64,000 nt of DNA. Origin: Terriglobales bacterium. Lineage in GTDB: Bacteria > Acidobacteriota > Terriglobia > Terriglobales > Acidobacteriaceae. Where the stretch lies: assembly GCA_025462725.1 (NCBI GenBank), contig JAOAPE010000011.1, positions 186,001 through 250,000 on the forward strand, written 5' to 3'. Positions 1 through 64,000 of the stretch are shown piece by piece. The notes under the pieces are model-generated. The model ran no database searches and had not been told where the DNA came from. It saw only the letters and a program-made list of their open reading frames with translations. How positions within the stretch are numbered: position 1 is the stretch's first letter; each line of letters opens with the position of its first letter. Made by a program: the position numbers and the translations under genes.

Positions 1-566
1 TCCCCATTCTGGATGATGAAGGTTGTCTGGCGGGCATGATCACAGAGCACGACATAGTCGTCAGATGCATTGCCGAAGGACGTGACCCCTCCGACTGGCG
101 CGCTGAAGACATCCTCATCATGAAGCCGGAGTTGGATACGGCGCTTCAAGCAGTGAACATGGAATCTGACATTGCAGAAGCCGCCCGCATCATGGCGCTT
201 CAGCACGTCAGCAGGCTGCCAGTTGTGGAGGAAGGAAAGCTGTTGGGGGTCATGTCATTTGCAGATCAAGAGTCTGTTGCTGTGTTGGCCGAGAAAAGGA
301 GTGAGATGAAGATGAAGAACAAAGGAATGGGAACGAAGAATTCGAAATCGCTCGCCAATGAGCGTAACCGTGGAGCGGATGTCGATCCGCGGCGGCGGAC
401 TGCTTCGTCGCAGGAGTTGAAATCAGATTCGAGTCCCGGAAAACAGGGAATCACGAATCGCAATGCCGGCCAAGAGAATGCGCGCCAGGACAAAGTCGTG
501 CCGATGCGCCAAGACAATCAGATTCGCAATGAGAGAGTTGCGCCGCCGCGGAAAAAAGCCAGCTAG
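1..566 (+). CDS. CBS-domain protein, 5' truncated by window edge
   Basis: The frame is already open at base 3 and reads PILDDEGCLAGMITEHD before the first ATG (36), so the gene starts upstream of the window. What remains is the end of one CBS motif and a complete second one (LQHVSRLPVVEEGKLLG near residues 55-71 counted from base 36). A paired CBS module normally binds adenine nucleotides and regulates an attached or partner protein. After the CBS pair comes a tail of about 75 residues that is charged, low-complexity and rich in Lys, Arg, Asn and Gln, with no recognised domain. The stop overlaps the stop of the convergent TonB-family gene by 4 bp. The function of the full protein cannot be judged from this part. 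Confidence 0.85.
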   Translation, partial: PILDDEGCLAGMITEHDIVVRCIAEGRDPSDWRAEDILIMKPELDTALQAVNMESDIAEAARIMALQHVSRLPVVEEGKLLGVMSFADQESVAVLAEKRSEMKMKNKGMGTKNSKSLANERNRGADVDPRRRTASSQELKSDSSPGKQGITNRNAGQENARQDKVVPMRQDNQIRNERVAPPRKKAS

Positions 567-1342
567 TACAAGTGGAAACTGACATCCACATACATCTGCA
601 CCGGGATCGGCTGGCCATTTCTGGTGGCGGGCTCGAAACGCCAGGTGCGGACTGCCGCTAGCGCTTGTTCATCAAGTCCCATGCCCAGCGACCGGTAGAC
701 GCGCTGGCTTTCGATGCGTCCTTGGGCGTTCAATACCACCCAAAGTGTGACAGTACCTTGATGTTTCGCTTTCCGCGCTGCTTCTGAGTATTCCGGATCC
801 GGCATAAATATGGGACGGGGAAGACTCACGCCATTGCGACCGGGAATCCCGTAATCACTATCGCCATCACCTACATTGTTCCCTTTGCCATTACCGATGC
901 TCCTGCCATCACCGAGGCCATTCGACTTAGCGCCTTCGCGTCCCGTGGGGCTGCCCATCTCTCCCGCCATTTGCACCCGAGGCTGGCCAAGCACCGTCAT
1001 CATCATGGGGAGCGCGGGATGACTCGCGAAATCAACTTGCGGAGCAACGATCTGCGTTGGCGCCGATGGCGGAGGCACCCCGATACTGGCTGGCGCGCTT
1101 TCATGACGGCCACCCCCGGCATTGCTTGCAACGAACTGGATCGTCTCGACAGGTGACAGGATCACGCCCGGCCTGAGTGACGGGATCATTGCGGGCTTCG
1201 CGATGACTAACGTTGCGATCAACGCAATCGCCACTGCATGGAGCAACAGCGAACGCGCAAAACTGGGATAGCTGGATTCCGGCGCAGAAGCGCTGCCGAA
1301 CAAGGTGTGAATGGAGGAATTGAGATTTGAACTCGAATTCAA
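563..1342 (-). CDS. TonB-family energy transducer (copy 1)
   Basis: 259 residues. The layout is a short cytoplasmic N-terminus, one membrane segment near residues 30-50 (LLLHAVAIALIATLVIAKP), a periplasmic linker with Gly/Asn-rich stretches, and a C-terminal TonB domain (about 175-259) with the typical PDPEYSEAARKAKHQGTV and AVRTWRFEPA motifs. Such proteins pass proton-motive-force energy from ExbB/ExbD to outer-membrane receptors; two large receptor genes lie in this window. The start is TTG: GGAGG lies five bases upstream and no ATG is better placed. It follows copy 2 on the same strand with a 30-bp gap, so the two are probably co-transcribed. No exbB or exbD is nearby. Confidence 0.88.
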   Translation of the reverse strand: MNSSSNLNSSIHTLFGSASAPESSYPSFARSLLLHAVAIALIATLVIAKPAMIPSLRPGVILSPVETIQFVASNAGGGRHESAPASIGVPPPSAPTQIVAPQVDFASHPALPMMMTVLGQPRVQMAGEMGSPTGREGAKSNGLGDGRSIGNGKGNNVGDGDSDYGIPGRNGVSLPRPIFMPDPEYSEAARKAKHQGTVTLWVVLNAQGRIESQRVYRSLGMGLDEQALAAVRTWRFEPATRNGQPIPVQMYVDVSFHLY

Positions 1343-1372
1343 ACCAACCTCCGTGAGAAAGAAAACTAGGAG

Positions 1373-2275
1373 TTAGTAGAGATTGAAACTGACTTCGATG
1401 TTCACGGCAACCGCGACGGCCTGTCCGTCTTTTTTCGCAGGTTCGAAGCGCCAGGTGCGCACGGCTTCCATCGCCTTTTCGTCGAGTCCTAGCCCGAGGC
1501 TGCGTTGCACGCGGATATCGCGCGGGTGTCCATCTGGCCCAATGACCATGGCGAGAACAACAACTCCCTGATACTTCGCCTTGCGCGCTTCTTCTGAGTA
1601 CTCAGGGTCAGGCATATAGACAGCTTTCGGCGGACTTACACCACCCCCAACGCGGAAAACTCCGCCGCCGGTACCTGCGCCAAAGCCCGGGCCAAGTCCG
1701 CGTCCGGTGCCTGAACCGATGCCGCCGCCAGAACCTGAGCCGACGCCGCTACCCACGCCCGTACCGTTCGACATGATCAACGCGGCAGAAAGCGGGTCGC
1801 CGACTTGCGTTTGCGATGTGGGCATCTTCACGATGGGAGGAACAGCGATCGATTGGTCCACAACCAACTTCGGATCGGGATTCTTAATCACCGCTGTGGG
1901 CGGGGTGATCACGTTCAAGTCGAACTTCGGTGGCTTGCCTTTTGAAGCATCAATCTTGCTGACATCGCCGCCGCCACCACCGCCGCCGGATTTTGTCGAA
2001 CTCGGAGGCATGATGATGTCGCTCGGATCCACGAGCTGCACAACCGTCTTCGCAATGACTTCTTTATTCTGCACCAAAAAGTGCGTGATGATCAGAATCG
2101 CAGCAACGCCCAGCAAATGCAGGATGAATGAATACAGAAAATTTGTGGGGCGCACTTCGTATGCGCCGTATCCTACGCCTTGCAGCGTGGGCAGGATGAT
2201 CTGGTCAGATGAGCGAATTACGGCTGAACTTTGGGGGACTATGTTCCCAGGCTCATTGGAAGCGGAGGATTGCAT
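1373..2275 (-). CDS. TonB-family energy transducer (copy 2)
   Basis: 300 residues and a paralogue of the downstream gene: the C-terminal domains share PDPEYSEEARKAKYQG, a GLGLDEKA segment and AVRTWRFEPA. One membrane segment lies near residues 47-70. The periplasmic linker is unusual: a run of nine glycines near residue 98 and a second Gly/Ser/Thr-rich stretch near 170-205, in place of the Pro/Lys-rich spacer of classical TonB. The divergent linkers suggest the two copies span different distances or serve different receptors, which is inference. It is probably the first gene of a two-gene unit with copy 1. Confidence 0.88.
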   Translation of the reverse strand: MQSSASNEPGNIVPQSSAVIRSSDQIILPTLQGVGYGAYEVRPTNFLYSFILHLLGVAAILIITHFLVQNKEVIAKTVVQLVDPSDIIMPPSSTKSGGGGGGGDVSKIDASKGKPPKFDLNVITPPTAVIKNPDPKLVVDQSIAVPPIVKMPTSQTQVGDPLSAALIMSNGTGVGSGVGSGSGGGIGSGTGRGLGPGFGAGTGGGVFRVGGGVSPPKAVYMPDPEYSEEARKAKYQGVVVLAMVIGPDGHPRDIRVQRSLGLGLDEKAMEAVRTWRFEPAKKDGQAVAVAVNIEVSFNLY

Positions 2276-2387
2276 TCGTTTGTCTCTGCATTATAGACCC
2301 CGGAAAAGCCAAAGAGTTTCAGAAAATCGTCTGACAACATAAACCCTTAGTCCTTCGAGAGTTATTGCCCGATGGTGTTAACCCAGC

Positions 2388-3311
2388 TTAATTCTTGCTG
2401 GAAGTCCCAAACACCGTTGCCAATGCCGACCCAAAGCGTTGATACCACTTCTTTTTGGGCGGGGGCTTCACGGCAAATGCCTGTGCCGCTTCCGGCGGCC
2501 AGGCTGGAAGTTGCGCGCGCGCTAGCAGCAGGGAAGATGGCGCAAGGGCGGGAGCGTCCTCTCCGCGAAAGACGACCGGCGCGTCCACTTGCATATAAAC
2601 CTGTCCCGGTTGCGAGGGCGGATTTGCCGGCAATGGGATGACAGGAACTGGGACGGTCTCTCCTGACGCTATGGCCTGCGCAGCGGCGCGGGATTGCTGT
2701 TCAGGGAATCCGAATCGTGTGGCGACCGCAGGTTTCGGAGGCGGCTGAGCAGGACATCCGCAATTGACTCCGGGATTGATGGTGGCGTCCGCGACGCGCC
2801 CATTGTGGAACATCACCGACTCACCCGGACGAACCTGATGAGTGCCATCCCCCAGCTGCTCATTCACGATGATCGAAGAAGTATTGCCAGCAAGCGATTG
2901 CACACACATGTCGCCGCGCTGGCTCATGCTCACGCCGAAATGAAATGCGCCGGGACCAGCGAGAAGTAGGCGGAAGTCCGGGGTCATGATCGTGTCAGCG
3001 CTGGAGGCAATCGTGTAGTGCGTTTCCAGGGCGCCGTTGTTGAGCGCGATGAGATGTTCGTGTCCGCTGTTGCTGCTGGTGACGTTGATGCTGCTGCCAG
3101 AACAGACGTTGATGTCGCCGCCGCGTGCGAGTTTTAGGCTGGCATTCCTCTCGCCGGCGGTGATCTGCGATCCGCTCATGATGCTCGCGCCGTTGTTGCT
3201 TAGCACGACTGCGCCGCGCACTGAGGCATCGCTAGACCGCACCTCACCTATAGGCACTTGGGCTGAAGCCGAGACGCTAGCAAAAGCCAGAAACGCAAGA
3301 AGTATACGCAT
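2388..3311 (-). CDS. Exported FecR-like protein
   Basis: 307 residues with a clear Sec signal peptide (MRILLAFLAFASVSASAQ). Residues about 20-190 read as a FecR-like beta-rich domain: an N-terminal GEVRSSDASVRG strand, a SGSQITAGERNASLKLARGG segment and a VRPGESVMFHNG segment. In characterised systems FecR proteins sit in the cell envelope and relay receptor state; others of this fold appear to be structural envelope proteins. The C-terminal third is Pro/Ala-rich and ends in a basic segment (KPPPKKKWYQRFG). It lies upstream of the two TonB-family genes on the same strand with a gap of about 110 bp, so a role around TonB-dependent uptake is plausible but unproven. No sigma factor is adjacent, unlike classical fecIR. 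Confidence 0.6.
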   Translation of the reverse strand: MRILLAFLAFASVSASAQVPIGEVRSSDASVRGAVVLSNNGASIMSGSQITAGERNASLKLARGGDINVCSGSSINVTSSNSGHEHLIALNNGALETHYTIASSADTIMTPDFRLLLAGPGAFHFGVSMSQRGDMCVQSLAGNTSSIIVNEQLGDGTHQVRPGESVMFHNGRVADATINPGVNCGCPAQPPPKPAVATRFGFPEQQSRAAAQAIASGETVPVPVIPLPANPPSQPGQVYMQVDAPVVFRGEDAPALAPSSLLLARAQLPAWPPEAAQAFAVKPPPKKKWYQRFGSALATVFGTSSKN

Positions 3312-3360
3312 GAATAAACCAGTGTAACCAGAAGGTAAGTGGGGCGCAAAAACGCTGGCT

Positions 3361-4674
3361 CTAATCTGCGGCGGGCATCTGTCTTGAATGCCGCTCCAAA
3401 TAGTCCACTAGCACGTTGGCCATGGTTTTCACTCCGATCACCAGGCTCTCTTCATCCGCGTCGAAATCGGGCGTGTGAGTTCCGGCGGTTATGCCCTTCG
3501 CCTTGTTTCCCACTCCCAGCCGATAATAAAACCCCGGCACGATGCGCGAGAATTCGGAGAAATCTTCGGCACCCATCTCCGGCGGGGCGAGCGATAGATT
3601 GGCATTGCCCACAACGCGGCGCATCGCCGGCAGCGTCTCTTCCACCAGCTTCGGATCGTTGTACGTGACCGGATACGGCCCAATGAACCGCAGGTCATAG
3701 GTCGCACCATTGGCTTCGGTCACGCCCTTTAAAGTCTCATTCATCCAGCCAGGGACTTTCTTGCGAACACTTTCATCCAGTGTGCGGATGGTACCTTCCA
3801 TCGCGACTTCACCGGTGATGATGTTGTTGCGAGTGCCACCTTTGATCATGCCGACTGTGAGCACGAAAGCGTCAGTGCCGGTGAGCCTGCGCGAACGAAT
3901 CGTCTGCAGCGCTTCAATCGCTTGTGCAGCCACGACAATCGCGTCCACGCCTAGTTCTGGATGTGCGCCATGCGCTTGCTTGCCATGGATGTTCAAGATG
4001 AAATGGTCCGACGATGCCATCATCGCGCCGGGCGTATAGGAGAGCTGTCCCACCTGCACTTGCGGATGCACATGCAATCCGAAGATGGCCTGAGGGCGCG
4101 GATTCTCCAGCGCGCCCTCTTTGACCATTAGTCCCGCGCCGCCCTCTTCACCTTCGGGCGGGCCTTCTTCTGCCGGTTGGAAAATAAATTTTATTGAACC
4201 AGGAATTTTGTCGCGCATGCTGAAGAGGATTTCTGCGACGCCTAGCTCGACCGTGGTGTGGATGTCATGTCCGCACGCATGCTTTACTCCGGGATTCTGT
4301 GACTTGTAAGGAACATCGTTGACTTCGGTGATGGGCAGCGCGTCCATATCAGCGCGCACGGCGACCACTGGCCCCGGTTTCCCGCCTTTCAAGACCGCTA
4401 CGACGCCGTATTTCCCCACTCCTGTCCGAATATCAGTGAAGCCGATTGCCTTCAATCGTTCCGCGACCACACGCGACGTCCGGTCTTCGCGGTTCGACAA
4501 CTCCGGATGCATGTGGAAGTCGCGCCGCTGCGCGATCAGGCGCGGACGCATCGCATCGGCGGCGGCCGCAATCTGCTGTTGTGCAGGCGCCGCGGTAACT
4601 GCAGGTTTGGTTTGTGCCGCCATACTGGCAGACAGAAAGAGGCTGAGTACGGACGCAGAGAAGCGCAGGAACAT
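3361..4674 (-). CDS. Exported M20-family amidohydrolase
   Basis: 437 residues, similar in length to hippurate and indole-acetyl-amino-acid hydrolases. A signal peptide starts at the ATG at 4674 (MFLRFSASVLSLFLSASMAA); a longer open frame upstream has no signal peptide and runs under the divergent sthA region, so I do not use it. M20D hallmarks are visible: RADMDALPI near 107-115, HACGHD at 132-137 (metal ligands Cys and His), the EE pair at 169-170 and HVHP at 201-204. These enzymes remove an acyl group from N-acyl amino acids, using two divalent metals. The dimerisation domain is present in the middle third. The natural substrate cannot be told from sequence. Confidence 0.9.
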   Translation of the reverse strand: MFLRFSASVLSLFLSASMAAQTKPAVTAAPAQQQIAAAADAMRPRLIAQRRDFHMHPELSNREDRTSRVVAERLKAIGFTDIRTGVGKYGVVAVLKGGKPGPVVAVRADMDALPITEVNDVPYKSQNPGVKHACGHDIHTTVELGVAEILFSMRDKIPGSIKFIFQPAEEGPPEGEEGGAGLMVKEGALENPRPQAIFGLHVHPQVQVGQLSYTPGAMMASSDHFILNIHGKQAHGAHPELGVDAIVVAAQAIEALQTIRSRRLTGTDAFVLTVGMIKGGTRNNIITGEVAMEGTIRTLDESVRKKVPGWMNETLKGVTEANGATYDLRFIGPYPVTYNDPKLVEETLPAMRRVVGNANLSLAPPEMGAEDFSEFSRIVPGFYYRLGVGNKAKGITAGTHTPDFDADEESLVIGVKTMANVLVDYLERHSRQMPAAD

Positions 4675-4813
4675 TGTAGAGCAAGAGTATCGGGCTGCGA
4701 TGATACCCGTTGCTCTAGGCAATGCCAAACTTAGTAACAGAGCCGAGCAAAAAACTTCCAAGTCGCTGGCGGATTCAGGTATCTTGTGACTTCGCGCAAA
4801 AATTGGGGATTGA

Positions 4814-6229
4814 ATGTCTGGAAACGAATACGATCTGGTCGTAATCGGTAGTGGCCCGGCGGGGCAGAAGTCCGCCATTGCCGCGGCAAAGATGCGCAAA
4901 CGTGTGGCCGTGGTGCAACGCGGGTCCGGAGAAGGCCCGGGTGCCGCGCCAAACATCGGTGGCGTTTGTGTTCACACCGGCACCATTCCCAGCAAGACCT
5001 TCCGGGAAGCCGTCTTATATCTCACCGGATTCAGCCAGCGCGCCTTTTACGGCAAAGACTACGTCGTAAAGGCGAACATCTCCATGCAGGACCTCATGTT
5101 CCGCGTGCGCGCGGTGGTGCAGCGCGAAGCAGAGGTCATCAGCAATCAACTGCGCAGGAATCAGATCACCATCATCGACGGTACTGCTCGCTTCACTGAT
5201 CCCCATACGCTTGAGGTGTCTCACCAAGGCCAGCCCGTGCAGACACTCAAGGCGGAGCACGTGATGATCGCTTGCGGCACGCGTCCGGCGCATAACGATG
5301 CGATTCCGCTGGATGGCAAACGCATCTTTGACTCCGACCAGATCACTTCGATCGAAAATCTTCCGCGAGAGATCATCGTCGTCGGTGCAGGAGTGATCGG
5401 TCTTGAATTCGCTTCAATGTTTGCGGCATTGAACGTGGAAGTAACTCTCATTGATGCTCGTCCCACGCTGCTCGATTTTGCCGATCGCGAGATCATCGAA
5501 TCGCTTCAATATCAACTGCGTCGCCGGAACACGATCTTCCGCATGGGAGAAAAAGTCGCATCGGTCAGCGTGGACGAAGAACGCGGGCGCGTCTCCGCCA
5601 AGATGGAAAGCGGCAAGACGATTCATGGCGAGGCGCTGCTGTACACGGTCGGACGGCAGGCAAACACTGACTTATTGAACATTGAAGCCGCAGGAATCAA
5701 GCCCGAACCCCGCGGACAGCTCAAAGTAAACCAATTCTTCCAGACCGAAGTGCCTCACATTTACGCCGCTGGCGATGTCATCGGATTTCCATCGCTCGCC
5801 AGTACGTCCATGGAACAAGGTCGGCTGGCGAGTTGCCACATGTTCTCAACGCCGGGCACGCTCGATCCGCGTTTGCTTCCGTACGGGATCTACACCATTC
5901 CCGAAATCTCGATGGTCGGACATTCCGAAGAGTACTTGACCAAAGAGAAGATCAACTATGAAGTGGGCATCTCGAAGTACGAAGAGTTGGCCAAAGGACA
6001 AATGCTCGGAGACGAACAGGGAATGGTGAAGATCCTTTTCTGCCCGACCAGTTTCAAGATCCTCGGCGTGCATATCATTGGCGACCGCGCTGCAGAAATC
6101 GTTCACATCGGCCAGGCGGCCATGAGCCTTGGAGCGCCCATTCATTATTTCCGCGACACAGTCTTCAACTATCCAACGCTAGCCGAAGCATATAAGGTCG
6201 CCGCGCTGGATGGTTTGAACAAATGTTGA
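4814..6229 (+). CDS. sthA: Soluble pyridine nucleotide transhydrogenase
   Basis: 471 residues of the flavoprotein disulfide reductase fold. The FAD-binding GSGPAG lies at 12-17, the NAD(P)-binding GAGVIG in the middle, and a C-terminal dimerisation domain ends in FNYPTLAEAYKVAALDGLN. The site that holds the redox disulfide in dihydrolipoamide dehydrogenase reads CVHTGTIPSK from Cys52: the second cysteine is Thr57. That loss is the hallmark of SthA, which moves hydride between NADPH and NAD+ without a disulfide. GGGGA precedes the ATG by about four bases. It is a single gene divergent from the amidohydrolase and followed by a period-7 repeat array. Confidence 0.92.
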   Translation: MSGNEYDLVVIGSGPAGQKSAIAAAKMRKRVAVVQRGSGEGPGAAPNIGGVCVHTGTIPSKTFREAVLYLTGFSQRAFYGKDYVVKANISMQDLMFRVRAVVQREAEVISNQLRRNQITIIDGTARFTDPHTLEVSHQGQPVQTLKAEHVMIACGTRPAHNDAIPLDGKRIFDSDQITSIENLPREIIVVGAGVIGLEFASMFAALNVEVTLIDARPTLLDFADREIIESLQYQLRRRNTIFRMGEKVASVSVDEERGRVSAKMESGKTIHGEALLYTVGRQANTDLLNIEAAGIKPEPRGQLKVNQFFQTEVPHIYAAGDVIGFPSLASTSMEQGRLASCHMFSTPGTLDPRLLPYGIYTIPEISMVGHSEEYLTKEKINYEVGISKYEELAKGQMLGDEQGMVKILFCPTSFKILGVHIIGDRAAEIVHIGQAAMSLGAPIHYFRDTVFNYPTLAEAYKVAALDGLNKC

Positions 6230-6233
6230 AAGG

Positions 6234-6305
6234 CAGTAGTTCGTAGTTAGCAGTTTGAGCGACGCCCTACAACTTCGAACTACGAACAACGAATTACGAT
6301 CTACG
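6234..6305. repeat. Period-7 intergenic array
   Basis: Directly after the sthA stop there are three 7-bp units ending in AGT (CAGTAGT, TCGTAGT, TAGCAGT). After a short spacer come about five 7-bp units of the form ACTACGA (6271-6305). The second half is close to the reverse complement of the first, so the locus is an inverted pair. Other loci in this window have the same 7-bp period with different units. Confidence 0.6.
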
Positions 6306-6324
6306 CTCCACCCCGAGGTTCTCC

Positions 6325-7623
6325 ATGCTCTCTCGACGCAATTTCATGCAGCTTGGCACCATTGCCGCCGGTGCCGCCGTCATTCCCGCAAGCGCGCAGA
6401 ATGACGCCCGCAAAGCCGCGGCATCAGCTCCCGCTATCGCAGCATTGCAGTCGATGAAAGATCAGGCATTTCCCATCACAAAAGAAGAGCGCCGCTCGCG
6501 CATCGAACAAGCGCGCAAGTTAATGGCGCAAAACAAGATGGATGCAGTGGTGATGTCGGGCGGAACTTCGCTTATTTACTTCTCCGACATTCGCTGGTGG
6601 CTAAGCGAGCGATTTTTCGCCATGGTGCTTCCCGTAAAAGGAGAGCCATTCTTCGTCTCTCCTGCGTTCGAGGAAGACCGCGCGCGGGAGCAGATCACGC
6701 AAGGGCCATTCGATTCCAAAGCGGACGTCCGCACATGGGAAGAGCATGAGAACCCGTACGAGCGGCTGGTACAAGGGCTAAAAGATCGCGGCATCGCGGG
6801 TGGACGCATCGGGATCGAAGAGCGCACGTACTTCGTTTATAGTGACGAACTCGCCAAGGTTTCGCCAGCTTCGCATTTTGTAAGCGCCACTCCGGTCACT
6901 GCCGGATGCCGCATGATCAAGAGCACGCACGAGTTGGAATTGATGAAGCTCGCGAATCGCGTGACGCTGAAAGCCTATGAAGCGGCTTACAAGACGCTGC
7001 GCGATCATCCGCGCACGTCGCCCATGACACAGAACGATTTTGCCACGCTGGTATCCGCCGCGCATACAAAGTTGGGATTCAGCGGAGGTGCAGGCGTGCA
7101 AGTGGGCGAATACTCAGCGCTTCCGCACGGGTCGGTCACGCCGCAAGCAATTAATGAGAATTCGATCCTGCTGATGGATGGCGGATGCAGTGTCGAAGGG
7201 TATCAATCAGACATCAGCCGCACGTTTGTAATCGGCAAGCCGACTGACAAGATGAAAAAAGTTTTCGAGATCGAACACCGCGCGCAGAGTGCGGCATTGG
7301 CTGCGGCGAAACCGGGTGTGGCTTGTGAGGCTGTAGATGCGGCCGCGCGCAAAGTCATCGTCGATGCTGGATACGGGCCGGGATACCAGTACTTCGGACA
7401 CCGCGTCGGTCACGGTATCGGTATGGACGGACACGAATGGCCATATCTCGTAAAGGGCAACACGCTGCCACTCGCGCCAGGGATGACATTCAGTGATGAG
7501 CCGGGAATCTACATCCGCGGGGAATTCGGTATCCGCCTTGAAGACGACATGATCATCACCGAGCGCGGCGCGGAGTTGATGACCCCGCAAAGCCCATCCC
7601 TCGAGGATCCGTTCGGTACGTAG
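6325..7623 (+). CDS. Exported M24-family metallopeptidase (Xaa-Pro aminopeptidase-like)
   Basis: 432 residues. The N-terminus MLSRRNFMQLGTIAAGAAV has a twin-arginine-like RRNFM motif and hydrophobic core, so export is likely. An N-terminal creatinase-like domain covers about 45-190, then the pita-bread catalytic domain. All five expected dinuclear metal ligands are visible: Asp285 (LLMDGG), Asp296 (QSDISRTF), His363 (GHRVGHGIG), Glu392 (DEPGIY) and Glu406 (RLEDD). These enzymes cleave the N-terminal residue before proline; related members cleave other amide or C-N bonds, so the substrate is uncertain. GAGG lies six bases before the ATG. Confidence 0.88.
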   Translation: MLSRRNFMQLGTIAAGAAVIPASAQNDARKAAASAPAIAALQSMKDQAFPITKEERRSRIEQARKLMAQNKMDAVVMSGGTSLIYFSDIRWWLSERFFAMVLPVKGEPFFVSPAFEEDRAREQITQGPFDSKADVRTWEEHENPYERLVQGLKDRGIAGGRIGIEERTYFVYSDELAKVSPASHFVSATPVTAGCRMIKSTHELELMKLANRVTLKAYEAAYKTLRDHPRTSPMTQNDFATLVSAAHTKLGFSGGAGVQVGEYSALPHGSVTPQAINENSILLMDGGCSVEGYQSDISRTFVIGKPTDKMKKVFEIEHRAQSAALAAAKPGVACEAVDAAARKVIVDAGYGPGYQYFGHRVGHGIGMDGHEWPYLVKGNTLPLAPGMTFSDEPGIYIRGEFGIRLEDDMIITERGAELMTPQSPSLEDPFGT

Positions 7624-7695
7624 CTGAACGCGCCGAAGCGCGCGGGCTGATATCCTCTTATCCCATCCCCAACCCACGCGAAGGAAATTGCTCGT

Positions 7696-9183
7696 TTGCT
7701 TACGCCTGACCTTAAGCAGTTCATGAAGTTCGCCGCCACAACAACTCTGGTGCCGGTCTCAAAGACCATCTCTGCGGATCTGCTTACTCCAGTCTCAGCG
7801 TTCTTAAGCATCTCGCGAAAAGAGCACCACGCATTCTTGCTCGAGTCTGTGGAAGGCGTAGAGAAAGCCGGCCGATACACGTTCCTCGGCATTCGTCCGT
7901 ACATGATTCTCTCCTCCCACGGAGATGAGATCACCATTCAGCGGGGAAAGAACACTGAACGTCGCACCGGTAACGCGTTCGAAATGTTCCGTGAGTTACT
8001 TGCGGAGCATCGCCCAGCCCATTTGCCAGGACTGCCGCCATTCACCAGCGGCGCGGTCGGATATTTCTCTTACGATGCGGTGCGGCAGCTGGAAAAGATC
8101 CCTGAGATCGCATCCGACGATCTGCACATGCCTGATTGCATGCTGATGTTTTTCAATCGCGTGCTGGCGTTTGACCACCTGCGACATGAGATCCACATCA
8201 TCGCCGCTGCCGATGTTTCCAAAGAACCGGTCAAGCGCGCTTATCAACGCGCACTCAAGGACATCAAGCGCATCGAGCGATCACTGAAATCAGGCGTGCC
8301 TCGCTCCGCATTGCAAAAACCTGCAGGACACTCCACTCACCTGAAACTGCGCCGCACTACAGAACACAAGCGGTTTGTTGAAGACGTGGTTCGCGTGAAG
8401 GAATACATCGCGGCCGGGGACGTTTTCCAAGCCGTGCTCTCACAGCGGTTGGAGATGGAGCCCGGGCTTCCGCCATTCGACATCTACCGCGCGCTTCGTC
8501 GCGTGAACCCTTCGCCATACATGTATTTCCTCCGCATGGGCGACATGCACGTGATCGGCTCGTCACCGGAGATGCTGGTAAAGGTCAATCGTGGCGCAGA
8601 CGGGAGAAGCAGGTTGCAGTATCGGCCAATCGCCGGGACTCGTCCGCGCGGCGCGGATGAAGCAGACGACCAGCGCCTGGAAGCCGAACTCCGCGCCGAT
8701 GAAAAAGAACGCGCCGAACACGTCATGCTGGTTGATCTCGGTCGCAACGATCTCGGTCGCGTGAGCGAGTACGGCTCGGTGCATGTGAAAGACCTGATGC
8801 ACATCGAGCGTTACTCCCATGTCATGCATCTCGTCTCGTCGCTTGAAAGCAAACTTCGCGAAGGCTGTGACGCGATAGACGCATTCGCCTCATGCTTCCC
8901 CGCAGGCACGCTTACCGGAGCGCCCAAAGTCCGCGCCATGCAGATCATCGAAGAGTTAGAACCGGTCCGACGCGGAATCTACGGAGGTTCGGTGCTCTAC
9001 GCAGACTTCGCAGGTAATCTCGATTCCTGCATTGCCATTCGCACGATGCTGATGAAAGGCAAACACGGTTATGTGCAGGCAGGAGCAGGAATCGTCGCCG
9101 ACTCGGTGCCGCAGCTGGAGCATGAGGAGTGTCTGAATAAGGCGCAGGCATTGGTGCGAGCGGTGGAGCAAGCGCGTGGTTAG
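7696..9183 (+). CDS. trpE: Anthranilate synthase component I
   Basis: 495 residues, full length for TrpE. It converts chorismate to anthranilate with ammonia supplied by TrpG, the first committed step of tryptophan synthesis. The chorismate-binding domain has the expected PIAGTRPRG, EKERAEHVMLVDLGRND, PAGTLTGAPK and YGGSVLYADFAGN blocks. The N-terminal part carries the LLESVEG element used for tryptophan feedback binding in this family. I start at TTG 7696 because an AAGGAAA Shine-Dalgarno lies about ten bases upstream; ATG 7723 is a shorter alternative. trpG follows only after an inserted gene of about 0.5 kb. The close paralogue PabB cannot be fully excluded. Confidence 0.93.
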   Translation: MLTPDLKQFMKFAATTTLVPVSKTISADLLTPVSAFLSISRKEHHAFLLESVEGVEKAGRYTFLGIRPYMILSSHGDEITIQRGKNTERRTGNAFEMFRELLAEHRPAHLPGLPPFTSGAVGYFSYDAVRQLEKIPEIASDDLHMPDCMLMFFNRVLAFDHLRHEIHIIAAADVSKEPVKRAYQRALKDIKRIERSLKSGVPRSALQKPAGHSTHLKLRRTTEHKRFVEDVVRVKEYIAAGDVFQAVLSQRLEMEPGLPPFDIYRALRRVNPSPYMYFLRMGDMHVIGSSPEMLVKVNRGADGRSRLQYRPIAGTRPRGADEADDQRLEAELRADEKERAEHVMLVDLGRNDLGRVSEYGSVHVKDLMHIERYSHVMHLVSSLESKLREGCDAIDAFASCFPAGTLTGAPKVRAMQIIEELEPVRRGIYGGSVLYADFAGNLDSCIAIRTMLMKGKHGYVQAGAGIVADSVPQLEHEECLNKAQALVRAVEQARG

Positions 9184-9212
9184 TTTCAAGTTTCGAGTTT
9201 CAAGTTTCAAAA
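9182..9212. repeat. Left arm of 31-bp inverted repeat (period-7 units)
   Basis: Four 7-bp units AGTTTCR followed by AAA. The arm overlaps the last two bases of the trpE stop codon. Its reverse complement matches 9680-9710 at 28 of 31 positions, and the three mismatches fall exactly seven bases apart. Confidence 0.85.
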
Positions 9213-9241
9213 CCGGACGCAGCTAGGGCGGAGGATGAAGG

Positions 9242-9604
9242 ATGGGACACTCGTACAGGGATCTACTCGTCTGGCAAAAGGCAATCTCACTTGTGGCAGA
9301 GATCTACAGATTCACACGCGCATTCCCAAAAGACGAGATTTATGGTCTTACAAGCCAACTGCGGCGAGCAGCGGTTTCAGTGCCAAGCAATATTGCTGAA
9401 GGGCAAGGCCGTCTCTCAAAAAAGGATTTCAGGCATTTTCTCGGGCAGGCGCGCGGGTCACTCTTGGAAGTAGAAACACAACCCTTGATTGCGCATAAGC
9501 TCGGGTATCTGGAGGATTCCAGCACAGAAGCACTTTTGCGCGATTCAGAGGAAGTGAAGAAAATTGAACGGATTGATAACCAGCATGAATACCGATTAAT
9601 TTAA
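9242..9604 (+). CDS. Four-helix bundle protein (23S rRNA intervening-sequence protein family)
   Basis: 120 residues. The N-terminal YRDLLVWQKAISLVAEIYR, the YGLTSQLRRAAVSVPSNIAEG block and the FRHFLGQARGSLLEVETQ block are hallmarks of the small helical-bundle family first seen encoded inside 23S rRNA intervening sequences and related to Avd of diversity-generating retroelements. The biochemical role of stand-alone members is not established. GGAGG lies seven bases before the ATG. The gene sits between trpE and trpG inside a segment bounded by 31-bp inverted repeats, so it looks inserted. No reverse transcriptase, variable repeat or rRNA gene is near. Confidence 0.85.
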   Translation: MGHSYRDLLVWQKAISLVAEIYRFTRAFPKDEIYGLTSQLRRAAVSVPSNIAEGQGRLSKKDFRHFLGQARGSLLEVETQPLIAHKLGYLEDSSTEALLRDSEEVKKIERIDNQHEYRLI

Positions 9605-9679
9605 CCGGCTCTAACTCTGATCTGGATTCGCGGTTCCGGCTTCATTCCGTTGTAAATTCGAAATCGATGTACGTTCTGC

Positions 9680-9710
9680 TTTTGAAACTCGAAACTTGAA
9701 ACTCGAAACT
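9680..9710. repeat. Right arm of 31-bp inverted repeat (period-7 units)
   Basis: This arm is the inverted counterpart of 9182-9212 with 28 of 31 bases matching. It ends five bases before the trpG ATG, in the place where a Shine-Dalgarno sequence would be expected; none is visible. Confidence 0.85.
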
Positions 9711-9715
9711 GACTG

Positions 9716-10291
9716 ATGATCTTCCTCCTCGACAACTACGACTCCTTCACCTACAACCTGGTGCAGTATCTCGCCGAGTTGGGCGAGAAGGTTGAAGTCC
9801 GTCGCAATGATCAGGTAAGTGTTGCGGATGTCGCCGCGCTTCGGCCTGATCGTGTTCTGATCTCTCCCGGGCCGTGCACACCGCAAGAAGCGGGGATAAG
9901 TGTTGAGTTGATCCGCGAGTTTGCGGGGAAGGTCCCGCTGCTCGGTGTCTGTCTAGGACATCAGGCCATTGGCGCAGCATTCGGTGGCAAGGTGGTCCGC
10001 GCAAGAAATCTAATGCATGGCAAGACCAGCGCTATAGAGCACGACGGCAAAACGGTCTTTCGCGATATCCCCTCGCCGATGACGGCGACGCGATATCACT
10101 CGCTGATTGTGGAAGAAGCGGGACTGCCCGGCGATTTAGAGGTCACGGCAACGGCAACGGACTTCGACGGGACGAAAGTGATCATGGGCTTGCGGCACAA
10201 GCGGTACCCCGTCGAAGGAGTCCAATTCCATCCTGAAAGCATCCTTACCACGCACGGTAAGAAGCTGATTGCAAACTTCTTAGCTCTATAG
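9716..10291 (+). CDS. trpG: Anthranilate synthase component II (glutamine amidotransferase)
   Basis: 191 residues, the usual size of TrpG/PabA. It hydrolyses glutamine and channels ammonia to TrpE. The class I amidotransferase triad is visible: Cys79 in [10 protein letters not shown], and His172 and Glu174 in FHPESIL. The N-terminal [14 protein letters not shown] and the [11 protein letters not shown] blocks are standard. The ATG at 9716 is the only sensible start, yet no Shine-Dalgarno precedes it because a repeat array occupies that space. Translation may therefore be weak or leader-dependent. The protein may also serve PabB, as in many bacteria with a single amphibolic subunit. Confidence 0.93.
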
Positions 10292-10315
10292 CTGAGGTTC
10301 TATTCACAATTATGT

Positions 10316-10343
10316 TTGCGGGTTTCAATGCCTCTGGCATAAT
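10316..10343 (+). promoter_or_regulatory. Possible sigma-70-type promoter for the PilZ gene
   Basis: TTGCGG and CATAAT are separated by 16 bases, ending 27 bases before the ATG at 10371. The -10 matches consensus at five of six positions but the -35 at only three. Confidence 0.35.
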
Positions 10344-10370
10344 GGCGTCCCATCAATTCAGAGGACAAGA

Positions 10371-10697
10371 ATGGCACCCAACCCATCGGACTTGCGCAAT
10401 ACCCGGCGTTTCTCACTAAAACTACCGCTTTCGGTGAAATTCGCTGAGGGAGAGGTACAGACCGTCACTGCGCAGACCAAGGATGTCAGTGCACGCGGCG
10501 TCTTTTTTTATCTCAATTCCGATGTCGCCGAAGGCTCTCCTATCGAGTTCACGCTGACGCTTCCTCCGGAGATCACATTGACGGAGAGCATCCGTGTTCA
10601 CTGCACGGGCAAAGTGGTCAGGGTCGATCAGGGTGGCCCCGGCTCGCAAGTCGGCATCGCCGCTGCCATCGATCAATACGACTTCGTCAGCGAGTAA
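10371..10697 (+). CDS. Single-domain PilZ protein
   Basis: 108 residues, essentially one PilZ domain. The c-di-GMP-binding signature is present: RNTRR near residues 9-13 (RxxxR type) and DVSARG near 39-44 (D/NxSxxG type). Such proteins bind c-di-GMP and act as adaptors on motility, secretion or polysaccharide machinery. A GAGGAC Shine-Dalgarno lies about six bases upstream. It follows trpG by about 80 bp and seems to have its own promoter. No diguanylate cyclase or effector gene is adjacent, so the target is unknown. Confidence 0.85.
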   Translation: MAPNPSDLRNTRRFSLKLPLSVKFAEGEVQTVTAQTKDVSARGVFFYLNSDVAEGSPIEFTLTLPPEITLTESIRVHCTGKVVRVDQGGPGSQVGIAAAIDQYDFVSE

Positions 10698-10711
10698 TCC
10701 TGAAAAACAAT

Positions 10712-11119
10712 CTAGACCGGTTCGACCAGCGCGACAATCGCCTTGATCGCGCGCGGCGTCATGCCAATGCTATGTTTCGCGCTCATGATGGACTGGCGCG
10801 CGAGTGAATCCGCCAAGTGACGTTCCACCATCCACCGGTGCCGCTCTGTGATGCCCATAAACGCGTGGATCTGTTTCATCGCCGGCCCTTTGTAAGTAAT
10901 GGGAGCGCCCAATGCCTGGGCTAGGAATTGTGCCTGCCGCGCAACAAGCCAGGTCAGATCGCTTTCGCGCAGAAGCGGATGCAAGACCGGATCGTAGGAC
11001 ATCTCTTTGTAAAAGCGCTTCACTGCAGCGGTTATGCCGCTCATGCCGCCAAGTTGCCGGTAAGCGTCCGGACTGATTGCCGTCTGATTTGTTTGAACTG
11101 AAACCTGTGGTGTGGACAT
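10712..11119 (-). CDS. Truncated haemoglobin-like protein
   Basis: 135 residues. The start at 11119 is set by GGAGG seven bases upstream; a longer frame to 11242 lacks a ribosome site. The sequence fits the group 1 truncated globin pattern: YRQLGGMSGITAAVKRFY (helices A-B), DPVLHPLL, FLAQALGAPITYKGPAMK and IHAFMGI, where the His would be the proximal haem ligand (F8). Members bind O2, NO or act in redox sensing. The C-terminal portion is longer than the minimal globin. Convergent with the PilZ gene (14-bp gap between stops). Confidence 0.78.
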   Translation of the reverse strand: MSTPQVSVQTNQTAISPDAYRQLGGMSGITAAVKRFYKEMSYDPVLHPLLRESDLTWLVARQAQFLAQALGAPITYKGPAMKQIHAFMGITERHRWMVERHLADSLARQSIMSAKHSIGMTPRAIKAIVALVEPV

Positions 11120-11293
11120 TGCTCGCCTCCAAGAATGGGTGACGAAGGCTTCATCGGCAGCGTGGCGCGGGACTTTAGGCGAATGCAAGAAGCCCCAGCC
11201 CGGAACGGGAAATACTGCCAAAATCAAGGTTTTCATTGACACCGGGCGTGTACCTGACTAACTTTCTCTGCAACTCCAGCCGATATAGATCTC

Positions 11294-12025
11294 ATGGTCA
11301 TCATCGGCGACGCCCACTCGGAGTTTGGCGAACTCTTTATGAACGGAAAAAAGGCAGCCCGCGCAAAAGCCGTCTCACGCGTACTCATCGCGGATGACGA
11401 TCCGCTCGTCCGTGCAGCGGTGGGCGTGCTGGTTTCGCATGAGGCGGACCTCGAGATTGCCGGTGAGGCCACCAACGGAGAAGAAGCGATAGCGATGGCT
11501 CAGCAGTTGCGTCCTGAGCTTCTCCTGCTTGACCTGAATATGCCCAAGAAAGCCGGGCTGGAAGCATTGCGCGATATGGGCGACGCTATCCCCGGCATGA
11601 AGACCATTCTGCTGACCGTTGCGATAGAAAAGCGGCAGATCGTAGAGGCGTTGCAACTCGGTGCCCGTGGGATCGTGTTGAAGGAAGCCGCGCGCACAGT
11701 GCTCATTGATGCCATCCGCGCGGTTATGCAAGGGATGTACTGGATCAACCAGCAACCGGTGAGCGATGTCCGGCGAGTGCTGCATGATTTGGCACCGGCG
11801 GTGGCTGTGCATTCTGACAAAGCCACTCTGCTCTCACCCAAAGAGAAGCAGATCGTCACTTACATAGTGGAAGGCTGCACCAACAAGGACATTGCCAAGA
11901 GCCTCGAAACCAGCGAGCAAGTCGTGAAGAACCATATGGGAAAAATCTTCGACAAACTCGGAGTTTTCAACCGCCTGGAACTCGCGCTCTATGCACTCGA
12001 CAACAACATGGTGCAACGACACTGA
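11294..12025 (+). CDS. LuxR/NarL-type response regulator
   Basis: 243 residues. The receiver domain is at about 28-145 with the phospho-acceptor Asp80 in LLLLDLNMP, acidic residues DDD at 34-36 and the conserved Lys130. A LuxR-type helix-turn-helix lies at about 178-240 (LSPKEKQIVTYIVEGCTNKDI, split here by the family's usual spacing, then VKNHMGKIFDKLGV). No histidine kinase is nearby, so it is an orphan in this window. The start is uncertain: ATG 11294 or ATG 11339 (MNGKKAAR), neither with a strong ribosome site. It diverges from the truncated haemoglobin gene. Confidence 0.88.
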   Translation: MVIIGDAHSEFGELFMNGKKAARAKAVSRVLIADDDPLVRAAVGVLVSHEADLEIAGEATNGEEAIAMAQQLRPELLLLDLNMPKKAGLEALRDMGDAIPGMKTILLTVAIEKRQIVEALQLGARGIVLKEAARTVLIDAIRAVMQGMYWINQQPVSDVRRVLHDLAPAVAVHSDKATLLSPKEKQIVTYIVEGCTNKDIAKSLETSEQVVKNHMGKIFDKLGVFNRLELALYALDNNMVQRH

Positions 12026-12070
12026 TGCAATGGCACTAACCAATTATTCATTTCGACTGGGAGTAACAAT

Positions 12071-12592
12071 TTGAAACTTTTTCAACTGTGTTTCGCCTTG
12101 TGCGTGATCTTTTCCATCGTAGGATGTACGAACGACCTCCGACCCGCCGCACCTCAAGTCGATATCGCTGCTGAAGAAGCGGCGATCCGCGCTGCAGATG
12201 CGCAATGGCTCGCGGCGGCGAAGGCAAGAGACACCGAAAAGGCAGTACCTTTCTGGACTGATGACGCTACTATTGCCATGCCCGGCGCGCCTCTGGTATC
12301 CGGAAAGCAAGCCATCAAAGAATATGTGGCTAGTTCTTTTGCCTCGCCCGACTTCTCAATCTCTTGGACTACTGACAAAGTTGTCGTTTCCCCCGCCGGA
12401 GATACGGCCTACAGCACTGGCGTTGACCAAATTACCTTCAAAGGTCCGGACGGAAAAGCGATGACGGTGAAGAACAACGGAGTGGCGATCTGGAGAAAGC
12501 AGAGCGACGGCGCATGGAAAGTCGCCTACGACATTGCGACTCCGGAACCTGCGCCTATAGCTTCGTCCTCAGTTGGCTCTGGTAAGAAGTAA
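12071..12592 (+). CDS. Lipoprotein with SnoaL/DUF4440-like domain
   Basis: 173 residues. The N-terminus MKLFQLCFALCVIFSIVGC ends in a lipobox, so the mature protein should begin at Cys19 and be lipid-anchored. Residues about 35-155 read as a SnoaL-like (NTF2 fold, DUF4440) domain: EEAAIRAADAQWLAAAKARD, the FWTDDATIAMPG segment and IWRKQSDGAWKVAYDI. The fold serves many unrelated functions. The start is TTG 12071 with GGGAG about eight bases upstream. Its 3' end overlaps the convergent serine hydrolase gene by 24 bp. Confidence 0.8.
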   Translation: MKLFQLCFALCVIFSIVGCTNDLRPAAPQVDIAAEEAAIRAADAQWLAAAKARDTEKAVPFWTDDATIAMPGAPLVSGKQAIKEYVASSFASPDFSISWTTDKVVVSPAGDTAYSTGVDQITFKGPDGKAMTVKNNGVAIWRKQSDGAWKVAYDIATPEPAPIASSSVGSGKK

Positions 12593-13738
12593 GTCCGCGA
12601 CCTTCGCCGCGAGTTCCGTGGGCTTCAGGTCGGAGCGGTTGCATAGCACGATGACTGTCACCTTTTCTTCGGGGAAGCGGACAATCCCGGTTTGGAATCC
12701 CACCGTGTCGCCGTAGTGCCACATCCTCTTGTGGCCGTTGTACGGATCAAGGAACCATCCGAAGCCATAAGAGACATCTTTGCCCGCCTGCGGATCGGTG
12801 TCTCCCGGGCCGCTCGCCCAATTGGGTAATGAACCGTCGGCCAACTTCACGGGCGTTAACGCCGGTACCGTCTCTGCGGCGCTCAGCAGCGTGTGGTGTG
12901 CCAGCGCATCGTCCCACTTCGCCAAGTCATCGAGGTTCGAGTAAACACCGCCATCGCCCAGCGTTGCCGATGTCGAACTCTGGTCAGTCTTCTTGAAGAC
13001 AGAATTGCCCGGTTCTTTGGAATGTCCGAATGCGCGATTCGCCACTTCATTCTTGCCGTTGATGTACGCGACTGTGTGGGTCATCTTCAATGGCCCAAAG
13101 ATTCGCTGCTGCAGAAAATCGCCGAACGTCATGCCGGAGACCTTCGCCACGATCGTTCCCAAGACCACATATCCGGAATTGCTGTATGACCATTTGGTTC
13201 CGGGCGCGAACTCGCCTTTCCTCGCCGTCTTCAAGAGCGCCAGCACTTCCGCATCGCTGATTTGGTGTGTCTCTGTCCACTTGGGCGGACCACCTGCGGA
13301 CGATGCATCCATCAACTCTTCGTAGTCGGGCAGTCCTGATGTGTGGTTCAGCAGATTGCGAACCGTGATTACGCGTCCGTACTCCGGGAAATCAGGGAAG
13401 ATCTCTGTCAGCTTCTCGTCATAGCGCAGCTTTCCATCGCGGACCAGCAGCATGATCGCCGCCGCGGTGAACTGTTTTGTGCAAGAAGCCAGCCGGAAGT
13501 TCGTCTGCGAATCGATCGGGACGAGTGAACCTACTTTTCGAATTCCGTATCCGCGTTGGAAAAGTGTATTTCCATCTCGCCGCACCAGGACGGCGACTCC
13601 CGGCGATTTGTTATCTGAAATGCCCGCAAAGACTGCGTCAATCTGCTGATCAATTGTCTTTGCTTCCTTCATAGACGTGCCGAAGGGCATCGCAGCAAAG
13701 ACGATCAGAGCTGCCACTGCACGTAGTCTCGTATACAT
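12569..13738 (-). CDS. Exported beta-lactamase-fold serine hydrolase
   Basis: 389 residues with a signal peptide (MYTRLRAVAALIVFAAMPFG). Active-site motifs of the class C beta-lactamase / penicillin-binding-protein-like family are present: SCTK at 85-88 (nucleophilic Ser and Lys), YSN at 185-187 and a HYGDTVG motif near 345-355 in place of KTG. Proteins of this CubicO-type group are mostly esterases or peptidases, not true beta-lactamases, and I do not claim antibiotic resistance. No good ribosome site precedes the chosen ATG at 13738; it is preferred because it begins the signal peptide. Confidence 0.85.
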   Translation of the reverse strand: MYTRLRAVAALIVFAAMPFGTSMKEAKTIDQQIDAVFAGISDNKSPGVAVLVRRDGNTLFQRGYGIRKVGSLVPIDSQTNFRLASCTKQFTAAAIMLLVRDGKLRYDEKLTEIFPDFPEYGRVITVRNLLNHTSGLPDYEELMDASSAGGPPKWTETHQISDAEVLALLKTARKGEFAPGTKWSYSNSGYVVLGTIVAKVSGMTFGDFLQQRIFGPLKMTHTVAYINGKNEVANRAFGHSKEPGNSVFKKTDQSSTSATLGDGGVYSNLDDLAKWDDALAHHTLLSAAETVPALTPVKLADGSLPNWASGPGDTDPQAGKDVSYGFGWFLDPYNGHKRMWHYGDTVGFQTGIVRFPEEKVTVIVLCNRSDLKPTELAAKVADLLLTRAN

Positions 13739-13830
13739 AGTCACGCAATCATAAATCCTTTGTTGTTCATTGCAATCCTTCTTGCAAAGCCTGCTTCCAC
13801 CTGCAAGAATCCACAACCAAGAATCAAGTC

Positions 13831-14574
13831 ATGTCTGCTCCCGAGCCAAAGACGCCGCCAAAGCGCGACCACAAATGGTCAGCGATGAACCGCCGCGAAC
13901 TCCTGAAGATCTCTCCTGTATTGCTGCTCGGCGCCTTTGCATTCGAGAAGTTTCAAAAGCCGTTGCTCGATGCCGGGGTGGACTTCAGCGATTGGGCAAC
14001 AGACAAGCTCTTTCGCGGGCATCATCTCGCACCAACCTTCGCCGATTCCGAACTCACGCCTCTGGAGAAATTTCCGTATAACGGGTACGACGTAATTGAG
14101 CCGGAATTTGATCTCGACGCTTGGACGCTCACTGTTGCCGGAGCAGTAGACAAGCCGGGCGAGTACACGCTGGCGCAGATCAAAGCGCTGCCGAAAATAA
14201 ATCAGAATACGCGACACGTCTGCGTGGAAGGCTGGGATGTCATCGGCAACTACGGCGGCACGCGAATCTCTGACCTGCTGGCTGCTGTCGGTGCGGATAC
14301 TAAATTGAAGTTTGTTTCTTTCGAATGCGCTGACGACTACTACGAGTCTATTGATATGGCGAGTGCGCTGCATCCGCAGTCGTTACTTTGTTACGAAATG
14401 TACGGCAAGCCACTCGATCGCGGACACGGAGCGCCGCTCCGGTTGCAAGTGCCCACAAAGCTCGGATACAAACAGGCAAAGTACATCACCAAGTTGGAAG
14501 TCACGAACGTGCTGCAGGCGGGCAAAAACGGATACTGGGAAGACCAGGGTTATAGCTGGTTCGCAGGAATGTGA
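13831..14574 (+). CDS. Molybdopterin-dependent oxidoreductase, sulfite-oxidase fold (MsrP/YedY-like)
   Basis: 247 residues. The N-terminus carries a twin-arginine-like MNRRELLKIS motif near 19-27 followed by a hydrophobic stretch, so it is probably Tat-exported with its cofactor. The molybdenum-ligating cysteine is Cys131 in RHVCVEGWDV. Downstream ECADDYYESIDM and DRGHGAPLRLQVPTKLGYK are typical of the oxidoreductase molybdopterin-binding domain. Relatives reduce methionine sulfoxide in periplasmic proteins or oxidise sulfite. It overlaps the ribosome-site region of the following cytochrome b gene, which fits an enzyme/membrane-donor pair like MsrP-MsrQ. Confidence 0.85.
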   Translation: MSAPEPKTPPKRDHKWSAMNRRELLKISPVLLLGAFAFEKFQKPLLDAGVDFSDWATDKLFRGHHLAPTFADSELTPLEKFPYNGYDVIEPEFDLDAWTLTVAGAVDKPGEYTLAQIKALPKINQNTRHVCVEGWDVIGNYGGTRISDLLAAVGADTKLKFVSFECADDYYESIDMASALHPQSLLCYEMYGKPLDRGHGAPLRLQVPTKLGYKQAKYITKLEVTNVLQAGKNGYWEDQGYSWFAGM

Positions 14575-14576
14575 TC

Positions 14577-15287
14577 ATGGCCACTTCAAGATTGCAGATG
14601 GATGTCGTCGAAACCGTCTCACCGAAGACCGGCGAGGCCGTTCCTGCTGCTTACGAGCATCCCTGGGTGGTGCGCATGGCGCATTGGGCGAACGCCATCT
14701 GCCTCTTCGTCCTGACGGCGAGCGGGCTGCGCATCTTCCGCGCTTTTCCCAGCTTTGGTCCCAAGTTCGAACAGCACAACCTGGTGGATGTACCCAAAAA
14801 CTTGACCATTGGCGGATGGCTCGGCGGCGCGCTGCAATGGCACTTCACCTTCATGTGGATATTCATTGCCACGGGAGTCGTCTATCTCGGTTACCAGTTG
14901 TTCTCCGGCCACTACAGGCAGGTACTGTTCACGCCCAAAGACATTCGCGGCGTTTGGCCTATGGCGCGGCACTATTTTCTCTTCGGTCCCAAACCGCCGG
15001 TCACTGAGGCTTACAACCCGCTGCAGAAGCTGGCCTACACCTCTGCTGTGGCATTCGGCGTTCTCTCAGTGCTGACTGGATTAGTCTTATACAAGCCGGT
15101 TCAATTTTCGCTGCTCGCGGCGATGATGGGTGGGTTTCACTACGCGCGCATCTGGCACTTCGCGGCGATGCTGGGATTCCTGGCATTTATTCCCGGACAC
15201 CTCATCATGGTCGCCATTCACGGGTGGGACAATTTCTATTCCATGATGATCGGATGGAAGCGCGACCCGGAATACTTGCGGAAATAG
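14577..15287 (+). CDS. Membrane cytochrome b (b561-like), partner of the molybdoenzyme
   Basis: 236 residues with four predicted membrane segments: near 38-55 (ANAICLFVLTASGLRIF), 88-106, 145-165 and 190-212. Histidines in the membrane parts (MAHWAN, LQWHFTF, IWHFAAMLGFLAFIPGHLI) suit haem b ligation. It likely carries quinol electrons to the exported molybdoenzyme. It is shaped like a formate-dehydrogenase-gamma/b561 subunit, not a close MsrQ. The ATG at 14577 has AGGA about nine bases upstream inside the preceding gene; a GTG at 14571 would overlap that gene's stop. Confidence 0.8.
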   Translation: MATSRLQMDVVETVSPKTGEAVPAAYEHPWVVRMAHWANAICLFVLTASGLRIFRAFPSFGPKFEQHNLVDVPKNLTIGGWLGGALQWHFTFMWIFIATGVVYLGYQLFSGHYRQVLFTPKDIRGVWPMARHYFLFGPKPPVTEAYNPLQKLAYTSAVAFGVLSVLTGLVLYKPVQFSLLAAMMGGFHYARIWHFAAMLGFLAFIPGHLIMVAIHGWDNFYSMMIGWKRDPEYLRK

Positions 15288-15584
15288 TTACTGTCGCGCC
15301 AACGCCTTCCGCATACAGCGGACACAAGGCACGTATCCGTTTTGTACCGCTTCGGATGCACTTACCATCCGCGGCTTTCCGTGAAGCGCGGTGCATTTCG
15401 GATCGTGAAACGTCTTTCCGCCCGCAACAACAGCCACCTGCTCGGCCGGAATATTGACGGCTGGCTGGCTGTGTTCGGAAAGGATCGGCTGGCTTGGATT
15501 GCGGCTTGTTGCGGCATCCAGCCCCACTGCAATGGCCACTACCGCAACTGCGGTTGTTAGCGCGAGCCGAACAGTAGCTTTCAT
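15288..15584 (-). CDS. Small exported protein with Ada-type Cys/His metal-binding motif
   Basis: 98 residues. GGAGG five bases before the ATG at 15584 fixes the start. A signal peptide runs to about residue 25. The C-terminal part reads FHDPKCTALHGKPRM...GYVPCVRCM: one Cys and a His, then CVRC, close to the metal-binding motif of the Ada N-terminal domain and of thermonuclease-like tails (YHxxxC...GYxPCxxC). Zinc binding outside the cytoplasm is inferred. The function is unknown. It ends right beside the convergent cytochrome b gene. Confidence 0.7.
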   Translation of the reverse strand: MKATVRLALTTAVAVVAIAVGLDAATSRNPSQPILSEHSQPAVNIPAEQVAVVAGGKTFHDPKCTALHGKPRMVSASEAVQNGYVPCVRCMRKALARQ

Positions 15585-15620
15585 AGTGACCTCCGCAGGC
15601 TGCGTTCCGGAAACACAAAC

Positions 15621-15651
15621 GCCGGACAGCCACATTATAGGACTGTCCGGC
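15621..15651 (-). terminator. Hairpin, probable terminator of the Lys-rich gene
   Basis: A perfect 9-bp stem, GCCGGACAG paired with CTGTCCGGC around a 13-base loop. It lies downstream of the minus-strand gene 15682-15942. The tail on that strand is only moderately T-rich. Confidence 0.45.
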
Positions 15652-15681
15652 GCAGGTGAAACAGTTTTCGAAAGCTGACGA

Positions 15682-15942
15682 CTACTTCTTTGCTTTTGCG
15701 TCTTTCTTCATGTCGTCGTGCTTCATGTCCTTCATTTCGTCTTTCTTTGCTTCGTCTTTCTTGGCGTCGTCCTTCTTCATCTCATCTTTCTTCGCTTCAG
15801 CCTTCTTTGCGCCCTTCTTCTTTGCAGGCGCGGCGGCATTTTCGTCTTTCTTGGGAGCGTCTTTCTTGGCGTCGTCGGCGGCGAAAGCGAACGAGGTTGC
15901 TAGGATACACATGGCGATGATGCTCGATGCAAACTTCTTCAT
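15682..15942 (-). CDS. Small exported Lys/Asp-rich repetitive protein
   Basis: 86 residues. Signal peptide MKKFASSIIAMCILATSFAFA, then about 64 residues made almost only of Lys, Asp, Glu, Ala and Met in degenerate KKDE(A/M) units. AGGAGA lies about eight bases before the ATG at 15942, which supports real translation. No family is recognised. A charged, unstructured periplasmic peptide of this kind could buffer metals or bind polyanions, but nothing in the sequence proves that. It has its own downstream hairpin. Confidence 0.72.
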   Translation of the reverse strand: MKKFASSIIAMCILATSFAFAADDAKKDAPKKDENAAAPAKKKGAKKAEAKKDEMKKDDAKKDEAKKDEMKDMKHDDMKKDAKAKK

Positions 15943-16095
15943 TTTGTTTCTCTCCTGAAATTTTTCAATTTGGTAATGCGAAATGGGGCCCTTGGGACAG
16001 AACTCCTCCGTCAAGTTTGATAGCCATCTGAGATGTCACTTGAGGGGCATCTATTTATACAGGGAATTCCGGAAAATGGAACATGATTCTGAAAC

Positions 16096-16126
16096 AAAAA
16101 AAGTCCGGACTGCAAAGCAGTCCGGC
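16096..16126 (-). terminator. Rho-independent terminator of the large TonB receptor gene
   Basis: A 9-bp stem CCGGACTGC/GCAGTCCGG with a 3-base loop at 16105-16125, followed on the minus strand by seven T. It lies about 20 bp past the receptor stop. Confidence 0.88.
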
Positions 16127-16146
16127 CCCGTAGTAGCTTCCCGCTT

Positions 16147-19100
16147 TTAGAAGCTCAGCTTAAGGCCGAGCTGCATGGTGCGAGGATCACGTGTTGAACG
16201 AACCAAGTTGTAGGAGGCACTGTTCGTGGCGAACGACGAGCAGCAGATCGGGTTCGTGTGGTTCAAGGCGTTATAGGCTTCGGCGCGGAACTGGCCGCCG
16301 AACCGTTCTGAGAACTTGATGTTCTTGAACATGCCCATATCTATACGCCAGAAACCAGGCAGGCGAACATTGCCGGGACGTTCTGACGGAATCGTCGTCT
16401 GTCCGGCAACCGGGTTGGTGAAGGCAGCGGCATTGAACCAGCCGCTGTCATAGGTGTGTGCGCCTCCGGAGTTCGGATCGCCCACTTGGTTTGCACGGAA
16501 CAAGCAAGGAGAAGGCCCAAGGCAATCGCCGCCAGTTGGATCAACCGCCTGGTTAGACGATACCGTTGCCGGGAGCCCGGTTTGGAAGGTCTGGATGCCG
16601 GAGAATTCCCAGCCGCCGAGAACGTGTCCAACGAAGCCCTTTTGCTCAATGAGCCATGGAATGTCCCAGACAAAGTTGCTGGTCCATACATGTCTCCGAT
16701 CACCGATTCCAGGCCCGTAATTGTTGTCACGGATATGCCCTTGAATCGGCATGATCGCTCCGGTGGTGCGGTCCGCTTGATAAGTAGTCAAGCTATGCGA
16801 CCAGGTGTACGCGATGTTGAACATGGTGTTGCGTGAGAACTTCTTCTGTAGCTGCGTCTGAAGTCCGTGATAGTTGGAGGTGTAGACACCGCGAACAGCC
16901 GGCGCGCCGGAGTATCCGACGTATGGCCGAAGCGCGTTCAGCAAGCTGGTGTTAGCAGCGGTAACAACCGGGGCTGCGCCGAAGGAGATGACGTTAGCTC
17001 CGAGCGGCCCACCCTTGCAAGGCGTTGCAGCTGTGCAAGCGAGGTAAGAGTTTTCCGCGGGTTGGTTGATGTCAATGAAGCCAGGAAGCCGGATACCGCT
17101 ATTTCCGTAGTAACCAACGTCCAGGATGAACCCGTTGGCGAGGTCACGCTGAAGGTCCAAGCTCCATTGTTCCGTATAGGAAGGATGGTAGTTGGGGTCG
17201 ATTCTGCTTTGTGCCTGTGTGATCGCTTGCGGAATCCCGTTCGCAGGAACTGCAGCGCCGCCCGTGGCATTCGCTGTAGTGACGTTTGTAAAGCTCAATG
17301 CGTTCTGGAACCCGCTACCCAGGAAGATGTCATTTTCGGCATTTCCGTAGATGGTAGCGCTGTCATAGAACATTCCAAAACCGCTGCGGACTGCGGTCTT
17401 TCCATCACCCCATGGATCCCATGCAACGCCCACGCGTGGTGCAATCGCGGCGTTGTATTCCGGGCCCAACTTCTCGCCATAAGGAGAGAGGTGGCCGGTG
17501 ACTCCCGCCGGAGGATGAGCGAAGACGTATCCGTTAAGCGGGTCATAGTTGGGGTTGCAGGCGCTGGTAAACACGCCCGTCGCATTGTTCTTGGTCACGT
17601 CGTTGGAGCCGTTAGCCAAAATGCAAGGAGCTTTCGCCGGGTTATAGGTGGAAGGGTCGAAGTTTCCCAACAGTCCGAGCGCGTCGGTGGGCTGGCGGAA
17701 TAACGAATGACGAATTCCGTAGCTGATGGTCACGTTCTTCCGGGCTCGCCAGGCATCCTGCACGTAATACTCGAACTGGTTGGCGCGGATGTCCGCGGTC
17801 AGGTCGAGGAAGTTCTGCGTGAAGGTACCTACTCGTCCGAGCAGGAAGTTCGCCCATGACTGTTCAAAGCTGAAGGCGCAGGTTGAGCCTGCGGCTCCTG
17901 CCGTTCCCACGCAAGGAGTGGGATTGGTAGCTGAGACTGCAGCAGTCGTTGGGAGGCCGTTTGTATTGAATGCATACTGCGCCTGGTTGCCGTTGCCATT
18001 GTTCTCATTCTTCCGGTACTTATACCAAGTGCCGCCGAACTTGATGCTATGGCTGCCCCAAATCTTCGTTACGTTGGCCATGAACTGGTGATTGACGTTG
18101 AAATCCCGGTAAGGACCAAATGTTGCTGGTGCCGTGCCGCCCGTCATCGACAAGCTAGGTACGCGACCCAATGTCGTGGCAAACGGAAGCTTTCCCGCTG
18201 TTGCTGCAACGATGTTAGGAGCATTGCCGGTATTCATCAGTCCCGCGGGGTCGCTCAAGATAGCGCCGTAAGAGTAGGTGTAACCGGGTTCGATCAACCA
18301 ACTCTGATTCGGTGCTATGGTCGCCCGGAGCGTGTAGTTCTTTCCCGGTGAATTGGTATCGGTATTACCAACGTTATCCAGTGCAATATTGGTGAACAGT
18401 CCACCCGGCTCGCGAGTCGGGATCGAATCGCGCAGGATCTTGCCGTTGATGGAGAACTTGTTGTTGAAGTGGTGGTCGATCTTGTAAATCTCTTCGCGGA
18501 AATTGAAAAGCCCGCGCAGAGTGGAATTGTTGCCAAACGGATCGGACGCGACCGCTGCGTTTGGTTGCGGGTACTTCGAGAAGATGTCCGTCATGTACGC
18601 TTTGGCGATCGGATCGAACGTCCCGGGCGCGATGGTCGTGCTTGTCGCCGTACATTGGTTCGAAACATTGAACGCTACGCAGACAGGAACACGGAAAGTT
18701 CCCCCCATCATTGCCGATGTCGGGACTTCAGCGTGCGCGTTGGTGTAAACGATGTTTCGGCGGACTTCCTCTGAGAAGAAGAAGAAGGTCTTGTCCTTCT
18801 GCTCGTAGATCTTTGGGATCCAGACCGGGCCGCCAATAGTGCCGCCGAAGTTGTGATAGCGCAAGATCGGAGGACGATTGGTTGTGCCGTTCGTAAGCTG
18901 CGTGCGCTTGTTGAAATAATTGTTCGCATTGAATGCATCATTGCGTGCGAACTCGTAAACGTTTCCATGAAATGCACTCGTACCAGACTTGGTGATGACG
19001 TTGATCTGCCCGCCGCCGGCTCGTCCCAGTTCAGGATCGTATTGCCCGCGGATGACCTTGAATTCGGAGATAGCGTCAACGTTTGGAAAAGCGAGAAGCG

Positions 19101-19740
19101 TCAAGTTCGAGCCACGGTCCACGTTGTCGGCGCCATCAATCATGTAGTTGCTCTGTTCGCGGCGTGCGCCGTTGACGGAAAATGCCGTCAAGCTGGTGCC
19201 TTGCGGAGCCAATGCTCCTACGTAGATCTGGTCGAAGTTGCCGGCATCAGAGACGCCAGGAACCAGCACTAGAAGCTGTTCCCAATTGCGGCCATTCAGC
19301 GCTAGTTCTCGTACTTGCGTGCCGGTGATCAAGCCGGATGCCGTAGCGGACTGCAATTCCACCTGCAATGCTTCCGCGGCCACGTCCACCGTGTCAGTCG
19401 AACTGCCGACCGTCATTTTCGGATCGAATGTCAGTTTTTCATTCACGTGCAGGTCGATGTTAGAGATGACTGCTTTCTTGAAATTCGCCGCCTCAGCAGT
19501 TATTGAATAGTGTCCAATCTGCAGAGACGCCGCTGAATACTCTCCTTTGTCACTTGTTGTAAGAGTTCGAACCACTGCGTTAGTGTCGGTGTTCGTAACG
19601 GTGACCTTTGCATTTGGCACTACTGCGCCGCTCTGGTCTTTCACCGTTCCTACGATTGATCCTGTGACCACTTGCGCTGGCAGACTAAGACAGCAGCAAA
19701 GCATCAGGATTGCGACGTGCAGAATCCTTCTTGAAACCAT
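16147..19740 (-). CDS. TonB-dependent receptor with carboxypeptidase-regulatory-like domain (Oar type)
   Basis: 1197 residues. Signal peptide to about residue 23. A CarboxypepD_reg-like beta-sandwich covers about 25-105 (GSIVGTVKDQSGAVVPNAKV and GEYSAASLQIGHYSI). A plug follows with ELALNGRNWEQLLVLVPGV and VNGARREQSNYMIDGADN. The rest is the 22-strand outer-membrane barrel, ending in RTMQLGLKLSF with a C-terminal aromatic. Acidobacteria carry many of these; the usual guess is uptake of oligosaccharides or other large nutrients, and the ligand here is unknown. It has a strong terminator. No neighbouring SusD-like gene is present. Confidence 0.92.
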   Translation of the reverse strand: MVSRRILHVAILMLCCCLSLPAQVVTGSIVGTVKDQSGAVVPNAKVTVTNTDTNAVVRTLTTSDKGEYSAASLQIGHYSITAEAANFKKAVISNIDLHVNEKLTFDPKMTVGSSTDTVDVAAEALQVELQSATASGLITGTQVRELALNGRNWEQLLVLVPGVSDAGNFDQIYVGALAPQGTSLTAFSVNGARREQSNYMIDGADNVDRGSNLTLLAFPNVDAISEFKVIRGQYDPELGRAGGGQINVITKSGTSAFHGNVYEFARNDAFNANNYFNKRTQLTNGTTNRPPILRYHNFGGTIGGPVWIPKIYEQKDKTFFFFSEEVRRNIVYTNAHAEVPTSAMMGGTFRVPVCVAFNVSNQCTATSTTIAPGTFDPIAKAYMTDIFSKYPQPNAAVASDPFGNNSTLRGLFNFREEIYKIDHHFNNKFSINGKILRDSIPTREPGGLFTNIALDNVGNTDTNSPGKNYTLRATIAPNQSWLIEPGYTYSYGAILSDPAGLMNTGNAPNIVAATAGKLPFATTLGRVPSLSMTGGTAPATFGPYRDFNVNHQFMANVTKIWGSHSIKFGGTWYKYRKNENNGNGNQAQYAFNTNGLPTTAAVSATNPTPCVGTAGAAGSTCAFSFEQSWANFLLGRVGTFTQNFLDLTADIRANQFEYYVQDAWRARKNVTISYGIRHSLFRQPTDALGLLGNFDPSTYNPAKAPCILANGSNDVTKNNATGVFTSACNPNYDPLNGYVFAHPPAGVTGHLSPYGEKLGPEYNAAIAPRVGVAWDPWGDGKTAVRSGFGMFYDSATIYGNAENDIFLGSGFQNALSFTNVTTANATGGAAVPANGIPQAITQAQSRIDPNYHPSYTEQWSLDLQRDLANGFILDVGYYGNSGIRLPGFIDINQPAENSYLACTAATPCKGGPLGANVISFGAAPVVTAANTSLLNALRPYVGYSGAPAVRGVYTSNYHGLQTQLQKKFSRNTMFNIAYTWSHSLTTYQADRTTGAIMPIQGHIRDNNYGPGIGDRRHVWTSNFVWDIPWLIEQKGFVGHVLGGWEFSGIQTFQTGLPATVSSNQAVDPTGGDCLGPSPCLFRANQVGDPNSGGAHTYDSGWFNAAAFTNPVAGQTTIPSERPGNVRLPGFWRIDMGMFKNIKFSERFGGQFRAEAYNALNHTNPICCSSFATNSASYNLVRSTRDPRTMQLGLKLSF

Positions 19741-19922
19741 ATCGCCTCCACATGGAATTACTTTTGGTGTCGTTTTAACTTGATTTTTTGGGGGTTAACG
19801 AACTTCGGGGCGACTATAGCAAAGTTTTTGTTTGTTCTGTCAAGAGGTGAAACGAGCAATTTTGAGACCACTGGATTGATTCTGACGAAGCTGTGAGGAA
19901 GGAATTTCTGATTACGTTTTTG

Positions 19923-21278
19923 TCACGCCCGAGTCGCCTGTTTTCGCTTGACGTTTTCGAACAGAACAAATGTGGGATAGCTGCAACCGAGTATCACCAG
20001 CGAGTAAACGCTGTTTCTCAAGTCGCTGGCTACGGCTCCCACCAGGAAAGCGACGTATACACAGAGAGCAAAACCGGTAGTCCATGGATATCCCCAGGCG
20101 CGATACGGCCGTTGGCGGTCAGGCTCCCGTTTTCGCAGAACAAAGACTGAGATCAACCCGAGCACGTAATTCAGCGCGAAGAAGAACGCTAGCACTGCAA
20201 CTACTTGATTAAATGTCCCGGTCGCAATGAAAGCCAAAGCGACAACCGTGGAAACGAGTAGAGCCACGTCCGGTGTGCCGCCTGCATTCACCCTCGATGC
20301 GCTCTTTGGGAACAGTCCATCGCGACTCATTGCAAATGGGATTCGGCACATCATTAATAGATAAGCATTGATGGCGCTCATCATGGAAACGATCATGATG
20401 ATCTGGATCACCGTATCCCCGTGTGCGCCCCAGATCGCCTTCGCGGCGGTCCCTAGCGCGAGTTTGTCGCCCGCAATCTGTCCGATGGGCAATATATGAA
20501 TGAGTGCCGCGTTTAGCAGCACATATATAAGGATGATCGACGCCAATCCACCGAGGATGGAGCGCGGGATGTCATGGTCCGGCTTCGTCGTCTCTTCCGA
20601 GAAGTAGATGATTCCCGCCCATCCGTCGTACGCGAAGATCACGGCTTGGATGGACAAAATCACAGCCGCAAACAGTTTTATTCCCGACGGCATCGCAACA
20701 TTCGTTGTCGCAACTTGTGCCGCGGGCTTCGCCGTGAAACACACCACTACAAACGCCATGAATGCCAATGCTTTAAGGAAAGTACTGATCTGTTGAAATC
20801 GGCTACCCACGCGGATTCCCGCCCACTGCGATAATGCAAGCACCACCACGATGCTCAATGCGATCATCGTCGTATGTCCCTGGGCTGCGGGAACCAGCAA
20901 TCCGAAATATTCGCCGATCACGATGGCAACGGCCGATGTCGAGCCGCAGTTGGAAAGCCAATCCGTCCATCCGATCACAAATCCCGGATACTCGCCCAGC
21001 GCCTGCCGAGTGAAAACATAATGTCCGCCCGAACGCGGTAGCATCGCTCCGAGTTCGGCAAACGATGGCGCGGCGATCAAGGGAAACAGCCCGCCGATGA
21101 TCCATATGCCGAGAAACAAAGTCGCACTTGGCAGATAGCCGGCGATATCTCCCGGAGTGCGCAGGATTCCCGCCCCGATCGTATTCCCCACCGTCACTGC
21201 GAGACCAAAGGCCAGCCCGAGGATGCGGAGCAATCCGTGTTCAGATCTCTTTGTTTCCATCGACGATACGAGAGACAT
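19923..21278 (-). CDS. APC-family amino acid permease
   Basis: About 451 residues from the ATG at 21278 (21260 is a slightly shorter alternative; neither has a clear ribosome site). Twelve or so membrane segments are visible. The first carries GLAVTVGNTIGAGILRTPG, the substrate-binding turn of the APC superfamily, and FAELGAMLPRSGGHYVFTRQ follows. It resembles the amino-acid/polyamine antiporter and LAT-like branches. The substrate cannot be inferred. It is divergent from the Rieske oxygenase gene about 80 bp away, which may mean the two act on the same amine compound. Confidence 0.88.
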   Translation of the reverse strand: MSLVSSMETKRSEHGLLRILGLAFGLAVTVGNTIGAGILRTPGDIAGYLPSATLFLGIWIIGGLFPLIAAPSFAELGAMLPRSGGHYVFTRQALGEYPGFVIGWTDWLSNCGSTSAVAIVIGEYFGLLVPAAQGHTTMIALSIVVVLALSQWAGIRVGSRFQQISTFLKALAFMAFVVVCFTAKPAAQVATTNVAMPSGIKLFAAVILSIQAVIFAYDGWAGIIYFSEETTKPDHDIPRSILGGLASIILIYVLLNAALIHILPIGQIAGDKLALGTAAKAIWGAHGDTVIQIIMIVSMMSAINAYLLMMCRIPFAMSRDGLFPKSASRVNAGGTPDVALLVSTVVALAFIATGTFNQVVAVLAFFFALNYVLGLISVFVLRKREPDRQRPYRAWGYPWTTGFALCVYVAFLVGAVASDLRNSVYSLVILGCSYPTFVLFENVKRKQATRA

Positions 21279-21357
21279 GGGCTTAGTGCAGGGAAGCGCG
21301 ACTGATTCTAGCCTCGTTCCAATAGCCGTGCGTATAATTTCGATTCGGAAGGACTGC

Positions 21358-22446
21358 GTGCCAGAAAAATTATCCATCGATCCCGACATCAGCAAATCCT
21401 GGACACTCCCTGCTCACGTCTATGTAGATCCTTCGGTTTTAGAACGGGAAAAGAAGCAGATTTTTTCCCGGACATGGCAGATCGTAGGACGTCGAGATCA
21501 AGTCGCGAAGGCCGGCGACTTCTTCACTGCCGAACTTGTCGGGGAGCCTCTTCTTATCGTTCGTGACACTGCAGGCGCACTTCGCGGCTTCTACAACGTC
21601 TGTCGCCATCGTGCAGGTCCGCCCGCAACCGGGTGCGGCTCGCGGAAAGTTTTTCGTTGCGGATATCACGGTTGGACTTACGGTCTCGATGGCCGTCTTT
21701 TGAACGCTCCGGAATTTGAAGGCGTGCAGGATTTCCGTACGGAAGAGTTCGGGTTGAAGCCTGTGAACGCCGCTGAGTGGGGAGCTTGGATTTTCGTCAA
21801 TCTCGACGACAATGCCGCGCCGCTTGTCGCGGCCCTCAACGAACTTCCTGCGCAGGCTGCTGCATACGGCTTAGAGGGACTGAAACTCCACTCTCGCCGC
21901 GACTATGTGATGGATTGCAATTGGAAGGTGTACATCGACAACTATCTCGAGGGATACCACCTTCCGAGTGTGCATCCGAGTTTGAATCGCGAACTGGACT
22001 ACGGAAAATATGTGACGGAAACCTTCGCGCGTCACTCGAAGCAATCGAGTCCCATCCGCGGGCCTGAAAACGAAGCCACCGTCGACCGCCGCTATAAGCA
22101 GACTGACAACGCCATGGCTGCGGAATATTTCTGGATCTATCCCAACTGGATGCTCAACTGCTATCCCGATAATGTTTCTCTGAATATCATTCTTCCGCTC
22201 TCGGCGGAAAAAACGTTGGCCATCTTCGAGTGGTACTTCAATGAGAGCGTGTTAGGAACGGATGTCCCCGAAAGCACGGTCAAGTTCAGCGACGAGATCC
22301 AACTTGAAGACGGCGCAATCTGCGAGACTGTCCATCGCAATCTAAAGTCGAGCAGCTACACTCGCGGTCGTTTCAGCGTGAAGCAGGAGAAATGCGTTCA
22401 TCACTTCCACCGCTTATACGCTGACCTCTGCACTTTTTCTGGCTAG
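21358..22446 (+). CDS. Rieske non-haem iron oxygenase, alpha subunit
   Basis: 362 residues from GTG 21358, supported by GGAAGG seven bases upstream. A longer frame to 21157 would run through the divergent permease gene and is rejected. The Rieske [2Fe-2S] ligands are Cys82, His84, Cys101 and His104 (NVCRHRAG and RCGYHGW). The mononuclear iron site is in DNYLEGYHLPSVHP with His201 and His206. The layout matches choline, carnitine and betaine monooxygenases more than aromatic dioxygenases: no beta subunit follows. No ferredoxin reductase partner is encoded beside it. The substrate is unknown. Confidence 0.88.
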   Translation: MPEKLSIDPDISKSWTLPAHVYVDPSVLEREKKQIFSRTWQIVGRRDQVAKAGDFFTAELVGEPLLIVRDTAGALRGFYNVCRHRAGPPATGCGSRKVFRCGYHGWTYGLDGRLLNAPEFEGVQDFRTEEFGLKPVNAAEWGAWIFVNLDDNAAPLVAALNELPAQAAAYGLEGLKLHSRRDYVMDCNWKVYIDNYLEGYHLPSVHPSLNRELDYGKYVTETFARHSKQSSPIRGPENEATVDRRYKQTDNAMAAEYFWIYPNWMLNCYPDNVSLNIILPLSAEKTLAIFEWYFNESVLGTDVPESTVKFSDEIQLEDGAICETVHRNLKSSSYTRGRFSVKQEKCVHHFHRLYADLCTFSG

Positions 22447-22452
22447 AGATTC

Positions 22453-22677
22453 TTACGCAGACACTGAACGCGACTTCTCTTGCGGCGCAGTTTGCTGTTC
22501 GCGATGATGTTTTTCCGCCTGCAGTACTCGCACCGTCATCGCCAGAAAGATTGCGACCACTGGATAAACCTGCGCAGTCAGTGAGTTGTTGTGCTGTTGT
22601 TCCGCCAGGATCATGGCATCCACAGCGAGATATCCGCCCAGTAGCAGGAACACGAGTCCCGCAAGTTTGAAGTGCAT
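22453..22677 (-). CDS. Small two-helix membrane protein, unknown
   Basis: 74 residues from the ATG at 22677, which has a GGGGGG Shine-Dalgarno five bases upstream. Two hydrophobic segments (LAGLVFLLLGGYLAVDAMIL and VYPVVAIFLAMTVRVLQ) are followed by a charged tail with HHREQQ. No family is recognised. It is convergent with the Rieske gene. Confidence 0.55.
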   Translation of the reverse strand: MHFKLAGLVFLLLGGYLAVDAMILAEQQHNNSLTAQVYPVVAIFLAMTVRVLQAEKHHREQQTAPQEKSRSVSA

Positions 22678-22875
22678 AAATCCCCCCAGTTTTTTGTTTG
22701 GCACACCATCCCACCCGAAGTCAGCCTTGTCAATGATTCTCTCAACGTCGTCCAGCTAGTCTGTCGCAACTTGTCCTACTCTGGCGTACTTAGAAGTGAC
22801 AACTTGCATCCAGCTACTCTGCTCCAAGTTCCTGTTCGTACCGGTGCCGACTGCACCGAGTCCAGGAGAAGCAGA

Positions 22876-24165
22876 ATGAAGTATTGCCCTTCGTTGTTCT
22901 TAGCAGCGTCTTTTTGCACGTTTGTTGCAGGATGCGGCAGCAGCATGAGTCCAGCCCCGCAAAGTGTTACACAACAAAACAATCAGCCCTCCAAACCTCC
23001 GGTTGTGATCTCCACGACCCAGCAGTCCAGCGCGAATCATCGGGTGTTCGTGGCATTCAGTCATGCCATGGATGCCAGCACCATCAATTCGGAAAACTTG
23101 TCCATCAACGGTGTAAGCAGCACTGTCAGCTACGACGCGAAGAACAAGATCGCGTATATGTCGCCGAGCACACAGCTTTCGAATGGAACCGTTTACACGG
23201 CCAAGGTTTCGAACGCCGTTCGTGACACCAAAGGCATGAACCTGGCCGCAAATTACAACTTCGCGATCTTCACCGCGCCGGTCGTCGATACCACCGCTCC
23301 CACCATCATCGGCTTTGACACGGGATGCGTTGCTACTGGAGGTCCCGTCCACGTGACTTTTAGTGAAGCGATGGATTCATCCACGATTACCGCCAGTTCC
23401 TTTTTCGTCTTAGGAACAACTGGTTCGGTGAGCTACGACCCAATCACGCACATCGCGTCCTACACTCCGTCGAGTCCGCTTACTGCGGGTGCAACGTATT
23501 TTGTCAGTGTGAATGCTTCCGTAACGGACTTGGCTGGCAATCATCTCAGCTTGGGCAACGGCTCTGGACAGGAATTCCAATGGCAGATCACAGTTTGCAA
23601 CACGCCACCTCCAGGGAACTTCTGCAGCTATACCAAGGGTGGATATGCCGGCCCCGGAGCCCCCGGACAATTGCTGGACAACAACTACACAAGCGTCTTC
23701 AGCTCCGGATTGACGATTGGCATCAACGATGACAGCGGTCCGCAGCATCATGACATCTGGACCGCAGATTCGACCGGCCTGCTGAGCTTGAAAACCTTCC
23801 TGACTTCTCCGGCAGGTGGAGCTTCCGGAGCGCTGACGGCGGATGCAACGAACCCGGTTGCCACCGGCAGCGGTAATCTTCCCGAGCAAGTGGCAGCATT
23901 AACCATCAATGTGGGATTGAGCGGCGTCAGCGGCGATCCTGCGGGCTTCGGTAATCTCGTGCTTCACGATACGGGCGGAAGTTTGGATGGTTCGACTGTC
24001 GCGGAAATCCTCGCGGCGGTAAATTCAGCGCTCGCCGGAAACGGATTGCCGTCGGGATACACCTTCGATACTCTCAACGATCTGATAACCAACCTTAACG
24101 AATCGTGGGACAACTGCCAGCAAAGCACTTGGGGTGCAGCCCATTTGTCAGTAGCTGTGGATTAG
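22876..24165 (+). CDS. Surface lipoprotein with two Ig-like (Big_5) domains
   Basis: 429 residues. The start at 22876 is fixed by AGGAGAAGCA before the ATG, and it begins a lipoprotein signal (LAASFCTFVAGC). Two tandem Big_5-type Ig-like domains follow, each with FSHAMDASTINSENLSING or FSEAMDSSTITASSF and a VYTAKVSNAVRDTKGM or YFVSVNASVTDLAGN block. From about residue 255 a separate C-terminal region starts with CSYTKGGYAGPGAPG. It resembles, from memory, a domain common in secreted acidobacterial and planctomycete proteins that begins CxYTQG. A surface or adhesive role is inferred. A strong terminator follows. Confidence 0.78.
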   Translation: MKYCPSLFLAASFCTFVAGCGSSMSPAPQSVTQQNNQPSKPPVVISTTQQSSANHRVFVAFSHAMDASTINSENLSINGVSSTVSYDAKNKIAYMSPSTQLSNGTVYTAKVSNAVRDTKGMNLAANYNFAIFTAPVVDTTAPTIIGFDTGCVATGGPVHVTFSEAMDSSTITASSFFVLGTTGSVSYDPITHIASYTPSSPLTAGATYFVSVNASVTDLAGNHLSLGNGSGQEFQWQITVCNTPPPGNFCSYTKGGYAGPGAPGQLLDNNYTSVFSSGLTIGINDDSGPQHHDIWTADSTGLLSLKTFLTSPAGGASGALTADATNPVATGSGNLPEQVAALTINVGLSGVSGDPAGFGNLVLHDTGGSLDGSTVAEILAAVNSALAGNGLPSGYTFDTLNDLITNLNESWDNCQQSTWGAAHLSVAVD

Positions 24166-24174
24166 TCAAACAAG

Positions 24175-24208
24175 GCGGGGCGGTGCCGAAACAACGGTAC
24201 CGCCCCGC
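24175..24208 (+). terminator. Terminator hairpin after the Ig-like lipoprotein gene
   Basis: A perfect 10-bp stem GCGGGGCGGT/ACCGCCCCGC, which can extend by three inner pairs, ten bases past the stop codon and followed by an A/T-rich tail. Confidence 0.75.
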
Positions 24209-24355
24209 AAATTTCTTCTGCTCCGGACTGCGTTATCCCCACAAAATTTTGTCTTCAACTTTCCCCATCTACTTAGCTAACTAATCATTCCCGTTTCAGT
24301 CAAAAGCAGAGTCCACTAGGGTATTCGTCGCGGACGTACTCTGGCCTGAGTGGAA

Positions 24356-24361
24356 TATAAT
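24356..24361 (+). promoter_or_regulatory. Possible -10 element of the export operon
   Basis: A perfect TATAAT lies 26 bases before the GTG start of the first adaptor gene. I see no convincing -35 at the right spacing. Confidence 0.35.
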
Positions 24362-24386
24362 CGCTGGGCTATTTTAGGGGAGCTTC

Positions 24387-25748
24387 GTGAAATCCACTGT
24401 GGTTGGGAATCCCGCGTCTGAAAGTGCTGGGCGGCAGACCCAACTTTCGCAGACGCCCGCTCCGCCGTCCTCCGGCGCGGAGCATTCAGTCGTAAAGCCG
24501 CCGTCTCATCGAAAACGTAACATTATTATTGTGGTAGCCGTGCTCGCCGTTGGCGGATTCCTCGCCCTGCGCTCGCGCAATGGCGGCGATCAATCAGCCT
24601 CGCTCGCTCAGCAGACCACGATCGTCAAACGCACCGACTTCCTTCGCCGCGTTCGCATTCAGGGTACGGTCGAAGCCGTCTCTTTTCACGCTATCGCCGC
24701 GCCCAGACTTTCCGGCCCCGGTTCAGGGTCGCTGATCCTCACAAAGCTTGCCGCCAGCGGCAAGAACGTGAAAAAAGGCGAACTTCTGGTCGAATTCGAT
24801 CGGCAGACACAGATCAAGAACGCACTCGATCGTCAGGCGGATTACGTCGACTTCGTTCAGCAGATCGAGAAGAAGAAGGCGGACCAGGCAGCGGCGCAAG
24901 CTGTGGACCAGACCGCGCTCAAGCAAGCCGAGAACTTGATGCAGTCTGCTGCGCTGGAACTGAAGCGCAATGAGATCGTCTCCCGCATCGACGTCGAGAA
25001 GAATCAGCAGAATTTCGAAGAGGCGAAAGCCACCTTCGAGCAACTTCGTTCCACCTTCGACCTCAAACGCCGCGCCGCGCTGGCCGAGATCCGCTCACTT
25101 GAGATTCAGCGTGACCGCGCCAAGAGTTCGATGGACTACGCGCAAAAGAACACTGAGCGTCTCGCGATAATCTCTCCTATCGACGGCATCGTAGTCCTGA
25201 ACACCATCTGGAAAGGCGGACAGATGGGTGAAGTGCAAGAAGGCGACGAAGTCCGTCCCGGCGTTCCGTTCATGCAAGTGGTCAACGCTGGCGCCATGCA
25301 GGTTCGCGCCCGCGTGAATCAAGCGGACATCTCCATTCTCTCCGCCGGACAAAATGTTCGTGTCGGTCTCGACGCATATCCTGACCTCTCATTCGGCGGG
25401 AAGATCGAGCGCATCGCGGCTATCGGCGTGACTAGCGGGCTCTCGCAAAAGGTTCGCACATTCCAAGTGCTCTTCACCATCGACGGCACTGATCCAAAGC
25501 TGATGCCGGACCTTTCAGCCTCCGTTGACGTTGAACTCGCGAAAAAGCCTTCGGTCTTGATGGTTCCGCGTGACGCCGTGGTGACCAACGGCAAGGAAGC
25601 GTACGTTCTCACGGGCAGTGTCGGCTCATTTGAAAAGAAACAAGTAAAACTCGGCGAGATGAGTGACACCCAGGTAGTAATCGAATCCGGATTGGAAGAA
25701 GGAGCGCAAGTTTTGCGCAACGCCTCGCAATATGAAAAGACTATTTAA
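24387..25748 (+). CDS. HlyD/RND-type periplasmic adaptor 1
   Basis: 453 residues from GTG 24387 with AGGGGAG five bases upstream. One membrane anchor near 43-60 (NIIIVVAVLAVGGFLAL), a lipoyl-like half-motif, a coiled-coil hairpin at about 140-250 rich in Lys, Glu and Gln, then the second lipoyl half (ISPIDGIVV) and beta-barrel and membrane-proximal domains. Such proteins link an inner-membrane transporter to a TolC-type channel. It is the first of three adaptor genes in a row and overlaps the next gene by 17 bp. Confidence 0.88.
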   Translation: MKSTVVGNPASESAGRQTQLSQTPAPPSSGAEHSVVKPPSHRKRNIIIVVAVLAVGGFLALRSRNGGDQSASLAQQTTIVKRTDFLRRVRIQGTVEAVSFHAIAAPRLSGPGSGSLILTKLAASGKNVKKGELLVEFDRQTQIKNALDRQADYVDFVQQIEKKKADQAAAQAVDQTALKQAENLMQSAALELKRNEIVSRIDVEKNQQNFEEAKATFEQLRSTFDLKRRAALAEIRSLEIQRDRAKSSMDYAQKNTERLAIISPIDGIVVLNTIWKGGQMGEVQEGDEVRPGVPFMQVVNAGAMQVRARVNQADISILSAGQNVRVGLDAYPDLSFGGKIERIAAIGVTSGLSQKVRTFQVLFTIDGTDPKLMPDLSASVDVELAKKPSVLMVPRDAVVTNGKEAYVLTGSVGSFEKKQVKLGEMSDTQVVIESGLEEGAQVLRNASQYEKTI

Positions 25749-26991
25749 TAAACGCGGCATCGCCGTCGTCGCGACTGTCGTAGTCATCGTCGCAGGAGGA
25801 CTTTTCGCAGCCCGCTCCGTCAACGCGAAAGCAACAGCGGCCATTCCCACGGCGGAAGTCAAACGCGGCGAATTCGTTGACTATCTAAAGATTCGCGGCG
25901 AGATCAAGGCGCGAAACTCGAAAGTGCTCACTGCGGCTTCCGGTTCCGGCGACTTGCAGATCATCAAACTCGTGCATACGGGGACGCAGGTGAAGAAGGA
26001 CGACATTGTCATTCAATTCGATCCCACCACGCTTCAACGCACGCTTGAACAAAAGCAGACAGAATTGAAATCCGCGGAAGCTGAGATTCAGCGCCAGCGC
26101 GCTGAAGGCCACATGACTGAAGAGCAGAATCTCACCGACTCGCTCTCTGCAAAATACAACGTCGAAGTCGCCAAGCTTGAGAGCAACAAACAAGAGATCC
26201 TTTCTGATATCGACGGCCAGAAGAACAAGCTGACGCTCAACAACACGCAGCAAAAACTTTCCGAATCCCAGCAGAAGCTCAAGTCCGGACAGCTCGGCCT
26301 TGCCGCTGATGTCGAGATGAAAAAGAAGAAGCGGGACAAAGCTCTCTTTGACGTTCAACTCGCTGAACGGCAGATTGCCGCGCTCACAGTTCGCGCGCCC
26401 GCCGATGGAATGGTTACGGTACTCCCGAACTTCCGCGCTGTGATGTGGGGAACGCCTCCTCCTGATTTCAAGGAAGGCGATCGCGCATGGCCCGGCGCTG
26501 CGGTCGCGGAGATTCCTGACCTCAGCCAGATCCGCTTTGAAGCACGCATTGACGAGTCTGATCGCGGACGCCTCAACGCCAAACAGCAGGCAAACGTTCA
26601 TATCGATGCCGTGCCTGACAAAGATTTCACCGCCACCATTCGCGATATCAGCACGCTCGCAAAACTCGACCTTAGCGGATGGCCGCCGGTAAAGAATTTC
26701 GCGATCGACATTCAGATCGATGCGACGGACCCGCGCATTCGTCCTGGCATGAGCGCCAACAGCCGTATTGCGGTGGAAAACATTCCGGACACTATTCTCG
26801 TCCCCGCCGAGGGCATGTTCCAGAAGAACGGACGTTCTGTCGTTTACGTCCAGAAGCGCACAGGATTTGAAGAGCGCATCGTCCAAGTGGGACGCCGCAA
26901 CGGCACTACGGTGCAAGTTGTTTCCGGCTTGCAAGGCGGAGAGCGCGTCGCATTGAAAGATCCAACCGAAACAGCAGGGGAAAAGCAATGA
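25732..26991 (+). CDS. HlyD/RND-type periplasmic adaptor 2
   Basis: 419 residues. Single N-terminal membrane anchor (GIAVVATVVVIVAGGLFAA), lipoyl half near 60-90, coiled-coil hairpin about 100-215 (with KKKKRDKALFDVQLAERQIA), second lipoyl half with VRAPADGMVTV, then a barrel domain. Between the lipoyl and barrel parts it has an insertion around MWGTPPPDFKEGDRAWPGA that adaptor 3 shares in a different form, but adaptor 1 does not. It overlaps adaptor 1 by 17 bp and adaptor 3 by 4 bp, so the three are translated together. Confidence 0.88.
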   Translation: MKRLFNKRGIAVVATVVVIVAGGLFAARSVNAKATAAIPTAEVKRGEFVDYLKIRGEIKARNSKVLTAASGSGDLQIIKLVHTGTQVKKDDIVIQFDPTTLQRTLEQKQTELKSAEAEIQRQRAEGHMTEEQNLTDSLSAKYNVEVAKLESNKQEILSDIDGQKNKLTLNNTQQKLSESQQKLKSGQLGLAADVEMKKKKRDKALFDVQLAERQIAALTVRAPADGMVTVLPNFRAVMWGTPPPDFKEGDRAWPGAAVAEIPDLSQIRFEARIDESDRGRLNAKQQANVHIDAVPDKDFTATIRDISTLAKLDLSGWPPVKNFAIDIQIDATDPRIRPGMSANSRIAVENIPDTILVPAEGMFQKNGRSVVYVQKRTGFEERIVQVGRRNGTTVQVVSGLQGGERVALKDPTETAGEKQ

Positions 26992-28286
26992 GCCGCATAG
27001 CAAAACGCGGAGCAATACTCGGAGCAGCACTCACGGTGCTGGTCATCGTAGGCATCGCAGTGGGCGCACGACAGTTGCAGCCCGCGGAAAATCTTATTCC
27101 CACCAATCTCGTCAAACGTGGCGAGGTTCCGATCGACGTCATCACCATGGGCGAATTTCGCGCTCCACACAGCGCCATGATGGTCGCTCCGCAAGTGAAT
27201 GGCACGCTGCAGATCATCTCCATGCTCACGACCGGTGCAAAAGTTAAGACCGGGGATGTGATCGCTGAGTTCGATCCCAGCGAACAGGAATACAACTACG
27301 AACAGGCCGATTCTAATTTTCGCCAGGCTGAGCAAGAGATCGTGAAAGCAAAAGCTGATTCCGCCGTAAAAGCAGCGGAAGACCAGACCGCGCTACTGAA
27401 AGCCAAGTTCGACGTTCGCCGTGCTGAACTCGAAGTCCAGCGCAACGAGCTACTCAGCGAGATTGATGCCAACAAAAACAATCTTGCTCTTGAGGAAGCC
27501 AAGCGCAAGCTGAAACAGCTTGAAGGAGACGTGAAATCGCGCGAACTCGCAGGGCAGGCCGGGCTCGAAGTGGTGATGGCCAAGCGCGACGCTGCGAAAA
27601 TCGCCATGCAAGTCGCCAAGACCAACATCGAGAACATGACCATCAAGTCAACCATCGATGGCGTTGTGTCTGTAAAAGAAAATCGTGATGCGAACGGCGG
27701 GTTCTGCTGCCCTCCGGGCATGGTTTTGCCGGAGTATCGCGCCGGCGATTTGACTTTCCCCGGTCGGCCGCTCGCCGAAGTGCTTGATCTTGATCAGATG
27801 GAAGTCCAAGCCAAGATCAGCGAGAACGACCGCGCCAATGTCAGCGCGAACCAGCTTGCAGAAGTGAGAGTGGACGCGCATCCCGGTCTCATTTATCCCG
27901 CGAAGGTGAAGAGCGTCGCCGGACTCGCCGGCCGCGACCGCTGGAGCAACGAATCTTCCAAGATGTTTGATACAAGTTTCCTGCTCTCCCAGGCTGTCAC
28001 TGACCTGAAGCCCGGAGTCTCCGCGCTCGTGGTGATTCACGGCAACAAATTGAGCAACGTTTTATATCTCCCGCCGCAGTGCCTCTTCGACCGCGACGGT
28101 AAACAGATCATCTATGCCAAGACTGAAGCAGGATTCGAACCCAGGGAAGTCCAAGTGAAATATCGCACTGAGACTCGCGTCGTTGTAGAAGGCATCAATG
28201 AAGGTGTTGAGGTCGCGCTGGTGAATCCCACCATCCGCTCTGGCGCCTCTGCAAAAGAGAAGAAGGCTGCCGGGGGAGCGATGTAA
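26988..28286 (+). CDS. HlyD/RND-type periplasmic adaptor 3
   Basis: 432 residues, starting in an ATGA overlap with adaptor 2. Anchor near 9-28, lipoyl half near 60-90, coiled coil about 100-205, second lipoyl half (IKSTIDGVVSVKEN), then barrel and membrane-proximal domains. An insertion next to the second lipoyl half reads NGGFCCPPGMVLPEYRAGD and carries an adjacent Cys pair, which is odd for a periplasmic adaptor and could form a disulfide. Its stop overlaps the permease start (TAATG). Confidence 0.88.
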   Translation: MSRIAKRGAILGAALTVLVIVGIAVGARQLQPAENLIPTNLVKRGEVPIDVITMGEFRAPHSAMMVAPQVNGTLQIISMLTTGAKVKTGDVIAEFDPSEQEYNYEQADSNFRQAEQEIVKAKADSAVKAAEDQTALLKAKFDVRRAELEVQRNELLSEIDANKNNLALEEAKRKLKQLEGDVKSRELAGQAGLEVVMAKRDAAKIAMQVAKTNIENMTIKSTIDGVVSVKENRDANGGFCCPPGMVLPEYRAGDLTFPGRPLAEVLDLDQMEVQAKISENDRANVSANQLAEVRVDAHPGLIYPAKVKSVAGLAGRDRWSNESSKMFDTSFLLSQAVTDLKPGVSALVVIHGNKLSNVLYLPPQCLFDRDGKQIIYAKTEAGFEPREVQVKYRTETRVVVEGINEGVEVALVNPTIRSGASAKEKKAAGGAM

Positions 28287-29578
28287 TGGCCCTTGACTCC
28301 TCGCTGCACATCTCTTTCAAGGAAAGATTTCAGGCCAACTATCTGCAAGACCTCGACATGGGTCTGCAGAACCTCATGCTGCACAAATTGCGCTCGCTGC
28401 TGACCATGCTTGGCATGATCTTCGGCGTCGCTGCCGTGATCGCGATGTTGTCCATCGGCGCAGGCGCGCGACAGCAGGCAATGGCCTTCATCGAGCAGCT
28501 TGGCGTGCGAAACCTTATCGTCGAGGCCCGCGAGTCAGTCACCTGGGACGATCTGCAAAAAGTCAGAAAGACTTCCAAAGGACTAACGCTTCAGGATTAC
28601 CGCGTCATCAGTGCCAGCGCTACGAATGCGCTTGAATCCACGCCGCGCAAACGGTTCACTCCCAGCAAGATTCTTCCCAAGCCGTCTGGCGATCTGCCGG
28701 TCGTCTACGGTGTGAATCCTAACTATCAGAAGATTGCTAATCTTCGTCTGGTTGCGGGAAGATTTTTTGACAACGTGGAAGCCGAGCGCGCGGTCCCTAT
28801 GGCGGTGCTCGGAGAGGCCGCAAAGACCGCGATCTTCGGCCAGGATGACAGCATCGGCAAATATATAAAGGTCAACGATCAATGGCTGCATGTGATCGGT
28901 GTGGTCGGTCCGCAACTGAGTGCCGGCGGAGCCATTGAAGGAGTTCCCAGTCAGGACCTCAACAACCTCATCTATGTCCCGCTGAACACTGCGTTGTTCC
29001 GTCTCGAAGACAACCGCAGTGACATGAAGGACGAGATTGACGGCATCTACCTTCAGCTCAGCAATGCTTCCGAGAGTCCGAACACCGCAGAGATCGTGCG
29101 CGGCGTGCTGAACCTCTCGCACCACGGGGCGCCCGACTTCAGCATCATGGTTCCCGCAGAATTGTTGGCTCAGCAGAAAAAGACACAGCAGGTATTCAAC
29201 CTCGTGATGGTTGCCATTGCGTCGATCTCGCTGCTGGTCGGCGGCATCGGAATCATGAACATCATGCTCGCTAACATTCTCGAGAGGATGCGCGAGATCG
29301 GCGTCCGCCGCGCTTTGGGTGCTCGCCGCAAAGACATCGTCCGCCAGTTCCTCGTCGAGGCGGTGCTGATCTCGTTCCTCGGCGGCATGTTGGGCATCAT
29401 CATGGGATTGAGCATGTCAAAGATCATCGCGCTGCTCGCGGGATGGTCAACGGTGACAAGCATCAGTTCCATCGTTCTCTCGTTCGTGTTCTCAGTCTCC
29501 GTCGGATTGATCTTCGGACTCTATCCGGCAATGAAGGCAGCAAAACTGGATCCAGTGGAAGCAATCCGCTACGAATGA
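28286..29578 (+). CDS. MacB/FtsX-type ABC transporter permease without ATPase domain
   Basis: 430 residues. A first membrane segment near 38-60 (LRSLLTMLGMIFGVAAVIAML) precedes a large periplasmic domain (about 65-300), then three more segments near 305-330, 360-385 and 395-420, and the C-terminal PAMKAAKLDPVEAIRYE. This is the MacB-type mechanotransmission topology. In MacB the nucleotide-binding domain is fused at the N-terminus; here it is missing and no separate ATP-binding protein is encoded in the operon. An ATPase from elsewhere must be supplied if the complex is an ABC exporter. Confidence 0.88.
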   Translation: MALDSSLHISFKERFQANYLQDLDMGLQNLMLHKLRSLLTMLGMIFGVAAVIAMLSIGAGARQQAMAFIEQLGVRNLIVEARESVTWDDLQKVRKTSKGLTLQDYRVISASATNALESTPRKRFTPSKILPKPSGDLPVVYGVNPNYQKIANLRLVAGRFFDNVEAERAVPMAVLGEAAKTAIFGQDDSIGKYIKVNDQWLHVIGVVGPQLSAGGAIEGVPSQDLNNLIYVPLNTALFRLEDNRSDMKDEIDGIYLQLSNASESPNTAEIVRGVLNLSHHGAPDFSIMVPAELLAQQKKTQQVFNLVMVAIASISLLVGGIGIMNIMLANILERMREIGVRRALGARRKDIVRQFLVEAVLISFLGGMLGIIMGLSMSKIIALLAGWSTVTSISSIVLSFVFSVSVGLIFGLYPAMKAAKLDPVEAIRYE

Positions 29579-29621
29579 TTTCGTAGTCGAGATTATCAAG
29601 AACAGATACTCAGGAGTGTTT

Positions 29622-31262
29622 ATGAGCAGGTTGCGGGAAAGTCTCGTCTTAATCGCCGTTTTGATCCTCAGCGCAGCACTGAGCGCGCAGACCTTTCCCA
29701 CCACCAAGTATTTCGACGGCCTTTTCCATACGCCAACGCCTGCGATGTCCGTGCCCGGTTCGCAGGGCATCGATGAATTTGTCGTCAATGGCAAACTCAC
29801 GCTCGGACTCCAACACGCCGTCAAGCTTATGCTGATGAACAACACTGACATCCGCATCAATCAACTGCAGTACGCGCAATCGATGTATGCCGTGCAGAAA
29901 GCCTACGGCCCGTTCGATCCCGTTTTCACTGCCAGCGCGCGTCCGCAGCGTTCCACATCGCCGACTACATCAACCCTCCAGGGTGCGCAAACGCTGAGCG
30001 ATCTGACCCAGCCGACCACAACCAATTTCAGCCAGACGTTCATGACGGGAACGAATTTTCAGGTCGGCTTCAACACCACGCGCTCCACCACTAACAGCAG
30101 CTTCGCCACGTTTAATCCTTCATTTTCATCCGGCACCACCTTCAGCCTTGCGCAACCCTTGCTTCGCGGACGCGGATGGGCAATCAATCGCGCTCCCATC
30201 GTCGTCGCGCAACGAAACGTCAAGCAGTCCCGCGCGACATTCGAGACGCAACTCAACGAAGCCATCTTGAACGTCATCAACCAATATTGGGCGCTCTCGC
30301 AGGGGCAGCAGAGCCTTGCTGTGGTGAGAGAGTCGCTGAAACTCGCGGAAGAATCTTACAAGCGCGATAAGCGCGCCCTCGAACTCGGCGCTCTTTCGCC
30401 GCTCGAGATTTATCGTTCCGAAGGGACTGTTGCCCAGCGCCGCTTGCAAGTTATCCAGGCGGAGTACGCCATCAAGCCGCTTGAGGATCAGCTCCGCCGC
30501 ACCATCGGCGCGGACCTCGACACCCGCCTCTCCGCCCTCGACATTGAACTCACTGAAAACGCCGAGCCAACGGGGGAACTCGCGGTGGTCGATATTCCCG
30601 CAGCGCTCGAGATGGCGATGAGCAAGCGCCCGGAACTCGAAGCCGTGCGCCAGCAACTTGCGAACGATGACACTAACGTCCAGATTGCCAGCAATAACCT
30701 GAAGCCTGACCTCAACGTCTCCGGCTTTTACACTTCCAACGGCCGCGGCGGGAACCAGATTGACACCACCACCGGCACTCCGATCATCACCCCCGGAGGA
30801 TTCACTGACTCGCTTGACCAACTCGGCTCTTTCAATTTCCCCACCTACGGTGTGAGCCTCTCTCTGCGTTTGCCGCTGCGTAACCGCTCGGCTCAGGCCG
30901 ACCTCGGCACGGCGATGCTCTCAAAGAGAAGCAATCTCTATCAGCTCCGCTCGAAGCAGCAGGCTATCAATCAGGACGTCCGCAACGCGGTACACCAGCT
31001 TGAGGAAGCAAAGCTATCCATAGCCGCCGCCGGAATCTCGCGTGATTTGGCCAAGAAGACACTCTCCGCCGAACAGCGCAAGTACGAACTCGGCGCACAG
31101 ACCATCTTCTTCGTGCTCGATGCGCAGAACGTATTCGAGCAGGCGCAACAGAGCTACGTGCAATCACTGATCGGATATCAACAGGCTGTCGCTGCCTTCG
31201 ACCGCGCAACAGGGAACCTGCTGGAACGCAACAAGGTGTTGATCGAAGACGCCACTCGCTAG
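29622..31262 (+). CDS. TolC-family outer-membrane channel protein
   Basis: 546 residues. ATG 29622 is chosen because AGGAG lies five bases upstream and a signal peptide follows (LVLIAVLILSAALSAQ). Two OEP repeats with long helical stretches are visible: about 200-310 (LNEAILNVINQYWALSQGQQ) and 430-530 (INQDVRNAVHQLEEAKLSIA). It should form the trimeric exit duct for the adaptor-permease complex encoded just upstream. The Thr/Ser-rich region before the first repeat is longer than in E. coli TolC. Confidence 0.88.
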   Translation: MSRLRESLVLIAVLILSAALSAQTFPTTKYFDGLFHTPTPAMSVPGSQGIDEFVVNGKLTLGLQHAVKLMLMNNTDIRINQLQYAQSMYAVQKAYGPFDPVFTASARPQRSTSPTTSTLQGAQTLSDLTQPTTTNFSQTFMTGTNFQVGFNTTRSTTNSSFATFNPSFSSGTTFSLAQPLLRGRGWAINRAPIVVAQRNVKQSRATFETQLNEAILNVINQYWALSQGQQSLAVVRESLKLAEESYKRDKRALELGALSPLEIYRSEGTVAQRRLQVIQAEYAIKPLEDQLRRTIGADLDTRLSALDIELTENAEPTGELAVVDIPAALEMAMSKRPELEAVRQQLANDDTNVQIASNNLKPDLNVSGFYTSNGRGGNQIDTTTGTPIITPGGFTDSLDQLGSFNFPTYGVSLSLRLPLRNRSAQADLGTAMLSKRSNLYQLRSKQQAINQDVRNAVHQLEEAKLSIAAAGISRDLAKKTLSAEQRKYELGAQTIFFVLDAQNVFEQAQQSYVQSLIGYQQAVAAFDRATGNLLERNKVLIEDATR

Positions 31263-31283
31263 ATTCATTTCAACGCTTAAGAT

Positions 31284-31327
31284 TGTCATCCTGAGCGAAG
31301 CGCAGCGGAGTCGAAGGATCCCTATGA
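31284..31327. repeat. Dispersed intergenic repeat (CCTGAGCGAAGC...GTCGAAGGATC type)
   Basis: The same phrase occurs at 37655-37690 and, inverted and slightly altered, at 55453-55489. It sits between convergent genes here. Confidence 0.7.
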
Positions 31328-31397
31328 TCGCCAAACCTTCCGCATCTACCAGAACTGAAATATTTTCCCCTCTGTGTTCCTCTGTGCTCTCTGTGGT

Positions 31398-32297
31398 TCA
31401 AGGTTTTACTTTCGCAGATACCTCGGCCGGCAGATCCTCCGCACTCCATTCAAAGAACGACGCGTCATACATGCTCGCGTCGTAGCCAAGGTACTTGGCC
31501 ACGAAATAATCAAACGACGACTGCATCCCCGTCCGGCAATACGTAACTACCTTGACGTTCGCATTCGCCGTCTCAAACTTCTTACGAAGTTCCTCGGGTG
31601 AAAGCAGCACCGGGTTTTCCCTGCTCACCAGCAAGTCCATCCAATAGAGATGCGAAGCTCCGGGAATGTGTCCCAACTTGGAAACGTCCTCTGACCGGCG
31701 CTCGCCGGAATACTCTTCCAGCGGCCGCGCATCAATCAACGCCGGTGACTTCGATTCCGACAGTTTCTTCATCTCAGCCGTATCCACCAATATCTTCGAA
31801 TTCACTTTCACTGTCAGCGTTCCCGCCTTTACCGCCGGGACGTCATTCGTGAGCGGTCGCAACTCGTTCTTCCACTTGCTCAGCCCGCCATCGAGTAATG
31901 CCGCGTGTTCCGCGATTCCTAGATAATCCAGCGTGTAGTACGCACGTGCTGCGAGCAAGTTGTAGCGATCTCCGTAGATGACTACGCGCGAAGCGTTCGT
32001 GACTCCTGCATCTCGAAAAACTTTCTGCAGTTGGTCCACCGGCGCAAGTTCGTTGGGGACATCTCCCCGCTTCACCGTGATCTGGTCGAGGTTGATGAAT
32101 CGCGCTCCCGGAATGTGTCCTTCGGAATAAAATCCCGGACTTCCTCCCACGGACAACACAATCACTCCCGGATCTTTCAAGTGTTCGGCTAGCCATTGCG
32201 TTGAGACCAGCATCTCTGACCGCAACGCCGGCTTTGATTGCGCCGCGCACACCGCTGACACGGCCACCACTGCCATAGAAATCAACATTCGCTTCAT
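31398..32297 (-). CDS. Exported two-domain rhodanese (sulfurtransferase)
   Basis: 299 residues with a signal peptide (MKRMLISMAVVAVSAVCAA). Two rhodanese domains: an N-terminal one about 28-148 (HIPGARFINLDQ, LLDGGLSKWK) that lacks the catalytic Cys, and a C-terminal one about 168-295 (IDARPLEEYSG, GHIPGASHLYW) with the active-site loop CRTGMQ starting at Cys254. These enzymes move sulfane sulfur from thiosulfate or 3-mercaptopyruvate to an acceptor. Periplasmic location suggests sulfur detoxification or metal-centre handling; there is no direct evidence for the acceptor. Confidence 0.88.
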   Translation of the reverse strand: MKRMLISMAVVAVSAVCAAQSKPALRSEMLVSTQWLAEHLKDPGVIVLSVGGSPGFYSEGHIPGARFINLDQITVKRGDVPNELAPVDQLQKVFRDAGVTNASRVVIYGDRYNLLAARAYYTLDYLGIAEHAALLDGGLSKWKNELRPLTNDVPAVKAGTLTVKVNSKILVDTAEMKKLSESKSPALIDARPLEEYSGERRSEDVSKLGHIPGASHLYWMDLLVSRENPVLLSPEELRKKFETANANVKVVTYCRTGMQSSFDYFVAKYLGYDASMYDASFFEWSAEDLPAEVSAKVKP

Positions 32298-32528
32298 TCC
32301 ATCTCCTCCAGCCTAAGTTCTACGCCATTGGACTCCGCCAAGCCTTGAACGTATGAAACATTTTCAAACTGTTCACTGCCGGACAGAAAAACCGAAACCG
32401 AACATCCACCCGCAATTCCCGACCGGCGCTGCCTTTTATTTTCTTCGTATTACCCGCTCGAATTAAGGTCATAAAATTGCTCTAACTGTTTCAGGATTTC
32501 TGCCTCTCCGGAACGAACGAGGTCAGCC

Positions 32529-32957
32529 ATGGCTAAAATCGAGCGCCACTTAGACATTCTCACCGCACCGCCTTCCCCTGAATACTTCCGGCAAAAAACT
32601 TCAGAAGGCTGGACTCTCGCCGGCATCGAGTGGCAGCGCGAGATCGAAATCACCGCAAGAAACCGGGGATTGTCTTCTCCGCCTTTCGGGACCCGCGTCG
32701 CCGAAGACCGTATTCACCTCGTCGGCGATCCTCCGGAGATGGAAGTCCTTCGCACCATCATGGGCCTCATCGTAAAGGAAATCTCGTTCTCCACCATCGC
32801 CGAAGAACTCAACCTTCGCGGACACCTCACCCGCGACGGCCATCGCTGGACACAGACCTCCGTTTACTGCATGCTTCCGCGCCTGATCGAGATCGGGCCT
32901 GACATCATCAAGCACGAAGAATGGCCGCGCCAAAAACAGCTTGCGTCTAAACACTGA
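32529..32957 (+). CDS. Small protein with recombinase-domain-like C-terminus
   Basis: 142 residues; GAGG lies six bases before the ATG. Residues about 70-125 (MEVLRTIMGLIVKEISFSTIA, then ELNLRGHLTRDGHRWTQTSVYCML) follow the pattern of the DNA-binding Recombinase domain of large serine integrases: an amphipathic helix, an IAxxLNxxGxxTRxGxxW turn, and a final helix. The catalytic resolvase domain is absent. The N-terminal 60 residues (ASPEYFRQKTSEGWTL-like) match nothing I recognise. It could be a domesticated DNA-binding protein. It is divergent from the rhodanese gene. Confidence 0.6.
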   Translation: MAKIERHLDILTAPPSPEYFRQKTSEGWTLAGIEWQREIEITARNRGLSSPPFGTRVAEDRIHLVGDPPEMEVLRTIMGLIVKEISFSTIAEELNLRGHLTRDGHRWTQTSVYCMLPRLIEIGPDIIKHEEWPRQKQLASKH

Positions 32958-33063
32958 CCTCATTCGTACTACGCTCGCGCCGCGCAGCCATTCATACCGC
33001 TTGCAATAACCAGCAACATACGATGAAATGGCACTCCGCTATTTTTTGCCCTTTGGAGCCACC

Positions 33064-36000
33064 ATGAAAATACTCAGCAAGTTTTCGCTCGTCCTCTGCC
33101 TGCTCGCATTGTCACTGAGCACGTTCGCTCAATCCAAAGATCCAAAGCCCAAGCGCGACGCCAAAAAAGATGCCGCTCCGGCCTCGGCACCCGCTTCAGC
33201 GATGCCTGCGGAAAAGAATGATGCAGCCGCGCCTGACGCCAAGCCCAAAGATCCAATGGAAAACCTTACCTTCCGCAATCTCGGCCCTGCGGCCGGTGGC
33301 GGACGCGTCTCCGCAGTCGTCGGCATCCCTAATCAGCCGATGGTCTATTACGTGGGCGCTGCTGCGGGTGGAGTCTTCAAGACCACCGATGCGGGAATGT
33401 CATGGAAGGCGATCTTCGACAAGGAAGCCGTTGCGTCGATCGGTGCTATCGCACTCGCGCCATCGAATCCGAATATTGTTTGGGTCGGCACCGGAGAATC
33501 GAATATTCGTAACGACGTTTCCACCGGCAAGGGTGTGTACATGTCCACTGATGCCGGAAACACCTGGCGCTTCATGGGTCTAAAAAATGTCGGGCAAATT
33601 TCCAACATCCTCATCGATCCGAATAATTCGAACACAGTTTTCGTCGGCGCCATCGGACACGCATGGGGCCCAAACGCCGATCGCGGCGTCTTCCGCACCA
33701 CTGACGGCGGCAAGAATTGGGAAAAGGTTCTCTACATCAATGACAAGACCGGCGTGAGTTCACTGGTGATGGATCCCGCTAACCCGATGGTCCTCTTCGC
33801 CGGCATGTGGCAGATGCAGCGCTCCCCGTGGATGATGGTCAGCGGCGGCCCCAGCAGCGGAATCTATCGCTCAACCGATGGCGGCAGCACTTGGAAGAAA
33901 TTATCTGAAGGATTGCCCGAGGGTCCGCTCGGCAACATCGGACTGGCAGTCGCCCCCAGCAATCCCCGGCACATCTATGCGCTCGTCGAAGCGAAGAAGG
34001 GAATCCTGTGGGATTCACTCGACTTCGGCGACCACTGGAAGGAAGTCAGCAACAATCACGCGCTCAATGCCCGTCCGTTTTACTTCAGCGAGATGATGGT
34101 CTCGCCCAATGATGAGCAGCGCGTTTATTTCCTCTCTTTTGATGTTCTGGCTTCCAATGACGGCGGCAAGACCGCACAGGTCATCGCACGCGGCGTCCAC
34201 CCTGACAACCACTCCATCTGGATCGATCCCCAGCATCCCGAGCGCATCATCCTCGGCAATGATGGCGGCGTCTACACTAGTGCCGACACCGGAAAGAATT
34301 GGCGCTTCCTCAACAATCTTCCTATCGAGCAGTTCTACCAGGTCGCGCACGATGATGAGACTCCTTATAACCTCTGCGGCGGCTTGCAAGACAACAACGG
34401 ATGGTGTGGTCCTTCGAACAGCTTGAGCCGCGGCGGCATCGGTGATGCCGATTGGTTCACCGTCGTCGGCGGAGATGGCGAATACATCGTTCCCGCAATG
34501 GGCGGTTCAAAAACCGTTTACGCGGATTCGCAAAACGGTTCCATCCAGAAGGTGAACATCTCCAACGGACTCAGCAAGTCTTTGCGCCCCTATTTCTTCG
34601 GTGTTGGAAACATGAAGCCCGCGGATCTCAAATACCGCTTTAACTGGACATCGCCTATCGCCGTCTCGCCAAAAACTCCTGACGAGGTGTACATCGGCGG
34701 AAATGTAGTCTTCAAATCCACTGATGGCGGATTGCACTGGAAGCCCATCAGTCCGGATCTCACTCGCAATGACCGCAGCAAGCAGGAGAGCAGCGGCGGC
34801 CCGGTTGAGTTCGACCTCAGCGGCGCGGAAACCTATGACACCATCCTGTCGCTGTCAGTCTCGCAAGTTGATCCCAAAATAATCTGGGTCGGCACTGACG
34901 ATGGCATGGTGCAGGTCACTAAAGATGGTGGCGAGCATTGGACAGACGTCACTCCCAACATCCCCAACCTTCCGCAGTGGGGACGCGTCCAGCAGATCGA
35001 GCCTTCATCCAATGACCCGGCTTCCGGATACGTCGCCGTTGACTTCCACGAAGTGGACAACGATCGCGCATACGTTTACAAGACGCACGATTTCGGTAAG
35101 ACATGGACGTCGATCGCTGCGGGAATTCCTGAGGATCAGCCTGCGCGCGTGATTCGCGAGAATCCAAATCAGAAGGGTTTCCTCGTCGTCGGCACTGAGA
35201 CGGGTCTCTTCTATTCTCTCGACGACGGCGCCAAGTGGATACCCATCAAGAGCAACTTCCCAACGGTTCCCATCTATGACATCAAGTTTGTGAAGAAGTC
35301 ACACGATCTCGTTGTCGCAACTCACGGCCGTGGACTCTTCGTCCTCGACAACATTACCCCGCTTGAAGAGAGTGCCAGCATCGGTAGCAAGCCCTTCCAT
35401 CTCTTCACGGCACGCGGTGCCAACAACTGGCGTTTCTGGAACAAGCGAGCATCCACCGCTGGTGGATTCGTCGCTCCCAATCCGCCAACCGGTGCAGTGA
35501 TCGATTACTACCTTGCGAATGAGATCAAGCCGCAGACACCCGGAGCTGGCGCTTCCGGCACAGCGGCAACTGAGACTGCATCCGCAGCAGCTTCCGAGCC
35601 ACCTGCGGGCGGCGGACGTCGTGGTGGAGCAGGCGGCCCCGGTGCTGGCGGACGTGGCGGTGTTCGCATCGTCATCACTGACATGGACGGAAAAATCGTT
35701 CGCACTCTCACCAACTCGCCTTCAAAGATGGGTTACAACCGCACTGAGTGGGACATGCGCTATCAAGGCCCCACTCGCCTCAGCTTCCTGCCAACTCCCG
35801 GCGGTGAAGAAGGTGGTGGTGGCGGCGGTCGCTTCGGCGGCGGCGGTGGTCCTCCGGTAATGCCCGGCACTTATAAGGTGTCAGTCACCGTTGCCGGCAA
35901 GACTGAGACGCAGACCATTGAAGTCGGCCCTGATCCCCGTTTTCCCGTTGACCTCGCAGCTTTGAAAACGCAGATCCAGACCGGACTCCAACTCCGCGAT

Positions 36001-36522
36001 CAGGTCTCCGCTTTCAATGAAGCGTTGAACCGCATTGCCAGCCTCAAGAAGCAGATTTCTTCCATCGAAGAACTTCTCAACAGCACTGGCGGAGATGACG
36101 CAGCAGCGCAGGGCGGCCCCGGTGGCGGACCTCGCGCGAATGCGGCGTATCGTCCGGTGGTCGAACAGGCCCGCGCGTTGCGCAAGAAACTCGATGCTCT
36201 GGAACTTCCGCTCTACAACCATGACATTCAGCCCGGCGCGTCAGATGACATTCACTATCTCTCGCGCTTCTCTGATCGCTTGAACGGCATCTTCCGCAGC
36301 GTCGTCTCTGATTACGGTGCGGCGCCCAATGAGATGCAGCTCGAAGAAATGGCCGAAGTCCGCAAGGCACTCGACGGACACCTCAAAGACCTGAACGCGT
36401 TGCTCACAACCGATGTCGTCGCCTTCAACAAGATGGCTCTCGATGCCGGTTCCAGCACCTTGTTCGCTGGGATTCCCATTGAGATCAAATCGGCAGGAGC
36501 CCAGTCCGGCGCCTCTAATTAA
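33064..36522 (+). CDS. Exported BNR/sortilin (VPS10)-type repeat protein
   Basis: 1152 residues. GGAG six bases before ATG 33064 and a signal peptide (FSLVLCLLALSLSTFAQ) fix the start. Then a Lys/Ala-rich stretch, followed by two beta-propeller regions (about 75-780) with repeated Asp-box signatures such as KTTDAGMSWK, RTTDGGKNWE and RSTDGGSTWKK. A Gly-rich linker near 850-880 and another near 910-930 separate a C-terminal helical part with a coiled-coil-like LKKQISSIEELL. This family is called glycosyl hydrolase in databases, but no catalytic residues are established. A binding or scaffolding role outside the cell is as likely. Confidence 0.85.
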   Translation: MKILSKFSLVLCLLALSLSTFAQSKDPKPKRDAKKDAAPASAPASAMPAEKNDAAAPDAKPKDPMENLTFRNLGPAAGGGRVSAVVGIPNQPMVYYVGAAAGGVFKTTDAGMSWKAIFDKEAVASIGAIALAPSNPNIVWVGTGESNIRNDVSTGKGVYMSTDAGNTWRFMGLKNVGQISNILIDPNNSNTVFVGAIGHAWGPNADRGVFRTTDGGKNWEKVLYINDKTGVSSLVMDPANPMVLFAGMWQMQRSPWMMVSGGPSSGIYRSTDGGSTWKKLSEGLPEGPLGNIGLAVAPSNPRHIYALVEAKKGILWDSLDFGDHWKEVSNNHALNARPFYFSEMMVSPNDEQRVYFLSFDVLASNDGGKTAQVIARGVHPDNHSIWIDPQHPERIILGNDGGVYTSADTGKNWRFLNNLPIEQFYQVAHDDETPYNLCGGLQDNNGWCGPSNSLSRGGIGDADWFTVVGGDGEYIVPAMGGSKTVYADSQNGSIQKVNISNGLSKSLRPYFFGVGNMKPADLKYRFNWTSPIAVSPKTPDEVYIGGNVVFKSTDGGLHWKPISPDLTRNDRSKQESSGGPVEFDLSGAETYDTILSLSVSQVDPKIIWVGTDDGMVQVTKDGGEHWTDVTPNIPNLPQWGRVQQIEPSSNDPASGYVAVDFHEVDNDRAYVYKTHDFGKTWTSIAAGIPEDQPARVIRENPNQKGFLVVGTETGLFYSLDDGAKWIPIKSNFPTVPIYDIKFVKKSHDLVVATHGRGLFVLDNITPLEESASIGSKPFHLFTARGANNWRFWNKRASTAGGFVAPNPPTGAVIDYYLANEIKPQTPGAGASGTAATETASAAASEPPAGGGRRGGAGGPGAGGRGGVRIVITDMDGKIVRTLTNSPSKMGYNRTEWDMRYQGPTRLSFLPTPGGEEGGGGGGRFGGGGGPPVMPGTYKVSVTVAGKTETQTIEVGPDPRFPVDLAALKTQIQTGLQLRDQVSAFNEALNRIASLKKQISSIEELLNSTGGDDAAAQGGPGGGPRANAAYRPVVEQARALRKKLDALELPLYNHDIQPGASDDIHYLSRFSDRLNGIFRSVVSDYGAAPNEMQLEEMAEVRKALDGHLKDLNALLTTDVVAFNKMALDAGSSTLFAGIPIEIKSAGAQSGASN

Positions 36523-36560
36523 GTCTACGGCCTTCGGTGATACGAAGACCTTCACAACCA

Positions 36561-36599
36561 AAAGGCCCCGGTGCAATCATTTTGCATCGGGGCTTTTTT
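36561..36599 (+). terminator. Rho-independent terminator of the BNR/sortilin gene
   Basis: An 11-bp stem CCCCGGTGCAA/TTGCATCGGGG with one G-T pair, followed by CTTTTTTG; it also has upstream A residues, so it could work in both directions. Confidence 0.9.
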
Positions 36600-36671
36600 G
36601 GTCCCCCTTCGTGGATCCTTTGTGTCCTTCGTGTGAACAACGGTTTCGTCATGCCCCAAATCGTCCACGGC

Positions 36672-36706
36672 GAACTAGAAACTAGAAACAAAAAACTAGA
36701 AACTCA
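36672..36706. repeat. Period-7 intergenic array (AGAAACT units)
   Basis: About five 7-bp units close to AGAAACT, each with a CTAG junction, ending 14 bases before the esterase start. Confidence 0.7.
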
Positions 36707-36720
36707 TTTACCCTATTCCC

Positions 36721-37482
36721 ATGCAAGACGTTCTCACGCGCACTCCGCCAGCTTATGATGCGCGCCTGAAATACGGTTCTGATCCCAACCAATTCGGCGA
36801 CCTCCGCCTGCCCACCGTAAAAGGCAAACATCCGCTGCTGCTGATGATCCACGGCGGATTCTGGCGCGCGAAGTATGACCTAGCCCACACCGGACACCTC
36901 TGCGCCGCGCTCACGAAAGCTGGCATCGCAACTTTCAATCTTGAGTATCGCCGCGTCGGCAATCCCGGCGGCGGGTGGCCCGGCACCTTCGAAGACATCA
37001 TCAGCGGATACCGCTACATCCAGCAAGACGCTGCCAAGCACGGCATCGATCCGGCACGAACCGCCGTGATGGGACACTCCGCCGGCGGCCAACTTGCGCT
37101 CTGTCTCGCCGGACGCGAACAGCAACTAAAAGGCGCAGTCTCACTAGCGGGAGTGGTTGACGTGAAACACGCGTACGACCTGCACCTCAGCAATGATGCC
37201 GCAGTCGAATTTATGGGAGGAACGCCGCAGCAGGTTCCCGAACATTTCCACGAAGCCTCGCCAATGGAGATCTCAATAGCGAAGGTCCAACAGGTTCTAG
37301 CCCACGGCGCGAAAGACGACATCGTCCCACCAGACTTCAGCCGAGATTACGTGAAGGCAAAAAAGAAAAAGGGCGAGTACGTAACGCTTATAGAGTTCGC
37401 CGACGCCGGCCACTTCGAACTCATCGACCCCGAATCCGCAGTGTGGCCGCAAATCTCCCAAGCCATTCAGAAATTTTTTTAG
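36721..37482 (+). CDS. Alpha/beta hydrolase (acetyl-esterase-like)
   Basis: 253 residues with no signal peptide. The oxyanion-hole HGG is at 44-46 (LMIHGGFWRA). The nucleophile is Ser120 in GHSAGGQLAL; the acid is in GAKDDIVPP near 195 and the base in DAGHFELI near 226. It fits the esterase/lipase branch that includes kynurenine-formamidase-like and feruloyl-esterase-like members. The substrate is unknown. It is flanked by repeat-rich DNA on both sides, with a period-7 array occupying the usual ribosome-site region. Confidence 0.85.
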   Translation: MQDVLTRTPPAYDARLKYGSDPNQFGDLRLPTVKGKHPLLLMIHGGFWRAKYDLAHTGHLCAALTKAGIATFNLEYRRVGNPGGGWPGTFEDIISGYRYIQQDAAKHGIDPARTAVMGHSAGGQLALCLAGREQQLKGAVSLAGVVDVKHAYDLHLSNDAAVEFMGGTPQQVPEHFHEASPMEISIAKVQQVLAHGAKDDIVPPDFSRDYVKAKKKKGEYVTLIEFADAGHFELIDPESAVWPQISQAIQKFF

Positions 37483-37841
37483 TTTGTCATTCCGAGCGCA
37501 ACGAGGGAACTAGCTCTCCATCTTGCTTATCACCGCTCCACTGGGTTCGGTGTTTGTCATTCCGAGTGCAGAGAGGAATCTGCACTTGCTTGTGTAGCAC
37601 AGCCGCCTCGGCTGTGGCAACCATGGGAGTACCCACCAGGCTTTCACCCACCATGCTGTCACCCTGAGCGAGCGCAGCGAGTCGAAGGGCAATACCTTTG
37701 CTCTTGTTTTTGGGTGGAGCAGGCCTTCAGGCCTGCATTTGAGGCTTCTGAAAACAGGGCTTTAGCCCCTGAGGTAAATTCAAACCCCAGGTTCTCACTG
37801 AAACCTGAAACCTGACACCTGAGACCTGACACCTGCCACTC
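37483..37841. repeat. Gene-free 359-bp mosaic of dispersed repeats
   Basis: No gene is visible. The stretch is a chain of short repeats: two TGTCATTCCGAG phrases (37487, 37555), a hairpin CACAGCCG/CGGCTGTG at 37598-37616, a CCTGAGCG...GTCGAAGG unit at 37655-37690, a hairpin GCAGGCCT/AGGCCTGC at 37719-37736, a GGGCTTTAGCCC unit at 37757-37777, and six period-7 CTGAVAC units at 37798-37835. Several have partners elsewhere in the window. Confidence 0.75.
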
Positions 37842-38645
37842 TCAATACGCAAAACTCTGATACACCTCTGCCTCAGCCTTCTCCTCAACCGACTCCACTA
37901 CTGGATTAAACCGCAGCATCTTCTTTGCTCGCGGCGACAAACTCTCCATCGCCGATCTCGGCACCCTGATCGACACCTCAGGGCGGAACAACCACTTCCT
38001 GCTGTACCCGATCACCACCATCGGACGCGGCACATCAGTTCGGTTCGGCGTGCCCCGATGCAAATGCCGCACATCGCGGATCATCACATCTCCGCGTTTC
38101 AAGTGGATCGGCTCCAACTTCGTTTCGCCAGCTTCGAGCGCGCGCAATGCCTCGGCCTTTGAAACCATGTGCGAGCCGCGCACCACTTCAAATGGGCCGT
38201 TCTCCGGCGTCACATCCACCAACGGAAAATTCACTGCAAGCTGGAATGGAGGAGTCTCCTTGCCCCACTCCGGAAACAGCGGCGGCGCATCGCGATGCAA
38301 CTCCTGGTAATCCGATCCGCTCAGCGGGGTGTCCGTGGCCAACTGTCCCATCGTGAAATCCGCGCCCGCAAGCTTCTCCACGATCGCGAGTATGTCCCCG
38401 TCTTCGTAAAAATCCGGATCAGCAAACGGTTCCGCGAAGGGAAGCGTCACGTAATACCGCGACGACCCGCGGTTTTGCAATCGGCCTTCATTGGCAATGT
38501 GGGCTTCGAGCAGCGGCTGAAACGCGCGGCTCCATGCATCCAGTTTCGTGAGAGGGAAATGATTTTCCAGGATGCAGAAACTGTCTCGATAGAAATCTTG
38601 AACGTGACTTTCAACTTGCTGGTCGTTATACCGGCGGACGCCCAT
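37842..38645 (-). CDS. Phytanoyl-CoA dioxygenase (PhyH) family protein
   Basis: 267 residues of the Fe(II)/2-oxoglutarate oxygenase fold. The metal site can be read as His117-x-Asp119 (LHRDAPP) and His196 (HLHRGTPN); the Arg in RPMVVIGYSRK near 207-216 suits 2-oxoglutarate binding. The region PENGPFEVVRGSHM is typical of the family. Members hydroxylate acyl-CoAs, amino acids and secondary metabolites. It is the last gene of the minus-strand series below boxZ, but a gap of about 90 bp leaves co-transcription open. Confidence 0.8.
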   Translation of the reverse strand: MGVRRYNDQQVESHVQDFYRDSFCILENHFPLTKLDAWSRAFQPLLEAHIANEGRLQNRGSSRYYVTLPFAEPFADPDFYEDGDILAIVEKLAGADFTMGQLATDTPLSGSDYQELHRDAPPLFPEWGKETPPFQLAVNFPLVDVTPENGPFEVVRGSHMVSKAEALRALEAGETKLEPIHLKRGDVMIRDVRHLHRGTPNRTDVPRPMVVIGYSRKWLFRPEVSIRVPRSAMESLSPRAKKMLRFNPVVESVEEKAEAEVYQSFAY

Positions 38646-38737
38646 GGGGAAACTCTCTAAGGTGGGGATTGTATTAACCAGATAGTAAACACCGCATCAG
38701 CCCGGGTCAAGCACCGCCGGCGCCGCTCTCATACCTG

Positions 38738-39655
38738 CTATTTCGACTGGATGCGCCTGAGCACCTGCTCATCGATCCACTCTTCGCCGCCGCTTTCGTC
38801 AACGTCTCTCCACAGCCGCCACCGCTCGCGATGCTCACAGCTTTGTCCCGACGCCAGCTCCTGCACCAGCCCCAACGTCTCTAGCTCGATGAACTTTTCA
38901 TTCGCAAACGTCTCGTAATTCGATCCGAAGTCTTCGTACGGTCCCTCGCGCCATGACGTCTGCTTCACAAACAGACTTCCATCCCGAAAATAGGCGCCCC
39001 AACCAGCAGTATTTCGCATTCCAATCTTCTGCATGCCAAATCCCTGCGCTGCTGCAAGCGGCTGAATGAGCTGAATATATTTCGGACTTATCTCCCAACA
39101 CGGCGCACTCAAATCCGTGTATGACCACAACGCCACACTTGTCGCCGGCAACAGATGCTCCGGCCCATGCGGCGCGCGCGGCGGTAGCGGCAATATCACT
39201 CGCCCGCCCGGCTTCATCACGGACAGCGCCCACGGCGCAAGCGTCGTTGCCGATTTTCCGCGATTGGAAATCCGATGCACCACCTCAATGCTGGTCCCGC
39301 TCTCGCTCAGTGTGATGTCGATCTCTTTTTGCAGATTCGTGGATTCCATCGGCGCCGTGAATCGCGCGCCGAATTCGTACGGAACAACATCAACGGGAAG
39401 ATTGTCAGGAAAATCCGTGCGCTCCGTCTCCGGCGCTACCCACAGCCGATGCCCGCCATACATGCGGAATTTGTCGCCGCCGCGTTTGCCCGCATCATCA
39501 GCCACTTCGTAAAGCTGATTCTCCGCACCTACAAATCCAAAATGGATTATCCGCGGCCCAACATCCGCCGTCACAACGAGCCGGACATCGCCATTCGCGA
39601 TCTCCCAGCAGTTCTCCCAACCTTTATATGAAATGCGCTCAACGGAAACGGGCAT
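38738..39655 (-). CDS. DUF4380-like protein, galactose-mutarotase-like fold
   Basis: 305 residues from the ATG at 39655; the open frame to 39838 overlaps the thioesterase gene and is rejected. The beta-rich sequence contains DVGPRIIHFGFVG, MYGGHRLWVAPE and RISNRGKSATTLAPWALSVM, the pattern of DUF4380 proteins that share the aldose-1-epimerase/galactose-mutarotase fold. No catalytic role is established. It lies 53 bp after the thioesterase gene on the same strand. Confidence 0.65.
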   Translation of the reverse strand: MPVSVERISYKGWENCWEIANGDVRLVVTADVGPRIIHFGFVGAENQLYEVADDAGKRGGDKFRMYGGHRLWVAPETERTDFPDNLPVDVVPYEFGARFTAPMESTNLQKEIDITLSESGTSIEVVHRISNRGKSATTLAPWALSVMKPGGRVILPLPPRAPHGPEHLLPATSVALWSYTDLSAPCWEISPKYIQLIQPLAAAQGFGMQKIGMRNTAGWGAYFRDGSLFVKQTSWREGPYEDFGSNYETFANEKFIELETLGLVQELASGQSCEHRERWRLWRDVDESGGEEWIDEQVLRRIQSK

Positions 39656-39708
39656 GCCTAAACGATGCAGAGTTAACAGGCAAGTGTTGCCGGAACAATG
39701 AAGAAGCC

Positions 39709-40164
39709 CTAGCTCGCGATCCAATCGGGAGCATTCGGGACATTCGTCGTAACCAAGTGCTGCTTCGCGCGCTCCACAAAATCTTTGCTTAGCGGCACGC
39801 TCTTCTGTGTTTCCAAGCTGGCTTCGACAGCAACGCAATCACTCGTAGCCACCAGCTTCTGTGTTTCGTAATTGTGCATCTGGTGGATGAACCGAAAATA
39901 TTTCTCGCCCAGCACCAGGAATCCGCTTTTGATGGTGACCAGTTCGCCGCCGCGCAGTTCTTCGAGGAACTGGTAATTCTGCCGGATGATCGCCACCCGT
40001 AATTTGTTCTGCTTGATCGATGCCGGAGTCACACCCACGGCATGCAGCAGGAACCATGTCGCCTGGTCGAATCGCGACACATACATTTGCGTATTCATGT
40101 GCGCAGTGAAGTCATACTCCGCGGCCAGCACCGCGCCTTTGAATGTGTGCACCCAATCCGCCAT
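39709..40164 (-). CDS. Hotdog-fold acyl-CoA thioesterase (4-hydroxybenzoyl-CoA thioesterase-like)
   Basis: 151 residues. GGAG seven bases before the ATG at 40164 fixes the start. The N-terminal block AEYDFTAHMNTQMYVSRFDQA matches the hotdog signature in which an acidic residue and the HMN turn form the active site. It sits 53 bp downstream of boxZ on the same strand. A thioesterase here could hydrolyse benzoyl-CoA or dead-end CoA esters when the pathway stalls and so free coenzyme A; this is inferred from position and family. Confidence 0.78.
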   Translation of the reverse strand: MADWVHTFKGAVLAAEYDFTAHMNTQMYVSRFDQATWFLLHAVGVTPASIKQNKLRVAIIRQNYQFLEELRGGELVTIKSGFLVLGEKYFRFIHQMHNYETQKLVATSDCVAVEASLETQKSVPLSKDFVERAKQHLVTTNVPNAPDWIAS

Positions 40165-40217
40165 CGATTTCTCCGTTCGCCCGGGGTCTCCGACAAGCGT
40201 AGCTTGACGGGGCTGCT

Positions 40218-41798
40218 TTACGCTTTGGGTAATTCCACTGCGCGGCCCACAATCGCCGCCAACGTCGGCCCTGATCCCTGCACTGCCACTCGCTGATGGT
40301 AGAACCACATTCCGTGCAGTCCACCTAACTCTTCGCCGCCGCCTGCGCGTCCCGGCCCGCCATGCAATAACGACGGCAACACGATTCCGTGTCCCGTGTG
40401 TGAATCGCCGATTGAAGGATCCACCAGCAACACTCGCCCATGAGAATTTCCCAACGCTATCGCCGCTTCTGCAAGGTATGCGGAGTCCTCGCTGAACACT
40501 GATGCTGCCAGCGATCCACCGCCGCGCCGCGCGATTGCAAACGCTTCCTCTTTGGATTTGTACGGCACTACCGTTGCCACGGGCCCAAACACTTCGAGTT
40601 CATTGACGATCGAGCCGTCAGACGAATCTTGCGCCTGCAACAATGTTGGCGACACGAACGCTCCCGCTTGCGCGTCGGCATCAACCAGTTTGAAGTCCGA
40701 AGCCTGATACGCCACGCGAGCCTGCTTCGACAACGTTCGGATGCCCTCTTCCACACTCTTGCGTTGCGCCGCGTTCACCACCGGTCCCATGCCCACTTCC
40801 GCATTCTCAGGATTTCCGACTTTCACCTGTGACAACGCCGCCGCAATCGCCTCGGTCGTAGCCTTCTCGCGCTCTGCAGGAACCAGCACCCGACGAATCG
40901 CCGTGCACTTCTGTCCCGCCTTAAGCGTCATCTCGCGCACAACTTCCCGGACAAAATAATTCATGCTCGCGCTTCCATCCGCAACGTCGGGACCAAGCAG
41001 CGCCGCGTTCAAACTGTCGGCCTCAATGTTCACGCGCACGCCATGCTCGCGCACTCCAGCACTCTGCTTGATCTGCTGTCCCGTATCTGCCGACCCCGTG
41101 AATGCGACTGCATCGCCCATTTGCAAATGGTCGAGCAGATCATTGGGAGAGCCACACAACAACGAAATGCTCCCGTCCGGAAGAATATTCGCGTCCACTA
41201 CCGCCGCGATCATCTCCTGCGCCAACCAGCATGTAGATGTCGCTGGCTTTGCAAACACTGGCACACCGGACAGCAAACTCACCGCCGCTTTCTCCCACAA
41301 TCCCCACCCAGGAAAATTGAATGCATTGATGTGGACTGCAACACCGGAAAGCGGAACGCCGATATGCACACCTTGGAAATTCGCATCGCGCGCCAACCTC
41401 GCCGGAGCGCCATCCGCAAGGGAATTCGCATCGCCTAGCGCCGCTCCGATCTTCGCGAAGTACTTCAGCGTGCCGATCGAACCATCTACGTCGATACCCG
41501 TGTCCGCTTTCGTGTTCCCGGAATTTATTCGCGATATCTCATACCATCGCTCTCGTTTAGCCGCCAGCGCATCAGCGATTTTTCCCAACAACGCCGCGCG
41601 TTGCGCATAACCTATCTTGCGCAACTCCGCTCCACCTACACGGCGCGAATAATGCAGCGCCGATTTCAGATCGAGCCCCTTCGAACTCGCATACGCAACC
41701 GTGCTGCCGTCCGTAGGATTCACCAACGCGCTGCCGCGCTCCGCGCCGCTCTGCCATTTTCCTGAGATGTAACTTTGAAGTGTCTTCGCTTCCGCCAT
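40218..41798 (-). CDS. boxZ: 3,4-dehydroadipyl-CoA semialdehyde dehydrogenase
   Basis: 526 residues of the aldehyde dehydrogenase superfamily, in the longer PaaZ/BoxZ-like branch. The catalytic cysteine lies in KAGQKCTAIRR near residue 292 and the general base in NIEADSLNAA; the NAD(P) loop FTGSADTGQQI is present. In the box pathway it oxidises the semialdehyde released by BoxC to the dicarboxylyl-CoA. No hydratase domain is fused. Identity comes from family plus position beside boxR, boxC and boxB. Its ATG overlaps the flavodoxin stop (TGATG), so the two are translationally coupled. Confidence 0.82.
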   Translation of the reverse strand: MAEAKTLQSYISGKWQSGAERGSALVNPTDGSTVAYASSKGLDLKSALHYSRRVGGAELRKIGYAQRAALLGKIADALAAKRERWYEISRINSGNTKADTGIDVDGSIGTLKYFAKIGAALGDANSLADGAPARLARDANFQGVHIGVPLSGVAVHINAFNFPGWGLWEKAAVSLLSGVPVFAKPATSTCWLAQEMIAAVVDANILPDGSISLLCGSPNDLLDHLQMGDAVAFTGSADTGQQIKQSAGVREHGVRVNIEADSLNAALLGPDVADGSASMNYFVREVVREMTLKAGQKCTAIRRVLVPAEREKATTEAIAAALSQVKVGNPENAEVGMGPVVNAAQRKSVEEGIRTLSKQARVAYQASDFKLVDADAQAGAFVSPTLLQAQDSSDGSIVNELEVFGPVATVVPYKSKEEAFAIARRGGGSLAASVFSEDSAYLAEAAIALGNSHGRVLLVDPSIGDSHTGHGIVLPSLLHGGPGRAGGGEELGGLHGMWFYHQRVAVQGSGPTLAAIVGRAVELPKA

Positions 41799-42274
41799 CA
41801 CGCCAACTCCGTATCTTTTTCCAAATGCTGTTCCACCCACGGCACCACCCACTCGGCGGCAACTTCTTCAGGCAGCGTGCCTGACCCGGCATCATGCATC
41901 AATATCTCGCCTGCTCGCCGCGCGCCCAACTTTTTCAGCAGCGCGTCAAACCGGATCCCGCCATGGCAATAGGTATCTTTATATGTGCGGTCGCCCAGCG
42001 CGATCACTCCGTAAGTCACCGCAGAAAGGTTCGGCGCATCCGCTTCCAAACTCGCATAGAGTTTTTGCGCGTTATCGGGCACGTCGCCATTCCCATACGT
42101 CGAAGTGCACAACAAGAAAACTCCGTCCGGCGCAAACACCTTGGCGTCCAGCCCATCCATCATCACGATCTTGCCCTCATGGCCCGCAGTTTCCAGCGCT
42201 TGCTGAACTTCCTGCGCCACCATGTCCGCTGTCCCGGTCATTGTGCCAACCAGGATTGTGATGCTCTGAGCCAT
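41798..42274 (-). CDS. Short-chain flavodoxin
   Basis: 158 residues from the ATG at 42274. The FMN-phosphate loop is GTMTGTADM (about 9-17), the second flavin loop STYGNGDVPDNAQ (about 58-70) and the third near ALGDRTYKDTYCHGG. It resembles MioC-like and sulfite-reductase-type flavodoxins. It is the first gene of the minus-strand box unit, divergent from boxR and coupled to boxZ. A flavodoxin is not part of the textbook box set; I infer it carries electrons from the reductase at 48.5 kb to BoxB. Confidence 0.85.
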   Translation of the reverse strand: MAQSITILVGTMTGTADMVAQEVQQALETAGHEGKIVMMDGLDAKVFAPDGVFLLCTSTYGNGDVPDNAQKLYASLEADAPNLSAVTYGVIALGDRTYKDTYCHGGIRFDALLKKLGARRAGEILMHDAGSGTLPEEVAAEWVVPWVEQHLEKDTELA

Positions 42275-42357
42275 GAACTCTCGAACGCCTTCCGCAAGAT
42301 AGATGATTGACGCGCCACAAAAGCAATTTAGGACACATCGCCTCGCGCCACAGGCAG

Positions 42358-42363
42358 TATAAT
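42358..42363 (+). promoter_or_regulatory. Putative -10 element of boxR in the boxR/flavodoxin divergent region
   Basis: A perfect TATAAT ends 16 bases before the boxR ATG, so the transcript would have a leader of about ten bases, and no Shine-Dalgarno is visible. The 105-bp divergent region contains no TGCA motif. Confidence 0.4.
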
Positions 42364-42379
42364 TCACGCGGTACGCAGC

Positions 42380-43294
42380 ATGGGAAACAACAGCCCGGAA
42401 GTCTCCAACCCGCGCTCTGAGCCACAGTCAGATTCCCAACCGGAGTACCTCAAGCTTCTCGGTGACCGCGTTCGCGAAGCCCGTGCCCGCCGCGGAATGA
42501 CCCGCAAGATCCTCGCCCGTGACTCCGGAGTCTCCGAACGATACCTCGCCCAACTCGAACGCGGACAAGGAAACATTTCCATCCTGCTCTTGCGTGACAT
42601 CGCCCGCGCGCTTGACATTCCCCTTGAACAACTCGTGCTGCAAGGCTCCGAACCGCCCATTGATCTCACGCACACGATTGAATTCCTGCGTCGCCTCCGT
42701 CCGGAAGAACTCACCCAAGCGCGACAACTTCTGATCGAGAAATTCGCGGGCGTCGATGCTGACACTCGGCGCAATCGCATCGCCCTCATCGGACTCCGCG
42801 GCGCAGGCAAGTCAACTCTCGGCGCCATGCTCGCCGAACGGCTCGATGTTCCGTTCATCGAGCTCGACCGCATGATCGAGCAAGCGAGCGGCGTCACTCT
42901 CAATGTCATCTTCGATCTCTACGGACAAAGCGGGTTCCGCCGCCTCGAACGCCGATGCCTCGAGCAAGTCCTCGAACGCCATCCGCGCTTTGTACTTTCG
43001 AGCGGCGGCAGCCTCGTCTCTGAGCCGGCCACCTTTGAGCGACTTCTCACAACCTGCTACACGGTGTGGCTGCGCGCAACTCCGGAAGAACACATGCAGC
43101 GCGTCGTCGCGCAGGGCGACATGCGTCCCATGGCCGAGAATGATGAATCCATGTCTGACCTGCGTCGCATCCTCGCCGTCCGCGAACCGCTCTACAGCAT
43201 GGCGGATTCGGTGGTGGACACGAGCAATCACTCGCTGGCCGAATGTTTGGATTTGCTGAGTAAGACTTTGGTTCAGCCCGCAGAGCGAACCTGA
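42380..43294 (+). CDS. boxR: BoxR-type regulator: XRE DNA-binding plus shikimate-kinase-like domain
   Basis: 304 residues. An XRE helix-turn-helix lies at about 28-85 (KILARDSGVSERYLAQLERG). A shikimate-kinase-like domain runs from about 132 to the end with P-loop GLRGAGKST and FIELDRMIEQASGVT. This two-domain architecture defines BzdR/BoxR repressors of benzoate degradation, in which the kinase-like domain senses benzoyl-CoA. The P-loop is intact, so residual nucleotide binding is possible. It is divergent from flavodoxin-boxZ and upstream of boxC-boxB, as expected for the pathway regulator. Confidence 0.9.
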   Translation: MGNNSPEVSNPRSEPQSDSQPEYLKLLGDRVREARARRGMTRKILARDSGVSERYLAQLERGQGNISILLLRDIARALDIPLEQLVLQGSEPPIDLTHTIEFLRRLRPEELTQARQLLIEKFAGVDADTRRNRIALIGLRGAGKSTLGAMLAERLDVPFIELDRMIEQASGVTLNVIFDLYGQSGFRRLERRCLEQVLERHPRFVLSSGGSLVSEPATFERLLTTCYTVWLRATPEEHMQRVVAQGDMRPMAENDESMSDLRRILAVREPLYSMADSVVDTSNHSLAECLDLLSKTLVQPAERT

Positions 43295-43301
43295 ACCTTC
43301 C

Positions 43302-44099
43302 GTGTGGGCAGCGCATGAGACCAGGCTTTACGTTGAGCTAGACGATTTCCGAGGTAATGAACCGCTGACCTTCCAACTCATCTTCTTCGCCGCTCTTCTT
43401 GCTGGCGCCATCGCCGCCCTCAGCGGATTCGGCATTGGAAGCATCCTCACACCGCTGTTCGCTCTGCACATGGACACCAAACTCGCGGTGGCGCTAGTTT
43501 CCGTTCCGCATCTCATCGCCACCGCCGCACGGTTTGCCACCTTAAAAGGAAGTCTCGACAGGCGCATATTCATAAATTTCGGGCTCCTCAGCGCAGCAGG
43601 CGGATTCTCCGGCGCTCTGTTGAACGCATATGTCGGCGGACGCGCCCTGACCATCGTCTTCGCTTGCTTGCTCTTGTTCGCCGGAATCTCTGGTGTATCG
43701 GGTTTCGCGAACAGAATGCGCTTCGGCCGCCGCGCTGCTTGGATCGCCGGCGCTACTTCTGGTTTTTTCGGAGGTCTGGTTGGCAATCAAGGCGGCATTC
43801 GCTCCGCTGCGCTCATGGGGTTTGCAATCCCCAAAGAAGCGTATGTCGCTACTGCTACTGCCATCGGATTGATCGTTGATGCAGCTCGCATGCCGGTCTA
43901 TTTTTCTGCGGAATGGCACGGCATCACTTCAGAGTGGAAGTTGGTCGCCATCGCCACAGTAGGTGTCCTCGCCGGAACCTTTGGCGGAGTTCATATGCTG
44001 AAGCGAATCTCTGAGCAAACATTTCGACTCAGTCTCTCTGTCCTGATCACCGCGCTTGGCGTATACATGATGCTCAAAGGATTTAAACTTCTTCCGTGA
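43302..44099 (+). CDS. TauE/SafE (TSUP) family membrane permease
   Basis: 265 residues, about seven to eight membrane segments (for example FFAALLAGAIAALSGFGIGS and VFACLLLFAGISGVSGFA). The two half-repeats each carry a Gly-rich turn: GFGIGS and GLVGNQGG. TSUP proteins move sulfite, sulfoacetate or other organic anions; a benzoate role is possible but unproven. The GTG at 43302 gives the open frame start and follows boxR by only 7 bp, though no strong ribosome site is visible and the N-terminal 20 residues look atypical, so the true start may be further in. Confidence 0.8.
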   Translation: MWAAHETRLYVELDDFRGNEPLTFQLIFFAALLAGAIAALSGFGIGSILTPLFALHMDTKLAVALVSVPHLIATAARFATLKGSLDRRIFINFGLLSAAGGFSGALLNAYVGGRALTIVFACLLLFAGISGVSGFANRMRFGRRAAWIAGATSGFFGGLVGNQGGIRSAALMGFAIPKEAYVATATAIGLIVDAARMPVYFSAEWHGITSEWKLVAIATVGVLAGTFGGVHMLKRISEQTFRLSLSVLITALGVYMMLKGFKLLP

Positions 44100-44105
44100 A
44101 ATCTT

Positions 44106-44126
44106 GGGCTTTAGCCCTGAGGTAAA
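44106..44126. repeat. Dispersed GGGCTTTAGCCC repeat unit
   Basis: GGGCTTTAGCCC-TGAGGTAAA, nearly identical to 37757-37777. Its GAGG lies about 12 bases before the aquaporin-ArsC start and is the only ribosome-site candidate there. Confidence 0.6.
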
Positions 44127-44134
44127 CTTCCCGC

Positions 44135-45280
44135 ATGCACACGCTCCCCCGGCGCATCACCGCCGAACTTCTCGGCACTGCGCTCCTCGTCGCCGCAGTC
44201 ATCGGCTCCGGCATCATGGCCGAGCGACTCGCTGGTGGAAATATCGCGATCGCCCTGCTCGCCAACACGATTGCGACAGGCGCCGCGCTGATAGCGCTCA
44301 TACTGGCCTTCGGCGGAATCTCTGGCGCGCATTTCAATCCCGCCGTCAGCATCAGCGACGCAATCGCGGGGGGAATCTCCAAGCGCGAAGCCACCCTTTA
44401 CATCGCTGCACAATCCGTCGGCGGAATCATCGGCACCGTCATAGCGAACTTGATGTTCGCTCTTCCCATCATCTCCATTTCGCACCACGCGCGAAGCGGC
44501 ACCGCGCAACTCTTCAGCGAATTCATCGCCACCTTCGGACTCACGGCCGTCATCTGGGGATGCGCAAAGACTCGCGCCAGCATGGTCCCCTTTGCAGTTG
44601 GCGCATACATCACCGCCGCGTACTGGTTCACCGCGTCCACTTCGTTCGCAAATCCGGCGGTCACGCTCGCACGCACACTTTCAGATACATTCGCCGGGAT
44701 TCGTCCACAGGATGCGCCGCCATTCATCGTCGCGCAACTCGCCGGGGCACTTACGGCAACGGCAGTCTTTCGCTGGCTCATTCCTGATCTCGACAAAAAA
44801 GCCCCAGAGGTGCTCATGCCCCATCCGACTGAATCGACCAGCGCGACCAAGACTTACATCTTTGCTTGCGTACACAATGCGGGACGCTCGCAGATGGCCG
44901 CCGCATTTTTCAATCTATACGCCACCGAAGGCTGCCGCGCGATCTCAGCAGGTACGGCACCCGCTGCTCGTGTGCATCCTGAAGTGATGACCGTCATGGG
45001 CGAGATCGGGATCGATCTCTCATCCGCGCAGCCTCGGAAGCTGACACAAGAACTCGCTCAAAACGCGCAAGTTCTTGTCACCATGGGATGCGGCGAGACT
45101 TGCCCGTTCGTCCCCGGATTACGCGTCATCGATTGGTCGCTACCCGATCCCAAGGGACAGCCACTCGAAGTCGTCCGCCAAATTCGCGACGAAATTCATG
45201 AACAAGTAAAAGCACTGATAAAGGACGACTGCGGGGATTGTTGTTCCGAGCTGGTGGGGATTGTTGCGCAATCAGAGTAG
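44135..45280 (+). CDS. Aquaporin (AqpS-like)-arsenate reductase (ArsC) fusion
   Basis: 381 residues in two parts. Residues 1-215 are a six-helix MIP channel with both NPA motifs (NPA at 68-70 in HFNPAV, and at 173-175 in FANPAV). After a short linker (about 218-238), residues 239-375 are a low-molecular-weight-phosphatase-type ArsC: the P-loop CVHNAGRS with Cys245 and Arg251, a Cys319-x3-Cys323 pair in MGCGETCPF, and the general acid Asp333 in DWSLPDP. The enzyme would reduce arsenate and the channel would let arsenite leave. Fusions of this kind have been characterised in actinobacteria. The tail has an extra Cys cluster (366, 369, 370). Confidence 0.9.
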   Translation: MHTLPRRITAELLGTALLVAAVIGSGIMAERLAGGNIAIALLANTIATGAALIALILAFGGISGAHFNPAVSISDAIAGGISKREATLYIAAQSVGGIIGTVIANLMFALPIISISHHARSGTAQLFSEFIATFGLTAVIWGCAKTRASMVPFAVGAYITAAYWFTASTSFANPAVTLARTLSDTFAGIRPQDAPPFIVAQLAGALTATAVFRWLIPDLDKKAPEVLMPHPTESTSATKTYIFACVHNAGRSQMAAAFFNLYATEGCRAISAGTAPAARVHPEVMTVMGEIGIDLSSAQPRKLTQELAQNAQVLVTMGCGETCPFVPGLRVIDWSLPDPKGQPLEVVRQIRDEIHEQVKALIKDDCGDCCSELVGIVAQSE

Positions 45281-45292
45281 GCACAAACGACA

Positions 45293-45343
45293 TGCAATAT
45301 ATTTCCAAGACCGTCTCTTGCATCCAATATCGTGCACTATAAT
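45293..45343 (+). promoter_or_regulatory. boxC promoter with three TGCA motifs (candidate BoxR operator)
   Basis: TATAAT at 45338-45343 is a perfect -10, with TCTTGC at 45316-45321 a weak -35 (16-base spacer). TGCA occurs at 45293, 45319 and 45333, the last two inside or abutting the core promoter. BzdR/BoxR-type repressors are known for operators built of TGCA repeats, so these are candidates. Confidence 0.5.
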
Positions 45344-45363
45344 ACCTAGCAGAAGGAACTACC

Positions 45364-47031
45364 TTGACCTCTGAAACCACCACCCCTGACCTCATCACGT
45401 TCGACCGCACCGGTGACTCCTACAAGCACTGGAAGCTCACCATCGAGGGCCAGATCGCCACGCTCTCAATGGACGTCAGCGAAGATTGCGGGCTGAAGCC
45501 CGGCTACAAACTCAAGCTGAACTCCTACGATCTCGGCGTGGACATCGAGCTACACGACGTTCTCCAGCGCATCCGCTTCGAGCATCCCGAAGTCGCTTGC
45601 GTCGTGCTGACCAGCGGCAAGGATCGAATGTTCTGCGCCGGTGCCAACATATATATGTTGGGCTCGTCCTCGCACGCCTGGAAAGTCAACTTCTGCAAGT
45701 TCACCAACGAGACGCGCGATGGCATGGAAGACTCCAGCCGACACGACGGACTGAAATTTCTCGCCGCGCTCAACGGCATCACCGCAGGCGGCGGATACGA
45801 ACTCGCACTCGCCTGTGATGACATCGTTCTCATCGACGATCGTTCCAGCGCGATCAGCTTGCCCGAAGTCCCGCTGCTTGGTGTGTTGCCCGGAACCGGC
45901 GGACTCACGCGCGTGGTGGACAAGCGCAAAGTGCGTCGCGACCTCGCGGACATGTTTTGCACCAACCCTGACGGCGTCCGCGGAGACCGCGCAAAATCCT
46001 GGGGATTAGTGGACGAAGTCGCTCTCCCCGCAAAATTCCAAGCTGTGGTCCGCGAGCGCGCAGAAAAGCTTGTCGCGAGTTCATCGCGTAAGGCCGATGC
46101 GAAGGGCATCAAACTCAATCCACTCAATCGCACAATCAACGACAACGGATACCACTACAACTACGTCGACGTCACCTTCGATCGCGCCGCGCGGACTGTC
46201 ACACTCACCGTCACTGCGCCCGAAAGCGCGCAGCCGGAAACGATCGAACAGATTCACGCGGCCGGAGACAAATGGTGGCCACTTGCATTGGCGCGCGAAC
46301 TCGACGATGCCATCCTATTACTGCGCACCAATGAACTCGAACTTGGCCTGCTGCTGCTGAAGACCAAAGGCAACATTGATGACGTACTCAAGTCAGACGA
46401 GATCATGTTGAAGCACAAATCCGATTGGCTCGTCCGCGAGACCATCGGATTCCTGCGTCGCACCTTCGCGCGTCTCGATGTCTCCTCGCGCAGTTTCTAT
46501 GCCATCATTGACCCCGGCACTTGCTTCGCGGGCATCCTTTACGAACTCGCACTCGCCGCCGATCGCAGCTACATGCTGATGTCAGAAGAAGAAGGCGAGA
46601 GCACTGAAATCGCGCTCTCCGGCGTGAACTTCGGATTGCTGCCCATGGTCAACGGACGTAGCCGCCTGGAGACTCGCTTCATCGGCGCGCCAGAAAAAAT
46701 CAGCGAACTTGAAAAACTGAAAGGCCAGAAATTCAACGCCGAGAAAGCCGAAGAACTCGGGCTCATCACGCTCGCGCCAGACAGTCTCGACTGGGAAGAT
46801 GAGATTCGCATTGCTATTGAAGAGCGCGCGAGCCTCTCGCCTGACGCGCTCACCGGCATGGAAGCGAGTCTTCGTTTCCCCGGCGCGGAGACACTCGAGA
46901 CGAAAGTGTTCGGTCGCCTCTCCGCATGGCAGAACTGGGTTTTCATCCGGCCAAATTCCACGGGCGAACACGGAGCGTTGAAGCTGTTCGGCAAGGGTTC
47001 TAAAGCGCGATTCAATTGGGAGAGAGTGTAA
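45364..47031 (+). CDS. boxC: Benzoyl-CoA-dihydrodiol lyase
   Basis: 555 residues, the usual size of BoxC. Two enoyl-CoA-hydratase-like halves are visible: the first with VVLTSGKDRMFCAGANIYML and GGYELALACDDIVLIDD (about 80-165), the second with AGILYELALAADRSYML (about 388-405). BoxC opens the ring of 2,3-epoxybenzoyl-CoA hydrolytically, giving 3,4-dehydroadipyl-CoA semialdehyde and formate. The start is TTG 45364 with AGAAGGA about six bases upstream. boxB starts directly after its stop, so the two form one operon. Confidence 0.93.
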   Translation: MTSETTTPDLITFDRTGDSYKHWKLTIEGQIATLSMDVSEDCGLKPGYKLKLNSYDLGVDIELHDVLQRIRFEHPEVACVVLTSGKDRMFCAGANIYMLGSSSHAWKVNFCKFTNETRDGMEDSSRHDGLKFLAALNGITAGGGYELALACDDIVLIDDRSSAISLPEVPLLGVLPGTGGLTRVVDKRKVRRDLADMFCTNPDGVRGDRAKSWGLVDEVALPAKFQAVVRERAEKLVASSSRKADAKGIKLNPLNRTINDNGYHYNYVDVTFDRAARTVTLTVTAPESAQPETIEQIHAAGDKWWPLALARELDDAILLLRTNELELGLLLLKTKGNIDDVLKSDEIMLKHKSDWLVRETIGFLRRTFARLDVSSRSFYAIIDPGTCFAGILYELALAADRSYMLMSEEEGESTEIALSGVNFGLLPMVNGRSRLETRFIGAPEKISELEKLKGQKFNAEKAEELGLITLAPDSLDWEDEIRIAIEERASLSPDALTGMEASLRFPGAETLETKVFGRLSAWQNWVFIRPNSTGEHGALKLFGKGSKARFNWERV

Positions 47032-48456
47032 ATGTCGATCAACTATCAAGACCGCATTCCGAACAACGTCGATCTCGGCTCCAACCGCACGCTCCAGCGC
47101 GCCCTCGAACACTGGCAGCCGGAATTCTTGAAATGGTGGCAGGACCTCGGGCCCAGCGACTTCCAACTCTCTGACGTTTACTTGCGCACCGCCACATCCG
47201 TTGACGCGAAAGGCTGGGCGACTTACGGCTACGTCAACATGCCCGAATATCGTTGGGGAATTTTTCTAGCTGACCGCGATCCTGAACGCCGCATCGGGTT
47301 CGGAGACAACTTCGGACAGGAAGTCTGGCAACAAATCCCCGGCGAATTCCGTTCAACATTCCGCCGATTAATTGTCACCCAAGGTGACACCGAGCCTGCG
47401 TCGGTCGAACAGCAACGCTTGCTCGGACACACCGCTCCGTCGCTCTACGATCTTCGAAACCTTTTTCAAGTGAACGTCGAAGAGGGCCGACACCTTTGGG
47501 CAATGGTCTACTTGCTGCACGCACACTTCGGTCGCGACGGCCGCGAAGAAGCAGAAGAGTTGCTCGAGCGCCACTCCGGTGACGCGGACAAGCCGCGCAT
47601 ACTCGGCACCTTCAACGAGCCTATCAGCGACTGGCTTAGCTTCTTCATGTTCACCTACTTCACTGATCGCGATGGAAAATTTCAGTTGAAGTCGCTCGCC
47701 GAATCGAGCTTCGATCCGCTCGCTCGCACTTGCCAGTTCATGCTCACCGAAGAGGCGCATCACATGTTCGTCGGCGACACCGGCATCTCGCGCGTCATCC
47801 GCCGCACGCTTGAAGTGATGAAAGAGATTGGCAGCGATGACGCGATCGCCTTGCGCAACGCCGGTGCCATCGATCTCCAGACCATGCAGAAGTATCTGAA
47901 TTTCTGGTTCAGTTCTTCTCTCGATCTTTTCGGCGCGGACACTTCATCGAACGCCGCTTCCTATTTCGCGAACGGCCTCAAAGGCCGTCCCGACGAAGCG
48001 CAATACGAAGACCACGTCGCCAAAGATCAAACCTATGCACTTGAATTGCCCGACGGCGCTGGCGGAACAAAGACAGAACAGATTCCCATGCGCAACGCGA
48101 TGAATGAAGTCACGCGCAACTCTTACGTGCGCGACTGCGAAATCGGCGCGAAGCGTTGGAATCGTCAGATCGAAAAAGCAGGGTTTTCGGCCCGCCTCTC
48201 GCTGCCCAGCACCCGCTTCCGTCGCAACATCGGAAGCTGGGCCAACATCCCCACGGATCCAACGGGCAAGCAGATCAGCAGGGAAGAATTCGAATCAAAG
48301 AAAAGCCAGTGGCTCCCCGGCGAAGCCGACACTGCATTCATCCGCAGCTTGATGCAAGGTGTCTTTCAGCCAGGAAAGATGGCCGCATGGATTGCGCCAC
48401 CCGATCGCGGCATCAACAATAATCCTGTTGAATACGAATACGTGAAACTTCACTGA
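47032..48456 (+). CDS. boxB: Benzoyl-CoA 2,3-epoxidase, diiron oxygenase subunit
   Basis: 474 residues. BoxB is a class I-type diiron monooxygenase that epoxidises benzoyl-CoA with O2 and two electrons. Carboxylate and histidine ligand motifs are readable: E150-E151-x2-H154 (NVEEGRHLWAM) and E240-E241-x-H243 (TEEAHHMFVG). Its start directly follows the boxC stop codon, showing tight coupling. The enzyme normally takes electrons from BoxA (a two-ferredoxin/FNR-type reductase), which I cannot find in this window. Confidence 0.94.
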   Translation: MSINYQDRIPNNVDLGSNRTLQRALEHWQPEFLKWWQDLGPSDFQLSDVYLRTATSVDAKGWATYGYVNMPEYRWGIFLADRDPERRIGFGDNFGQEVWQQIPGEFRSTFRRLIVTQGDTEPASVEQQRLLGHTAPSLYDLRNLFQVNVEEGRHLWAMVYLLHAHFGRDGREEAEELLERHSGDADKPRILGTFNEPISDWLSFFMFTYFTDRDGKFQLKSLAESSFDPLARTCQFMLTEEAHHMFVGDTGISRVIRRTLEVMKEIGSDDAIALRNAGAIDLQTMQKYLNFWFSSSLDLFGADTSSNAASYFANGLKGRPDEAQYEDHVAKDQTYALELPDGAGGTKTEQIPMRNAMNEVTRNSYVRDCEIGAKRWNRQIEKAGFSARLSLPSTRFRRNIGSWANIPTDPTGKQISREEFESKKSQWLPGEADTAFIRSLMQGVFQPGKMAAWIAPPDRGINNNPVEYEYVKLH

Positions 48457-48466
48457 GCGTCGCGCG

Positions 48467-49723
48467 ATGAAGATTGCAATCGTCGGCAGCGGCCCCGCAG
48501 GATGCTACTTGGCGGATCAACTCCTCCGCCTGGTGCCCGGCTGCGCGATCGATGTCATCGATCGCTTGCCCGTACCGTTCGGCCTGGTGCGCTACGGCGT
48601 CGCTCCCGATCACCAAGCAACAAAGTCTGTATCGCGAATCCTTGATCGGACTCTCGCGCACAAGCAAGTGAACTTCTTCGGCAACGTCGAAGTCGGCCGC
48701 GATGTAACACTCGAACAACTACTTTCGTTCTACGACGCAGTCGCGCTGGCAACCGGAGCGCAACGCGACCGCCGTCTCGGCATCCCCGGTGAAAACCTGC
48801 CCGGCGTGATCGGTTCAGGAAGTTTCGTGGCGTGGTACAACGGCCACCCCGACGCGAAAATTCCGCCGATTGAAAACATCAAGTCAGTCGTCGTGATCGG
48901 GAATGGCAATGTTGCGATCGATGTCGCGCGCGTGCTGGCGAAAGAGCCATCCGAACTTGCGGGCTCCGATCTGTCGCATGACATAACGCAGCTGTTAGCA
49001 GCACAACCGTTGCGGGAGATTCATATTGTTGGACGCCGCGGCCCCGCCGACGCGAAATTCACTCCACACGAATTAGCCGAATTAGGAAATTTGAAACGTG
49101 CAAAACCCTTCATCGCTGATCCGGAAGAATTGGAAAAAGCTGATGCAACACCGATTGTCGGAGTGTTGGAAAAGTTCTTGGAAAACGGTAATTGCCAAGA
49201 CTCAAATGAGCAGCGCTCTGTTTCAGTGGTTTTCCATTTCTATCTCGCGCCCGTTGCTTTCGTTGGTTACGGGCGGCTGCAAGCGGTGAAATTTCGCGCG
49301 AAAGATGGAAAAGAAGTAGAGATCGCGGCGGACTTGGCGGTGACCTGTATCGGATATGAGTCGTTGCCGTGTTGCACGGCGAAGCCAGTGGATGGAAAGT
49401 TTGCGAACGCGGATGGAAAAATTGATGAGCGTTTGTATGTTGTCGGTTGGGCGAAGCGCGGGCCGTCCGGGGTGATCGCCAGTAGCAGAAGTGACGCGCA
49501 ACTGGTTGCGAAGAAAATCGCCGAAGATGTCTCTGATGGTGGGCGGCGCGGAGGCGAGGGGCTACGCGAGCATCTGCAATCGAAGAACGCGCGGTTCCTT
49601 GATCATACGGGCTGGAAGCGGATCAATGATGCGGAAGTGGCGCGAGCAGGGGAGCATCGCTGTCGGGAGAAATTCTGTTCAGTGGAAGAGATGCTAGAGG
49701 CGTCCGGGAAATCCCCGAGTTAG
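48467..49723 (+). CDS. Adrenodoxin-reductase/FprA-type NADPH flavoprotein
   Basis: 418 residues. The FAD motif is GSGPAG at 7-12, the NADPH-binding part is VVVIGNGNVAIDVARVLAK near 142-160, and the family block VGWAKRGPSGVIASSR near 324-339 is present. YGVAPDHQATKSV (about 43-55) is diagnostic of the adrenodoxin-reductase (FprA) branch. These enzymes pass electrons from NADPH to a ferredoxin or flavodoxin. It starts 10 bp after boxB and is on the same strand, where BoxA would be expected. No iron-sulfur domain is fused. Confidence 0.9.
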   Translation: MKIAIVGSGPAGCYLADQLLRLVPGCAIDVIDRLPVPFGLVRYGVAPDHQATKSVSRILDRTLAHKQVNFFGNVEVGRDVTLEQLLSFYDAVALATGAQRDRRLGIPGENLPGVIGSGSFVAWYNGHPDAKIPPIENIKSVVVIGNGNVAIDVARVLAKEPSELAGSDLSHDITQLLAAQPLREIHIVGRRGPADAKFTPHELAELGNLKRAKPFIADPEELEKADATPIVGVLEKFLENGNCQDSNEQRSVSVVFHFYLAPVAFVGYGRLQAVKFRAKDGKEVEIAADLAVTCIGYESLPCCTAKPVDGKFANADGKIDERLYVVGWAKRGPSGVIASSRSDAQLVAKKIAEDVSDGGRRGGEGLREHLQSKNARFLDHTGWKRINDAEVARAGEHRCREKFCSVEEMLEASGKSPS

Positions 49724-49971
49724 AAATCCAACGTTAGCTTCGCGAACGTGGGGCACCGAAACGTCTTTCATTCCCACTTTAGCTTCGCGCCCGAAATACA
49801 CCCGGAATTGCTCATCCAGCCACTCTGATGTTTTTTCCTGTCCAGTGTTCAATCCAGAGTACGACAGACCACCTCAGCGCTGAATAGTGACTCTTAATAG
49901 TAGCGTCCCCAGAGAGCTGAAGTCGGCCAGCCGTACTTTGTCTAGTGAGCGAATGCCGGCGCGGAGGAATC

Positions 49972-51096
49972 ATGTTCAAGAACAAACGGCAATGGATATG
50001 GGTGGCGGTTGCGGCAGTCGGAACCTCGCTCAGCGTGGGACAGATTGCAGCGCAGGACCGCGATCGCGACGATCAATACCAAAATAACAACCAATACGAC
50101 CAGAACAGCCGCGCTTACAAGCAAGGCGTGAAGCATGCTCAGGACGATCTCAAGCACAACCGCTCGCGCAACTATCGCGGGCGTTACAACAATGACGCTG
50201 ATTCGCGCGCATACCAGGCGGGCTATGACAACGCATACAGTGGCGGCAATGATGCGTATCGCGGTGGCGTGTATGGCGGAAATGTCTATGGCCGAAATAC
50301 CGGAAACGTTTACGGAGACGGCCAGTATGGCGCGAATAATCCGGGCGCGCGACAGGGATTCCAAGATGGAATGACAGATGGGCAAGCGGATCGGGCAGCG
50401 GGACGCGGCATGCACTATGGGCCGGGGTACGACCATCCTGACCGTGGTTATCAGGACAGCTTTGGCGACAAGAACACTTACGAGCAGTCGTACAGGCAGT
50501 CTTATCAGCAGGCCTATCAGCGCGCGTACGGTAACGCGAATGCGGGGAATTATCCTGGAACGTATGGCGGCACCTACGGAAACCAGCAGTATGGGGTGAA
50601 CAATCCTGGTGCTCAACAGGGATTCCAAGACGGAGCGACGGACGGCCAAGCTGACCGCGCGGCGGGACGCTCGGTGCATTACGGGCCGGGTTACGATCAT
50701 CCAGATCGCGGATACAACAACAGCTTCGGCGACAAGCAGGCTTATGAGCAGGCGTACAAGCAGGCTTATCAGCAGGGATATCAGAACGCGTACAACGGAA
50801 CGTCGGCGGGCGGAAACTATCCTAACGGAAATTATCCGGTGGGCGATCGAGACCGCGACGACCAGTACGGCGGATACGCGATGAACAATCCGGGAGCGCG
50901 TCAAGGCTTTCAGGATGGCGTGACCGATGGCAATGCCGACCGCAACGCGGGGCGCTCGATGCACTACGGCCCGGGATATGACCATCCGGATCGCGGGTAT
51001 CAGGACAGCTTCGGCGATAAGAACACTTATGAACAAGCGTACAAGCAGGCTTATCAGCAGGGCTATCAGCGGGCGTATAACGGCCGCGGGCGTTAG
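49972..51096 (+). CDS. Exported Tyr/Gln/Gly-rich protein with three long tandem repeats
   Basis: 374 residues. GGAGGAATC before the ATG and a signal peptide (about 1-27) fix the start. After a region with YKQGVKHAQDDLKHNR there are three repeats starting NNPGA, at residues 122, 210 and 305 (DNA 50335, 50599, 50884). Each has an invariant core (QGFQDG, then TDG.ADR.AGR, MHYGPGYDHPDRG or a near match, SFGDK) and a Tyr/Gln/Ala helix-like YEQAYKQAYQQGYQ. The spacers between repeats vary in length. No known domain is recognised; a fibrous or matrix role is a guess. The repeats are recent enough to be similar at DNA level. Confidence 0.82.
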   Translation: MFKNKRQWIWVAVAAVGTSLSVGQIAAQDRDRDDQYQNNNQYDQNSRAYKQGVKHAQDDLKHNRSRNYRGRYNNDADSRAYQAGYDNAYSGGNDAYRGGVYGGNVYGRNTGNVYGDGQYGANNPGARQGFQDGMTDGQADRAAGRGMHYGPGYDHPDRGYQDSFGDKNTYEQSYRQSYQQAYQRAYGNANAGNYPGTYGGTYGNQQYGVNNPGAQQGFQDGATDGQADRAAGRSVHYGPGYDHPDRGYNNSFGDKQAYEQAYKQAYQQGYQNAYNGTSAGGNYPNGNYPVGDRDRDDQYGGYAMNNPGARQGFQDGVTDGNADRNAGRSMHYGPGYDHPDRGYQDSFGDKNTYEQAYKQAYQQGYQRAYNGRGR

Positions 51097-51102
51097 AGAA
51101 AA

Positions 51103-51190
51103 GCAGTGGCTAGTGGCCAGTGGTTAGTGTCTAGTTGAGGCATAGCCACTGGCTTTCTAGTTTCTAGTGCCTAGTTTTTAGTTCTAGTAA
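51103..51190. repeat. Period-7 intergenic array (AGTGGYT and AGTTTCT units)
   Basis: Four AGTGGYT-type units start just after the stop of the repeat-protein gene. After about 30 bases come four AGTTTCT-like units (51159-51187). CTAG recurs at the junctions. Confidence 0.7.
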
Positions 51191-51569
51191 GAGCCAAACC
51201 AAAACCGAAATTTTTGGCCGCAGATGGACGCGGATCTACGCGATTGAAAGGCGAGTGCAACGCCGAAGCGCAGAAGGTTTTTCTATGTGACTGGCGCAGG
51301 GTGCCGCTTTCTCCAGTGCCGCTGTCGCGGCAAGTCCCAACATTGGATTAGATTGTGCGGCAGATTGCAGAGTGCTTAAGCGCAAGATCCTTCGCGCCAA
51401 AAGCAAGGCGCTCTGGAGGACAAGCTTTGACAGTGATTCGCCTCAAGAAATTCGGGAGATACGGCTATTCCCGAAATGGGAATTTGTCTTTTGACTGTTC
51501 TTAAATTGAATCGTTCTGTCTTTGGGCGAAACCTAAGCTAGTATCCTGTGTACCTTTCGAGGCAATCGC
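51191..51569. other. Gene-free interval before the VWFA gene
   Basis: No open frame with coding character. It contains a CGCAGATGGACGCGGATC-like phrase (51232-51250) of a type also hinted at near 53240, a GCGCC/GGCGC pair, and a loose inverted repeat ATTCGGGA/TCCCGAAT-like at 51449-51481. I see no RNA gene. Confidence 0.5.
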
Positions 51570-53216
51570 ATGAGATGCAGATTAGGTGTTCTCTTCGCCG
51601 CCGCACTCCTCTCTAGTTCCATATCTTTAGCACAACAAACGCAGACGACGGAGCCGCCGATCTTTCGAAGCAAGTCAGAGCTGGTGCTGATTCCGGCAAT
51701 CGTGACTTCGGGCGGAGAAGCTGTGCGCGGGCTCTCGAGAAAGGATTTCACTCTGCTGAGGAATGGAAAAGCGGAGGAGATAGCAGTATTCGAGGAAGTG
51801 GAGGCGGTTCCGGCGAAGATGAGTCCGGTGCATCTGCCGCCGCGCACGGTGCAGAACTTCGCCGCGGGAGATTCGCATCAGGAGATGGTGATACTGGTGC
51901 TGAATTTTCTGGGCACTGACGTCTACAGCGCGGGGCGAACGCGGGGGTTTCTGAAAGAGATGTCACTGCAGTTTGCGAAGGAACATACTCCAGTGACTGT
52001 CCTTTTGTTGACGAGCAATGGTCTGGCGCAAGTGCACTCGTTCACCAGCGATCCGCAGGAACTGGTGAAGGCGGTGGAGCAGTGGACATCGAAGTTGCAA
52101 CCGGATGATCATTCAACCCACATCGAAATACCTTCCTGGTCGAGTCCGTTTGGCATAACGGACAGTATGCAATCAGGCAATTCGTTACGTGACTTCGGGA
52201 AAATCGCGAATGACTTCGTCATGCTGGATGAACGCGTAATGACGGTTCGCGCAGTAGAGCAGATTGCGGAAGCGTTTCATGGCATTCCGGGACGCAAAAA
52301 GCTGATTTGGATGGGGCCGCAGTTTATCCGATTCAGTGAAAGTTCCGGTGCGTCGGACGTTTTCTTTGCAGAAGACCGAGAGGCTCACGCATGGCAGGCT
52401 CTCAGCAACGCTAACATCGCTGTTTATCCTCTCAACAGCAAAGGCGTGGAAAATCCCGCATGGGGTGAATACTTCAGCCCCGACCACACTGCGAACCAAA
52501 TTACTTCACGGCCTGCGGCTCGCAATAATTTTCCAGCATCTCGAATGCTCTTGGTTGCGCAAAAGACAGGAGGCTTGTACTGCGACCTCAATCCGGATGT
52601 GTGCGTGGAGCGCGACCAGAAAGACGGCAACCACTATTACTTGGTGGGATTTTATCTGCATGGAGAGCAGAAACCCGGGTGGAACAAGACCAAGATTTCA
52701 GTGGATAAACCTGATGTTTCCGTACGTGCGCGTGATGGGTTCTTCCCCAACCAGACCACTCCGCTGAAGCGCGCGAACACGGAAAAGCAAAAATTCGATA
52801 ACAAGGACGTTGTCCTTACTGCCCTCTCAGCGCCGCTTGATTACACTGCGGTTCCGTTGCAGCTGAGTTGGAAAATGCAGAATGCGATGGCAGGCAAGCA
52901 GGGAAATCTGGAACTTCAGTTGGTGTCGCCACCGGGTGGTATTGTGCTCGACCCGGACAAGAAGTCGATGAACTTGGATTACCTCGCGTTTATCCGTCCG
53001 ATGGGAAAGACCGAGGGGCAGAGTATTCCGGCGACGCTGGCGACGACGCTGAACCAGCAGCAACAGATTGAATTGGCGAAGAATGGATTTTCATTCCGCA
53101 AACAGGTACCGATGTCGCCGGGGAAGTACGAGGTGAAAGTATTTCTAAGGGATAACGTGTCGGGGAAGACGGGAACGGTGTCGACGGTTGTGGAAGTACC
53201 GGAAGCCAGTTTCTAG
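51570..53216 (+). CDS. Exported VWFA-related domain protein (acidobacterial type)
   Basis: 548 residues with a signal peptide (MRCRLGVLFAAALLSSSISLAQ). The N-terminal IFRSKSELVLIPAIVTSGG and the GLSRKDFTLLRNGK block, then a VWA-like region from about 110 (MVILVLNFLGTDVYSAGRTR, VTVLLLTSNGLAQVHSFT) and GRKKLIWMGPQFIRF, match the VWFA-related family that is expanded in this phylum. The metal-ion adhesion motif is degenerate: LNFLGTD replaces DxSxS. A C-terminal beta-rich part runs from about 420. Its role is unknown; a surface location is inferred. The last codons merge with a period-7 repeat at the stop. Confidence 0.82.
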   Translation: MRCRLGVLFAAALLSSSISLAQQTQTTEPPIFRSKSELVLIPAIVTSGGEAVRGLSRKDFTLLRNGKAEEIAVFEEVEAVPAKMSPVHLPPRTVQNFAAGDSHQEMVILVLNFLGTDVYSAGRTRGFLKEMSLQFAKEHTPVTVLLLTSNGLAQVHSFTSDPQELVKAVEQWTSKLQPDDHSTHIEIPSWSSPFGITDSMQSGNSLRDFGKIANDFVMLDERVMTVRAVEQIAEAFHGIPGRKKLIWMGPQFIRFSESSGASDVFFAEDREAHAWQALSNANIAVYPLNSKGVENPAWGEYFSPDHTANQITSRPAARNNFPASRMLLVAQKTGGLYCDLNPDVCVERDQKDGNHYYLVGFYLHGEQKPGWNKTKISVDKPDVSVRARDGFFPNQTTPLKRANTEKQKFDNKDVVLTALSAPLDYTAVPLQLSWKMQNAMAGKQGNLELQLVSPPGGIVLDPDKKSMNLDYLAFIRPMGKTEGQSIPATLATTLNQQQQIELAKNGFSFRKQVPMSPGKYEVKVFLRDNVSGKTGTVSTVVEVPEASF

Positions 53217-53327
53217 TTCTTAGTAAGAGCAAAGCATTGGACGGGGATGAACCCGGATTAAAAGCGTGTTCAACGCGGGGGCGCGGAGGTTTCAGACGAA
53301 GGGCCCGAAGGTGTCACGGTAAGAGCA

Positions 53328-53744
53328 CTATCGAAAATCGATAACCTGAATGGAGACCAGTGGTGATGCGGCTGAGAAAAGGTGTCCTTTGTCGCATTTG
53401 ACGGCGGTTGCGATCTTCCTGACCCAAGCCTCGATCTGGGAACGCTTTACGCTGCGCGGGCTGGTGGTGTGAATCAAAATCTGCTGATCGCAGCTCTCCT
53501 GATCACACTCAAAAATTACTTCCCAAAAAACATCCGGGGCCTCTTCGTCCACGATCTGGAACTCATTGTGGCCGTTGGGGCGGGTATGGCTGGAGAGGTG
53601 TCCGCATTTGATGTGGGCAAAGTGTAAGAGCTTTGAATCCTCCGGCCAGTACCATCGAACCTCGGAGACGCCGGGGCGGGTCCCGTGAGGGAGGACGATC
53701 TGTTCACCACATCCGCCAGAGCAAGTGATAGTGCGAATAATCAC
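53328..53744 (-). CDS. Hypothetical cysteine-rich protein
   Basis: 138 residues. Pairs of Cys and His that could bind zinc are seen: CSGGC near 8-12, CGH and HTRPNGH near 47-59, CDQESC near 79-84 and CDKGH near 116-120. The ordering looks like one or two zinc ribbons. No family is recognised. Divergent from the small gene at 53845 across an AT-rich region with a palindrome. The start at 53744 is the longest frame; no strong ribosome site is visible. Confidence 0.5.
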   Translation of the reverse strand: MIIRTITCSGGCGEQIVLPHGTRPGVSEVRWYWPEDSKLLHFAHIKCGHLSSHTRPNGHNEFQIVDEEAPDVFWEVIFECDQESCDQQILIHTTSPRSVKRSQIEAWVRKIATAVKCDKGHLFSAASPLVSIQVIDFR

Positions 53745-53794
53745 GCGTTTTCCGGTATCCGTAATATTAGATTACACAAAATTGCGGACGAAAG

Positions 53795-53810
53795 TGGTCA
53801 GTATTGACCA
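53795..53810. promoter_or_regulatory. Palindrome TGGTCA-N4-TGACCA in divergent region
   Basis: A perfect 6-bp inverted repeat with a 4-base spacer, in the AT-rich interval between the divergent genes at 53744 and 53845. It has the geometry of a dimeric regulator site. A short hairpin followed by CTTTTT is another reading. Confidence 0.4.
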
Positions 53811-53844
53811 TCTTTTTCACCCATTACCGTTCAATACTTAGAAC

Positions 53845-54009
53845 ATGTTAATAAAAAAGATACTACTTAAATCTATGCTTTGTCCTACGTGTGAGGCAAA
53901 GCCAGGAGAGCAGTGCACGCTTTTAAGCGGTCTTCCCCGGAACAACTCGCACAGAGATCGCCGCTTGCTTACCAAAGAAAAACTGAAAGCAAAAATTCCA
54001 GTCGCGTAG
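53845..54009 (+). CDS. Very small zinc-binding-like protein
   Basis: 54 residues: MLIKKILLKSMLCPTCEAKP begins it. The core is CPTC, then PGEQC, then an NNSHRDRR segment: two Cys, a third Cys after PG, and a His followed by Arg. This CxxC...PGxxC...HxxR layout is that of small zinc-binding DNA-associated proteins common in actinobacteria and phages. The base composition is clearly more AT-rich than the neighbouring genes. No firm ribosome site is seen, so translation is likely but not certain. Confidence 0.5.
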   Translation: MLIKKILLKSMLCPTCEAKPGEQCTLLSGLPRNNSHRDRRLLTKEKLKAKIPVA

Positions 54010-54045
54010 GCAATTTGTTTTTTGGCGATGTGAGGTAGCAGAGTC

Positions 54046-54228
54046 ATGACATTTGTGGTTCGAGAGAATGACGATTCGGCCATTCCGGCATGGAAGTTCC
54101 TCAGTGATCCGGAACTGTTCCGCTGGAAGCAGCTGCTTGCTATGGGAAGAATCCATTATACCGACGCGGAGAAGAACGAGTATGAGCGACTAAAGCTGAA
54201 GTGCATGCCTCAGGTATCCCTCGCTTAG
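54046..54228 (+). CDS. Hypothetical 60-residue protein
   Basis: 60 residues, beginning MTFVVRENDDSAIPAWKFLS. It has a short helical character (DAEKNEYERLKLK) and no recognised family. A weak GAGG lies about eleven bases before the ATG. A terminator-like hairpin follows 30 bp later. It follows the zinc-binding-like gene by 36 bp. Confidence 0.4.
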   Translation: MTFVVRENDDSAIPAWKFLSDPELFRWKQLLAMGRIHYTDAEKNEYERLKLKCMPQVSLA

Positions 54229-54258
54229 CTGCTGCAAAGCTGGAGCGCGAAAGTTTCT

Positions 54259-54287
54259 GCCCACCAACCCGGTGGGCATTTTATTTT
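54259..54287 (+). terminator. Terminator hairpin after the small genes
   Basis: A 7-bp stem GCCCACC/GGTGGGC with a 5-base loop, followed by ATTTTATTTT. Confidence 0.85.
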
Positions 54288-54327
54288 GGGGTTCCGTTCA
54301 CGGCGGATGGCCGATAAAGTGGAGTAC

Positions 54328-54789
54328 ATGACTAAAGAGAAGAAGCCGTTCCTCGTGCGTCATTCGCTGAGCATCGCAGTGTTCGCGGTGGTATTGACGT
54401 GGATTTGTCTCTACGCACATTCGAATCCCGACACACATGCAGGCTCGTTCTATGGCAATGCGATCGCCGATTGGACTGGACTGTTTGTGACGGTGATCGC
54501 AACGAAGTATCTGCATGAGAAGGGGTCACCGGAGAGCAACAAACTCAAAAAACTAAGAGGCGTTTTGCCTAAAGGCGTGCATGAGTTCTTGCGGGAGCAC
54601 TCACTGGTGATCTTCCTGGTCATTACCGGAGCGGGGTGGACGGCGGCTTTCCTACGGATGTCGCCAACGGAGAAGTGGGGACAGGTGGTGGGCAACATCG
54701 TATCCGAGTGGACGCAGATATTAGGTGTGGTGATCATGACAAAGCGGCTGGTGGAAGCGGGATCAAAAGAGGGACGGAAGACAGCGTGA
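54328..54789 (+). CDS. Membrane protein with an internal duplication, unknown family
   Basis: 153 residues from ATG 54328 (GGAG four bases upstream); longer starts at 54307 and 54286 have no good ribosome site. Two halves repeat the same pattern: RHSLSIAVFAVVLTWICLYA then GNAIADWTGLFVTVIATKYL, and EHSLVIFLVITGAGWTAAFL then GNIVSEWTQILGVVIMTKRL. Each half has two hydrophobic segments, giving four in total. Conserved His-Ser-Leu, Trp, Gly-Asn and Trp-Thr positions recur in both halves. No family is recognised. Its stop overlaps the next start in a GTGA quartet. Confidence 0.68.
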   Translation: MTKEKKPFLVRHSLSIAVFAVVLTWICLYAHSNPDTHAGSFYGNAIADWTGLFVTVIATKYLHEKGSPESNKLKKLRGVLPKGVHEFLREHSLVIFLVITGAGWTAAFLRMSPTEKWGQVVGNIVSEWTQILGVVIMTKRLVEAGSKEGRKTA

Positions 54790-55316
54790 GCGAGGCAAGC
54801 ATTGATGGGGGAGCTGCATCTCAGAATGGAATGGTTCATCATTCGCATAAAAGAGGCCTGCGCAGCCTGGCGATGCTCGAAGGAGCCAAGGGACTGCTCG
54901 CTATCGTGGGGGCGATTGTGGTGTTCACGTTCGCGCACAAAGACCTGGGAGATGTGGCTGACCGATTGCTGCATTTGTTGCATGTGAATCCGGGCTCACG
55001 ATTTGCGGAGGCGGTGTTTCGCGCAGCGGACAAAGCCACGGTGCAGCAAATCGTTTTGGTCGGCTTTGGTGTGCTGGTCTATGCGGCGGTGCGGCTGGTG
55101 GAAGCCTATGGATTGTGGCATGAGCGCGAGTGGGCGGAGTGGTTTGCGCTGCTGTCAGGATGTTTGTATTTGCCGTGGGAGATTTATGAGATTGCACGCA
55201 GGGTGACACCGGTTAGAGTGTCCATATTGGTGATCAATGTAATTGTGGTGATTTATTTAGCTTGGGTGCTGTGGCAGAGCTGGCGCGAAAAAGCAGTGAT
55301 TGTGGCTAGTGGGTAG
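54786..55316 (+). CDS. DUF2127-family membrane protein
   Basis: 176 residues from GTG 54786, which overlaps the previous stop (GTGA); GGAAG lies about six bases upstream. Membrane segments near 33-50 (GLLAIVGAIVVFTFA), 85-105, 115-130 and 150-167. The block RSLAMLEGAKGLLAIVGA and the later YGLWHEREWAEWFALLSG and LPWEIYEIA are typical of DUF2127. The function is unknown. The final residues VASG and the stop are encoded by the first units of a period-7 repeat, so the natural C-terminus may have been altered by the array. Confidence 0.82.
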   Translation: MSEASIDGGAASQNGMVHHSHKRGLRSLAMLEGAKGLLAIVGAIVVFTFAHKDLGDVADRLLHLLHVNPGSRFAEAVFRAADKATVQQIVLVGFGVLVYAAVRLVEAYGLWHEREWAEWFALLSGCLYLPWEIYEIARRVTPVRVSILVINVIVVIYLAWVLWQSWREKAVIVASG

Positions 55317-55491
55317 TGGTTAGCGAGAGCGTTCAGCGCAGAGAACGCAGAGAACGCAGGGGACGCAGAGGGATCAAGGGGCGAGTCGATATTTGCAAGT
55401 ATGTTGAGTAGCGCAGCCCGAGGCCGGCTGTGCCACTCAAAGCGAATGCATAGATCCTTCGACTCCGCTACGCTTCGCTCAGGATGACATT
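55297..55491. repeat. Cluster of dispersed repeats between DUF2127 and GH1 genes
   Basis: Three period-7 units (GTGGCTA-like, 55301-55322), then four CGCAGAGAA-type units (55338-55370), a palindromic GCCCGAGGCCGGCTGTG stretch (55419-55434) and an inverted GTCGAAGGATC-type unit (55453-55489). No gene is visible between 55317 and 55507. Confidence 0.65.
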
Positions 55492-55507
55492 TAGTTGGTT
55501 CGGAATC

Positions 55508-56707
55508 CTACGGGCAGATGCCGAGGACGCTGCTTTCGGTGGGGAGGATTTTCCGCCACTCGGTGATCATTTGTTTGTAGGCGTGGCCGACGGGGCGGAT
55601 GTTGCGGTCGAGGTCGCAGAGGCCGAGGGCGTTGGGGCGTCCATTGTTTTCGCGGAGTGCTGTGTCCCAATCTACCTGGTCGATGAGGCTGTACCAAGTG
55701 AAGCCGAGGACGGGGACTCCATCTTCTTTGAGCTGGTGAAGATTCGCCCACTGTTTGTAGAGCCAGAAGACGGCGTCAGGCTCCTTGATGTTTGTCTCAG
55801 TGTGCATGACGGGCAGGCGATAGCGGCGGAAGTATTGTCCGGTGAGGACGTAGTATCCGAAAACCTCACCGGATTCGCGGGTGGTGCCGTCAGGGAGCAC
55901 GAGGTGTTCGTTGGTGATGTAGTAGTCGTTGCCCATCACGCAGTGGGACTTCAGGTTGTAGCGGCGGAACCAGTAGAGGTCGTCGCGCGTCATGCCGTTG
56001 TCGCAGAGGTACTCGTACATGCAGCTCTCGATGTCGCGTCCGTAAGTAAGGTCGAGGGAGAGAAATCGCTTTTCATTCAGAAAACGCGCACGCTCGATGC
56101 ATGAGGGATCTTTGGCGTGGAAGAATTCCGTAGATTCACTCTGGATGAAAACAGCGCTGGAGCGGTGCTCGAGAATGGCGTGCATGGCGAGCATGTTCGC
56201 CTGACAAAGGTGTTTCAACGCAGTGACAAAAGCGCGCTCTGACCGCAGACATTCATTCCACCATCCGTATTCCGCCGAAAAAGTTGCGGCGATGAAAATC
56301 TCATTCACTGGTGTGTAGTAGGTGATCCACGGGTATCGTTGGGCGAAAGCGCCGGCGTATTCCGCAAACAATTTCGGCCAATCAGGGTTTTGGAAATCGC
56401 CGATCCAATCGGGAACTCCGAAGTGGCAGAGGTCGGCGATGACGTTGATGTTCTGTTCCTGGAGAGCGCCGAGAGTTTGGTCGGCGAAATCCCAATCGTA
56501 TTTGCCGGGGCCGATGTGCGTGGAAAAGTATGGCGGGCCGCAGCGCAAGTGATTGATGCCGAGGTCGCGGACGAGTTGGAAATCCTGGCGCCAGTTCATG
56601 TAGAAGCAGGTCTTGGCGAGTTCGTCCTGACGGAAGCGGGTGCCGTCCGGCAAGAGAATGGTGGGGCAACTATTTTCAATGCCAGTGGCGAACAGAAAGT
56701 CAGACAT
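55508..56707 (-). CDS. Glycoside hydrolase family 1-like protein
   Basis: 399 residues from the ATG at 56707 (a TTG six bases upstream is an alternative). The TIM-barrel landmarks of GH1 are present: the acid/base Glu136 in TPVNEIF and the nucleophile Glu304 in HTETN, with the FTWYSLIDQVDW segment near 332-343. It is shorter than typical beta-glucosidases (about 450). There is no signal peptide, so it should act in the cytoplasm on a transported or internal sugar. Substrate is unknown. Divergent from the radical SAM gene. Confidence 0.75.
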   Translation of the reverse strand: MSDFLFATGIENSCPTILLPDGTRFRQDELAKTCFYMNWRQDFQLVRDLGINHLRCGPPYFSTHIGPGKYDWDFADQTLGALQEQNINVIADLCHFGVPDWIGDFQNPDWPKLFAEYAGAFAQRYPWITYYTPVNEIFIAATFSAEYGWWNECLRSERAFVTALKHLCQANMLAMHAILEHRSSAVFIQSESTEFFHAKDPSCIERARFLNEKRFLSLDLTYGRDIESCMYEYLCDNGMTRDDLYWFRRYNLKSHCVMGNDYYITNEHLVLPDGTTRESGEVFGYYVLTGQYFRRYRLPVMHTETNIKEPDAVFWLYKQWANLHQLKEDGVPVLGFTWYSLIDQVDWDTALRENNGRPNALGLCDLDRNIRPVGHAYKQMITEWRKILPTESSVLGICP

Positions 56708-56823
56708 GCGCAATAAGTTGAGATGTAAGAGAGAGTTGCGAGGTTATATGCAGTTGTGAAGGGAACTTTGGACGCAAGCTGAAGAACAGGCATCCAAGTG
56801 AGTAGCTTTTTTAGGGGTGCAAA

Positions 56824-57849
56824 TTGAACGTCAAGCCGATCCTGCAAACTTGGGGGCGAGTGCTAACCGGACGAGTACCGACGCTGTCGATAGAGATAAC
56901 GAGGGAGTGTCCGCTGCGATGCCCGGGGTGTTATGCGTACGAAGACAATCACCTGGGCAACGCCGGGTTGCGGAGCCTGTCGGATTTCAAGGGCGATGAA
57001 CTAGTCAGGCGCGTATTGGAAGTGGTGGACGAAAACGACCCGCTGCATTTGTCGATCGTAGGGGGCGATCCACTGGTGCGGTATCGGGAATTGGAAATAT
57101 TGGTGCCTCAACTGGTCACGCGCGGCATCCACGTGCAAGTGGTGACAAGCGCGTTTCGGCCGATCCCGGAGACGTGGGCGTCACTGCCGAATATGACAGT
57201 GACTGTCTCCATCGATGGTCTGCAAGCCGACCACGACTTGCGCCGGAAGCCGGCGACGTATGAAAAGATCCTGAAAAATATTGTAGGTCAACACGTCACG
57301 GTGCATTGCACGATCACGAGCGCGATGGTGAAGCGGACTGGATACCTCGGCGAATTCCTCGATTTTTGGACTCCGAATCCGGCGGTGAAGAAAGTTTGGA
57401 TGAGTATTTTCACGCCGCAACGCGGGGCGAATCCGGTGGAGTGTCTTTCACCGACCGAGCGGACAGAAGTCGTCCGGAACCTTCTGGAGTTGAGGAAGAT
57501 GTATCCGAAATTGGATATGCCGGAAGGGTTGGTTAAGGAATTTCTCGCACCGCCGAGTTCTCCGGAGAAATGCGTTTTTGCGCGGACCACAAAAACCATT
57601 TCCGCGGACATGAAGACCGTGGTGAAACCATGCCAGTTCGGTGGGAATCCGGATTGCTCGCAATGTGGATGCATCGCGTCGATGGGACTAGCGGCAATCG
57701 GGAACTACAAGCTTGCGGGGAGTCTGACCGCTGGGGATATTTTTTGGGCGTCAGCGGCGGTGGGAGAGGCCATGCAGAGGGCAAAGAATAAATTTACGGG
57801 AACGCGCGAGCCGAGGGCGCCGGTGAATGTGCTGAATGTGATCGAGTAG
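56824..57849 (+). CDS. Radical SAM protein with C-terminal cysteine cluster
   Basis: 341 residues from TTG 56824 (AGGGG eight bases upstream). The radical-SAM [4Fe-4S] motif is Cys29-x3-Cys33-x2-Cys36 (CPLRCPGC), followed by the GGDP motif near 74-77 (SIVGGDPLVR) and a SIDG strand. A C-terminal cluster, CQFGGNPDCSQCGC near 279-292, can bind an auxiliary iron-sulfur centre as in SPASM-type enzymes. That suggests modification of a peptide or of a lipid-linked substrate, but no precursor peptide gene is seen nearby. It follows the general layout of uncharacterised B12-free enzymes of this class. Confidence 0.82.
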   Translation: MNVKPILQTWGRVLTGRVPTLSIEITRECPLRCPGCYAYEDNHLGNAGLRSLSDFKGDELVRRVLEVVDENDPLHLSIVGGDPLVRYRELEILVPQLVTRGIHVQVVTSAFRPIPETWASLPNMTVTVSIDGLQADHDLRRKPATYEKILKNIVGQHVTVHCTITSAMVKRTGYLGEFLDFWTPNPAVKKVWMSIFTPQRGANPVECLSPTERTEVVRNLLELRKMYPKLDMPEGLVKEFLAPPSSPEKCVFARTTKTISADMKTVVKPCQFGGNPDCSQCGCIASMGLAAIGNYKLAGSLTAGDIFWASAAVGEAMQRAKNKFTGTREPRAPVNVLNVIE

Positions 57850-57886
57850 GGCAGTGACTAGTGGGTAGTGGTCAGTGGCTAGCAAG
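57850..57886. repeat. Period-7 intergenic array (AGTGGYT units)
   Basis: Four units AGTGACT, AGTGGGT, AGTGGTC, AGTGGCT, starting right after the radical SAM stop. Confidence 0.7.
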
Positions 57887-58079
57887 ACCTATTCAACATT
57901 TGAGATCCCATTTCTTCGCGGAGTTCTGCTGTAACGGGTTCAACCTTAAATCTCAATCGAAGAAGTGATATCCCGACATAAAAGCATCAAGCGAGAACGC
58001 TCTCCGCGGCTACGTCCAAAATCCATCTGCATGAAACCAGTCTCCGGTTGTAAGATTCCGGAGCAGGAGCGCAATTCGA

Positions 58080-59659
58080 ATGGATCGTCGTGATTTTCTT
58101 GCAACTATTCCATTAGCAGCGGCAGGTGGAGCGATGTCGGGATCGGCATTTGGATCTCCTGAAGCGACCCGTGAAGACGAGACTCGCGCGACGGCGTCGA
58201 ATGAAGCTGTGCCGGATAATTTGGACTTCGCGTCTGCATTGCAGGCGGCGGAGGCGATACGGCAGAAGCGGGTGTCGTCTGTCGAGTTGACGAGGCGGGT
58301 CTTCGAACGGATCGATAAATACAATCCGCAACTAAATGCGTTTGTTTACCAGTTACGCGATGACGCCATGGCACAAGCCAAGAAGGCGGATGAGGCGCAG
58401 GCCCAGGGACGGTCGCTGGGAGTTTTCCATGGCGTGCCTGTCCACGTGAAAGAGAGTTATGCAGTAGCTGGGCATCCGTGCACGTGGGGATTGCCGCCGC
58501 TGCGGGACTCGAAAGCTCCACAGAATTCTGCAGTGGTGCGGAAGCTGTTAGGTACAGGCGCGGTGTTGATCGGGGCGACGAATGTGCCGGTAGGGCTGAG
58601 TGATTGGCAATCTTACAATCCGATTTACGGCACGACGAACAATCCATGGGATGTAAAGCGAACTCCGGGCGGATCTTCGGGTGGGACCGCGGCAGCATTG
58701 GCGGCGGGATTGGGATATCTGAGTTTCGGAAGCGATATCGGCGGCTCGATCAGGGTGCCGGCAAGTTTCTGTGGGCTGTTCGGTCATAAACCGACGCTCG
58801 ATCTCGTGGACATGCAAGGACATCTTCCCGGGGGCGTTTCGGCCGGGCCGGGATTCTCAACATTGCTTGCAGTGGGGGGCCGATCGCGCGAAGCGCGCAA
58901 GACTTGATGGAAGCATTGAAGGTAGTTGGCGGGCCGTCAGGTTGGGACGCGAAGGCATGGAAATGGGAGATGCCCGCGCCCCGGGCAAAGAGCCTGAAAG
59001 AATTTCGTGTGGGTTATGTCATCGACGATCCGATCGCTCCCGCGACTCCGGAAGTGAAAGCTGTTTTTGAAGAAACGATCGAACGGCTGACTCGCGCGGG
59101 AGTGAAACTGCAGCAGGGATGGCCGAAGGGATACAGCGCGTCAGAGCTGCTGGCGAATTATCGTTTCCACCTGGATGCATTCTTCTTCAGCACTGCGCCT
59201 CCAGCGGAGCGCGAGAGAATGCTGAAGCAATTTGGAAATATGAATGGCGGAAATGTGCCGGCCGGCTTGACTCCATTTTCCGACTGGCAGCAGCAAAATT
59301 TCCGTCGGCTGGCATTTCGCGCGCAGTGGCAGGCGTACTTCGAACAGGTGGATGTATTTCTTTCGCCGGTGTCATTCACGGCGGCGTTTCCGCACGACCA
59401 CAGCGGACCGCAAGACAAAAGAACGATAGCTACTTCAGCGGGACCGCGACGCTATATGGATCTATTGAACTGGATCGCTGCGCCGACGCTCACGGGACTT
59501 CCTGCAACAGTGGCGCCTGTGGGCCGCACACCTGAAGGGCTACCGGTGGGGATACAGATCATGGGGCCGTATTGGGAAGACGCAACACCGATAGCATTCG
59601 CCGAGGCGCTGACCGGAGATGAGGGCGAATTTACGCCACCTCCCGGATATACGGAGTAA
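58080..59659 (+). pseudogene. Amidase (amidase signature family), split by a -1 frameshift
   Basis: The 5' frame (58080-58907) carries a Tat-like N-terminus (MDRRDFLATIPLAAAGG) and the whole Ser-cisSer-Lys triad: Lys124 (VHVKES), Ser199 in GGSSGG and Ser223 in DIGGSIR. It runs out of frame near 58880. The 3' frame (58904-59659) continues without a gap as MEALKVVGG..., and reading one base later from the GGGGGGCC run restores PIARSAQDL directly before it. So one base is missing in 58874-58881. This is either a real lesion, a sequencing error in the homopolymer, or programmed slippage. The intact protein would be about 525 residues and exported. Confidence 0.8.
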
Positions 59660-59687
59660 TTCAGATCAGTGGATAGAGAGGCATTGT

Positions 59688-60065
59688 TTGGATATTTGTT
59701 GTCCTGTTTGCAATGTGTCGTTCCATATTGACCAGCCGTACCAATATCACGCGGGTTTCGGCAATCAAGGTTTTCTGTACTGCGACTCATGTCCAAACTT
59801 AGTCGTGTTTGGTTCTTACGATCCTGAGTATGTGAAGATCATTCAGAGCAAGCATCCGTGGACACTAAACGAAGCGGAAAAGGAACGGGTAGAAAGCCGA
59901 CTTCGGCATTGTTCCTGCGGAGGTCGTTTTCGATTCACCGCTGCACCGCGCTGCCCTCTATGCAACGCTCCCATTCCGAGCATCTTGCGGGATTTTATTC
60001 ACTACGTCGAAACCGGAAGACGATTTGACTCTGAGAAAGAGTCGATTTGGACATCTCCCGCTTAA
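59688..60065 (+). CDS. Hypothetical multi-zinc-ribbon protein
   Basis: 125 residues from TTG 59688 (an AGAGAGG lies about eight bases upstream); the frame is open further 5' but overlaps the amidase remnant. Four Cys pairs are visible: CCPVC near 4-8, CDSC near 33-36, CSCGG near 75-79 and CPLC near 89-92, as in tandem zinc ribbons. No family is recognised. Convergent with the ThDP-enzyme gene. Confidence 0.5.
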   Translation: MDICCPVCNVSFHIDQPYQYHAGFGNQGFLYCDSCPNLVVFGSYDPEYVKIIQSKHPWTLNEAEKERVESRLRHCSCGGRFRFTAAPRCPLCNAPIPSILRDFIHYVETGRRFDSEKESIWTSPA

Positions 60066-60086
60066 GCTGCACGCATTGGCTTCCGC

Positions 60087-61835
60087 TCAGATCAGTTCGC
60101 GAATTTTTTGTCCAATAGCTTCCTTGGCGATGTCCACGCGATTAGGTTCGCCGCGCGCGAGTGATTCCGCGAAATGCAGCGCCTGCTCCACGGTGATTTT
60201 CGGAGGTAGTGGCGGAACGTTGGGGTCAACGACGGCTTCCAGCACAGCAGGGCCGGGAGTGTTGAGAAATGACTCGATGATGTTGCCGCAATCGGCGGGA
60301 TCTTCGGCGGTGAATCCCGCGGCGCCCATCGCATGGGCAATGGCGGCGAAGTCGATAGGTTGCAAGTCGCATCCGAATTCGGGATTGCCGAGGAAGACCA
60401 TTTGCTCCCACTTGATCTGTCCGAGAGTGTTGTTCTTGATGATCACGACTTTGATCGGAAGCTGATATTTCACAGCAGTCGCAACTTCGGCCATGAGCAT
60501 GGAGAAGCCACCGTCGCCGACAAAGGCGACGACCTGGCGATCGGGATATGCAGCTTGCGCGCCGATGGCGTAGGGAAGCCCGTTGGCCATGCTGGCGAGA
60601 TTTCCGGAGAGCGAATACATCTGTCCGCGGCGAGCGGGAATTTCTTGCGCGAACCAGGAGGTGATGGTGCCGCTGTCGGCAACAACGATGGCGTCATCGC
60701 GCAGACGCTTGCCCAGCTCCCAAGCGACGACTTGAGGCTTCATCGGCTTGTCATGATTGGTGCCACGCATCTCCATGACCTGCCACCACTCTTTCATTCC
60801 CTCTTGTGCCTTCCGCAAGAAGCTGCGGTCCTGATTGCGTTTCAGCAAGGGGATGAGTTCACGGAGTGTGCGATTACTGTCGCCGATCAGACCGACTTCA
60901 ACGGGGTATCGCAAGCCAATGCGCTTGGGGTCGAGTTCAATCTGGATGGCGCGCACTTTGCCCGGCTTGGGATAGAACTCGAGATAAGGGAAGGAAGAGC
61001 CGACCACTAATAAGGTGTCGCATTCTTCCATTGCCTCCTGCGAAGGCTTGGTGCCGAGAAGCCCGATGCCGCCCGTTGTATAAGGACTGTGGTCAGGAAC
61101 AGCGGCCTTACCGAGCAGGGCTTTGACGATGGGCGCACCGAGCATCTCGGCGATTTCTTCGAGGGAATCAGTGGCGTCAAGGGCACCGCGTCCGGCGAGA
61201 ATCGCGATGCGCTTGCCGTTGTTCAGAATGTCAGCTGCGTGGTTGAGGGAATTGTCATCGGGCAGACGAGCGGAGCGCGCGTAGGTATCAGAGCTGTGGT
61301 GTGGGACATTGCGCTGGCTGCGATGCTTGCTGTCGAGCTTGAACTCCTGCATGTCCGTGGGGAAAGTGATGTGCGCCACTCCGCGATATGCGAGCGCGGT
61401 GCGGCAAGCCAGATCGACAAGGCTTTCGACATGCGTGGTGCCCATGACGCGCTCGTTGAAGACGGCAACGTCGGCAAAGACTTTGTCGAGCTGGACGTCC
61501 TGCTGCTGCATGGTGCCGATGAGATCGTGAAACGCCATGCCGGTAAGAGCGAGCACGGGCTGGCCATCCATCTTCGCGTCATAGAGTCCGTTCAAGAGGT
61601 GAATGCCACCTGGGCCGGAGGTGGCGAGACACACGCCCAACCTTCCGGTGAACTTTGCATAGGCACACGCCATGAACGCGGCGGATTCTTCGTGGCGAAC
61701 CTGAATAAAGCGGATGCGATCCTGATGTGTGCGTAGCGCTTCCATGATGCCGTTGATGCCGTCGCCAGGAAGTCCGAAGACGGTGTCCACTCCCCAATCA
61801 ATAAGCCTTTCGATGAGAACGTCTGCAGTAGTCAT
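60087..61835 (-). CDS. ThDP-dependent pyruvate oxidase / acetolactate-synthase-like enzyme
   Basis: 582 residues from the ATG at 61835 (AAGGTG seven bases upstream); the frame upstream to 62060 is rejected. Three domains: Pyr (1-165) with the catalytic Glu in VRHEESAAF, a middle domain, and PP (about 375-545) with GDGGFSMLMAEVATAVKYQL ending in KNN, the thiamin-diphosphate motif. Overall it resembles PoxB and unnamed ThDP enzymes common in soil bacteria. It would decarboxylate pyruvate, passing electrons to a quinone or making acetolactate; I cannot separate these. The C-terminal membrane-binding helix of PoxB is not clearly present. Confidence 0.85.
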   Translation of the reverse strand: MTTADVLIERLIDWGVDTVFGLPGDGINGIMEALRTHQDRIRFIQVRHEESAAFMACAYAKFTGRLGVCLATSGPGGIHLLNGLYDAKMDGQPVLALTGMAFHDLIGTMQQQDVQLDKVFADVAVFNERVMGTTHVESLVDLACRTALAYRGVAHITFPTDMQEFKLDSKHRSQRNVPHHSSDTYARSARLPDDNSLNHAADILNNGKRIAILAGRGALDATDSLEEIAEMLGAPIVKALLGKAAVPDHSPYTTGGIGLLGTKPSQEAMEECDTLLVVGSSFPYLEFYPKPGKVRAIQIELDPKRIGLRYPVEVGLIGDSNRTLRELIPLLKRNQDRSFLRKAQEGMKEWWQVMEMRGTNHDKPMKPQVVAWELGKRLRDDAIVVADSGTITSWFAQEIPARRGQMYSLSGNLASMANGLPYAIGAQAAYPDRQVVAFVGDGGFSMLMAEVATAVKYQLPIKVVIIKNNTLGQIKWEQMVFLGNPEFGCDLQPIDFAAIAHAMGAAGFTAEDPADCGNIIESFLNTPGPAVLEAVVDPNVPPLPPKITVEQALHFAESLARGEPNRVDIAKEAIGQKIRELI

Positions 61836-62019
61836 GGGTACACCTTGCGAGCGGAATTCGGAGCAATGTGGGTTGAGATGCGCGGCATCTTGCGTGGGTG
61901 CGCCTTGAGGAGCCGGGGACTGTTTGTGAGAGGAAAATCGTGCTACTTTCGTTGGCGGTTTGGGTTTAAGCAGCCACGCCGTGCTTTGCACATTTGAACT
62001 TCCGGTTTTGAGGTGTCCA

Positions 62020-62739
62020 GTGAGAATCATGCACGCAGTTTTTGCAGTGATATTTTCCATCTGCGCGTTTGCGCAGGAGCAAACGTCTGCTGCGCCAGCA
62101 GCGCAACAAGGCCGTCAAGACAGAGGCCAGAGGTTTCCGGGTGCTCGCGGAGGAGGAGGCGGATTTCTGGGAAACGGGACAAGCGGAACCATTTCCGAGA
62201 TCAAGGGCAACGTGCTTACGCTAAAGGGCGCTGAAGGCAAGACCTTCGCCGTAAAAATCGGTGACAACGCCAGATTGATCGGAAAAGATCGGGCGCAGAT
62301 ATCACTAAAGGATCTAAAGGTTGGAGATTATGCGACTGCAGGTGGACAGCCGGGCACCGATGGCGTGATTGAAGCGCGAGTCGTGATGCTGATGGATGAA
62401 GAGGCAGTGAAGCGCATGAAAGATGCGCAAGCCAACATGGGCAAAACGATGATAGCGGGCGAAGTGAAAGGGATCAACGAAACGAAGATCACGGTGCAGC
62501 GAATGGATGGGCAGACACAGGTGATCGAGGTGGATGAGAACACGTCCCTGAAGAAGATGGGCGAGAGCATCACTCTGGCAGACATCAAAGTGGGCGATCG
62601 AATCTCCGGGCCTGGGGAATTGAAAGGTGGAGTGTTCGTTGCGAAAGAACTGCGAGTAGGGCAGATGGGCGCTGGAGGACAACAAAGACGTTCAGGCCAG
62701 ATGGACCGACCAGCAGAAAGCAAGCCTGACAAACCGTAA
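62020..62739 (+). CDS. Exported DUF5666-domain protein
   Basis: 239 residues from GTG 62020 (AGGTG a few bases upstream) or ATG 62029; both give a signal peptide ending in FSICAFAQ. Two DUF5666-type beta domains follow: about 60-130 (GTISEIKGNVLTLKGAEGKT, DLKVGDYATAGG) and 145-215 (GEVKGINETKITVQRMDGQT, DIKVGDRISGPG). A Gly/Arg-rich segment lies between signal and first domain. The function is unknown. The stop overlaps the start of the receptor-like gene (TAATG), so the two are co-translated. Confidence 0.75.
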   Translation: MRIMHAVFAVIFSICAFAQEQTSAAPAAQQGRQDRGQRFPGARGGGGGFLGNGTSGTISEIKGNVLTLKGAEGKTFAVKIGDNARLIGKDRAQISLKDLKVGDYATAGGQPGTDGVIEARVVMLMDEEAVKRMKDAQANMGKTMIAGEVKGINETKITVQRMDGQTQVIEVDENTSLKKMGESITLADIKVGDRISGPGELKGGVFVAKELRVGQMGAGGQQRRSGQMDRPAESKPDKP

Positions 62740-64000
62740 TGCAAGAATCCCTCAAAATTTTGGGCATGGTTGGAGCGTGCGCGATGACGCTCACGCAGGC
62801 GCTCGCGCAGCAGAGTGCGCCGACACAGGTCGCTGAGGCTTCTGCGGTGGTGGCAAAGGCGCCGGGAAAAATTGTGGGGTCAGTAAAGTCAGGTGGCGTT
62901 CCGCTGCCGGGCGTTGCTGTTTCCGCAGCGAACACGCTTACAGGAAAGAAAGTATTCACGGCAACTGCGGCAGATGGGAGTTTTTCAATCCCCATTGCGA
63001 GCAGAGGGCGATGGGTGGTGCGCGCAGAACTAGCAGCATTCGCGCCGATCACGAAAGAGATCGTATTCAGCGCGGAGACGCTGGGCACAACTCAGCAGGC
63101 TGACCTTGAAATGATCCTGCTCTCACGTCAGCAGAAGATACAAGACCAACAGCAGACGCAATCGGCCGAGCAGCAGATCGCGAATGCGGTCGCGAGCGGT
63201 GGGTTCCAGAATCTTGGATTAACGCAGTCAGAAGCGATCACCGGAAACGAAAACAGCGCGGGCGGCGCAGGGCAACAGCAAAGTAATGGGGAATCGCTGG
63301 CAAACGCCATGCCCGTGGCGGCGATGGGCGGAAACGCTGCGGCGGATTCCGTGTCCGTCACAGGCAACATGGGGCGCACGGAGAACTTCAGCTTCGATGA
63401 AGGTGAACTCCGGCAGCGCATGGATGATGCGCGCGCTCAAGGTGGAGCGTTCCAGATCGGCGGCAACCAAGGTCAGTTCGGTGGCGGTGGAGGCGGTGGT
63501 GGCTTCGGTGGCGGTCCGGGTGGCGGCGGGATAACGATCGCTGGCGCGGGCGGTGCAGGTGGAAGATTCCGGGGCATTGACATCAACAAACCGCATGGGC
63601 AGCTTTATTACAACTTCGGGAATTCGGCGCTAGATGCGCGTCCGTATTCGCTCAACGGAGTCGGGGCAGAGAAGCCCAGTTATTCGCAAAGCCGATACGG
63701 CGCGACGATTGGCGGGCCGCTGAATATCCCACATATATATGAGGGCGGCACCAAGACAATGTACTTCCTCAACTATGTGGGGCAAACGGTTGCAAATCCT
63801 TTCGACGTGTTCGCAACCGTGCCGACGCTGCTAGAGCGGAGTGGGGATTTTTCGCAGACGCGTATCCGCAGCGGAGTGAATGCGGGAAACTTTGTGACGA
63901 TTTACGACCCGGTCACGCATTTGCCTATTCCGGGAAATAAGTTGACGTCGATCAATCCGGCGGCGCAGGGATTGCTGAGTTTTTTTCCGCTGCCGAACCA
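62739..64000 (+). CDS. TonB-receptor-like protein with carboxypeptidase-regulatory-like domain, 3' truncated
   Basis: Open from ATG 62739 to the window end, 420 codons so far. Signal peptide (MTLTQALAQ about 16-24). A CarboxypepD_reg-like domain covers about 45-125 (KIVGSVKSGGVPLPGVAVSA, DGSFSIPIASRGRW). Then comes a Gln/Ala-rich stretch, a segment with FSFDEGELRQRMDDAR and a Gly-rich run. From about 285 it reads like the post-plug part of an Oar-type barrel: SRYGATIGGPLNIP, MYFLNYVGQTVANPFD and SINPAAQGLLSFFPLPN at the end. A canonical plug such as ALNGRNW is not visible. Confidence 0.8.
   Translation, partial: MQESLKILGMVGACAMTLTQALAQQSAPTQVAEASAVVAKAPGKIVGSVKSGGVPLPGVAVSAANTLTGKKVFTATAADGSFSIPIASRGRWVVRAELAAFAPITKEIVFSAETLGTTQQADLEMILLSRQQKIQDQQQTQSAEQQIANAVASGGFQNLGLTQSEAITGNENSAGGAGQQQSNGESLANAMPVAAMGGNAAADSVSVTGNMGRTENFSFDEGELRQRMDDARAQGGAFQIGGNQGQFGGGGGGGGFGGGPGGGGITIAGAGGAGGRFRGIDINKPHGQLYYNFGNSALDARPYSLNGVGAEKPSYSQSRYGATIGGPLNIPHIYEGGTKTMYFLNYVGQTVANPFDVFATVPTLLERSGDFSQTRIRSGVNAGNFVTIYDPVTHLPIPGNKLTSINPAAQGLLSFFPLPN

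Follow-up and report, generated by a model that had tools for sequence, protein, structure and literature searches.

Repeats in which a small residue recurs at every fourth position have been described in two settings that resemble the protein considered here. For FliH, a flagellar export component, Trost and Moore (2009; PMC2674601) report that the GxxxG repeats carry Tyr or Phe in >45% of x1 positions and Glu, Gln or Ala in about two thirds of x3 positions, and they suggest that the aromatic side chains touch the backbone of glycines in the neighbouring helix. In yeast, glycine changes in the deca-GX3 motif of Lto1 are reported to weaken its binding to Yae1, and the same authors note that the motif is also found in FliH (PMC4523923).

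A protein with related repeats is encoded at positions 49972–51096 (+ strand) of a 64,000-nucleotide stretch of DNA from a Terriglobales bacterium, hereafter called the window. Its three cores represent a specialised version of a ~67-residue module. Like the GxxxG segments of FliH/YscL, this module is predicted to contain a soluble helix in which every fourth residue is small, with Tyr/Phe in the x1 site and Gln/Glu in the x3 site; helix-on-helix packing has been proposed for FliH/YscL (PMC2674601), as it is here for the module. In helix 2 of the cores the FliH-type pattern is present, small residues recurring at four-residue intervals with Tyr/Phe next to them (x1). Whereas FliH has a long repeat segment, the module has two short segments predicted to form a hairpin with a conserved loop, and it occurs in exported-looking proteins. 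The NCBIfam cut-off for FliH was not reached by a fused relative (17.3 bits versus 192), single modules gave E 0.0013 at best, and no FliH model was present among the NCBIfam matches of the 49972–51096 protein at E up to 1.

The Yae1/Lto1 proteins likewise contain GX3 tetrads, which are reported to be needed for protein-protein pairing (PMC4523923), but they act as Fe-S adaptors in eukaryotes and their motif spans 40 residues. Some modules of relatives come near Yae1_N (PF09811), which 5 of 16 modules matched at E up to 0.1; the genome of the window gave no match at E 0.1 and the 49972–51096 protein gave none, and the cut-off of 27.5 bits was not reached (best module, 22.4; whole locus protein, 17.6). 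The hallmark of Yae1_N, a run of about ten consecutive GX3 units, is absent from the module, which has two groups of four tetrads with the loop between them. By the tests made, the module is a member of neither family, although it may act in a manner analogous to their repeats.

The initial annotation had recognised no family, and library searches bore this out, neither the module nor the 49972–51096 protein exceeding a curated cut-off in Pfam, NCBIfam or PDB sequences, and the matches obtained being far below their cut-offs. Weak matches to YfhO (E 0.074, or 0.016 with a longer frame), PRK10332 (E 0.0092, 16.5 bits versus 86), PHROG 9431, which has no assigned function (16 residues, E 0.0044), and a YSIRK lipase model that the Gln/Arg-rich relative L059 matched far under its cut-off (E 0.00053) were set aside. 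Plasmid sequences yielded no match for the 49972–51096 protein, one single module or one two-module protein, and phage sequences none for one module; in viral contigs, 66, 85 and 16 stretches fitted a pattern with three alignments, none of which was confirmed. The module was not described in the titles and abstract openings covered by the literature searches, which were partly aimed at Yae1/Lto1 and FliH and partly broad.

A gene with three conserved cores

The reading frame at 49972–51096, which encodes 374 residues, is preceded by a Shine-Dalgarno-like GGAGGA, read directly from the sequence at 49963–49968 (+), 3 nt 5′ of the ATG at 49972, which favours this ATG as the start over a GTG at 49945. 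The N terminus, MFKNKRQ followed by a hydrophobic stretch and IAAQ, was read by eye as a putative Sec-type signal of residues 1–28 (49972–50055, +), ending in QIAAQ, and the paralogues in the same genome likewise have a basic start, a hydrophobic stretch and a VAQ end. The protein thus looks Sec-exported. Of the original description, an exported Tyr/Gln/Gly protein with three repeats, the reading frame and the repeats stand, and export is a judgement of the N terminus by eye. Past residue 30, the composition is 17.4% Gly, 13.1% Tyr, 11.0% Gln, 10.2% Asn and 10.2% Asp. A reverse reading frame of 364 residues (49942–51036) was rejected because core-to-core changes are mostly synonymous in the + frame, and this synonymous excess supports the frame adopted.

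Repeats of 219 nt begin at 50311, 50575 and 50860, the second copy having 78% and the third 75% identity with the first. Their spacing of 264 and 285 nt agrees with the ~88 and ~95 residues given initially and with start-to-start distances of 88 and 95 residues for the 66-residue cores. On the basis of the DNA repeats, profile matches and AlphaFold2 models, core 1 comprises residues 122–187 (50335–50532, +), core 2 residues 210–275 (50599–50796, +) and core 3 residues 305–370 (50884–51081, +). The NNPGA start, TDGxADRxAGR, GYDHPDRG and SFGDK are common to all three. The spacer between cores 1 and 2 (50533–50598, +) is rich in Gly, Tyr and Asn, and that between cores 2 and 3 (50797–50883, +) in Gly, Asn and Asp; as had been noted from the outset, the spacers vary in length and letters but the cores do not.

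The claim that the cores are under selection was examined by the method of Nei and Gojobori. Synonymous differences (pS) were 0.63, 0.76 and 0.68 for core pairs 1/2, 1/3 and 2/3, respectively, compared with nonsynonymous differences (pN) of 0.13, 0.09 and 0.10; omega was 0.104 for cores 1/2 and 0.063 for cores 2/3, and was not computable for cores 1/3, where pS is saturated. Given that synonymous sites are near saturation and the amino acids are kept, the cores are under purifying selection, as claimed: judged by synonymous sites the copies diverged long ago, and the protein is held by selection. In a tree of 15 cores, the three cores of this gene cluster together with an ultrafast bootstrap of 93 and an SH-aLRT of 91, support that falls under the star threshold of the tool in a tree where most other forks are open; amplification of the core may therefore belong to the lineage of this gene.

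Conservation of this kind bears on the idea that the protein, hydrophilic and largely without fixed structure in the cell, protects against stress or desiccation. The protein is indeed very hydrophilic and Gly-rich, and 129 of its 374 residues have pLDDT <50 in the full-length AlphaFold2 model, but position-by-position conservation of the cores despite near-saturated synonymous change would be needless if composition alone mattered, and a protectant role is considered very improbable.

Predicted hairpins and the tetrad rule of the two helices

Each core is predicted by AlphaFold2, with moderate confidence, to form a helix-loop-helix. For a 72-residue core construct the model has helices at 6–24 and 49–70, a mean pLDDT of 73.5 and a pTM of 0.62, obtained from an alignment of eight sequences with five models that span 73.5 to 49.9, three of them <65 pLDDT. 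The full-length model (mean pLDDT 63.3, pTM 0.28), for which the alignment held four sequences and the five models ranged from 63.3 to 42.2, contains helix pairs at residues 47–61/75–91, 124–142/167–190, 212–231/255–274 and 307–325/350–370. Block-mean pLDDT was 62–89 in the three cores and <50 in the spacers (residues 188–209 and 277–304), which are predicted to be disordered; at a pTM of 0.28, packing of core on core has no support from the model. The first helix pair belongs to a divergent two-helix unit, residues 47–91 (50110–50244, +), with a block-mean pLDDT of 54–74, which aligns with the same region of the relatives L026 and L027. A Foldseek search of the core model against the PDB matched no solved structure (four matches, best E 6.1), and VIA-align aligned nine chains, one with Z >2 (5.5, a ribosome entry), a value of little meaning for a small helical model.

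Both predicted helices run in units of four residues that open with a small one, with the pattern GxxDG.. in helix 1 and (A/G/S)YxQ in helix 2, where Tyr/Phe follows the small residue. Across a family set of 64 distinct open frames (duplicates removed by comparison of the last 60 residues; 87 module matches, of which 83 were alignable), Gly, Ala or Ser headed a mean of 7.41 of the eight tetrads per module, compared with a mean of 2.24 and a maximum of 2.63 in 500 residue shuffles. Aromatic residues filled a mean of 3.95 of the four helix-2 x1 sites, and all four in 80 of 83 modules, compared with 0.71 (maximum 0.95) in the shuffles, a comparison that is in part circular because the modules had been located with a profile.

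The rule is uneven along the module. Small heads occupy positions 3, 7, 11 and 15 in 76, 83, 83 and 83 of the 83 modules and positions 53, 57, 61 and 65 in 46, 83, 82 and 79; aromatics at positions 54, 58, 62 and 66 number 83, 82, 83 and 80, and those of helix 1 are patchy (48, 76 and 40 at positions 4, 8 and 12). All three cores of the 49972–51096 protein have eight of eight small heads, Ser counted, and four of four aromatic x1 residues in helix 2, with one aromatic x1 residue (Phe) in helix 1. Other conserved module positions are Asp 18 (93%), Tyr 50 (89%), Tyr 33 (85%), and Gly 39 and Tyr 40 (83% each). Asp/Glu at 18 is accompanied by Arg/Lys at 55 in 64 of 83 modules, a pairing that would suit an antiparallel hairpin. 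The three strongest mutual-information pairs (effective number 65) lie between the two helices, but they involve nearly invariant columns in varying register (sums 64 to 80).

Distribution, architectures and setting of the module family

Soils are rich in Acidobacteriota, and a role has yet to be assigned to many of the proteins that these bacteria export. Profile A2, built from a diverse 16-row alignment, located the ~67-residue module in at least 74 of 247 Acidobacteriota genomes sampled across the phylum and at least 45 of 141 sampled genera, counts that are lower bounds since 24 candidates at most were scored per genome. The genus-type profile found matches at E ≤ 1e-12 in 20 of 200 genomes of the family sample, scores of ~100 bits or more outside the genus being confined to G273 and G287, and the narrow profile A1 found matches at E ≤ 0.001 in 15 of 31 close relatives. 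Within the genus, G001 has one three-core and one one-core gene, G003 has one core, G004 has two one-core genes with altered loops and a third, weak match, and G002 has a single weak match (E 2.4e-5). A contig scan with the narrow alignment returned three loci, all from Acidobacteriota (Candidatus Angelobacter sp. and Acidobacteriaceae bacterium), which, judged by length and sequence, correspond to the contigs of G001 and G003 and are not independent of them. The genome of the window (4.33 Mb, 91 contigs) encodes three paralogues, C56 with two cores and C75 and C61 with one each. The first reading of the gene had been staked on conservation of the cores in relatives, and they recur in these paralogues, among other genomes of the genus and in a further genus, where the gene L126 of G273 has two cores; the comparison of repeat number that it called for gave one to three cores per gene.

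In the seven cores of the genome, 33 of 66 columns are invariant, and the longest invariant runs, YGPGY, HPDRGY and GDK, all belong to the loop. With its invariant His, Asp, Arg, Asp and Lys, the loop could be that of a module binding a ligand such as a cell-wall sugar or a metal, with repeats raising avidity, and HPDRG recurs in both cores of L126. Across the family, however, HPDRG is found in 12 of 83 modules, the other 71 conserve (≥80%) only a Tyr and a Gly-Tyr of the loop, the loops are altered in the modules L008 and L022 of the same genus, and no binding domain was matched in Pfam or NCBIfam. Ligand or metal binding as the main role of the module is accordingly regarded as doubtful.

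A C-terminal TrbI-like/glycine-zipper domain, located with a profile built from six of the fusions, follows the module in 21 of the 64 family proteins (L015, L018, L019, L044, L046, L048, L050–L053, L055, L056, L062, L064, L067–L071, L074 and L077). One fusion matched TrbI (PF03743) at 1.8e-6, below the curated cut-off; the best fusion reached 28.4 bits where TrbI requires 35, and another 14.5 where Gly-zipper_YMGG requires 28.9, so both domain names are tentative. The 49972–51096 protein differs from these fusions in having no such domain: Pfam gave no TrbI match, and the protein ends three residues past the third module match. Among the 43 proteins without the domain, 25 have one module, 16 have two (some partial) and two have three, the latter being the 49972–51096 protein and the G001 protein L006. 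In L059, L061 and L065, long Gln/Arg- or Arg/Lys-rich arms precede one module, with ~30 residues to the end. The presence of single-module proteins and TrbI-like fusions in the family suggests that the module serves packing or binding in a general way.

These architectures also bear on the initial proposal of a self-assembling or matrix protein, that is, a Tyr/Gln/Gly-rich extracellular protein of amyloid- or silk-like character. A Gly/Tyr/Gln-rich composition, Gly/Tyr/Asn-rich spacers predicted to be disordered and several repeats per chain are all in keeping with it. The Tyr and Gln residues, however, are better accounted for by the (A/G/S)YxQ tetrads of a predicted hairpin α-helix than by repeats of β/amyloid type; the cores are predicted to be helical with moderate confidence (AlphaFold2), curli-type repeats being β-strands that form fibres, and no curlin or other matrix family was among the Pfam matches of the protein at E up to 10. 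Single-module proteins, moreover, are ill-suited to a repeat polymer. As worded, the proposal exceeds the evidence and a matrix protein of this type is judged unlikely, although self-assembly as such is plausible.

Aerobic benzoyl-CoA breakdown is represented upstream of the gene by boxC and boxB (TIGR03222 and TIGR03225 above cut-off), after which comes a reductase of GltD-like, NAD(P)-binding type (boxC to reductase, 45364–49723) that might, at a guess, serve in the role of BoxA; downstream lies a TIGR03436 VWA protein. In G001 and G003, the place after the box-cluster reductase is taken by a methyltransferase gene (Pfam Methyltransf_23) and not by this gene. Comparison of 1800 open stretches of ≥100 residues around 41 module loci gave 12 non-module clusters recurring in three to six loci. 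Those in five or six loci came entirely or almost entirely from one family (f22), and one four-locus cluster spans four families; no neighbour family is widely shared among the 41 loci, and none points to an envelope complex. In the 250-nt upstream regions of the four paralogues, no exact word in common exceeds 10 bases, and one promoter-like site was found compared with 1.0 in shuffles. No functional link between the gene and its neighbours was seen, and it looks like a stand-alone unit.

Elsewhere in the window, the reading frame 44135–45280 appears to combine an aquaporin-like channel (MIP match, 10–168) with an arsenate-reductase-like domain (ArsC-type, 240–362), both matches being under cut-off. 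TAGTGGC-like clusters with a 7-nt period lie at or just after the ends of reading frames (51104–51137, 55300–55319 and 57852–57878), and TAGTGGCTAGTGG, with up to two mismatches, had eight matches compared with 0.42 expected.

Proposed role of the hairpins

The reading we prefer, which we hold with about even confidence, is that of an exported scaffold resembling beads on a string, in which three GX3 helical hairpins and the divergent two-helix unit are joined by disordered linkers. We infer that the protein would be exported to the periplasm or surface, where each hairpin would be an antiparallel helix-loop-helix whose helices pack via the small-headed tetrads. In helix 2, the Tyr/Phe that adjoins the small residue would make contacts like those of the FliH GxxxG repeats, the Asp/Glu18-Arg/Lys55 pair would perhaps help to close the hairpin, and the conserved loop, YGPGYxHPDRGYxxSxGDK, would cap it or form a contact site. 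Several such hairpins per chain, carried on flexible spacers, could provide a multivalent binder or self-associating scaffold. A bolder extension, in which the module defines an uncatalogued Acidobacteriota-wide family of exported GX3 hairpins that serves as an envelope velcro, with copy number set by duplication and a ligand added by the HPDRG loop, is speculative and judged unlikely.

The module has no name in the family libraries searched, and it is short, defined and repeated, with a packing rule that can be tested. If the hairpins pair between chains, they would offer a simple modular route to envelope or extracellular assemblies.
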